Shown: positions 1 to 36,971, counted from the stretch's first letter. The stretch is 36,971 nt of DNA from an uncultured bacterium (GCA_903844055.1 CAIMSF010000111.1:1-36971); one strand, 5' to 3'. Notes: generated by a model not told the origin, from the letters alone. A program made the numbers and translations.

Positions 1-1527
<1,527 letters not shown>

Positions 1528-1671
1528 AGGGAGTAAAATTCCAAGGAAGACAGCGCGAGAAGAGACGACTCGCGGATCGTTGCACGATTTGCTTATACTC
1601 AGTTTTGAGGGACCGATGAGGGAACTCAAGAACAAAAGAAGGTCTTTGAAAAGTGGATAATACTGTAGCAA
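1528..1671 (+). other. 16S-23S internal transcribed spacer without tRNA
   Basis: About 144 bases lie between the 16S and 23S genes. I see no tRNA cloverleaf or CCA end here, unlike many Bacilli spacers that carry tRNA-Ile/Ala. Near 1641 there is a GGTCTTTGAAAAGTGGATAA segment of the kind found just before 23S in Firmicutes operons, where it takes part in the processing stem and antitermination. Confidence 0.7.
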
Positions 1672-4510
<2,839 letters not shown>

Positions 4511-4553
4511 GCAGTTTGAAAAAAACATACAGTATATCCAGTTTTGAAAGATC

Positions 4554-4664
4554 GTCTGGTGATGATGGCGAAGTGGACACACCCGTTCCCATACCGAACA
4601 CGGAAGTTAAGCACTTCAGCGCCGATTGTAGTACGTTTGTGCGAGAGTAGGACGTTGCCAGGCA
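4554..4664 (+). rRNA. rrf: 5S ribosomal RNA
   Basis: About 111 bases starting TCTGGTGATGATGGCGAAGTGGACACACCCGTTCCCATACCGAACACGGAAGTTAAGC in outline, which is the typical 5S loop A/B/C core, and ending GGACGTTGCCAGGC. The terminal TCTGGT/GCCAGG pairing closes helix I. It is separated from 23S by about 43 AT-rich bases and belongs to the same rRNA transcript. Confidence 0.93.
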
Positions 4665-4679
4665 TCTTTCTTTTTTTCA

Positions 4680-4756
4680 GCCTCAGTAGCTCAGTTGGTT
4701 AGAGCACATGACTGTTAATCATGGGGTCCTAGGTTCGAGTCCTAGTTGGGGCGCCA
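4680..4756 (+). tRNA. tRNA-Asn (anticodon GUU)
   Basis: A 77-base cloverleaf. Acceptor GCCTCAG pairs with TTGGGGC (with G-U pairs), the D-arm is GCTCAGTTGGTTAGAGC, the anticodon loop CTGTTAA gives GUU at 4714-4716, and the T-arm contains GGTTCGAGTCC. The CCA end is encoded (4754-4756). It follows the 5S gene by 15 bases with a T-rich stretch but no hairpin, so it is probably transcribed with the rRNA operon. Confidence 0.95.
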
Positions 4757-4759
4757 TAA

Positions 4760-4835
4760 GGCTCGTTGGAGAAACGGTTAACTCACATGCCTTTCACGCA
4801 TGCACTCACGGGTTCGAATCCCGTACGAGTCACCA
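4760..4835 (+). tRNA. tRNA-Glu (anticodon UUC)
   Basis: A 76-base cloverleaf beginning three bases after tRNA-Asn. Acceptor GGCTCGT pairs with ACGAGTC, the anticodon loop CTTTCAC gives UUC, the T-arm contains GGGTTCGAATCCC, and CCA is encoded. Its D- and T-arms are nearly identical to those of the tRNA-Glu(CUC) at 7084, which lies on the other side of gltX. The two Glu tRNAs therefore look like duplicates that diverged in the anticodon arm. Confidence 0.96.
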
Positions 4836-4844
4836 TGAGTCCTC

Positions 4845-4880
4845 AAACACGTCGGTTTCCGGCGTGTTTTTTCTTTTTTT
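4845..4880 (+). terminator. Rho-independent terminator after rRNA/tRNA operon
   Basis: A 10-bp stem (AACACGTCGG / CCGGCGTGTT, one G-U pair) with a short TTT loop is followed by TTTTTTCTTTTTTT. It ends the rRNA-tRNA transcript. Confidence 0.88.
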
Positions 4881-4911
4881 CCCCATTCGCGCGAAAAATC
4901 ATCCCGTCCCG

Positions 4912-4940
4912 TTGACAGCGGCGCTTGCCTGTCATAGGAT
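4912..4940 (+). promoter_or_regulatory. sigma-70/A promoter of the 107-aa gene
   Basis: Consensus -35 TTGACA (4912-4917), a 17-base spacer and -10 TAGGAT (4935-4940). The predicted start of transcription is about 12-15 bases before the start codon. The same TTGACA-17-TAGGAT combination occurs upstream of the ribokinase operon. Confidence 0.72.
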
Positions 4941-4959
4941 GGAAAGGGGAGGCGAACAT

Positions 4960-5283
4960 ATGCCGAATTCATACTTGATGGAATACGACCTCGCGGGTCG
5001 GAACGCAAAAGACGTCTACGCCCGGCTTTCCGCCGTGAAGCAGATCGGAAAGATGGCGCTCGATTTCCAGCAGCCGGAAGAAACCCGGATGATCTACGTC
5101 CAGCCCACCACCGTGTGGAAGGACGGCTTCAAGGTCCTCGTGGTCTTCCACGACCACGCGGACGGAAGCGTCCACGTCGCGATCCGCTCGCAGTGCAACC
5201 GCGCGCTCGTCATGTTCGACGGCGGCCAGAACGAGAAGAACTGCGTCGAGATCAGGAACGCGATCGCATCGGTCCTGAAATGA
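4960..5283 (+). CDS. conserved hypothetical protein, 107 aa
   Basis: I do not recognise a family. The start ATG at 4960 is chosen because GGGGAGG lies seven to eight bases before it and the promoter at 4912-4940 lies just upstream; reading further upstream in this frame would run into the tRNAs. The predicted product is small and soluble, with no signal peptide or membrane segment. The N-terminal half is amphipathic (YDLAGRNAKDVYARLSAVKQIGKMAL), followed by alternating hydrophobic stretches that look like beta strands (FKVLVVFHDH, GSVHVAIRS, RALVMFDGG) and a final helix (VEIRNAIASVLK). Two cysteines (in SQCNRA and EKNCVE) lie close together near the end. It has its own promoter and terminator, so it is monocistronic. 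Real-gene status rests on codon bias, RBS, promoter and terminator. Confidence 0.75.
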   Translation: MPNSYLMEYDLAGRNAKDVYARLSAVKQIGKMALDFQQPEETRMIYVQPTTVWKDGFKVLVVFHDHADGSVHVAIRSQCNRALVMFDGGQNEKNCVEIRNAIASVLK

Positions 5284-5286
5284 CCG

Positions 5287-5311
5287 GGGGGAGCATGGCT
5301 CCCCTTTTCTC
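5287..5311 (+). terminator. Rho-independent terminator of the 107-aa gene
   Basis: The GGGGAGC-AT-GGCTCCCC type inverted repeat is followed by TTTTCT, and lies immediately after the stop codon. Confidence 0.7.
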
Positions 5312-5341
5312 TGCTCGCTTTTTGCAAAGGACGGTGCGGAT

Positions 5342-5370
5342 CGAAAACAATTTTTGATGCATTGTTTTCG
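5342..5370. promoter_or_regulatory. inverted repeat upstream of gltX promoter
   Basis: CGAAAACAAT (5342-5351) and ATTGTTTTCG (5361-5370) form a perfect 10-bp inverted repeat with a 9-base gap. It lies across the place where the -35 element of the gltX promoter would be, just before the extended -10. It has no T-run, so it is unlikely to be a terminator. It may be an operator, but no regulator is known from the sequence. Confidence 0.45.
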
Positions 5371-5376
5371 CCGGTG

Positions 5377-5385
5377 TGATATAAT
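5377..5385 (+). promoter_or_regulatory. extended -10 promoter of gltX
   Basis: TGATATAAT at 5377-5385 is a perfect extended -10 (TGnTATAAT). No good -35 sits at the usual spacing; the position is occupied by the inverted repeat at 5342-5370. The start codon of gltX is 33 bases downstream. Confidence 0.6.
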
Positions 5386-5417
5386 ATAAAAAGACCAAAA
5401 AATCGCGAGGTGATCGG

Positions 5418-7070
5418 ATGGACAAGCTCCACGAACTGGCCAATCTCATCTTCCCGGACGTCCACGACACGATCGCCGACCTGGAGAAGCGCTATCCGCC
5501 GCGGACGCTTCCCGAAGGGGCGATGGTCACCCGGTTCGCCCCGTCGCCGACGGGCTTCCTCCATACCGGATCGCTCTTCGCCTCGCTCATCTCGAAGCGT
5601 CTGGCGGCCCAGTCGAACGGCGTCTTCTTCGTCCGTCTCGAGGACACCGACACCAAGCGCGAGATCACCGGGACCGGCGACCAGGTGCTCAGGGAACTCG
5701 CGACCTTCGGCGTCGACCCCGACGAGGACTTCGTCAAGGGCGGCCCCTACGCCCCCTACATCCAAAGCGAACGGAAACCGCTCTACGACGCCACCATCAA
5801 GCATCTCGTCGAACAGGGGAAAAGCTATCCCTGCTTCTGCACGCATGAAGAGCTCGACCGCATGCGCGAGACGCAGGAAGCACGAAAGGTCAACCCGGGC
5901 TACTGGGGTGAATACGCCGTCTGCCGGAACATCAAGCCGGAAGACGCGATCGCCCGCATCCGGGCCGGACATCCCTACGTCATGCGCTTCAAGTCGCCCG
6001 GAACCCACGATGGGAAGGTCGTCGTCAACGACCTGATCCGCGGCACCCTCGAACTCACCGAAAACGACCAGGACCTCGTCATCATGAAATCTGACGGGCT
6101 CCCGACCTACCATTTCGCCCATCTCGTCGACGACCACTTCATGCGCACCACCCACGTCACGCGCGGCGAAGAGTGGCTGCCGAGCCTGCCGATCCACGTC
6201 CAGCTGTTCGAGGCGATGGGATGGCCGCGGCTCCAGTACGCCCACCTGCCGGTCATCATGAAGCTCGACGAAGGCAAGCGCCGGAAACTCTCGAAGCGCA
6301 AGGACCCCGAAGCGGCCGTCTCGTTCTTCCTCGAGGCAGGCTACCCGATCGACGGCTTCCTCGAATACCTGATGACGATCGCCAACACCAACTTCGAAGG
6401 ATGGCGCATCGCCAATCCGACCGCCGACAAATTCGACTTCAAGCTCACCTACGACCACATGACCCTGGACGGCGCCTTGTTCGACCTCGAGAAGGTCAAT
6501 TCGATCTCCAAGGAGATCCTGGGGGCGATGACCGCCGAAGAGATCAGTGCCGCAGCCCTCGCGTGGGCGAAGAAGTACCGCCCCGACATCGCGTCCGCGA
6601 TCGAAAGCGATCCGTCCTATTTCCAGGCGATCATGTCGATCGAACGCGGCGGCGAAAAGCCCCGCAAGGACTACGTCAAGTATTCCGACATCTGGCCGAT
6701 CGTCGACTTCATGTACGAACCGGCGTATGCGGCCGCGCTCCAAGCGCCGCTGCCCTGGAACGAAACGATCTCGAAGGCCGTCATCCGGAACGTGCTCGAG
6801 ACCTACGCGTCCGATCCGTTCCTTACCCTCGGGGAAGAAGAATGGTTCGGAAGACTGAAGGAAGTCGCAGCCAGTTGCGGATTCGCGCCTTCCGCGAAGG
6901 AATACAAGAAGAACAAGGAAGCCTTCCTCGGCCACATCGGCGATTTCGCGGAAATCATCCGCATCGCCGTGTCCGGCCGGAAGAATACGCCGAACTTCTA
7001 CCGGATCCTCACGATCCTGGGAGAGGCGAGGATCAAAGCAAGAATCGCCAGAACGATCGCCCGGCTGTAG
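5418..7070 (+). CDS. gltX: glutamate--tRNA ligase
   Basis: A class I aminoacyl-tRNA synthetase that charges tRNA-Glu with glutamate in the cytoplasm. The 550-aa product has the Rossmann-fold signature APSPTGFLHTGSL at residues 41-53 (HIGH motif as HTGS), then VRLEDTDTKRE, and KLSKR (KMSKS motif) at 290-294. The C-terminal third is helical, as expected for the anticodon-binding part. Before the catalytic fold there is a leader of about 35 residues (starting MDKLHELANLIFPDV), longer than in E. coli-type enzymes and like the longer GluRS form of some Clostridia and Mollicutes. Start ATG follows GAGGTGATCGG. It is flanked by tRNA-Glu(UUC) upstream and tRNA-Glu(CUC) 13 bases after its stop. Whether it is discriminating or also charges tRNA-Gln cannot be decided from the window. 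Confidence 0.95.
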   Translation: MDKLHELANLIFPDVHDTIADLEKRYPPRTLPEGAMVTRFAPSPTGFLHTGSLFASLISKRLAAQSNGVFFVRLEDTDTKREITGTGDQVLRELATFGVDPDEDFVKGGPYAPYIQSERKPLYDATIKHLVEQGKSYPCFCTHEELDRMRETQEARKVNPGYWGEYAVCRNIKPEDAIARIRAGHPYVMRFKSPGTHDGKVVVNDLIRGTLELTENDQDLVIMKSDGLPTYHFAHLVDDHFMRTTHVTRGEEWLPSLPIHVQLFEAMGWPRLQYAHLPVIMKLDEGKRRKLSKRKDPEAAVSFFLEAGYPIDGFLEYLMTIANTNFEGWRIANPTADKFDFKLTYDHMTLDGALFDLEKVNSISKEILGAMTAEEISAAALAWAKKYRPDIASAIESDPSYFQAIMSIERGGEKPRKDYVKYSDIWPIVDFMYEPAYAAALQAPLPWNETISKAVIRNVLETYASDPFLTLGEEEWFGRLKEVAASCGFAPSAKEYKKNKEAFLGHIGDFAEIIRIAVSGRKNTPNFYRILTILGEARIKARIARTIARL

Positions 7071-7083
7071 GGCGGTCGCAAGT

Positions 7084-7159
7084 GGCCCGTTGGAGAAATG
7101 GTTAACTCATCGCCCTCTCAAGGCGACACTCACGGGTTCGAACCCCGTACGGGCTACCA
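7084..7159 (+). tRNA. tRNA-Glu (anticodon CUC)
   Basis: A 76-base cloverleaf. Acceptor GGCCCGT pairs with ACGGGCT, the anticodon loop CTCTCAA gives CUC, the T-arm contains GGGTTCGAACCCC, and CCA is encoded at 7157-7159. It starts 13 bases after the gltX stop without a visible promoter of its own, so it is probably cut out of the gltX transcript. Its last ten bases plus the next base recur at 8418-8430. Confidence 0.96.
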
Positions 7160-7160
7160 A
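7148..7160 (+). repeat. direct repeat, left copy (3' end of tRNA-Glu; attL-like)
   Basis: TACGGGCTACCAA, the end of the tRNA-Glu(CUC) acceptor arm, is repeated exactly at 8418-8430 at a distance of 1270 bases. CACGGG at 7131-7136 is also repeated in the same register at 8401-8406. This is the pattern left by site-specific integration into a tRNA 3' end. Confidence 0.65.
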
Positions 7161-7172
7161 CCTTTCCAGAGC

Positions 7173-7204
7173 AAGTCTATCTCACATCCGAGATAGACTT
7201 TTTA
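7173..7204 (+). terminator. Rho-independent terminator after tRNA-Glu(CUC)
   Basis: A perfect 11-bp stem, AAGTCTATCTC / GAGATAGACTT, with a 6-base loop, followed by TTTT. Confidence 0.85.
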
Positions 7205-7567
7205 CGTCCAGATTTAGCCGTATTTTCATTGACATCCATGGTTCTTGGGGCCAACTTCGGCTCGCAAAAATATAAATGTGAGTGTGCCAATAATGATGTA
7301 TTTCCCAAGATTATCTAAATATCAATTCTCTTACCTACGTATATGCAAAAAAGGCATTCTCCCAGAAATATCATCGAATAGTTAAAGAAAACATCAAAAA
7401 GCGATGACTTATGTGTAGATAAATTTTGGGTGTTTCTCTTTTTTTTAGCGTGGTACGCGTGGTAGACGTGGTGAAATTTCCTTAGTCTGCGAGCGATGAT
7501 CAAAATCCTGACCAGAGTGAGTATCTATTTCTCTTGAAAAGTCTCAAAAATCAAGTGAAAACGGTTG
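7205..7567. other. AT-rich non-coding stretch
   Basis: About 360 bases with much lower GC than the neighbours. It contains short imperfect repeats of CGTGGTAGACGTGGTG around 7449-7472. Short reading frames here (for example minus strand 7315-7503) have no convincing ribosome binding site or family resemblance. I see no gene. Confidence 0.55.
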
Positions 7568-7578
7568 TATAATATGAT
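7568..7578 (+). promoter_or_regulatory. probable -10 region of the lipoprotein gene
   Basis: Overlapping TATAAT (7568-7573) and TATGAT (7573-7578) hexamers lie about 45 bases before the start codon in AT-rich DNA. No good -35 is seen at 17 bases; TTGAAA at 7534 is too far away. Confidence 0.4.
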
Positions 7579-7619
7579 AAAATAAAAAAACAAGAATAAT
7601 ATAGCGTGGAGGATAACAT

Positions 7620-8327
7620 ATGATTAAAAGAGTTTCCAGACGTTTTTTTACTGCACTGATAGCATTAATGACATTCTTTGTGCTCTCGGCATGCACAAAC
7701 CTTACGTCTTCGACATCGACGACCGTTTCTGCAGCGATTACAACATCATCCGTATCGACAACGAGTTCCGAATCAACCACGACCTCTGAAACGCCGACTA
7801 CGACCACGACTTCCATCTCGGTCACAACGACCGAAGTTCCCGTCGCCGCCCTTTATGAGACTGGTTTTGAACCGATCGAAGGATTCATGACCGATGAGGT
7901 CATGATGACATACCGCTTCCGCGGGGCGGTCGGTTATCAATGGGGATTCCTATATGGCTGCGTCAGTTCGGGGGAACCCCTTTCAGGTTCGCAATCGATG
8001 CTCCTTTCCTGGGATCCCGCCCATCCCGATTATGTCGGATTCGCCTTTATGAATTTTTCCGTTGTCGACCCCGGCGCGATCGTTTTCATCGCACAGGGTG
8101 GTGAAGGCCTTTCTTTGCAAATCGCCTATCAAGTCGGCGATGAATTCGGCTGGCACCAAGCGGCCGTCATCATGCCTGACGAAACGGCTCGAGAATTTCG
8201 CGTGGAACTTGGCCAAGAGGTTGCCGGACAAGTGAAGTTCCGCTTCATGCTTGTCCTACCCGACCCAATTCCCACCGTCACGTCGGATATTCGCTTTGAC
8301 CAAGTCCGTATACTTCCGAAGGATTGA
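7620..8327 (+). CDS. predicted lipoprotein with Ser/Thr-rich linker
   Basis: A surface lipoprotein of unknown function, 235 aa. A basic N-terminus (MIKRVSRRF) and hydrophobic stretch end in the lipobox LSAC, predicting cleavage before Cys25. A Ser/Thr-rich spacer of about 50 residues (many repeats of TTS/STT) is followed by a globular domain from about residue 80 with beta-rich character (YETGFEPIEGF, GAIVFIAQGG, LQIAYQVGDEFG, VKFRFMLVLPDP). The overall pattern resembles carbohydrate-binding or jelly-roll modules, but I cannot name a family. Start ATG follows GTGGAGGATAAC. Its codon use is less GC-rich than that of neighbours, and it sits inside the segment bounded by tRNA-Glu repeats, so it may have been acquired. 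Confidence 0.8.
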   Translation: MIKRVSRRFFTALIALMTFFVLSACTNLTSSTSTTVSAAITTSSVSTTSSESTTTSETPTTTTTSISVTTTEVPVAALYETGFEPIEGFMTDEVMMTYRFRGAVGYQWGFLYGCVSSGEPLSGSQSMLLSWDPAHPDYVGFAFMNFSVVDPGAIVFIAQGGEGLSLQIAYQVGDEFGWHQAAVIMPDETAREFRVELGQEVAGQVKFRFMLVLPDPIPTVTSDIRFDQVRILPKD

Positions 8328-8417
8328 TACCTGAGTACGCAGATGAATCCGTTTCTATCCAGCTTAGAATGAAATTCAATAGTCGACAAATCAGTATCAT
8401 CACGGGGTGTTCGCCGC

Positions 8418-8430
8418 TACGGGCTACCAA
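8418..8430 (+). repeat. direct repeat, right copy (attR-like tRNA-Glu remnant)
   Basis: TACGGGCTACCAA, identical to 7148-7160. The bases before it (CACGGG at 8401) keep partial similarity to the T-arm of the tRNA, so this looks like a decayed 3' half of tRNA-Glu(CUC) rather than a functional tRNA. Confidence 0.62.
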
Positions 8431-8442
8431 ATGAATAACGCT

Positions 8443-8482
8443 GTCGTACCTCCCGTGGCACTCGGGAGATACGACTTTTTTT
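8443..8482 (+). terminator. Rho-independent terminator
   Basis: A 13-bp stem GTCGTACCTCCCG / CGGGAGATACGAC with one mismatch is followed by eight T residues. It lies directly after the right tRNA-Glu repeat. It serves the lipoprotein gene now and might once have ended the tRNA transcript. Confidence 0.82.
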
Positions 8483-8490
8483 TGCATTAA

Positions 8491-8518
8491 GAAAAAAAAC
8501 CCGACCGCGAAGGTCGGG
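8491..8518 (-). terminator. Rho-independent terminator of the minus-strand gene
   Basis: Read on the minus strand, CCCGACC TTCGC GGTCGGG is followed by eight T residues, 28 bases after the stop codon of the gene at 8546-8965. Confidence 0.85.
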
Positions 8519-8545
8519 AAATCATGATGGCGATGCAAGCTTTGG

Positions 8546-8965
8546 TTATGACTGCATGTTGTAGATGGAGCTGACGATCGAGAAGAAATCCTTGTCGGCG
8601 ATGATCCGCTCGATGAAGGCCATGAACTCTTCTTCTGAATTGAGCGTGACCGTGCACCATTCGGAGGAAGACGCGTCCCGCTTGATGTCCTTCAGAATTT
8701 CGTCCACGAAACTGACGTTCACCGGATAGGGCATGATGCCGTGCGACACGCGCAAGATCGGCAACTTGAATTTGTTGCCCAAGGAACTCCTCACGTAGAC
8801 TTCGTAACTGATGCGGCAGTTCCGCACCGAATTGTTGAACTTGGCTTCGATGTCGTATTGGACATAACCGAAGATGACGCGCCCCGAGCTTTCCGCGGTG
8901 ATTTGGTCGAAGCGGATTTTCACGAGATCTTTTGGCAGTGGTTTTTCTGCGAATTCGAATTTCAT
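8546..8965 (-). CDS. conserved hypothetical protein, 139 aa
   Basis: I do not recognise a family. The start is placed at the ATG at 8965 because AAGGAGG lies just before it; an upstream in-frame ATG at 9004 has no such site. The product (MKFEFAEKPLPKDLVKIRFD...) is predicted soluble, with no signal peptide. It has several beta strands (GRVIFGYVQYDIEAKF, CRISYEVYVRSS) and a helical C-terminal half containing an acidic stretch (NSEEEFMAFIERIIADKDFFS). It is monocistronic, with its own promoter (9040-9068) and terminator (8491-8518), and is divergent from the transporter gene at 9262. Confidence 0.78.
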   Translation of the reverse strand: MKFEFAEKPLPKDLVKIRFDQITAESSGRVIFGYVQYDIEAKFNNSVRNCRISYEVYVRSSLGNKFKLPILRVSHGIMPYPVNVSFVDEILKDIKRDASSSEWCTVTLNSEEEFMAFIERIIADKDFFSIVSSIYNMQS

Positions 8966-9039
8966 GTTCGTTCCTCCTTGATTGGTCGAATGGTCGACGG
9001 ACACATCGGTCCATCACCGTGCCGTTTTGACACAACACC

Positions 9040-9068
9040 ATTATAACGATTTTTCGCCCCAAATTCAA
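9040..9068 (-). promoter_or_regulatory. sigma-A promoter of the 139-aa gene
   Basis: On the minus strand, -35 TTGAAT (9068-9063), a 17-base spacer and -10 TATAAT (9045-9040), a close match to consensus. It lies about 75 bases before the start codon. Confidence 0.7.
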
Positions 9069-9174
9069 TCGATAGATGCAAAACGCTCCGACCGGCGGGC
9101 GGCCCCCGGTGAATCGGACGACTCGATCCGGCTTCATCATCCGTCCCATATTCCGAAATCTCTCGGGGGGTTCA

Positions 9175-9203
9175 TTTACCACGGATGGGAGAAGTAGTAT
9201 AAT
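9175..9203 (+). promoter_or_regulatory. sigma-A promoter of the YfcC-family transporter gene
   Basis: -35 TTTACC (9175-9180), a 17-base spacer and -10 TATAAT (9198-9203). It lies 58 bases before the start codon. Confidence 0.62.
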
Positions 9204-9261
9204 GTGTTTTAAGAACCATCCCATACCGACGGCATGTTGCACGATCGACGAGGAGGACGAA

Positions 9262-10695
9262 ATGAACGACGAGGCAAGACTCATCAACATTTCCAAGAAG
9301 GGCTTCATCAGCGTCGTGGTCATCCTGGGCTTGCTCATCCTGGCGGCCGGGACGGTGACCTATCTGATTCCGGCGGGGGCGTTTCAACGCGACGGCGACC
9401 TGATCATTTCCGGCACCTTCGAGTTTCTGACGGTATCGGAAGGCTATCCCGTCTGGCGCTGGTTCCTGGCGCCGATCGAAGTGCTCGGATCCGCCGACGG
9501 CGTCTCCATCATCGTCATCTCGCTGTTCCTCGTCATCCTGGGCGGAACCTTCACGCTGATGGAGAAGACCGGCGGGATCCACGTGATCCTGAAACGCCTG
9601 ATCGCCCGGTATCAAGAACGAAAATACGTGTTGTTGCGCATCGTGGTCCTGGCCTTCATGCTGTTCGGCGCCTTCTTCGGGATCTTCGAGGAGTCGGTCG
9701 CGCTGATGCCGATCCTGATCATCCTCTCCCTGTCGCTCGGATGGGATACGCTCGTCGGCGTCGGCATGTCGGTCCTGGCGGCCGGATTCGGCTTCGCGAG
9801 CGGCATCACCAACCCCTTCACCGTCGGCGTCGCCTCCGAGATCGCCGGCATCAACATCCTCACGGGCGTCGGCTATCGGCTGGTCGTGTTCGCGGCGATG
9901 TACGCGCTGCTCTCGACCTTCCTGGTCTGGTATGCCAAGAAAATCGAGAAAGAGCCCGCCAAGAGCCCGACCTTCGAGGAGGATCGGAAGAAAGCCCGCA
10001 GCTTCGACGTGAACGGGACCATCGTCTATCAGAACGAATCGATGATCTTCAAGGCGTATGTCACGATGTTCGTCGTCTTCCTCTGCTTTGTGGTCGGGAT
10101 CAGCGTGCTCGATCTGGTATCCCCGATTTCGCTCCCGACGATCCCGTTCATGGCGCTGACCTTCCTGGTGGGCGGACTCACGGCCGGTTATCTGGTCACC
10201 AAAGATTTCAAATTCACGTTGAGGAAGTTCGGCGCGGGCATGCTTTCGGTCGCCCCCGCGGTCGTTCTGATCATGATGGCGGCGAGCGTCAAGTTCATCA
10301 TCGTCCAGGGACGGGTGATGGATACGATCCTGTATTATCTCGCCGAACTGCTTTCCGGGCAGGCGCCGACGACGGGCATCCTGCTCATCTACGGGCTCGT
10401 CCTGTTCGTCGAGTTCTTCATCGGCTCGGGCTCGGCGAAGGCTTACCTCATCATCCCGCTTTTAATCCCACTGGTCGCGCTCGTCGGCTATTCGAGCGAG
10501 CTTGCGATCCTGGCGTTCATCTTCGGCGACGGCTACACCAACATGCTCTACCCGACCAACGGCGTCTTGCTCATCGGCTTGTCGATGGCCGGCATCAGCT
10601 ACGGGAAATGGTTCAGGTGGACGGCGGTCCTGCAATTGATCACGCTCGCGTTGACGGTGCTCTTCCTCGTCATCGGACTGTGGATCGGATACTAG
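9262..10695 (+). CDS. YfcC-family (DcuC-like superfamily) membrane transporter
   Basis: A polytopic inner-membrane carrier of 477 aa with about 12 hydrophobic segments. The pattern matches the YfcC group: an N-terminal TM (FISVVVILGLLILAAGTVTYLIPAGAF), a first half containing FGAFFGIFEESVALMPILI and GFASGITNPFTVGVASEIAGI, a central charged loop around residues 235-260, and a second half ending in FGDGYTNMLYPTNGVLLIGLSMAGISYGKW. These repeated TNP/TNG segments are typical of ion-coupled carriers of this superfamily. Members of the group are proposed to move C4-dicarboxylates, peptides or basic amino acids; the substrate here is not known. The start at 9262 follows GAGGAGGACGAA. An upstream extension of 62 codons in frame overlaps the promoter and is unlikely to be translated. 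Confidence 0.85.
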   Translation: MNDEARLINISKKGFISVVVILGLLILAAGTVTYLIPAGAFQRDGDLIISGTFEFLTVSEGYPVWRWFLAPIEVLGSADGVSIIVISLFLVILGGTFTLMEKTGGIHVILKRLIARYQERKYVLLRIVVLAFMLFGAFFGIFEESVALMPILIILSLSLGWDTLVGVGMSVLAAGFGFASGITNPFTVGVASEIAGINILTGVGYRLVVFAAMYALLSTFLVWYAKKIEKEPAKSPTFEEDRKKARSFDVNGTIVYQNESMIFKAYVTMFVVFLCFVVGISVLDLVSPISLPTIPFMALTFLVGGLTAGYLVTKDFKFTLRKFGAGMLSVAPAVVLIMMAASVKFIIVQGRVMDTILYYLAELLSGQAPTTGILLIYGLVLFVEFFIGSGSAKAYLIIPLLIPLVALVGYSSELAILAFIFGDGYTNMLYPTNGVLLIGLSMAGISYGKWFRWTAVLQLITLALTVLFLVIGLWIGY

Positions 10696-10757
10696 CGGGT
10701 CCCGGTGCCGCATAACGGACGGATGAACAATCTTTTTGTCGCTCTGCGTCAGGGCGG

Positions 10758-11306
10758 GTGAGGTGTACGAGAAAGTTCAACATCATCTTCTCATCGTGTC
10801 TTTATGGAATCGTTTTTGTTTCCTTGATTCTGTCGCTACTGATCGACAATCCACTGCTGACGATGGCGCCGGCCCTCGTCGCGTTTCTCGTCCTCTGGAT
10901 GTACCTGTTCATTTCGAGAATCACGCACCGGACCGCACGCACACAATGGCATGTCGATTTCGACGCTGTCAAATCGATCCCGCATCCGTTTCGGGAAGCG
11001 ATGCTCGTCGTGACCGTTCTGGCGGCCGCATGCCTCGTCACCGCGTTTGTCATGATCTGGCATTACGGAGGATCGCCTTCGATCTGTGAAGAAGAATATT
11101 GCGTGACCTATGGTAACGATTTCGTGCGTTTCATCACGACGGACGAGTTTCACGTTTTTGACATGTTTTATCGATCGGCATGGACGGCCGGATTGCAGGT
11201 GGGACTGGCGGTGTTCGTTGCCCACAGTTGGTCGAAAACGGATATTACCAACGACGAGTCCGACGTGCCGATGGAGACCCGCGAAGGGCCGTTCACCACA
11301 CTTTGA
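10758..11306 (+). CDS. hypothetical membrane protein, four TM segments
   Basis: A 182-aa protein with hydrophobic segments at about residues 8-29, 32-53, 80-103 and 140-158. Between TM3 and TM4 lies a loop with two cysteines (SICEEEYCVTYG), and the C-terminus is acidic and polar. No family is recognised. The start is a GTG at 10758 with only a weak upstream purine run (AGGGCGG), so the exact start is uncertain. It follows the transporter gene after 62 bases without a clear terminator and may be read through from it. A strong terminator lies 35 bases after its stop. Confidence 0.68.
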   Translation: MRCTRKFNIIFSSCLYGIVFVSLILSLLIDNPLLTMAPALVAFLVLWMYLFISRITHRTARTQWHVDFDAVKSIPHPFREAMLVVTVLAAACLVTAFVMIWHYGGSPSICEEEYCVTYGNDFVRFITTDEFHVFDMFYRSAWTAGLQVGLAVFVAHSWSKTDITNDESDVPMETREGPFTTL

Positions 11307-11340
11307 AGGAAAGGTACAAGGATGCGCTGGCCATCTTTTC

Positions 11341-11369
11341 AAGGACTGCAAACGATGCAGTCCTTTTTT
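11341..11369 (+). terminator. Rho-independent terminator
   Basis: AAGGACTGCA / TGCAGTCCTT, a perfect 10-bp stem with a 5-base loop, running into TTTTTT. Confidence 0.88.
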
Positions 11370-11380
11370 CGTCCACGACC

Positions 11381-11409
11381 TTGTTTTTAGCGCCATTTTA
11401 GCGTAGAAT
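11381..11409 (+). promoter_or_regulatory. sigma-A promoter of the DUF5058-partner-M20 operon
   Basis: -35 TTGTTT (11381-11386), a 17-base spacer and -10 TAGAAT (11404-11409), 35 bases before the ATG. Confidence 0.65.
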
Positions 11410-11444
11410 GTGGGACAACTAGACCCATTCGAAGAGGTGATTTT

Positions 11445-12263
11445 ATGCATCATGCGACACTGATTTTTCTCGCATCGGTTTCCGAAATCAAGGAGTCCTG
11501 GTGGATGTACGCGCTGGCCGCGTTCGTCACGCTGTTCATCCTGGGCGGGTCCTTGTTCTTCGCCCGCAACGCGTACGTGCAAAGCAAGAAACTCGGGATG
11601 TCGAAGGAACTGGTGAAGAAGGCGGTCGTCAGTTCCGTCAGTTTCTCGGTCCTTCCTTCCGTCGGTATCTTCATCGGCGTCATCACGATGTCCGGCATGC
11701 TCGGGATTCCGCTGCCGTGGATCCGCCTGTCGGTCGTCGGCGCCCTCCATTATGAATTAATGGCCGCGTCGGTCGCGGCCGACGGCATCACGCTGGCCGC
11801 GATGACGACCGAGAACCTCGTGACGATCGCCTTCGTCATGACGCTCTCGATCCTCTGGGGCGGTCTGTTCGCCATCTTCTTCCTCAAGAAGTATCAGACC
11901 AAGGTGATCAGCAAGGCCACCGGTTCAGGCAACAAAGGATTTGGGAAATTCCTCTTCGACGCCGTCTTCATCGGGATGATCTCGGCCTATGTCGGCGACG
12001 CCGTCGCGAAGATCGTGAAGTATGACACGAGGGTCGTGATCGACGGCGCATACGCGCTCGACGGGATGGGCAACTACATCCTGGAGGACCACAAGACCTT
12101 CGTCCCGATCATCGTGCTGCTTTCGGCGATGGCCGCGATGGCGTTCTTCGATTGGCTGATCCGCAAGAAGCAGGTCAAGTGGCTCGAGAACTTCTCGCTC
12201 GCGCTCTCGATGATCTTCGGGATGATCGTGGCGGTCGTCCTGGGAATCGGAGGAATCTACTGA
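11445..12263 (+). CDS. DUF5058-family integral membrane protein
   Basis: A 272-aa membrane protein with about seven hydrophobic segments. The N-terminal half is characteristic: a TM near residues 21-40, a cytoplasmic KKLGMSKELVKKAV loop, then SVSFSVLPSVGIFIGVITMSG and LGIPLPWIRLSVVGALHYEL, the conserved core of DUF5058. The family has no established function; its repeated glycine-rich helices suggest a transporter or channel. Start ATG follows GAGGTGATTTT. Its TGA stop shares a base with the ATG of the next membrane gene, so the two are translationally coupled and probably form a complex, with a membrane-bound M20 peptidase as third partner. Confidence 0.8.
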   Translation: MHHATLIFLASVSEIKESWWMYALAAFVTLFILGGSLFFARNAYVQSKKLGMSKELVKKAVVSSVSFSVLPSVGIFIGVITMSGMLGIPLPWIRLSVVGALHYELMAASVAADGITLAAMTTENLVTIAFVMTLSILWGGLFAIFFLKKYQTKVISKATGSGNKGFGKFLFDAVFIGMISAYVGDAVAKIVKYDTRVVIDGAYALDGMGNYILEDHKTFVPIIVLLSAMAAMAFFDWLIRKKQVKWLENFSLALSMIFGMIVAVVLGIGGIY

Positions 12264-12943
12264 TGGCTCGCGAACGCACCTACGTCGACAACCTCCACCG
12301 CACCGGCCGGATCTTCATGATCCTCGGCTTCGCGGTGATGATCTCCGTTCCCGTGACGATGTGGATCGTCACCGGCGTCGCTCCCGACGCCGCCCTGTTC
12401 TTCCCGGCGTTCCTCACCCTCTCCGCGCTACAGCTGCCCGGCGGGATCATCGAAGTCATCACCTATTCGCCGATGCTCGGCACCTCGGCCACCTATCTGG
12501 CCTTCATCACCGGCAATCTCTCCAACCTCAAGATCCCGTGCGCGATGAACGCCCGCGAACTGTGCGGGACGGCGATCGGATCGCCGGAGAACGAAGTCGT
12601 CGCGACGCTCGCGGTCTCCGCATCGACGATCACCACGACGCTCGTGATGACCCTCGGCGTCATCTTGTTGATTCCACTCACGCCGTTGCTTGAACTTCCC
12701 GTCTTGCAGCCCGCCTTCAATTGGGTGGTTTCGGCGCTCTTCGGCGCGCTTGGATACAAGTATTTCCGGAACAATCCGAAACTGATCGCCGTGCCGCTCG
12801 TCTTCATGATCGCGTTCGGGCTCCTGCTGCCGGGATTCCTCGTCGGGAACCTCGCGATCGCGATCGTGATCGGCGCGATCGTCTCGACGATCGCCGCGAA
12901 GGTCCTCTTCGACAGGCACTTCCTCGACAAGGAGGCGCAATGA
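12263..12943 (+). CDS. membrane protein, partner of DUF5058 protein
   Basis: A 226-aa protein with about six hydrophobic segments: residues about 13-36, 39-60, 70-90, 110-140, 150-175 and 185-215. A segment before the middle (LQLPGGIIEVITYSPMLGTSATYLAFITGN followed by LKIPCAMNA) is rich in Gly, Pro and polar residues within helices, as in substrate paths of transporters. I cannot assign a named family. The start ATG overlaps the preceding stop (TGATG) and has GGAGGAATCTAC before it. Its own stop overlaps the M20 gene in the same way. The tight TGATG joints on both sides argue that the three products are made in fixed ratio. Confidence 0.75.
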   Translation: MARERTYVDNLHRTGRIFMILGFAVMISVPVTMWIVTGVAPDAALFFPAFLTLSALQLPGGIIEVITYSPMLGTSATYLAFITGNLSNLKIPCAMNARELCGTAIGSPENEVVATLAVSASTITTTLVMTLGVILLIPLTPLLELPVLQPAFNWVVSALFGALGYKYFRNNPKLIAVPLVFMIAFGLLLPGFLVGNLAIAIVIGAIVSTIAAKVLFDRHFLDKEAQ

Positions 12944-14394
12944 TGGAGTACGTCTGGATCACCCTGGCCATCCTTCTCGGCGCCGTCGTTCTCTTGTTTG
13001 CGATCGCCCTGGTCCATACGTTCGCCCTCCGGACGAAGACCGGCCTGCGGCCGGTATCGACCGTCTCCGCAGAAACCAAGAAGGCCTACGCCGAAGGACT
13101 CGGAAAAATGGTCCGCGTCGTGACCATCGCCCAGCCCGGCGTCGAGAACCCCGAGCCGTTCCGCGCGCTGCAGCGGACCATGGACGAAATCTTCCCGCAT
13201 GTCGCAAAGACCGTCGAGAAGGTCCTCTTTCCGGCCGGCTCGTTGCTCTACCGTTGGAAGGGAAAGAACCCCGAGGTAGCTCCCATCGTGTTCATGGCCC
13301 ATCAGGATGTCGTCCCCGCCCCAGCCGAAGGATGGAAGCGTCCGCCGTTCTCCGGCGTGTATGAGGAAGGGGAAGTCCACGGCCGCGGCACCTTCGATAC
13401 GAAGGGGACGCTGTTCGCGTTCTTCCAGGCCGCCGAAGAACTGATCGCGGAAGGGTTCCGGCCTGAAGGCGACATCTATCTCGCCAGTTCCTGCGATGAA
13501 GAAATCATGGGCGAAGGTGCCCGCCAGACGGTTCAGTGGCTGAAAGCGAAAGGGATCCGTCCGGCGCTCGTCCTCGACGAGGGAGGTGCCATCGTCGACG
13601 GCGTCCTGCCGACGGTATCCACTCCGATGGCCCTTCTCGGCGTGTTGGAAAAAGGATACGTCGATCTGCGCATCATCGCCCGCTCGCACGGCGGTCATTC
13701 GAGCACGCCGCCGAAAAACACCCCGATCGCGCGCCTTTCCGGTTTCGTCGTCGAACTGGAGCGTCATTCGCCGATGAAGGCGAAGATGATTCCCGAAGTG
13801 GAACGCATGTTCGCCGCGGCGGCGCCGTCGATGGGGTTCGGATTCCGCTTCCTGTTCGGAAACCTGTGGCTGTTCCGTCCGCTCGTGACCTGGCTCTTGC
13901 CGAAGATCAATTCCTACGGTCGCGCCCTCATGTCGACGACGGTCGCCTTCACGCGCATCCAGGGCTCCGAGGCCAACAATGTCATCCCATCTGAAGCCGC
14001 ACTCGTCGTGAACATGCGTCCGCATCCGATCCAGGACGCCGATGCCTCGATCGACGCCATTCGAAAGGTCGCGAAGAAGTTCGACCTCGAAGTCGAAATC
14101 ATCAAGGGCACGGCGTGTTCGCCGGTGGTCGACGCCAAAAGTCCGGCTTTCAAGAAACTCGTCGCGTCGATCCAAACGGTGTTCCCCGACGTCCTGGTAT
14201 CACCTTACGTCATCCTCGGCGGAACGGATGCCCGCCATTATCAAGACATCTGCAACGCGACCGTCCGCTTCTCGCCGGTTCGGGTCACCAACGACGATCT
14301 GAAGAAGATGCACGGACTCAACGAGTCGATCGGGATCGACACGCTCGCCGAAGCGGTCGGATTCTATCGCCATCTGATGAAGGAGACATTCTGA
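12943..14394 (+). CDS. membrane-anchored M20 family metallopeptidase (carboxypeptidase S / PM20D1-like)
   Basis: A zinc-dependent hydrolase of 483 aa. An N-terminal TM (residues about 5-27) is followed by the M20 fold. The metal and catalytic residues are visible: H120 and D122 (MAHQDVV), D152 (GRGTFDTKG), E186-E187 (CDEEIMG), D212/E213 (VLDEGG) and H432 (GGTDARHY). The dimerisation domain starts near KGYVDLRIIARSHGGHSS. Family members remove C-terminal amino acids from peptides or make or break N-acyl amino acids. GGAGG at 12931-12935 precedes two adjacent ATGs (12940 and 12943); 12943 gives better spacing and a TGATG joint. It is the last gene of the DUF5058 operon, so it may supply or consume the compound moved by the two membrane partners. 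Confidence 0.87.
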   Translation: MEYVWITLAILLGAVVLLFAIALVHTFALRTKTGLRPVSTVSAETKKAYAEGLGKMVRVVTIAQPGVENPEPFRALQRTMDEIFPHVAKTVEKVLFPAGSLLYRWKGKNPEVAPIVFMAHQDVVPAPAEGWKRPPFSGVYEEGEVHGRGTFDTKGTLFAFFQAAEELIAEGFRPEGDIYLASSCDEEIMGEGARQTVQWLKAKGIRPALVLDEGGAIVDGVLPTVSTPMALLGVLEKGYVDLRIIARSHGGHSSTPPKNTPIARLSGFVVELERHSPMKAKMIPEVERMFAAAAPSMGFGFRFLFGNLWLFRPLVTWLLPKINSYGRALMSTTVAFTRIQGSEANNVIPSEAALVVNMRPHPIQDADASIDAIRKVAKKFDLEVEIIKGTACSPVVDAKSPAFKKLVASIQTVFPDVLVSPYVILGGTDARHYQDICNATVRFSPVRVTNDDLKKMHGLNESIGIDTLAEAVGFYRHLMKETF

Positions 14395-14404
14395 TCGAAC
14401 CACG

Positions 14405-14443
14405 AGGCATCCTGTTCGGGCAACCGAATCAGGATGCCTTTTC
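14405..14443 (+). terminator. Rho-independent terminator of the DUF5058-M20 operon
   Basis: A long stem, AGGCATCCTG / CAGGATGCCT, with an inner TTCGG / CCGAA continuation, followed by TTTT. Confidence 0.85.
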
Positions 14444-14493
14444 CATCGACAAGCGATCATGACGTCGCTGTCCACCTCCTTTGTCGGCAATGC

Positions 14494-14522
14494 TTGTTTG
14501 GAGACGACCCCTATGTTATAAT
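14494..14522 (+). promoter_or_regulatory. sigma-A promoter of the degV-like gene
   Basis: -35 TTGTTT (14494-14499), a 17-base spacer and -10 TATAAT (14517-14522), with the extended TG element (TGTTATAAT). Confidence 0.75.
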
Positions 14523-14583
14523 CAGCTAAAGCCGTTTACGACCGCATGTCCGTCGAAACGCATGCCTTATAGGAGGACTACCC

Positions 14584-15456
14584 ATGCAAAAATGGATCAT
14601 CGCAACCGATTCCTGTGCCGATCTGACGGCAGCACAGGTCGCATCGATGAATCTGTCCGTCATTCCCCTCTCGGTCGAGTTGGAAGGAAAGACCTATTTC
14701 CACCATCCGGACGAACGGGAACTTGCGATTTCCGCATTCTATGCGAAACTGCGTGACAAGGTCGTGGCGACCACGTCGCTCATCAATGTCGGCGAATTCC
14801 TGCAATTCTTCGGAAGCATCTTGGAGAAAGGATTGGACCTCCTGTACATCGGGTTTTCTTCCGGGTTGAGCGGGACGTTCCAGTCGGCCCAGATCGCCGT
14901 GAAGGAATTAAAGGGACAGTATCCCGACCGGAAAATCATGACCGTCGACTCGCTCTGCGCCTCGATGGGTCAGGGTTTGCTGGTATGGCACGCCTGGAAT
15001 CAAAAACAGGCCGGGAAGACGATGGAGGAAACCGCGTCGTGGGTGGAGGAACACAAGCTCAGGCTATGTCATCTCTTCACCGTCGACGATCTGGGGACGC
15101 TCAAGCGCGGCGGTCGCCTGAGCGAATCCGCCGCATTCCTCGGCACCCTGCTCAAAGTGAAGCCGATCCTGCACGTCACCAACGAAGGGAAACTGGTGGC
15201 GTTGCAGAAGGCGCGCGGGCGCCGATCGTCGCTTTCGACGATGGTGGACCTGATGGTCGACCGCATCACCGATCCGGCAGGTCAGACCGTCTTCATCTCC
15301 CATGGGGATTGCCTGGCGGAGGCGGAACAGGTCGGTCAGATGATCGCCGAACGGTTCGGCGTCAAGACGATCGTTTACAACCACATCGGACCGATCATCG
15401 GGGCGCACTCGGGTCCCGGAACCATCGCCGTGTTCTTCCTCGGAAGCACACGATAG
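14584..15456 (+). CDS. DegV family fatty-acid-binding protein
   Basis: A 290-aa cytosolic protein of the DegV/FakB type, which binds a long-chain fatty acid and, in FakAB systems, presents it to the kinase FakA. Diagnostic features are the N-terminal IIATDSCADLT strand-turn, ATTSLINVGEFLQFF, the fatty-acid carboxylate site YIGFSSGLSGTFQSA, VDSLCASMGQG, and the second-domain LGTLKRGGRLSESAAFLGTLLKVKPIL, ending with the IGPIIGAHSGPGTIAVFFLG strand. The start follows TAGGAGGACTACCC. It has its own strong extended -10 promoter. No fakA is in this window. It is followed 89 bases later by the flavodoxin-ferredoxin gene with no clear terminator between, so they may be co-transcribed. Confidence 0.92.
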   Translation: MQKWIIATDSCADLTAAQVASMNLSVIPLSVELEGKTYFHHPDERELAISAFYAKLRDKVVATTSLINVGEFLQFFGSILEKGLDLLYIGFSSGLSGTFQSAQIAVKELKGQYPDRKIMTVDSLCASMGQGLLVWHAWNQKQAGKTMEETASWVEEHKLRLCHLFTVDDLGTLKRGGRLSESAAFLGTLLKVKPILHVTNEGKLVALQKARGRRSSLSTMVDLMVDRITDPAGQTVFISHGDCLAEAEQVGQMIAERFGVKTIVYNHIGPIIGAHSGPGTIAVFFLGSTR

Positions 15457-15545
15457 CCGTCGGGTCAGGATGGGTATCTGAATTCGGACAACCCGTTTTC
15501 ATCCCGCACGAAACAACGTCGAAACGGATTCACCGGGAGGACGCC

Positions 15546-16394
15546 ATGCCCAGGATCGCCATCTTTCAATTTTCCGGAACCGGGAATACGTATTTCGTCG
15601 CGAAGGCGATCTGCGAAGCGATTCGCAAGACAGATCGTTGCGACTTGTTCGCCGTGGAGAACCATCTGGCCGACGCCGACCGGCTGATCGAGCGGTATGA
15701 CATCATCGGCCTGGGGTACCCGATCTACGGATCCAGCCTTCCCCTGATCGTCTTCCGCTTCATCGAGGCGCTGTCCACGCATCAGAAGAAGGCGTTCACG
15801 TTTTGCACGCAGCTGTTGTTCTCCGGCGATGGCGCCGCCTATGGGGCAAGGCAGCTCGAGAAGAAGGGCTTCGTCGTGTTGTGGCAGGAACATTTCCGGA
15901 TGCCCAACAACATCACCGATCTGCGGTTGCTCGAGCGCAAGAAACCGTACGATTTCGACCGGATCGCACGTTATGTGGACCGAAGGGCATCGCGGTTCGT
16001 TAGCCTCATCCTGTCGGGCAGAGAACATCGCAGGGGATCCAACGTCGGTTCGCTGCTTCTCGGGCTGTTGCAACGGGTGCCGTTCGAAGCGATGGACCCG
16101 GCCGTCCTCTCGGAGGCCGTCCGTATCGATCAGGACCGATGTGTCCGTTGCGGCGAATGCGTCGCCCTCTGCCCGGTTTCGAACCTCCGGCGGATCCAAG
16201 ACGAAATCTTCCCGCAGAAACGGTGCACCTTGTGCTATCGATGCGTCAACCACTGTCCGACGCAGGCGATCCGTCTAGCAACCGGGAGTTACGTGAAATT
16301 CCCTTACCATGGACCGAAGTCCGCTTTTTCGATCAAGACGGTCCAAGAAGATGATCGGTACTCCGACAGCCCGTCGGACGATCCATCGACATGA
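15546..16394 (+). CDS. EFR1-type flavodoxin/4Fe-4S ferredoxin fusion
   Basis: An electron-transfer protein of 282 aa. Residues 1-170 form a flavodoxin domain with the FMN phosphate loop FSGTGNT (9-15) and YPIYGSSLP. Residues 190-245 carry two 4Fe-4S clusters: C199-C202-C205-C209 (CVRCGECVALCP) and C227-C230-C233-C237 (CTLCYRCVNHCP). This layout matches the EFR1 ferrodoxin group, which is common in anaerobes; the redox partner is unknown. The ATG at 15546 is chosen because GGGAGG lies five bases before it; the frame is open for another 187 codons upstream but overlaps the degV-like gene in another frame. The tail after residue 250 is basic, then acidic, and not conserved. Confidence 0.88.
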   Translation: MPRIAIFQFSGTGNTYFVAKAICEAIRKTDRCDLFAVENHLADADRLIERYDIIGLGYPIYGSSLPLIVFRFIEALSTHQKKAFTFCTQLLFSGDGAAYGARQLEKKGFVVLWQEHFRMPNNITDLRLLERKKPYDFDRIARYVDRRASRFVSLILSGREHRRGSNVGSLLLGLLQRVPFEAMDPAVLSEAVRIDQDRCVRCGECVALCPVSNLRRIQDEIFPQKRCTLCYRCVNHCPTQAIRLATGSYVKFPYHGPKSAFSIKTVQEDDRYSDSPSDDPST

Positions 16395-16629
16395 CAGGCG
16401 AAATGGAAGGCATGCACCGCGATGGCATGATGCCCGTTGCGTACCATCCGATCGCTCATGAGAATCAAGACCATCCGGAAGAATCCCGCCAATCCATCCG
16501 ACGATGGTCGCGATGAAAGGGCAGAGCCTTCGGGATCGCCTTGCCGAAAACGTCCCAATGCCATCTGACCTGTGGTAAAACGTTTGCCTCCATTCGGTCG
16601 GCAGATCGCATTCGATCCTTTGACGGGCG
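16395..16629. other. intergenic region without recognised gene
   Basis: About 235 bases before the bL25 promoter. Short frames on the minus strand (16304-16564 and 16465-16671) lack a ribosome binding site and have arginine/serine-rich translations typical of shadows. I see no strong terminator for the preceding gene. Confidence 0.5.
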
Positions 16630-16658
16630 TTGTATTTCGAGCCCTGAAGTGGTATAAT
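16630..16658 (+). promoter_or_regulatory. sigma-A promoter of the bL25 gene
   Basis: -35 TTGTAT (16630-16635), a 17-base spacer, extended TGG and -10 TATAAT (16653-16658). The transcript would have a 5' leader of about 95 bases before the ATG at 16760, beginning AT-rich. Confidence 0.75.
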
Positions 16659-16759
16659 TAATCATCATCAAGATTCACACATTTGTTTTTTTAAAATGCG
16701 GTCTTCGGTACGGGTTCAAACGAAACTAGAAACAATCACACAGTGAGAGGGGCTAGAAC

Positions 16760-17374
16760 ATGAAAGTTGAAAAAAGAACCGAGAGTCTGCAAGTCGTCAG
16801 AAAAATGAAAAAGGTGCCGGGTGTCCTGTTCGGCAGATCGATCACCCCGGTATCGATCCAGATGGACGAACTTGAATTGCTGGAAATCTACAAAACGAAC
16901 GGTCTGACCCAGACGTTCACGGTGACGCTTGGAAAAACCAACCATCCCGTTTACATCAAGCACATCCAGAAAGACATCATCAACCGCAACCACATCCTGA
17001 ACGTCGAACTCCTGAAGGTCGAAAAGGGCGACATGATTTCCGCCAAGGTACCGCTCCACGTGATCGGCCGCGATCTCGTCGAAAAGGCGGGCTTCATCGT
17101 CCAGATCATCAACGCCGACATCGAAGTCGAGTACGAAGCCGGCAGCGGCATCACGCGCGTCGACGTCGACATCTCGAACCTGAAGGCCAGAGACGCGGTC
17201 CATGTCCGGGACGTCAAGTTCCCGGAGGGCATCAAGGTCCTCGACGAACCGGATCAGATGCTGATCCACATCACCGAACAGCGCGCCGCCGAAGTCGTGG
17301 AAGAACCGGCCGTCGTGACGACGGAACAGCCGGCCGCCGAAGAACCCAAGGCCAAGGCCAAGGAAGAGAAATAG
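16760..17374 (+). CDS. rplY: 50S ribosomal protein bL25 (Ctc/TL5 form)
   Basis: Binds 5S rRNA in the large ribosomal subunit; the long Ctc form is a general-stress protein in Bacillus. The 204-aa product has the N-terminal 5S-binding barrel (residues about 1-90: RKMKKVPGVLFGRS, QTFTVTLGKTNHPVYIKHIQKDIINRNHILNVELLKV) and the C-terminal TL5 domain (about 95-180: AKVPLHVIGRDLVEKAGFIVQIINADIEVEYEA, RVDVDISNLKARDAVHVRDVKFPEGIKVL). The last 25 residues form a low-complexity acidic/Ala/Lys tail (EEPAVVTTEQPAAEEPKAKA). Start ATG follows GAGAGGGGCTAGAAC. It has its own promoter and terminator. An alternative symbol is ctc. Confidence 0.92.
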   Translation: MKVEKRTESLQVVRKMKKVPGVLFGRSITPVSIQMDELELLEIYKTNGLTQTFTVTLGKTNHPVYIKHIQKDIINRNHILNVELLKVEKGDMISAKVPLHVIGRDLVEKAGFIVQIINADIEVEYEAGSGITRVDVDISNLKARDAVHVRDVKFPEGIKVLDEPDQMLIHITEQRAAEVVEEPAVVTTEQPAAEEPKAKAKEEK

Positions 17375-17418
17375 CACCGCTTCGGGAATCGCGATCCTCA
17401 TACACGTTTCGCAATTGG

Positions 17419-17449
17419 GCGGCGCTCCGGATTCACGGAGCGCCGCTTT
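17419..17449 (+). terminator. Rho-independent terminator of the bL25 gene
   Basis: GCGGCGCTCCG / CGGAGCGCCGC is a perfect 11-bp GC-rich stem with a 6-base loop. The T-run after it is short (TTTC). Confidence 0.75.
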
Positions 17450-17516
17450 CACTTTCCGCCCGTTTCGGACAGAGACGTCGTCGCCTCTGGAATGCGGATG
17501 AATTTTCGGACGAAAG

Positions 17517-17525
17517 TGGTATGAT
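17517..17525 (+). promoter_or_regulatory. possible extended -10 promoter with long leader
   Basis: TGGTATGAT (17517-17525) matches an extended -10; the same sequence stands before the acyltransferase gene at 25018. It lies about 240 bases before the probable start of the GNAT gene. A second candidate -10, TATAAC (17741-17746), lies nearer but overlaps the ribosome binding region. The stretch 17526-17767 contains no convincing gene. Confidence 0.4.
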
Positions 17526-17767
17526 GGGATCAATGGGGTTCACACATCCTGACCAAGACCGTGATCCAGCTAACCGCATGTCGCCTCGAAACGTTCATTT
17601 CAGCGACGATGGAGGACGCTGGGATGTTCGCTTTGGCATCGGATTACATCGGACGTACGCCGCGCCCGCGAGGCAGTCCAGATGGAATTGAGTTGATGGT
17701 TTTTCGATTCGATTTGTTCTTCAAAAGATGCGGGAATGTGTATAACACTTGGCACGGAGGTGCGACG

Positions 17768-18577
17768 ATGTTTCAAAAAGCGACGAAAGACGATCTCGCC
17801 CGCATTTTCGCATGTGCGGGGAAAGAGCCCGAACTCAACCTCTTCATGATCGGCGATCTGGAATTCTACGGAATGGACAACGACTTCATCGACGTTTGGA
17901 CCGAATCGACGCCCGCTGGAACGCTCAAGACCATCCTGCTCCGCTATCATCGCAATTTTCTGCTCCACAGCGAGACCAACGACTACGATCGTGTCGAGGT
18001 CATGTCGATCGTTCAATCCAGCCATGGTGCGTTTTTGAATTGCTCGGGAACCTGTTTTGCATACCTGCGGGAAGCGATTCCTTCGGGAGCGATAATCCGG
18101 CCGATGACGATGGCGCGGATGAGACGGCTGATCGAACCGGATTTCCCACTTGTCGCAGCGCGCCGCGCCGTTCCCGCCGATGCAGAAGGGATCTGCCTTT
18201 CGATCTTCGAGATCGAAGAATTTCGTTCCCTCATCGTCGAAACGCTTGAGGAACGGGTGAAGCGTTCGATGGAGAAGATCGTCGACGGGTTCTCCACCCA
18301 CTTCCTGATCGAGGAAGACGGCATCGTGGTCGCCAACGCCAATACGACCGCCATCAGCCGGAAGGCGGCGATGATCGGCGGGGTCTTCACCTTGCCCGCA
18401 TATCGGGGGAAGGGCTTGGCGACGAGCGTCGTGTCCGCACTGTGCCGGTACCTGCTGGAGCGCGACGTCATTCCCGTGCTCTTCTTCGAGAATCCCGCCG
18501 CCGCGACGATCTACCACAAGCTCGGATTCGTCGATTTCGCCGAGTGGGTCGTCGTCTGCCTGCAGCCGCAACACTGA
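17768..18577 (+). CDS. GNAT family N-acetyltransferase, 269 aa
   Basis: A predicted acetyl-CoA-dependent acyltransferase with an unknown acceptor. The C-terminal half (residues about 135-265) has the GNAT core: HFLIEEDGIVVANANTTAI strands, then GGVFTLPAYRGKGLATSVVSAL, the acetyl-CoA pyrophosphate loop (R/Q-x-x-G-x-G/A as YRGKGLA), and FFENPAAATIYHKLGFVDFAEW. The N-terminal half (MFQKATKDDLARIFACAGKEPELNLFMIGDLEFYG) matches the lead-in of a common Bacilli two-domain GNAT group. ATG 17768 is chosen from GGAGG at 17756-17760 and that family start. An in-frame ATG at 17624 with GGAGG at 17611 would add 48 residues of unlikely sequence. A second GNAT gene follows 64 bases downstream. Confidence 0.85.
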   Translation: MFQKATKDDLARIFACAGKEPELNLFMIGDLEFYGMDNDFIDVWTESTPAGTLKTILLRYHRNFLLHSETNDYDRVEVMSIVQSSHGAFLNCSGTCFAYLREAIPSGAIIRPMTMARMRRLIEPDFPLVAARRAVPADAEGICLSIFEIEEFRSLIVETLEERVKRSMEKIVDGFSTHFLIEEDGIVVANANTTAISRKAAMIGGVFTLPAYRGKGLATSVVSALCRYLLERDVIPVLFFENPAAATIYHKLGFVDFAEWVVVCLQPQH

Positions 18578-18641
18578 TGCGTTTATCGAAAACGCACGCC
18601 ATGTCCGCGCACCAACAAAGAGGCGCGGGGAAGGAGAATGC

Positions 18642-19112
18642 ATGGAAACATTGACCTTCAGAGAAGTCACGAACCAGAATTTCAAACCCATCATCCAGCT
18701 GAGCGACACGCTCTCGGATGCCCAGAAGAAGTGCGTGGCATCCAACGTGAAGTCGCTGGCGCAAGCCTATCTGAACCTCGAGGACGCCTGGCCGCGCGCG
18801 GTCTATTTGGGCGAAGAGCCGATCGGGTTCATCATGCTGCACCTGCATCCCGACGACGACATCCCGGAAACGGATCGTCCGGCGCTCTACCTCTGGCGCT
18901 TCATGATCGCCGGACCCCATCAGGGCAAGGGGTATGGCAAGGCGGTCCTCGACATGCTGGTCGAGAAATGCCGCGCCGAGGGCAAGAAGACGCTCTATCT
19001 GTCGTGCGACACGGACGGACCGATGCCCTACCGTTTCTATGTGAAATATGGCTTCATCGATACGGGGAAGCGCGATGACGACGAACAGGTCCTGAAAATC
19101 GACGTCCGTTGA
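18642..19112 (+). CDS. GNAT family N-acetyltransferase (SpeG/PaiA/BltD-like)
   Basis: A 156-aa single-domain GNAT protein. LYLWRFMIAGPHQGKGYGKAVLDMLVEKC contains the acetyl-CoA loop (QGKGYG), and YLSCDTDGPMPYRFYVKYGFIDTG is the last strand-helix. The N-terminus TFREVTNQNFKPIIQLSDTLSDAQKKCVASNVKSLAQAYLN and the length resemble spermine/spermidine acetyltransferases of the BltD/SpeG type, so a polyamine is a possible but unproved acceptor. Start ATG follows GAAGGAGAATGC. It is probably co-transcribed with the GNAT gene before it, from which it is separated by 64 bases containing a small hairpin (18578-18596, no T-run). Confidence 0.87.
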   Translation: METLTFREVTNQNFKPIIQLSDTLSDAQKKCVASNVKSLAQAYLNLEDAWPRAVYLGEEPIGFIMLHLHPDDDIPETDRPALYLWRFMIAGPHQGKGYGKAVLDMLVEKCRAEGKKTLYLSCDTDGPMPYRFYVKYGFIDTGKRDDDEQVLKIDVR

Positions 19113-19140
19113 TCGAGTCGGACCGTCGAATCGGAAATGA

Positions 19141-19169
19141 AGTGGACGCTTATGCGTCGACTTTTTTTT
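19141..19169 (+). terminator. Rho-independent terminator of the GNAT pair
   Basis: AGTGGACGC / GCGTCGACT stem with one mismatch and a TTAT loop, followed by eight T residues. Confidence 0.8.
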
Positions 19170-19261
19170 GGGGCTTGTCGCCCGCGCCGATCCAACTCGA
19201 TGAATAAACTACATTCCAACGGGAATTTCACGATACCGTCTGCTTCCGCCCTGTCACTTTG

Positions 19262-19270
19262 TGATAAAAT
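19262..19270 (+). promoter_or_regulatory. possible extended -10 promoter of the ABC pair
   Basis: TGATAAAAT (19262-19270) fits an extended -10 (TGnTAAAAT), 33 bases before the preferred start codon. No -35 match is seen. Confidence 0.4.
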
Positions 19271-19303
19271 GTGGATATCCCCCAAGCGAAACAGGTGAAC
19301 GAC

Positions 19304-21628
19304 ATGCTGAAACTGGAAAGGGTATCCAAATATTATTTTACCGGCAATCAGGTCATCCAGGCGCTCCGCAGGATCAGCCTCGAATGCAAGGTCGGTGAAT
19401 TCATCGCGATCACCGGCGAGAGCGGCAGCGGAAAAAGCACCCTGCTCAACGTGATGAGCGGGTTGGACACCTATGAGGAAGGCATCGACTATTTCGACGG
19501 TCATGACATCTCGCATTACAGCCTCGAGGAATTGGAACATTATCGTAAGGATTACATCGGCTATGTCTTCCAGGAGTTCAACATCATCGAAAGCTACACG
19601 GTCTACCAGAACGTCGACCTCGCGCTCAAGATCCAGGGAGCCTCGAAGGCGGACCGGCACCGCCGCATCCTCGAATTGATCGACCGGGTCGGCCTGTCGC
19701 ATGTCGCGCATCAGAAGGCGAGCCGGTTGAGCGGCGGCGAGAAGCAGCGGACCGTGATTGCGCGCACCCTCGCCAAAGAGTATCAGATTCTCATGTGCGA
19801 CGAACCGACCGGCAACCTGAACGAATCCGCCGCCCGCGGCATCTTCGAGCTGCTCCGCACCCTCAGCAAGGATCGGCTCGTCGTCGTGGTTACGCACGAC
19901 ATCCGGCTTGCGGAAGAATATGCGACGCGGAAGATCCGCCTGTACGACGGGGACGTCGTCGAAGACGCGCTGCTTGGGAACGCGGGAAACGTGGATATCG
20001 ACGAAGTGGCGCCTTCCCGTTCGACGAGTTTCTTCAAAGGAACCGCGTCGGTCGGACTGCAAAACGTGGTATCCGCTCCCAAGCGGACGCTGTTCACGTT
20101 TTTGACGCTGTTCTTCTTGATGATGACGGTGCTGTTCGTATATGGCGCCGGGATCGTCGAAAAGAATCGCGAAGTCGCGACCGAAAACCCCTATTTCACG
20201 AATGCGACGCCGACCAGGATCATCGTGACGAAAAACGACGCCTCCGCCTTCTCCGCGGCGGAACTGGAGCTGCTCCGTGCCATTCCCGAGGTCCGCACGG
20301 TGATCGAGAACGACCTCGTGTTCGACTCCGTGTTCACCACGAACATCTTCGACGAAGAGAACCTGGTGAATGAGTTTTACGACTTCAAGCCGCTCCCTTC
20401 GGAGGCCCTGGATGCGTCCGTCCTGGTCGCCGGCCGGCTCCCCGAGAACGCCTTCGAAGTCGTCGTCGGCGAGGATGGACCCTTCGCCCTCGGCGACGAG
20501 TTGCCGGTGGCCAACAAGTACCTTCTCATGCCGCTGCCAACGCTCGGAACCGATCAATTCACATTCACCGTCGTCGGTCTGATCGCCGCGGCGGCGACCT
20601 CGGCAGACGGGCTGCACGACTTGTACCTGTCCGCCGCGGGACTTGCGCGGATTGCCCCTTCGAGCATCTTCGAGCGCTCCGAAACCACCTTTGAAATCTC
20701 CGGAACGGCTCGCTTCGACATGGCCGAAGACGCCTGGGTCACGCCGGTAATCGATCCGGACGTGGATTCCTATATCCGTTCCTACGCGGTCAATTTCCCG
20801 ATATGGATCGAACTCGACGCCACGCTGGCGTTGGGCGAGGTGCTCACGTTCGACATGATGTTCTTCGATGTCTGCCGCGACTTCGGATACAAACGCGAAA
20901 TCGGGGATGATTTGGACGCGGGGCTTTGCGACGCGGACGCCTTCCTGCAAACCCATGCGATCTCCCTGCGTGCGAACACTCCGTATCAAGACGGGAACGC
21001 CGAGGTCCCGATCACGATGCGGTCCGCCCCCGCGACCGATGACGACCAGTCGCAGAAAATCTACATGAGCGAAGCGACCTATCTCGCGTTCTTCGGTGAA
21101 TCCGCCTTCCAAGTGGCGGTCATCGTCCCCGGCGCGTTTGAAGGCGTGAAGGTCATGGAGCGCATTGCCGATCTCGGCTTCGAGGCGATGTATCCGGCGG
21201 AGATCCTCGATCCCGCGCAGGCGCTCGAGGTGCTGATTCGCAACATCCTGGTGACCGTCCTCATCGCGGTCATCCTCTTCGTGTTGTTCTTCGTCTGTTA
21301 CTTCGTACTCCACAACCTCGTCTTCAGCAAGTTGAAGGATTATCTGATCATGCGATCCATCGGTGCCTCGAAACCAGGAATCAAGCGCGTCCTTCGCACC
21401 GAGATCGACGGGATCTCCCTGCTTGGCGCGGCCTGCGTCGCCGGGCTCCTGCTTTGGCTCGAAACGCAATCGGTCGACGTCCGGCGCGTCTTCGGGTATT
21501 TGCGCTGGTACGATTATCTGATCGTCGCGTCGGTCATCGCGGTCGCGACCGAATGGATGATCGGCAGACTGGCGCGCCGAATCTTCAAGGCGAACGTCAT
21601 CGCCGCGCTGAAGGGGGCGGAACGATGA
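19304..21628 (+). CDS. ABC transporter, ATPase fused to MacB/FtsX-like permease (first of pair)
   Basis: A 774-aa protein. The N-terminal ATPase has Walker A GESGSGKST (38-46), Q-loop YVFQE, signature LSGGEKQ (142-148), Walker B ILMCDEP and the H-loop VVVVTHD. After a short linker come TM1 (about 268-288, LFTFLTLFFLMMTVLFVYGAGI), a large outside domain (about 290-635) and three C-terminal TMs (about 645-675, 700-720, 735-750), the type VII mechanotransmission layout. Such proteins work as dimers in lipoprotein, toxin or peptide handling rather than simple uptake. ATG 19304 is chosen because AGGTGA precedes it; a GTG at 19271 is a weaker option. Its stop overlaps the next ABC gene by four bases, so a heterodimer is likely. 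Confidence 0.88.
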   Translation: MLKLERVSKYYFTGNQVIQALRRISLECKVGEFIAITGESGSGKSTLLNVMSGLDTYEEGIDYFDGHDISHYSLEELEHYRKDYIGYVFQEFNIIESYTVYQNVDLALKIQGASKADRHRRILELIDRVGLSHVAHQKASRLSGGEKQRTVIARTLAKEYQILMCDEPTGNLNESAARGIFELLRTLSKDRLVVVVTHDIRLAEEYATRKIRLYDGDVVEDALLGNAGNVDIDEVAPSRSTSFFKGTASVGLQNVVSAPKRTLFTFLTLFFLMMTVLFVYGAGIVEKNREVATENPYFTNATPTRIIVTKNDASAFSAAELELLRAIPEVRTVIENDLVFDSVFTTNIFDEENLVNEFYDFKPLPSEALDASVLVAGRLPENAFEVVVGEDGPFALGDELPVANKYLLMPLPTLGTDQFTFTVVGLIAAAATSADGLHDLYLSAAGLARIAPSSIFERSETTFEISGTARFDMAEDAWVTPVIDPDVDSYIRSYAVNFPIWIELDATLALGEVLTFDMMFFDVCRDFGYKREIGDDLDAGLCDADAFLQTHAISLRANTPYQDGNAEVPITMRSAPATDDDQSQKIYMSEATYLAFFGESAFQVAVIVPGAFEGVKVMERIADLGFEAMYPAEILDPAQALEVLIRNILVTVLIAVILFVLFFVCYFVLHNLVFSKLKDYLIMRSIGASKPGIKRVLRTEIDGISLLGAACVAGLLLWLETQSVDVRRVFGYLRWYDYLIVASVIAVATEWMIGRLARRIFKANVIAALKGAER

Positions 21629-24051
21629 TCCGGCTCAGTCATGTGAAGAAAACCTACCGCAAGCACGGCAACGATCGGATCGTCGTCGCCAACGACGTCT
21701 CCCTCTCGTTCGGGGACACCGGCCTGGTGTTCATCCTGGGTCCGAGCGGCAGCGGAAAGACGACCTTGCTCAACATCATCAGCGGCATGGACCGGTTCGA
21801 CTCCGGCTCCCTGATGATCGACGATGCCGTCCTCGCAACCTACAGCCAGCGTCGTTGGGATGCGATCCGCCGCCATAAGATCGGTTACGTCCATCAAAAC
21901 TACCATCTCCTCAAGGAGCGCACCGTCCTTTCCAACATCGAGCCGGTTCTGCGGATGCAGGGGATCGACGATCCGGCCGCGTTGACCACACGCGTCGATC
22001 GGCTGTTGGCGGGCGTCGGACTGGCCGCCTATTCCGACCGGCTCGTCAAGCAGCTTTCCGGCGGCCAGCAGCAGCGCGTCGCTTTCGCCCGCGCGCTTGC
22101 GAATGATCCGGAGGTCATCCTCGCCGATGAACCGACCGGCAACCTGGACCGCAAGACGACGATCGAACTGATGAATCTGATCGGCGAAATCGCCAAGACC
22201 CGACTCGTCATCATGGTGACGCACGACCAGATGCTGGCCTGGCATTATGCCGATCGGATCATCGAAATCGACAACGGCGTCATCGTCAGGGACGAACCGA
22301 ACGTGAAGACGGCGATGCTCGAATATGCCCAGGAACATGTGATCCATCTTGGCGACTTCGTCAAGACGGAAGCAACGTCGGATGGCCTGCGGGTTCGCCG
22401 ATATACGGAAGGAGCGGATGCGGAGCCGCTTGACGTCGACATGATCGAACGCAACCGGACGCTGTATCTGAACATCCGCTCACGGTCCGTCAGAAGGACC
22501 AGAAGCATCGGCGAAGACAGCGAGATCGTCATCCGCGAAGGGACAAGGACGGATGACGGGACGGAACGGCCGCTTCATCTTGAGAACATCCTGACGCCCG
22601 TGCTTGGAAAACGCAGGCGAAACGTGTTCGCATGGAAGGACGTCTTCCGCTACGCCGCCGCGAGGCTTTCCGCCGTCCGCACCGGCGGTGTCCTCCTGCT
22701 GTTGGCGTTGATGACGGTCGGCATGATCGTCGCCGTCTCCGTCGGTCTGGTAGGGGAAATCTACCGCGTCGAAGAGCCCTACAGCGAAATCGATCCGCAC
22801 TATGTCTCGGTCAAGCTGGACCGCACCACCTACGCCGCCGCGAAGGTGCTTGAGACGGTGGCGGGCGTCGATCAGCTGGTGTTGTTCAACCGTCCCGTCG
22901 CCTTCCGCATCGAAACCGCCCCCTACTATCAGGTGCGTTCAAGCTTCCGGCTCACCGCGATGCCGATCGACATCCGGTTCCTCGATCCGGCCTCGCTCGT
23001 CTACGGCACGCTGCCGACCGGGTACGGCGTCGTCGTCGACCGAAGCGTCGCCGACGCGATCATCCGCGACAACCGCCGTCGCGGCATCGACGACTACGAC
23101 GATGTGCTCGGGTGCGGGTTCAAACTGCAGACGAGCGGCATCGATACCGACGTGGCGGCGGATCGTTCGCTCTTCTTTCCGATCACCGGCATCGCCGATG
23201 CGAATTCGCGGAGCGTCTGGATGAAGGAAGAACTCATCTACAGCCTGGTCGCCCCGGTCTTGGTCGATTATCGGATCCTCGGCGATGCGTTTTCCATCGT
23301 GTCCGGCGAATTGCCGGACGGGGATTCCTTCCTGATGCTCAACGACCATCACCCAACCGTCCTGGACGGCGGCATCCCCTACGGCATCGGCATCGACTAC
23401 GGCAGTTTTTCGATCTCGGGAATCTATCAGTGCGTCGTCGGCGGGGTCGTCTACGACTACGGGAAGATCGCCGTCACTTCGGTCGACTACATCAAATCGC
23501 GCATGTTCGCCTATGTCTACGGAACCATCCTCGACATCCGGCTTTACGTCTACGCGACCGATGTCGAAACGGCGCTCTCGGCGTTGGCGGAAGCGGGGTA
23601 CGACGCCGAGGCCGTCGTCTTCGACCCGGTCGCCGCGCAACGCCTCAAACTACAGGAAAACCGCAATTTCTACCTTCTCGGGATCGGCGGCATCCTGATG
23701 TCGGCCTTCTGCATCCTCTTGATCATGCGGTCGAGTCTGATCGCGCGGTTGTACGAGATCGGGGTCTACCGGAGCATCGGCGTATCCCGCCGCGAAATCC
23801 GCCGGATCTTCATGACCGAAATCGTCTTCACGACGACGCTGTCGAGCCTGGTCGGATTCCTGGCGGCGTGGCTGCTTCTGGAATACGCGAGGACCTCGCT
23901 GTCGCAGGTGTCGCTCACGCACTTCACCGGATGGTCGATCGTCCTCGGCGTCCTCGGACTGTATGCGGTCAACCTCGTCTTCGGGATGATCCCGATCCAG
24001 ATCCTGCTCTGGAAGACGCCGTCCAACATCATGAAACAAAGCGACATCTAA
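21625..24051 (+). CDS. ABC transporter, ATPase fused to MacB/FtsX-like permease (second of pair)
   Basis: An 808-aa protein with the same layout as its upstream partner: Walker [10 protein letters not shown] (39-47), signature LSGGQQQ (144-150), Walker B VILADEP, and H-loop VIMVTHD. An extra hydrophilic stretch of about 125 residues (about 228-350; acidic then Arg-rich, [16 protein letters not shown]) separates the ATPase from TM1 (about 355-377, [23 protein letters not shown]). The outside domain spans about 380-675. Three TMs then follow, with the conserved FtsX-type [32 protein letters not shown] segment between the first two. The ATG overlaps the preceding TGA (ATGA). Coupled translation and different outside domains suggest a heterodimeric exporter or a lipid/envelope machine. 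No membrane-fusion protein or two-component system is adjacent. Confidence 0.88.
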
Positions 24052-24118
24052 TAGACCGATCGGCGATTCGCCGTGATCATCTCATATTCCATGCCAATCT
24101 TTGACCCGAAGGAGCCCG

Positions 24119-24703
24119 ATGACCATGTACGAAGAAATCCGCAACTACGTTCCGTCGAACGAGCAGGAAGCGACCGACAAGCGTGCGATCCTCGCTTTCC
24201 TCGAGCGGAATCCCGACGCGCTTTTGCGCACCAACGAGGTCGCCCATCTGACCGCCTCGGCGATCGTCGTCGACCCGTCGATGACGAAGGTCCTGTTCGC
24301 CTTCCACAACATCTATCAGTCGTGGTCCTGGGTCGGCGGACATAGCGACGGCGATCCCGACTTCCTCGCCGTCGCCCTGCGCGAAGCGAAGGAAGAGACC
24401 GGCGTCCGAAACATCCATCCCTACTCTGGCGACGCGTTCATGCTCGACGTCATCTATGTCCACCATCACATGAAACGCGGGAAGTTCGTCGGCGACCATC
24501 TCCATCTGAACGTCACCTACCTGCTCGTCGCGGACGATACCGACCTGCTTGAGGTCAAGCCTGACGAGAACTCCGGCGTCCGCTGGTTTGCGATCGATAC
24601 GGTCCTCGACCATGTCGCCGAGGAACGGATGAAGACCGTCTACGAAAAGGCGTTTGCGAAGATCCGCGGTATCATGGCCGGTCGTGATTGGCGGAATCCA
24701 TGA
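24119..24703 (+). CDS. Nudix hydrolase
   Basis: A 194-aa hydrolase of the Nudix fold, splitting nucleoside diphosphates linked to another group; the substrate is not known. The catalytic helix is GGHSDGDPDFLAVALREAKEETGV with REAKEETG at residues 88-95, carrying the metal-binding glutamates. The first E of the classical GX5EX7REUXEEXGU box is replaced by P (GDPD), as in a common Bacilli subgroup. The N-terminal 40 residues are helical. Two in-frame ATGs (24119 and 24125) lie four and ten bases after AAGGAG; 24119 is listed, but 24125 is equally possible. It follows the ABC pair after 67 bases, and the SemiSWEET gene starts two bases after its stop. Confidence 0.87.
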   Translation: MTMYEEIRNYVPSNEQEATDKRAILAFLERNPDALLRTNEVAHLTASAIVVDPSMTKVLFAFHNIYQSWSWVGGHSDGDPDFLAVALREAKEETGVRNIHPYSGDAFMLDVIYVHHHMKRGKFVGDHLHLNVTYLLVADDTDLLEVKPDENSGVRWFAIDTVLDHVAEERMKTVYEKAFAKIRGIMAGRDWRNP

Positions 24704-24704
24704 C

Positions 24705-24977
24705 ATGGGCGACTACATCGGCTACGTTGCGGCGGTCCTGACGACGGTCTCGTTCGTTCCGCAGGCATTCAAGACGATCAGGACCAAGGATGTGTCGGGC
24801 ATCTCGCTTTCGATGTATCTGATCTTCACCGTCGGCGTCCTGCTCTGGTTCGCCTACGGGGTATCGCTTGGCAATCCGGCGATCTACCTTGCCAACGGCG
24901 TGACCGCCGTCTTCAGCTCCATCATCCTCATCACGAAGGTCAGGCGCGCGGTCGGCGAGAAGCAACGCCATCCATAA
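24705..24977 (+). CDS. SemiSWEET-type sugar transporter (PQ-loop)
   Basis: A 90-aa protein with three TM helices (about 3-23, 36-57, 63-84), the size of a bacterial SemiSWEET half-transporter, which works as a dimer to let sugars cross the membrane. The PQ-loop motif is in TM1 (TVSFVPQAFKTIRTKDVSGIS), and TM2 ends in LLWFAYGVSLGNPAIYLANGVT, with the conserved W and N residues of the sugar pocket. The start ATG at 24705 lies one base after the TGA stop of the Nudix gene, and GGCGGAAT upstream is only a weak RBS. Translation is therefore probably coupled to the Nudix gene. Confidence 0.85.
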   Translation: MGDYIGYVAAVLTTVSFVPQAFKTIRTKDVSGISLSMYLIFTVGVLLWFAYGVSLGNPAIYLANGVTAVFSSIILITKVRRAVGEKQRHP

Positions 24978-24999
24978 GCCCGTCGAGCGGGCTTGGCTT
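24976..24999 (+). terminator. weak terminator-like hairpin after SemiSWEET
   Basis: AAGCCCG / CGGGCTT stem with a 5-base loop, overlapping the stop codon. It is followed by GGCTTTC, so the T-run is poor. Confidence 0.45.
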
Positions 25000-25026
25000 T
25001 CAAAATCATGCCGGTCATGGTATGAT
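24998..25026 (+). promoter_or_regulatory. possible promoter of the acyltransferase gene
   Basis: Extended -10 TGGTATGAT (25018-25026) with a poor -35 (TTTCAA, 24998-25003) at 17 bases. Confidence 0.45.
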
Positions 25027-25088
25027 GTTTCAGAGACGATCGAGGCGAATCGGGTTTCCCGGCGATTCGACGGAGAGGAGGCGTTGCG

Positions 25089-26291
25089 ATGAAACGGGAG
25101 CGAAACCTGAGCATGCCGAACGGCTTCCTGTATTGGCTGTCGTATCTTCCGATCAAATGGCTGTCCCGGCGTCATCGCCGCATCGTCGTCCACGACCATC
25201 TGACCGAGCCGCTCGAAGGTCCGGTCGTGATCCTCGCGAACCATCTTTCGTACTGGGATTGGGCCTATCTGCCGCAGGCGTTCCCGAAGCACCGCCTCAC
25301 CCTGATCGCCAACCGCTACTATTTCCGCCATCCGGCCATCAGATTCCTGCTTCGGCGCCTCAAGGCGATTCCCAAATCGATGCTCTATCCCGACGTCGAG
25401 GCGATCCGGAAAACCTTCCAGGCCGTACGGGACCGACGGTACATCCTGATGTTTCCGGAAGCCCGCCTCGCGACCGACGGCACGAGTCAGACGGTGACGG
25501 CCGGCACCGGGGCGTTCTTGAAAAAGCTGAATGTGCCGCTCGTTTTCGTAGAGATTTCCGGAGCGTCGCTCGCGAGTCCGAAATGGGCGAAGCATCCGCG
25601 CACGGGACTGGTCGAGATCGACGTGAAGAAGCGCGTCGATCCGGACGCGTTCGCTCCGATGTCGGCTTCCGAACTCGACGCCTTCGTCACCGCGAACATC
25701 CGCCACGACGAGTTCGAATACGCCGCCCGCACCAAAAACGTCTACCGTTCGCCCGATCTGACGGCCGGCCTCGACGGGATTCTCTACGTTTGCCCCGCTT
25801 GCGGAGCGGAGTTCACCCTCGAAGCGGGAAAGAACCACATCCGCTGCCGCGCCTGCGGACATGATGCCGAACTGCGCGACGACATGACGTTCTCTTCTTC
25901 GTTGCCAGGGATTCGGACGATCCGCGATTGGAATCTGCGCCAGCACGCGCACGAACAGACGCGGTATGAACAAGGCGGATTCGACTTTTCGATGGATGTC
26001 GACGTGCATCGGATGGACATGATGAATCCGAAGAAGGATACCTATGGGGAGGGCGTCGTGAGCGTTTCGAAGGAAGGCATCTTCTTTGACGGCGAGATCG
26101 CCGGAAAGCGCGAACGGTTCGGGTTGTCGAAAGACCAGCTGGAAGGCATCCCGTTCCGCTGCGACGACGAGTTCGAGTTCTATCACCATGGATCGCTCCA
26201 TTTCTTCCATCCGAAGGGAAACAAACACGTCTGCGCCAAGGTCGCGATTGCCTGCGACGTCATCCGCGCGAACCGCACGCCGCAACGTTGA
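25089..26291 (+). CDS. PlsC-like 1-acyl-glycerol-3-phosphate acyltransferase with zinc ribbon
   Basis: A 400-aa protein. Residues about 20-215 form a PlsC/LPLAT acyltransferase: the HX4D motif as NHLSYWD (H52, D57), LIANRYYFRHP, and FPEAR (122-126) in the place of the usual FPEGT. Residues about 232-260 form a four-cysteine zinc ribbon (C235, C238, C253, C256; CPACG...CRACG). The rest (about 265-400) is an unrecognised domain with beta strands (GVVSVSKEGIFFDGEIAGKRERFGLS) and aromatic/His-rich EFYHHGSLHFFHPKGNKH. The plain enzyme is about 200-250 aa, so about 170 residues are extra. Start ATG follows GAGAGGAGGCGTTGCG. The enzyme would act at the membrane inner face in phospholipid synthesis, possibly regulated by the added domain. 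The gene stands alone. Confidence 0.83.
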   Translation: MKRERNLSMPNGFLYWLSYLPIKWLSRRHRRIVVHDHLTEPLEGPVVILANHLSYWDWAYLPQAFPKHRLTLIANRYYFRHPAIRFLLRRLKAIPKSMLYPDVEAIRKTFQAVRDRRYILMFPEARLATDGTSQTVTAGTGAFLKKLNVPLVFVEISGASLASPKWAKHPRTGLVEIDVKKRVDPDAFAPMSASELDAFVTANIRHDEFEYAARTKNVYRSPDLTAGLDGILYVCPACGAEFTLEAGKNHIRCRACGHDAELRDDMTFSSSLPGIRTIRDWNLRQHAHEQTRYEQGGFDFSMDVDVHRMDMMNPKKDTYGEGVVSVSKEGIFFDGEIAGKRERFGLSKDQLEGIPFRCDDEFEFYHHGSLHFFHPKGNKHVCAKVAIACDVIRANRTPQR

Positions 26292-26342
26292 ATGAAATCG
26301 TGCATGCCTCCGTCATCGCATCGATGGCGAGGGAAAAAATCC

Positions 26343-26373
26343 GGACAGGACCTCCATCGTCTTGTCCTTTTTC
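26343..26373 (+). terminator. Rho-independent terminator of the acyltransferase gene
   Basis: GGACAGGA / TCTTGTCC imperfect stem with a 9-base loop, followed by TTTTTCTT. Confidence 0.65.
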
Positions 26374-26417
26374 TTATATGCGGATGTGAAAGTCGGATGG
26401 GATTTTGCTAAACCTTC

Positions 26418-26446
26418 TTGACAGCGCTTTCTTCTTGTTGTAGGAT
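26418..26446 (+). promoter_or_regulatory. sigma-A promoter of the ribosyl-salvage operon
   Basis: Perfect -35 TTGACA (26418-26423), a 17-base spacer and -10 TAGGAT (26441-26446). The transcription start would fall in or beside the operator at 26451-26470. Confidence 0.8.
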
Positions 26447-26450
26447 AATG

Positions 26451-26481
26451 TTAGTAAAACGTTTTACTAAATCGATTTACT
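26451..26481. promoter_or_regulatory. LacI-family operator(s) over the transcription start
   Basis: TTAGTAAAACGTTTTACTAA (26451-26470) is a perfect 20-bp palindrome with the central CG typical of LacI/GalR operators. A second, shorter palindrome, TAAATCGATTTA (26468-26479), also with central CG, overlaps its right edge; the two centres are 13 bases apart. Both sit just after the -10, so binding of a repressor would block initiation. The obvious candidate is the LacI-type protein encoded as the second gene of the operon. Confidence 0.8.
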
Positions 26482-26510
26482 ATGAATTATATGTGATTGG
26501 GGAATTCCAT

Positions 26511-27440
26511 ATGAGAAAAATCGTGGTCGTCGGCAGTTTGAACATGGATATGGTATTTCGGATTCCGGCCGTCCCCAAGCGGGGGGAGACGGTGATGGGA
26601 AACGGATTTTTCATGAACGCCGGCGGCAAAGGCGCCAATCAAGCCGTCGCATGCGCCCGTCAAGGGGCCATCGTACGCATGGTCGGCAGCGTCGGATCGG
26701 ACGTGTTCGGCGATGAACTCGTCGCCGAACTCAAACAGTCCGGCGTCAGCGTCGACCACCTGCGACGCATCCCCGGGACGCCGACGGGAACCGCGCTCAT
26801 TCTGATCACGGGAAACGACAACCGGATCGTCGTCGCCGCCGGAGCTAACGGGGAAACGTCGTGCGGACAGATCGATCTGGCGCTCGCCGATGCCAATCCC
26901 GACGACGTTTATCTCACACAAATGGAAATTCCTTACGAAACGATGAAATACGGCCTCGCCGCAGCGAAGGCGAAAGGGATGTACACGATCCTGAATCCCG
27001 CTCCCGCGCGGCACCTGGACGGCGACGTGCTGAACCATGTCGATCTGATCATCCCGAACGAAACGGAGGCCGAGCACATCACCGGAATCCCGATCGGCAA
27101 TCCGCGATTCGCAAAAGAATGCATCACCCGGCTGATCGGCGAAGGCGTCCGCGAAGTCATCATCACGCTCGGTCCCGACGGGTGCGCCTACGGGAATCGA
27201 ACGGCCGTCCGGTTCGTTCCCGCATACCCTGTGAAAGTCGTCGATACGACGGCTGCCGGCGACACATTCGTGGGATCGATCGCCGTTGCGATCGCTTCCG
27301 GGGCAAGCGTCCAAGACGCGCTGCCGCTTGCCAACGCCGCCGCCGCACTCACGATCTCGCGTCTCGGAGCGCAATGTTCGATTCCCGACACTCCGGAAAT
27401 CGAAGCGTTCCTGCATCGGATGGAGGAGATCGGGCGATGA
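26511..27440 (+). CDS. rbsK: ribokinase
   Basis: Phosphorylates ribose to ribose-5-phosphate with ATP in the cytoplasm. The 309-aa product is a PfkB-family kinase: the first signature is GGKGANQAVACARQGA (residues 38-53), the substrate region is VGSLNMDMVFRIP near the N-terminus, and the second signature is DTTAAGDTFVGS (245-256) with catalytic base D251 (AAGD in place of the usual GAGD). NPAPAR and IPNETEAE are typical of RbsK rather than fructokinase. The start is the ATG at 26511 (TTGGGGAATTCC upstream, a weak RBS). The upstream in-frame codons overlap the operator and are rejected. It is first in the operon, and its stop overlaps the regulator gene (ATGA). A related nucleoside or deoxyribose kinase cannot be excluded. 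Confidence 0.9.
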   Translation: MRKIVVVGSLNMDMVFRIPAVPKRGETVMGNGFFMNAGGKGANQAVACARQGAIVRMVGSVGSDVFGDELVAELKQSGVSVDHLRRIPGTPTGTALILITGNDNRIVVAAGANGETSCGQIDLALADANPDDVYLTQMEIPYETMKYGLAAAKAKGMYTILNPAPARHLDGDVLNHVDLIIPNETEAEHITGIPIGNPRFAKECITRLIGEGVREVIITLGPDGCAYGNRTAVRFVPAYPVKVVDTTAAGDTFVGSIAVAIASGASVQDALPLANAAAALTISRLGAQCSIPDTPEIEAFLHRMEEIGR

Positions 27441-28462
27441 AGCATACGATTCGCGACATCGCTCGCGAAGCCAACGTCTCGGTCACGACGGTCTCGCTCA
27501 TCTTGAACGGCAAGCCGAATACCGTCTCGGAAGCGACCGCAGGCCGAATTCGCGAAATCGCGGCGAAATACAACTACGCCCCCAACCATTTCGCCGTCGG
27601 GCTCGTGACGAAGAAGACCAATACGATCGGACTGATCCTGCCGGACATCGCCAACACGTTCTTCGCCGAACTCGCCAAGAGCGTCGACGGCTTCTGCACC
27701 GCATCCGGATATTCGATGATCCTCTCCAACACCAACAACGATCCCGAGAAGGATCTCACGGCCGTCACGCTGCTCGTCAACCGCGGCATCGACGGACTGA
27801 TCATCGCTTTTTCGCAAGACGAGAACAAGGAGCGGAGTGCCGCCTTCATCGCGCTCCTCGACGATCTTGGCGTTCCGTTCGTCGCTCTCGACAGTTGGAT
27901 CGAAGGTCTGAAATGCTCGGGCGTCTCGATCCACCACAGCAAAGGCGGGATGATGGCGACGAACCATCTCATCTCATTGGGTCATACGCGCATCGGATGC
28001 ATCACCGGACCGCGCGGCAGCTACACGGCGGAACGCCGTCTCAAAGGGTATATTGGCGCTTTGACGGAAGCCGGCATTCCGTTCGACGAAACGCTCGTCG
28101 CAGCGGGTGACTATCAGTTCGACAGCGGCAGCAGCGCGGCCCACCTCTTGATCGACCGCGGCGTCACCGCCATCTTCGCATCCAATGATCTGATGGCATA
28201 CGGTGCGTATCAGGCCGTGCAGTCTCGTGGCCTGAACGTTCCGGATGACGTTTCGATCGTCGGCTTCGACGACCTGTTCTTCTCCAATATCCTGCAAACC
28301 CCCCTGACGACGATCCATCAATCCGTCCCGGCGCTCGGCCAAGAAGCCTGGAACCTTCTCTATGACCGCCTGAAACACGATGGGATCGACGACGAGTACC
28401 GTCAGCTCGAACCGCACCTGATCATCCGCGACAGTACGATCGCACCGAAAGGACGGAGATGA
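27437..28462 (+). CDS. LacI-family transcriptional regulator
   Basis: A 341-aa DNA-binding repressor. The N-terminal helix-turn-helix is HTIRDIAREANVSVTTVSLILNGK (residues 3-26), followed by the hinge region (PNHFAVGLVTKKTNTIGLILPDI) and a periplasmic-binding-like ligand domain (VNRGIDGLIIAF, LGHTRIGCITGP, TAIFASNDLMAYGAYQAVQSRGLNVPDDVSIVGFDDLFF). It is close to RbsR/CcpA-like members. Its place between ribokinase and the transport genes, together with the perfect CG-centred palindrome at the operon promoter, suggests it represses its own operon and is released by ribose or a related ligand. ATGA overlap with both neighbours. Confidence 0.92.
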   Translation: MKHTIRDIAREANVSVTTVSLILNGKPNTVSEATAGRIREIAAKYNYAPNHFAVGLVTKKTNTIGLILPDIANTFFAELAKSVDGFCTASGYSMILSNTNNDPEKDLTAVTLLVNRGIDGLIIAFSQDENKERSAAFIALLDDLGVPFVALDSWIEGLKCSGVSIHHSKGGMMATNHLISLGHTRIGCITGPRGSYTAERRLKGYIGALTEAGIPFDETLVAAGDYQFDSGSSAAHLLIDRGVTAIFASNDLMAYGAYQAVQSRGLNVPDDVSIVGFDDLFFSNILQTPLTTIHQSVPALGQEAWNLLYDRLKHDGIDDEYRQLEPHLIIRDSTIAPKGRR

Positions 28463-29916
28463 AAAACGTGAAAAAAATCCTGGTTCTGATGTGCCTGTGC
28501 GGACTATTGTTCGCCGTCGGGTGCACTGCGACACAGACCACCGCGCCGGTCACGACGGCGTTTTCCACAACCTCAGGTGACACCTATCCGGCCACTTTAT
28601 ACGGACGCATCCTCACCGATTCGGGCGACATGATCACCGCCGGCTTGATCATCACCAATTCCGCCGGCGACATGGTGCGCCTGAATTCGAACATCCTTTC
28701 GGGATACTGCATCCTCCTCGAAGAAGGGACGTACACGATCACCTACGTACGCGGACCGGAATATTCGACCTATGCACGGACGATCACCGTCGAGAACTAT
28801 AAGACCTACTATTTGGACGACGTGCGGTTGACGCACCTGTACGACGGTACGGAGATGCGCTGGTTCATGGGCGACCTCCACCAGCATACGACGTACAGCG
28901 ACGGTAAGCAGACCGTCGACGACGTGCTCATGTCGAACATCAACAACGGCCTTCATTATGGTTTTCTCTCCGACCACAACACGGCTGCCGGTCTGGCGGA
29001 ATGGGTACAGGGAAACCGTTTCGTCGCCGCCTATGACCGATTCGGAACTCCGATCCTGTTCCGCGCGATCCGCGCCGTCGAAGTCACGACCGATTTCGGT
29101 CACTTCCAATCCCTTGGCATCGGCAACGTCTTCGAACAGGCCGATATCAGCGTCCTGAAGGGTGACGATCCGATCGCCGACATCACCGACATGATGCAGG
29201 AAATCGTCCGTAGCGGCGGGATCGCCCAGGTCAACCATCCGTTCGCCGCTTCCTTGCTCGGTTTCCATTACTGGGAGATCGTCGAGCAATTCGATACGAT
29301 CGAGATTTGGAACGGATTGTATGAGCCGAATGCCAACGAGAACCTCGCCGCCAAGGATAAATGGTTTGAACTGCTCAACCTACACGCGGCGGGCGAAATC
29401 AAGTATTTGCCGGCGACCGGCGGGTCGGACAACCACTCGATCGTCGGTGCCTATACCGCCCGCTACGCCGATCTTTCGACCGCGGCGGGACGCTATACCG
29501 ACAGTTATCTGCGTCGCGGCGTCTACAGCGGCGTTCCGGCGACGGTACTCCATATTCCCGGAGAATTCACCGAAGAGAACATCCTGAACGCCATCAAGAA
29601 CGGCAACAGCTACATGACGAACGGTCCGATGGTCGTGGCGACGATCGATGGAATCGGCTACGGCGAGACCTACTCCCTTGACGGAGCGACCACGATTGCG
29701 ATCGACCTGTCGATTTTCTCGCGCGATCCGATGAGCCGGATCAACATCTACCTGAACGGCGAAGTCGCGATGACCCTCGATGCCGCCGAGGGATCGATGT
29801 GGTATCAGGACGCCGTCACGCTGCCGGGCGTCGAGGCGGGTGACTGGATCGTCTTCGAGGTGCTCGGAGAAGAAGCGCTGTATGCCATCACGAATCCGAT
29901 TTTCATCGGGATTTAA
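28459..29916 (+). CDS. CehA/McbA-type PHP-domain metallohydrolase lipoprotein
   Basis: A predicted surface-anchored hydrolase of 485 aa. The signal peptide ends in the lipobox FAVGC (Cys22), followed by a Thr-rich spacer and a small beta domain (about 43-125, YPATLYGRILTDSGDMITAGL). The PHP metal site is seen in GDLHQHTTYSDG (H141, H143), SDHN (D172, H173), E208/H215 (AVEVTTDFGHF), NHP (H260) and GGSDNH (D324, H326). The C-terminal 100 residues are again beta-rich (MSRINIYLNGEVAMTLD). PHP enzymes cleave phosphoesters; CehA-type members also hydrolyse carbamates and esters. Here it could strip phosphate or another group from the compound before import. The start ATG overlaps the LacI stop (ATGA). 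It is not a usual partner of ribose operons. Confidence 0.86.
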   Translation: MKNVKKILVLMCLCGLLFAVGCTATQTTAPVTTAFSTTSGDTYPATLYGRILTDSGDMITAGLIITNSAGDMVRLNSNILSGYCILLEEGTYTITYVRGPEYSTYARTITVENYKTYYLDDVRLTHLYDGTEMRWFMGDLHQHTTYSDGKQTVDDVLMSNINNGLHYGFLSDHNTAAGLAEWVQGNRFVAAYDRFGTPILFRAIRAVEVTTDFGHFQSLGIGNVFEQADISVLKGDDPIADITDMMQEIVRSGGIAQVNHPFAASLLGFHYWEIVEQFDTIEIWNGLYEPNANENLAAKDKWFELLNLHAAGEIKYLPATGGSDNHSIVGAYTARYADLSTAAGRYTDSYLRRGVYSGVPATVLHIPGEFTEENILNAIKNGNSYMTNGPMVVATIDGIGYGETYSLDGATTIAIDLSIFSRDPMSRINIYLNGEVAMTLDAAEGSMWYQDAVTLPGVEAGDWIVFEVLGEEALYAITNPIFIGI

Positions 29917-29931
29917 CACGAAAAGTGTTAA
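29913..29931 (+). promoter_or_regulatory. intercistronic hairpin TTAACAC-GAAAA-GTGTTAA
   Basis: A perfect 7-bp inverted repeat with a GAAAA loop, overlapping the PHP gene stop and lying seven bases before the RBS (CAGGAGG) of the next gene. It has no T-run. It may be an mRNA-processing or translation-tuning element, or the AT-rich DNA may be a weak operator. Confidence 0.4.
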
Positions 29932-29947
29932 TATACAGGAGGAAAAG

Positions 29948-30412
29948 ATGAAAAAAGTTTTGGGTTTGGCTCTTGCTTTGTTTGTCGCGTTCGCATTGAT
30001 CGGCTGCAACGAAGTTACCACCACGGCAGCCCCCACCACCATCTTCGCACTCGGCAGCGACACCGGCCATTATGAACCGGCCACCCTGTCCGGATGGGAA
30101 GTCACCCGGACCGTCTATCTTCAGATCATGGGTCCGAACAACACCGAACTGTTCAACGGAACGGTGACCGTCGTCTCCTCGAATCCGACATTCTATGAGG
30201 CTTTCCTCGGCGCATGTACGACCAAGGGCATCGCCCAGGTTTCCGCCACGGATTCCGGATTCATCACATCCGTCGACTCCTACGTCAACGGAACCAACAG
30301 CATGTACTGGATGGGATCCATCAACGGCGACAGCCTGCTCGTCGGCGCCAACTCCTCGCAGGTCCGCAACGGCGACTATCTGCAACTCGTCTTCGAAGCG
30401 GTCTCCTGGTAA
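29948..30412 (+). CDS. DUF4430-domain lipoprotein
   Basis: A 154-aa surface lipoprotein. The signal peptide ends in the lipobox ALIGC (Cys20), with a short Thr-rich spacer (NEVTTTAAPTT). Residues about 50-152 resemble the DUF4430 (transcobalamin C-terminal-like) fold: VYLQIMGPNNTELFNGTVTVV, TFYEAFLGACTTKGIAQ, GFITSVDSYVNGTNSMYWMGSINGDSLLVGANSSQVRNGDYLQLVFE. This small domain is found on surface proteins that bind ligands or cap another binding domain; its ligand is not known. Start ATG follows CAGGAGGAAAAG. It stands between the PHP lipoprotein and the nucleoside-binding lipoprotein, so it may help present the same ligand. Confidence 0.82.
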   Translation: MKKVLGLALALFVAFALIGCNEVTTTAAPTTIFALGSDTGHYEPATLSGWEVTRTVYLQIMGPNNTELFNGTVTVVSSNPTFYEAFLGACTTKGIAQVSATDSGFITSVDSYVNGTNSMYWMGSINGDSLLVGANSSQVRNGDYLQLVFEAVSW

Positions 30413-30466
30413 CTTGTCACCCGAAAGAACTAACTCACAGATCGACGCATCAATCCATGAATCCGG

Positions 30467-30489
30467 CTCCCGGTCATTCGAACCGGGAG
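30467..30489 (+). other. intercistronic stem-loop before the BMP gene
   Basis: CTCCCGGT / ACCGGGAG, an 8-bp GC-rich stem with a 7-base loop and no T-run, in the 109-base gap between the DUF4430 and BMP genes. It probably protects or processes the mRNA and may set a higher level for the binding protein. Confidence 0.5.
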
Positions 30490-30521
30490 TCGGGTCGCGG
30501 ACGTCGGAAGGACGGCATATC

Positions 30522-31676
30522 ATGAAAAAACTGCTTGGAACGGCTCTGGCTCTCTTGACCTTGTTTTCCATCCTTGGCTGCGGACTTGCGACGACATCGA
30601 CGACCGGCGGCGGAGAAGTCACCACGACGACCGACGACGGCATTCTGAAGGTCGTCCTCTTGGTCAACGGAAACCTCGGCGACATGTCGTTTTTCGATTC
30701 CGCCGATGCCGGGATTCAACGTCTGAACGCCGAGTACGGCGATGCGATCGACGCCACGACGATCGAGATGGGAACCAACCAGTCCGGATGGGAGACGACG
30801 CTGTACCGCGTCTCGCAGCAGGATTACAATTTGATCATCTGCGCCACCACCCAGATGCGCGAGTCGCTCCAAAAAGTCGCAAACCGTTATCCCGAAAAAC
30901 GCTATGTCATCTTCGACACGGAGATCAAGGATGGCCACGCGTCGGATTATCCGAACGTCCATTCGATCCTGTTCCGTCAGAACGAAGGCGGATTCCTCGC
31001 CGGCGTCCTTGCGGCGGCGATGGCGAACGGCACGTCCGGCATGACGGCGCCGGTGACCGCCAGCGGTAAAGTCGGATTCATCGGCGGCATGCGCAATGAC
31101 ATCATCTATGACTTCGCCGTCGGCTATGCGTCCGGCATCGCCTACGAAAACGCCCGCAGTTTGATCCGCGTCTCGCTCACGAACTCGTTCGTCGGGAACT
31201 TCAACGACTCCACCCAAGCGAAGGCACTGGCATCCGTCCAGTATACGAACGGCGCCGACGTCATCTTCGCCGCCGCCTCGCAAGCCGGCCTCGGCGTCAT
31301 CGACGCCGCACAGACCAAGACGAAGTACGTGATCGGTGTCGACTCGGACCAATACCTGTATTATGCCCAAAGCAATCCGGCGCGCGCCGGCCTGATCGTG
31401 ACCTCCGTCATGAAAAAGGTCGGAGACGTCATCTTCGATACCGTCGCCGCGTATCAGGCGGGAACGCTCGAATTCGGCGTTTTGGTCAGCTACGGCTTGG
31501 CCGAAGGCATCATCGATCTTGCGGTGAACGCGAATTACATCGCCAAAGTACCTGAGGAACTGCGCGAACGGCTGGAACTTCTCAAGGCGGCGATCATCGC
31601 CGGCGAACTCGACGTGACATCCCGTTTCGACCTCACCCTCGACGAAATCGACAACCTGTTCAACGATCTCGAATGA
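30522..31676 (+). CDS. BMP/PnrA-family nucleoside-binding lipoprotein
   Basis: The substrate-binding component of an ABC importer, 384 aa. The lipobox is SILGC (Cys20) with a Thr-rich spacer (TTSTTGGGEVTTTT). The BMP fold (PF02608) is seen in KVVLLVNGNLGDMSFFDSADAGIQRL, YNLIICATTQMRESLQKVANRYPEKRYVIFDTEI, SILFRQNEGGFLAGVLAAAM, KVGFIGGM, YASGIAYENA, NGADVIFAAASQAGLGVIDAA and YVIGVDSDQY. Known family members such as PnrA/BmpA and NupN bind purine or other nucleosides. Start ATG follows CGGAAGGACGGCATATC. A 17-base gap separates it from the ATPase gene. Confidence 0.92.
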   Translation: MKKLLGTALALLTLFSILGCGLATTSTTGGGEVTTTTDDGILKVVLLVNGNLGDMSFFDSADAGIQRLNAEYGDAIDATTIEMGTNQSGWETTLYRVSQQDYNLIICATTQMRESLQKVANRYPEKRYVIFDTEIKDGHASDYPNVHSILFRQNEGGFLAGVLAAAMANGTSGMTAPVTASGKVGFIGGMRNDIIYDFAVGYASGIAYENARSLIRVSLTNSFVGNFNDSTQAKALASVQYTNGADVIFAAASQAGLGVIDAAQTKTKYVIGVDSDQYLYYAQSNPARAGLIVTSVMKKVGDVIFDTVAAYQAGTLEFGVLVSYGLAEGIIDLAVNANYIAKVPEELRERLELLKAAIIAGELDVTSRFDLTLDEIDNLFNDLE

Positions 31677-31693
31677 ACGAAGGAGCGCTCGAC

Positions 31694-33235
31694 ATGTCCA
31701 CTCCGATTTTGCGGATGCAAGGCATCTGCAAGTCATACGGTCCCGGCATCATCGCCGCCGATGATGTTTCGTTCACCGTCGACGCCGGTGAAATCCACGC
31801 CCTCGCCGGTGAGAACGGCGCTGGCAAAACCACGCTCATGAAGATCCTTTTCGGCATGGAAAGACCCCAGAGCGGAGACATCTACATCCGTGACGAGCGA
31901 GTCCTCATCACCGATCCGAACATCGCGATGGCCCATGGCATCGGGATGGTCCATCAGCATTTCATGCTCGTCGACGACCTGACCGTCGCCGAGAACGTCA
32001 TCCTCGGCATCGAACCGAAGAAGCACGGCCTGCTCGACCGCGAAGCGGCGAGAGCGCTCGTCCGTTCGATGGCCGAACAATACGACATGTCCGTCGACCC
32101 CGATTCCTTCATCCGCGACCTATCCGTCGCGACCAAGCAGAAGGTCGAAATCCTGAAAGTCCTGGCGCGTCGCGCCGACATCGTCATCCTCGATGAACCG
32201 ACCGCCGTTCTGACCCCCCAGGAGACGAAACGGTTTTTTGAGCAGTTGTCCGCGCTTCGGAAAGCCGGACGGACGATCATCATCATCACCCACAAACTAT
32301 CGGAAATCAAAACGATCTGCGACCGCATCACGATCATGCGAAAAGGCAGGACCGTCGGGACGTACGACGTTGCATCCATATCGGAACAGGAAATCTCAAG
32401 ACGCATGATCGGCGGCGATCCGAGCCCCGACTTGATTCCGGAACCGGTCGATCCCGGTCCCGTGCTGCTTTCCGTGCAAAACGTCTCCTGTATCGCCCCA
32501 AGCGGGAAATTCGCGCTCCGTGACGTCCATTTCGATCTGCGCGGCGGCGAGATGCTCGGCATCGTCGGCGTCGAAGGCAATGGCCAGCGCGAACTGGTCG
32601 ACATTTTGACCGGACTGCGTACGGCATACGATGGCACGGTGATCCTCGCCGGCACAACGCTCCGCGGCATGTCCATCGCCCGGATCAGACATCAAGGACT
32701 CTCCTTCGTTCCCGAGGATCGGATGACCGTCGGCGTCAATCTCGACGGTTCGCTACTCGACAATGCGACGGCCGCGATCCGGGATGACCGGTCCTTCAAC
32801 GTCGGGCCATTCCAGGCCGACCGGAAATTGGCCGCATTCGCCCGACGGTTGGTGAGTCGCTACGAAGTGCAGCATGATTCCCTGCGAGAATCGATCCGCC
32901 ATCTTTCCGGCGGCAATATGCAGAAGGTCGTCTGCGGACGCGAAATCGGCATCTGCAAGACGGTTCTCGTCGCCGACCAGCCGACGCGCGGCGTCGACGT
33001 CGGCGCCGTCCGGACGATACATGACCAGATCGAATCGCTGCGCCGGCATGGCAAAGCGATCCTGCTCATCTCCAGCGACCTGACGGAAATCCGCACGCTC
33101 TGCCGGCAGGCGATCGTCCTCCACCAGGGGGAAATCGTCGCCCGAATCGACGATCTCGCGGGATGTTCGGAGGAGGAACTCGGCCTCTATATGCTCGGCC
33201 TCAAGCGACAGGACGGGAGGGGGGCGACATCATGA
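31694..33235 (+). CDS. nucleoside ABC importer ATPase, tandem NBDs (NupO-like)
   Basis: A 513-aa cytoplasmic ATPase with two nucleotide-binding domains. NBD1 has Walker A GENGAGKTT (39-47), HQHFMLVDDLTVAENV, a variant signature LSVATKQ and Walker B IVILDEPT. NBD2 has a degenerate Walker A (GVEGNGQREL), signature LSGGNMQK and VLVADQPTRGVDVG. This is the RbsA/YufO/NupO-type architecture for sugars and nucleosides. The ATG at 31694 is chosen because AAGGAGCG lies before it at good spacing; an in-frame ATG at 31673 overlaps the BMP stop and has no RBS. Its stop overlaps the first permease gene (ATGA). Confidence 0.93.
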   Translation: MSTPILRMQGICKSYGPGIIAADDVSFTVDAGEIHALAGENGAGKTTLMKILFGMERPQSGDIYIRDERVLITDPNIAMAHGIGMVHQHFMLVDDLTVAENVILGIEPKKHGLLDREAARALVRSMAEQYDMSVDPDSFIRDLSVATKQKVEILKVLARRADIVILDEPTAVLTPQETKRFFEQLSALRKAGRTIIIITHKLSEIKTICDRITIMRKGRTVGTYDVASISEQEISRRMIGGDPSPDLIPEPVDPGPVLLSVQNVSCIAPSGKFALRDVHFDLRGGEMLGIVGVEGNGQRELVDILTGLRTAYDGTVILAGTTLRGMSIARIRHQGLSFVPEDRMTVGVNLDGSLLDNATAAIRDDRSFNVGPFQADRKLAAFARRLVSRYEVQHDSLRESIRHLSGGNMQKVVCGREIGICKTVLVADQPTRGVDVGAVRTIHDQIESLRRHGKAILLISSDLTEIRTLCRQAIVLHQGEIVARIDDLAGCSEEELGLYMLGLKRQDGRGATS

Positions 33236-34386
33236 AGCGTCTTTCCGCGTTCCTCACGCTTCTTCGTTCCCGGGTCAAGGACCTGTTGTCCTCGCCTCGC
33301 CTGTTGTCCGCCATCATCGAAGGCGGTCGGATGCTGATCGCGATCTTGATCGCGTATCTCGTCGCATTCATGGTGATCGGAATCGTTTCGGACGATCCCG
33401 CGATGGCGATCCGCTGGTTCGTCCTCGGACCGTTTTCGTCGGCGACCGAATTCGGCGAGGTGCTCAAGAACGCAACCCCGCTGTTGTTCGCCGGAATCGC
33501 CGCCTGCCTCATCATCCGGGGAGGCAACTTCAACATGTTCACCGAAGGCGCCTTCTATGCCGGAGGGTTGGTCACCGCCCTTGTCGCCATCGGGTTCGAA
33601 GGACCCGGATTCCTCGCAATCGTCGTTCCGCTCGCCGCCGGAACCCTCGCGGCGATGCTGATCGGCTACATCCCGGCGAAACTAAAAGCCAAATACGAAG
33701 TCAACGAATTCGTCAGCTCGATCATGTTCAATTTCATCGTGATGTGGATCGGCATCTGGTTGATCTCGAATGTCGTGATCGACATCACTTCGGGCGACAA
33801 CGCGACCGCCCCGATACCGGACGCCTCACGTCTGCGCATCCTCATCGAGAACACGAACGTCACGACCGGACTCCTGATCGCCCTGGTCATCGCGATCATC
33901 GCCTATCTGTACATGTTCAAGACGCGCTTCGGATTCAGGCTCAGGATGACCGGAGACAACCGGGCTTTCGCCCGCGGCGTCGGGATTGACGTCGCCCGCG
34001 CCGGGATCTCGTCGCAACTCCTCGGCATCGGCGTCGCGGGTCTCGGCGGAGGCGTCGAAATCCTCGCCAACTACCATCGCTTCAACTGGAAGACGCTGCC
34101 GGGATTCGGGTTCGACGGCTTCATGGTCGCCATCATCGCGAAGAACCGTCCGCTGCTCGTGCCATTGGCCGCCCTGTTCATCGGCTATCTCCGTTCCGGC
34201 GCCGATTTGATGGCCTTCAACTCCGACGTCGCCCAGGAAGTCGTCCAGATCATCCAGGGCTTGATCCTGATCCTGGTCGCCTCCGAGGCGTTCTTCTCGA
34301 GCGCATGGTTCCGCGGGCTCCTTGCCAAACGGATGTTCCGACGCAAACGGTTCGCATCCGCGACGGAGGTGGATCGCCATGCGTGA
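33232..34386 (+). CDS. nucleoside ABC importer permease 1 (NupP/YufP-like)
   Basis: A 384-aa membrane protein of the BPD_transp_2 type with about nine TM helices. Recognisable segments are FSSATEFGEVLKNATPLLFAGIAACLIIRGGNFNMFTEGAFYAGG, PAKLKAKYEVNEFVSSIMFNFI, TRFGFRLRMTGDNRAFARGVGIDVARAGISSQLLGIGVAGLGGGVEIL (the cytoplasmic coupling region that meets the ATPase) and PGFGFDGFMVAIIAKNRPL. The start ATG overlaps the ATPase stop and follows GGGAGGGGGG. It overlaps the second permease gene by eight bases. Confidence 0.92.
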   Translation: MKRLSAFLTLLRSRVKDLLSSPRLLSAIIEGGRMLIAILIAYLVAFMVIGIVSDDPAMAIRWFVLGPFSSATEFGEVLKNATPLLFAGIAACLIIRGGNFNMFTEGAFYAGGLVTALVAIGFEGPGFLAIVVPLAAGTLAAMLIGYIPAKLKAKYEVNEFVSSIMFNFIVMWIGIWLISNVVIDITSGDNATAPIPDASRLRILIENTNVTTGLLIALVIAIIAYLYMFKTRFGFRLRMTGDNRAFARGVGIDVARAGISSQLLGIGVAGLGGGVEILANYHRFNWKTLPGFGFDGFMVAIIAKNRPLLVPLAALFIGYLRSGADLMAFNSDVAQEVVQIIQGLILILVASEAFFSSAWFRGLLAKRMFRRKRFASATEVDRHA

Positions 34387-35323
34387 GTTCTTCCAGCTTT
34401 TCGCCACGCCCGGGTTCTATGCGATGATCCTCCAGCTATCGACGCCGCTCGTCTTCGCCGCGCTCGCCGCGCTCGTCTCCAACAAGGCGGGCGTGCTCAA
34501 CATCGGCATCGAAGGCGCGATGGTTTCCGCCGCCCTTTCCGCTGCCCTGCTCAGCACCTTGACGGGTTCGGCCGCCCTCGGCGTCCTCGCCGGCGTTCTC
34601 GCCGGCATCCTGATGGGATTGTTCTTCGCGCTGTGTGCGGTTCGACTGCGCACCAACCATATCCTGGTCGGCATCGCGACCAACATCCTCGCGTCGGGCG
34701 TCGCCGTTTTCATCATCTATGCCGTCACCGGCAACAAGAGCGATTATCCCGGCATCGCGATGACGCCTTGGAACGTACCGATTCTCAAGGAGTTGCCGTT
34801 CATCGGTGAAATCCTCTTTCAAAACGCGAATCCGCTCATCTACCTCGCGGTCATCGCGGTCATCGCGGTCCGGTTCCTGTTCCGCCGCACCGTCCTCGGC
34901 GTCCGCATCCTCGCCGTCGGCAAGAACGAGGTGGCCGCGGCGTCCGTCGGCATCTCGCCCGCCCGCGTCAAGACGATCGCGCTCATGATCGCCGGAGGAC
35001 TGGCGGGATTCGGCGGAGCCTATCTCTCGCTTGGGTACATGAGCGGGTTCAACACCGGCATGGTCGCCGGCCGCGGTTTCATCGGCATCGCCGCGGAGGC
35101 AATCGGCGCCGGACATCCCGTGGCGACCGCGCTCTTCGCCGTCCTGTTCGGCGCCGTGAACGCATTCTCGCTTGCCGCGCAGACGTTCCCGTCCTTCGCG
35201 ATTCCCTACGAATTGCTCAACACGCTGCCGTATCTGACGACGACGATCGGTTTGGTGATCTACTCCGTCCTCCGCTATCGAAAGGCGCACCCATCCCCCA
35301 CCCATAAGGAGATCAAGCCATGA
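34379..35323 (+). CDS. nucleoside ABC importer permease 2 (NupQ/YufQ-like)
   Basis: A 314-aa membrane protein, second subunit of the importer channel, with about eight TM helices. Typical features are LSTPLVFAALAALVSNKAGVLNIGIEGAMVSAAL, RLRTNHILVGIATNILASGVAVFI, RTVLGVRILAVGKNEVAAASVGISPARVKTIALMIAGGLAGFGGAYLSLGYMSGFNTGMVAGRGFIGIAAEAIGAG, and the final FAIPYELLNTLPYLTT. The start ATG lies inside the end of the previous gene (8-base overlap) with GGAGGTGG before it. Its stop overlaps the ADP-ribosylglycohydrolase-like gene. Confidence 0.92.
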   Translation: MREFFQLFATPGFYAMILQLSTPLVFAALAALVSNKAGVLNIGIEGAMVSAALSAALLSTLTGSAALGVLAGVLAGILMGLFFALCAVRLRTNHILVGIATNILASGVAVFIIYAVTGNKSDYPGIAMTPWNVPILKELPFIGEILFQNANPLIYLAVIAVIAVRFLFRRTVLGVRILAVGKNEVAAASVGISPARVKTIALMIAGGLAGFGGAYLSLGYMSGFNTGMVAGRGFIGIAAEAIGAGHPVATALFAVLFGAVNAFSLAAQTFPSFAIPYELLNTLPYLTTTIGLVIYSVLRYRKAHPSPTHKEIKP

Positions 35324-36711
35324 TGAAAGCATGGGAACAAGCATATGAGCTGCTGCACGGAAGCATCCCCGTCGTCCTGAACGAGGACGAGCAGGCCTGG
35401 AAGGGAATCGCCGCATTCGAACAGATGAGCGATCTGACCTATCGGATGAAATGGCATTCGAACGTCCCCGGTTCCGGCGCGCCGGAATCGGTGATCACCG
35501 GCGCCGTCCAATCGATGGAGAACATGGGATACGACGTTACGGAAGCGGAACAGCTCCTTGACGAAGGACGTCAGGCGTTCGCTGCGGACGATCTCCGTCG
35601 CCTGATCGCGATCACCTGCAGGCTATGGAATCTGTTCGGCCGGATGATCCCCATCCCGCACCATCCGCATCGGCAGTTTCAAGTCTACGAGACATTCGAC
35701 CAGTATCGGCAGAACGTGTCGCATCCGCCGCGCACTCCCGTCGATGTCGCATCCCCGCATTTCCGATCCCGCATGTATCATGGCTGGCTCGGTCAAATCG
35801 CCGGAGGAGCGTTCGGAACCGCGCTCGAAGGCTATGTCACGAAACACCTGCACGCCACCTTCGGCGAGATCCGCGACTACGTCCGAACCCCGAACACCTA
35901 CAACGACGACATCACCTACGAACTCGCGTTCCTCGAGGCCTATCGGGTCCTTGGGCGCCGGATCACGAGCGAGGATGTCGCGCTGGCGTGGGTGTCGGTC
36001 GTACCGTTCGGCTGGTCAGCCGAGGAAATCGCGCTCAAGAACATCGGCGCGGGCATCCTGCCGCCGAAGTCCGGATACTTCAACAATCCCTACCGCGAAT
36101 GGATCGGTGCGCAGATGCGCGGCGCCATATGCGGCATGTTGGCGCCGGGCGATGCCGAAGAAGCCGCCCGTCTGGCTTTCATCGACGGGGTCGTCTCCCA
36201 TCACAACAACGGCGTTCTCGGCGAAATCTTCAATGCCGTGCTGGTCGCGTTGGCATTTACGGAAACGAATGTACGGCGTCTTTTGGAACAGTGCGTCGCG
36301 GCGATTCCCGGCGACTCGGAATACCACTCCATCGTCGCGAAGGCGCTCTCGGCCTGTCGCGCCGGCGCCGACTGGGAGTCGGTATGGACGACGCTCGAGC
36401 CCGGATTCAAGACGTACAATTGGATCCACAGTTATCCGAACGCGGCGGCGGAAGTCGTTGCCCTATGGTTCGGCAACGGCGATTTCGACGAGACGATGCA
36501 CATCGTCGGGATGATTGGATATGACGTCGACTGCAACGCCGCGCAGATCATGACCGCGATCGGCATCATGAACGACGCGGTTCCCGCCCGATGGGCATCT
36601 CCGATCGGCGAAGAGGTGGTCACCTACTGTCGCGGCATGAAACGGATGACGATCGGCAGCCTGACCGACGACACGATCGCGGCGATCGCCGCCGATTTGG
36701 CGCGGCACTAA
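35320..36711 (+). CDS. ADP-ribosylglycohydrolase (DraG/ARH) fold protein
   Basis: A 463-aa protein with an all-helical DraG/ARH fold in its C-terminal two thirds (about 150-460): YHGWLGQIAGGAFGTALEGYV (153-173), a metal-site segment NTYNDDITYELAFLEAY (192-208), VSHHNNGVLGEIFNAVLVALAF (292-313), and GYDVDCNAAQIMTAIG (400-415), which replaces the canonical GGDTDT-x-A block. The Asp pairs for two metals are kept (D196-D197, D402, D404). The first 150 residues are an added helical region. ARH enzymes cleave the N- or O-glycosidic bond to ADP-ribose; relatives cleave other ribosides. After a nucleoside importer and with a ribokinase in the same operon, it likely releases ribose from the imported compound. 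AAGGAGAT precedes two adjacent ATGs (35320, 35323). Confidence 0.86.
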   Translation: MMKAWEQAYELLHGSIPVVLNEDEQAWKGIAAFEQMSDLTYRMKWHSNVPGSGAPESVITGAVQSMENMGYDVTEAEQLLDEGRQAFAADDLRRLIAITCRLWNLFGRMIPIPHHPHRQFQVYETFDQYRQNVSHPPRTPVDVASPHFRSRMYHGWLGQIAGGAFGTALEGYVTKHLHATFGEIRDYVRTPNTYNDDITYELAFLEAYRVLGRRITSEDVALAWVSVVPFGWSAEEIALKNIGAGILPPKSGYFNNPYREWIGAQMRGAICGMLAPGDAEEAARLAFIDGVVSHHNNGVLGEIFNAVLVALAFTETNVRRLLEQCVAAIPGDSEYHSIVAKALSACRAGADWESVWTTLEPGFKTYNWIHSYPNAAAEVVALWFGNGDFDETMHIVGMIGYDVDCNAAQIMTAIGIMNDAVPARWASPIGEEVVTYCRGMKRMTIGSLTDDTIAAIAADLARH

Positions 36712-36767
36712 ACAAAAAAAACCGCCGGCGAGAGATGTGGCCATCCCGAACCGAGCGGTTTTTTGTT
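36711..36767. terminator. bidirectional terminator between converging genes
   Basis: AACAAAAAAAACCGC (36711-36725) is complementary to GCGGTTTTTTGTT (36754-36766), with a 28-base loop. There is an A-run on one side and a T-run on the other, so it can end both the plus-strand operon and the minus-strand thioredoxin-fold gene. Confidence 0.7.
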
Positions 36768-36768
36768 G

Positions 36769-36971
36769 TTATGCGACTTTGTCGATCAGGTCGAGGAAAC
36801 TCTCCGGCGGCTGGTCGCCGAGCAACTCGTACTTGTCGTTGATGACGATCTTCGGAACGCCCGAGACCTTGTAGACGCGGCTCATTTCCTGGAAGGTCTG
36901 GGCTTCGATCATCTCGCTCCGGATGAACGGGTTCTGCATCGCGAGCCGGTGCGCGGTCTGGACCGCGCCGG
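36769..36971 (-). CDS. thioredoxin/glutaredoxin-fold protein (protein disulfide oxidoreductase-like), C-terminal part
   Basis: A partial gene: the 5' part lies beyond the window end. The 66 visible residues read GAVQTAHRLAMQNPFIRS... and end SFLDLIDKVA. KVSGVPKIVINDKYELLGDQPPESFLDLI is the last part of a thioredoxin fold, with the cis-proline motif GVPK and the following beta hairpin. This arrangement is close to glutaredoxin-like/PDO thioredoxin-domain proteins. The catalytic CxxC would be upstream and cannot be seen, so activity is not shown. Stop codon complement is at 36769-36771. It converges on the ribosyl-salvage operon and shares a terminator with it. Confidence 0.78.
   Translation of the reverse strand, partial: GAVQTAHRLAMQNPFIRSEMIEAQTFQEMSRVYKVSGVPKIVINDKYELLGDQPPESFLDLIDKVA

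Follow-up and report, generated by a model that had tools for sequence, protein, structure and literature searches.

A predicted ribonucleoside-scavenging operon from an uncultured bacterium combines a BMP-type ABC importer with an ADP-ribosylglycohydrolase-fold enzyme and two surface lipoproteins

The window analysed here is a contig of 36,971 nucleotides (C111; GCA_903844055.1, CAIMSF010000111.1:1-36971) from a 1.87-Mb genome that is about 99% complete, and the nearest relatives of which in named collections are MAGs of Acholeplasmatales/Izemoplasmatales. Nine genes on a single strand, at positions 26511–36711, form an operon that is a branch of a larger family in which an ADP-ribosylglycohydrolase (ARH)-fold enzyme accompanies a BMP-type importer, a kinship that the initial annotation missed. 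We propose, with moderate confidence, that the operon is inducible by ribose or ribonucleosides and serves scavenging by means of a surface phosphoesterase, ABC import, an ARH-type ribosidase, and a ribokinase.

All nine genes are located on the plus strand. The first encodes the ribokinase RbsK (26511–27440), which scores 326.9 bits against TIGR02152 (cut-off 299.65). It is followed by a LacI-family regulator (27437–28462; PF00356 and PF13377), the nearest models of which are RbsR; its 262.5 bits against the NCBIfam RbsR equivalog NF047341 are below the cut-off of 382, so that the protein is RbsR-like but not an equivalog. Two surface lipoproteins come next: a PHP protein of the CehA/McbA family (28459–29916; NF038032, 173 bits, cut-off 80) and a protein with one DUF4430 (SLBB beta-grasp) domain (29948–30412; PF14478, 35.3 versus 23.8 bits). 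The remaining genes encode a BMP/PnrA-type nucleoside-binding lipoprotein (30522–31676; PF02608, 185.8 bits) with the PDB homologues Lbp, PnrA, BmpA, BmpD, and TmpC, an ABC ATPase with two nucleotide-binding domains (31694–33235; PF00005 in two stretches), two permeases (33232–34386 and 34379–35323; PF02653, 101 and 114 bits, respectively), and the ARH-fold hydrolase (35320–36711; PF03747, 124.6 bits, cut-off 26.2). The starts of the ATPase and the second permease were picked by their ribosome-binding sites. The gene calls and the domain and model matches bear out the nine co-directional genes in the order that had been annotated. Likewise, the ATGA and 8-base overlaps described previously were found, four of the junctions being ATGA overlaps of 4 bases and a fifth an overlap of 8 bases. 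The operon is not "fully coupled", as had been claimed, since gaps of 31, 109, and 17 bases separate the genes at the other three junctions.

The sequence anatomy agrees well with the proposal of a single transcript. A terminator-like hairpin of the preceding gene (26343–26367, plus strand), identified in a consensus scan, has a 9-bp stem followed by TTTTTCTT. Downstream of it is a predicted sigma-70-like promoter, TTGACA-17-TAGGAT (26418–26446, plus strand), which is the sole consensus match on both strands of the 10.7 kb between positions 26250 and 36971. Position 26418, given as the operon start in the initial annotation, belongs to the -35 hexamer and is not a start codon. Directly after the promoter are two overlapping LacI-type operator palindromes (26453–26481, plus strand), AGTAAAACGTTTTACT and ACTAAATCGATTTACT. 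The first is a perfect palindrome and the second a near-palindrome. The 16 bases of the first palindrome are the same in three related loci (L029, L030, and L021), one of which, L030, also has the second near-palindrome at equal spacing. The 14-bp operator core has one match in the 1.87-Mb genome when up to one mismatch is allowed, and the LacI protein therefore probably controls this operon alone. The operon is closed by a terminator-like hairpin after the ARH gene (about 36715–36770, plus strand), which ends with TTTTTT; the minimum free energy of the segment 36700–36780 is -27.5 kcal/mol (z -2.7).

The longest of the gaps, 109 bases between the DUF4430 and BMP genes, is where the coupling of the operon is broken, and it contains a strong intercistronic RNA hairpin (30455–30495, plus strand; z -2.8 for the gap) that is not followed by a U-run. 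A hairpin of roughly 9–17 pairs is present in 19/19 related gaps before BMP genes, with z values of individual loci from -1.6 to -7.7, and its sequences are mostly no longer alike. Most of the loci have no U-run after the hairpin, and L045, L052, and L053 have a short one. The hairpin had escaped notice in the initial annotation. It may set the expression of the binding protein or protect its mRNA. No Rfam families, riboswitches included, were found in the operon.

The identical nine-gene order occurs in four other genomes of Izemoplasmatales (G001, G021, G043, and G026), the proteins of which are about 37–93% identical to those encoded in the window. G043 belongs to a different family of Izemoplasmatales, and the contig of G026 stops inside the ARH gene. 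Two further genomes with incomplete contigs (G014 and G019) agree with the order as far as they are covered. The conservation of gene order is far above chance. A scan of GTDB genomes with the ARH alignment identified 274 relatives, and 80 loci with flanking regions were examined. A BMP or permease gene is located near the ARH gene in 68 of the 80 loci, and among these 68 there are genes for BMP in 66, the ATPase in 59, RbsK in 46, and LacI in 30. The co-occurrence of PHP, DUF4430, BMP, and ARH genes is thus conserved beyond the exact order: PHP and/or DUF4430 accompany the BMP-type ABC importer and ARH in 17 of the 80 loci. In a maximum-likelihood tree of ARH sequences, the loci with PHP or DUF4430 form a single clade (support 100/97).

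The sister operons outside this clade are rich in enzymes of nucleoside metabolism. Half of the 68 loci (34) contain nucleoside hydrolases of the RihA type/IunH, and 16, often the same operons, contain an amidohydrolase similar to deoxyadenosine and SAH deaminases. A phosphorylase of the DeoD/Udp family is encoded in 14 loci, which partly overlap those of the IunH type, and in two loci (L063 and L136) the operon is extended by PsuG and a PfkB kinase, a pseudouridine-type pair. That an ARH takes the place of a nucleoside phosphorylase or hydrolase, which the initial annotation pointed out as unusual, therefore holds for the PHP/DUF4430 branch, where the ARH gene is the sole glycosidase gene of the operon, but not for the rest of the family. 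IunH is encoded in 0/17 of the PHP loci and in 34/51 of the others (Fisher p 1e-6), a difference that is not independent evidence because the ARH tree needs one change for the PHP group. Judged from that tree, the presence of PHP and DUF4430 without hydrolases is one evolutionary event and not a repeated exclusion. Family searches, on which all genome-wide absences given here rest, detected no IunH nucleoside hydrolase in 7/7 Izemoplasmatales genomes with this ARH, including that of the window. In six of the seven, a gene unlinked to the operon encodes a purine phosphorylase that scores above the cut-off of the DeoD model. The genome of the window has one DeoD, which also matches DeoD structures, and one MTA/SAH nucleosidase. 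Since DeoD is present elsewhere in the genome, the ARH is no simple stand-in for a missing purine phosphorylase.

The PF02608 lipoprotein, the dual-domain ATPase, and the two PF02653 permeases are encoded contiguously, in the arrangement of BMP/PnrA-type ABC importers. The binding protein resembles the PnrA, BmpA, and TmpC lipoproteins in fold family and in the main nucleoside-contacting residues. Residues were mapped to BmpA numbering using alignments with PnrA and Lbp together with the register and spacing of motifs. The paired phenylalanines F57 and F198 and the ribose-contacting residues D132, D274, and K298 are kept in 14/14 BMP sequences from both operon types, and they match those reported for BmpA, BmpD, PnrA, Lbp, and TmpC (PMC13325309). 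The protein differs from BmpA at two positions of the first loop, with Asn in place of Asp19 and, by motif register, Phe in place of Asn28. The pocket residues kept here and in the sister operons with pyrimidine nucleoside hydrolases point to plain nucleosides as the putative ligand.

The same pocket bears on the cargo suggested in the initial annotation, in which ADP-ribose, NAD fragments, or another phosphorylated riboside would be imported and cut. The ARH fold is named after ADP-ribose compounds, and the surface PHP enzyme could open pyrophosphates. However, the pocket is of the nucleoside-binding type and is common to the sister operons that contain nucleoside hydrolases, and none of the nine genes encodes a Nudix pyrophosphatase. 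A possible nicotinamidase link, raised by isochorismatase-type genes before the ARH gene in a few distant loci (L072 and L095), was dropped, because these proteins score far under the nicotinamidase cut-off. We consider the import of such compounds very unlikely and this part of the initial annotation unsupported.

The predicted model of the ARH-fold enzyme has a pLDDT of 94.4, and its closest folds, identified using Foldseek, are MJ1187, ARH3, and DraG (TMt up to 0.75). A phmmer search of the PDB with the single ARH sequence gave no match, whereas a profile search did. The enzyme shares its fold and dinuclear-metal carboxylates with ARH1, ARH3, and DraG, from which it differs by an N-terminal extension of about 145 residues with an invariant VPGS motif and by its catabolic gene context. 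The metal-site carboxylates are intact, and E170, D196, D197, D402, and D404 are invariant in 55 ARH sequences. In contrast, the first and last Thr/Ser positions of the motifs S/TDDT and DxDS/T of ARH1 and ARH3 are occupied by Asn and Cys, respectively, in 55/55 sequences, which gives NDDI and DVDC in the enzyme described here.

Ordinary nucleosides are beta anomers. The characterized ARHs require the alpha anomer and cut only alpha-anomeric ribosides of ADP-ribosyl compounds, and they also accept alpha-NAD (PMC9738213). Therefore, either the preference of this ARH subfamily has shifted, or its substrate is an alpha-linked or otherwise unusual riboside. In the latter case, the ARH would act specifically on a riboside that is minor or modified, examples being nicotinamide riboside, an alpha anomer, or a riboside whose base is charged or methylated, and ordinary imported nucleosides would be handled by DeoD or other enzymes. 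The DeoD encoded elsewhere in the genome and the alpha requirement of the known ARHs are consistent with such specificity, and in the sister operons the ARH gene is located beside those for RihA-type hydrolases, DeoD, and PsuG, so that the enzyme is probably not redundant there. Set against this are the position of the ARH as sole glycosidase of the operon in a genome without IunH and the cost that a whole dedicated importer would carry. We regard a minor riboside as a possible but doubtful substrate. In sister operons, the ARH adjoins two nucleoside hydrolases, and it may handle something that those do not.

The C1 chemistry of the family allows another role, in which the ARH would hydrolyse alpha-ribose-1-phosphate formed by nucleoside phosphorylases and so supply RbsK. 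ARHs are known to act on alpha-linked esters at C1, and DeoD is encoded beside ARH in some sister operons. Such a reaction would waste the phosphate bond and leave the presence of ARH beside ribose-yielding hydrolases unexplained, which makes it extremely improbable.

The PHP protein is composed of a signal sequence with the lipoprotein cysteine, an N-terminal beta domain, a PHP domain, and a C-terminal beta domain. The metal-ligand residues D139, H141, H143, D148, D172, H173, E208, H215, H260, D324, and H326 are invariant in 15 PHP sequences. Among the closest folds to its predicted model (pLDDT 82.5) are those of PHP phosphoesterases, of RNase AM, and of a nucleotide phosphatase whose structure contains AMP. 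The likeness is partial, with a best target-normalised TM-score among PHP proteins of 0.65. The named CehA/McbA enzymes hydrolyse carbamates. It is plausible that the predicted PHP enzyme takes a group off its substrate outside the cell. The protein is not specific to the operon: homologues occur in two complete Bacilli genomes together with amylase and PTS genes and without an ARH of this subfamily. A defence role was also dropped, as PADLOC returned nothing for PHP, DUF4430, or ARH.

All 14 aligned homologues of the DUF4430 lipoprotein match PF14478. A transcobalamin-like clade of SLBB proteins has been proposed to bind B12, and the genome encodes corrinoid-binding proteins, with five B12-binding domains, and its other DUF4430 gene adjoins a UroD/MtaA-like gene. 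These observations, together with the alpha specificity of the characterized ARHs, would fit the use of alpha-ribazole, a nucleoside with an alpha linkage that is part of cobamides. The corrinoid would be captured by DUF4430 and its nucleotide loop opened by PHP, after which BMP would bring in alpha-ribazole for cleavage of its alpha bond by ARH. Nevertheless, the sister operons that lack DUF4430 are of a general nucleoside type and share this BMP pocket, and for this reason we judge alpha-ribazole to be a highly unlikely substrate. The ribose-type LacI repressor in control of the operon and the lack of a riboswitch or other Rfam family in it also speak against alpha-ribazole.

Under the ribonucleoside-scavenging model that we favour, the local LacI/RbsR-type repressor would govern the lone promoter. 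The PHP lipoprotein would cleave phosphate ester bonds in nucleotides or short pieces of RNA outside the cell, and the DUF4430 lipoprotein may aid in holding the substrate or docking the enzyme. BMP would bind the released ribonucleosides and pass them to the NupOPQ-like ABC transporter for uptake. In the cytoplasm, the ARH-fold enzyme would cleave the N-ribosyl bond, and RbsK would convert the free ribose to ribose-5-phosphate. The action of PHP on nucleotides, the part played by DUF4430, and the release of ribose from the imported compound by ARH are inferred. The model is consistent with the gene order kept in two families of Izemoplasmatales, the unique operator, the BMP pocket, the intact ARH metal site, the nucleoside enzymes of the sister operons, the likeness of the PHP model to RNase AM and the AMP phosphatase, the lack of IunH, and the independent sets of ARH, transporter, and kinase in E. 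coli and staphylococci. Counted against it are the pair of nucleoside hydrolases beside the ARH in sister operons, the restriction of characterized ARHs to alpha linkages when ordinary nucleosides are beta anomers, the altered ARH motifs, the partial fold likeness of PHP, the carbamate activity of CehA/McbA enzymes, and the context of PHP genes in Bacilli. Of the pathway put forward in the initial annotation, conserved co-occurrence upholds the idea of one regulated unit that captures and imports a compound, releases its ribose, and phosphorylates the sugar; the ADP-ribose or NAD cargo is not retained.

Similar combinations of genes are known from other bacteria. The yegTUV-yegW (ggaR) genes of E. 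coli encode a nucleoside-type transporter, an ARH-fold protein, a PfkB-type kinase, and a local repressor, and their substrate is unproven (PMC10819704). The operon in the window has a similar trio of transporter, ARH, and kinase under one regulator, and its transporter is non-homologous: that of yegTUV belongs to the MFS and not to the BMP-ABC type. Furthermore, the E. coli set lacks PHP and DUF4430, and its repressor is of the GntR type and was reported to sense ADP-glucose. A staphylococcal SCC segment encodes an ARH, a cytosine/purine permease, and a ribokinase, also with an unproven substrate (PMC3637587, PMC3321955). Its permease is of the NCS1 type, and there is neither a surface hydrolase nor a regulator among the three genes. 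Closest in content are operons from Clostridium, Caldanaerobacter, and other bacteria with the arrangement BMP-ABC-perm-perm-RihA/IunH-amidohydrolase-ARH-LacI-RbsK, which have the same importer, ARH subfamily, and types of regulator and kinase. They differ in that they encode nucleoside hydrolases, and often the deaminase-like enzyme, and lack PHP and DUF4430. In the open-licence literature, no published function was found for ARH in nucleoside operons beyond the yegTUV and staphylococcal sets. The operon described here adds a third transporter class to the sets of ARH and kinase, as well as the surface PHP-DUF4430 pair.

Many bacterial ARH genes, despite being named after ADP-ribose, adjoin those of a nucleoside importer and ribokinase, which is seen here at scale. 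The nucleoside-type binding pocket encoded beside the ARH makes the substrate of the enzyme directly testable. If the alpha-ribazole reading were true, the operon would constitute a cobamide-degrading pathway, which would suggest a role for the sets of ARH, transporter, and ribokinase elsewhere. Should the ARH turn out to be a general ribosidase, the names given to many proteins in databases would be misleading, and the operon could represent a new route for the use of RNA debris as carbon.

The gap between the DUF4430 and BMP genes of the operon (window positions 30413-30521) contains a strong intercistronic hairpin, which is present in all 19 loci examined (the window, L021, L029, L030, L034, L040-L042, L044-L047, L050, L052, L053, L060, L062, L064, and L105). 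The sequence of the hairpin is mostly divergent among these loci, despite its occurrence in each of them, and it matches no Rfam family. Past the end of the operon, a partial gene on the minus strand (36770-36971), convergent with the operon and truncated by the contig end, resembles by eye a DsbA/FrnE-like thioredoxin-fold protein.

The second ARH of the genome to which the window belongs (L022, contig C69, 8631-9992) is distant, with approximately 31% identity, and lacks a BMP gene. Similarly distant ARHs in the relatives G002 and G012 (L028 and L026 between them) have an RbsK-like kinase 1-2 kb or less away. The second BMP-ABC-permease-permease set of the genome (L023, contig C171, 5073-10074, minus strand) is unlinked to ARH, and is adjoined by a phosphofructokinase gene. 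Two PHP (CehA/McbA-like) homologues from complete Bacilli genomes (L133, 8724-10115; L134, 8947-10320) have Dabb-protein, PfkB kinase, alpha-amylase, and PTS transporter genes as neighbours, and ARH is absent. In two loci, the ARH nucleoside operon includes a PF04227 (pseudouridine-5'-phosphate-glycosidase-type) gene with an adjoining PfkB kinase (L063, 11173-12369; L136, 16195-18053).

The DUF4430 proteins from L045, L052, L053, L060, and L062 are about 300 residues long, and the alignment shows a duplicated domain in L045 and L060; the domain number is thus variable within the operon family. The genome encodes five B12-binding domains, and genes for a corrinoid-binding protein, a UroD-type protein, and an AraC regulator with a PocR domain are adjacent on contig C96 (L137). 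The second DUF4430 lipoprotein gene of the genome (L125, contig C123, match 11443-11688) neighbours a UroD/MtaA-like gene and that of a small membrane protein, which has no Pfam match and was judged by eye to be ECF S-component-like. The combination of DUF4430, UroD/MtaA-like, and putative ECF S-component genes in L125 suggests a function in corrinoid salvage.
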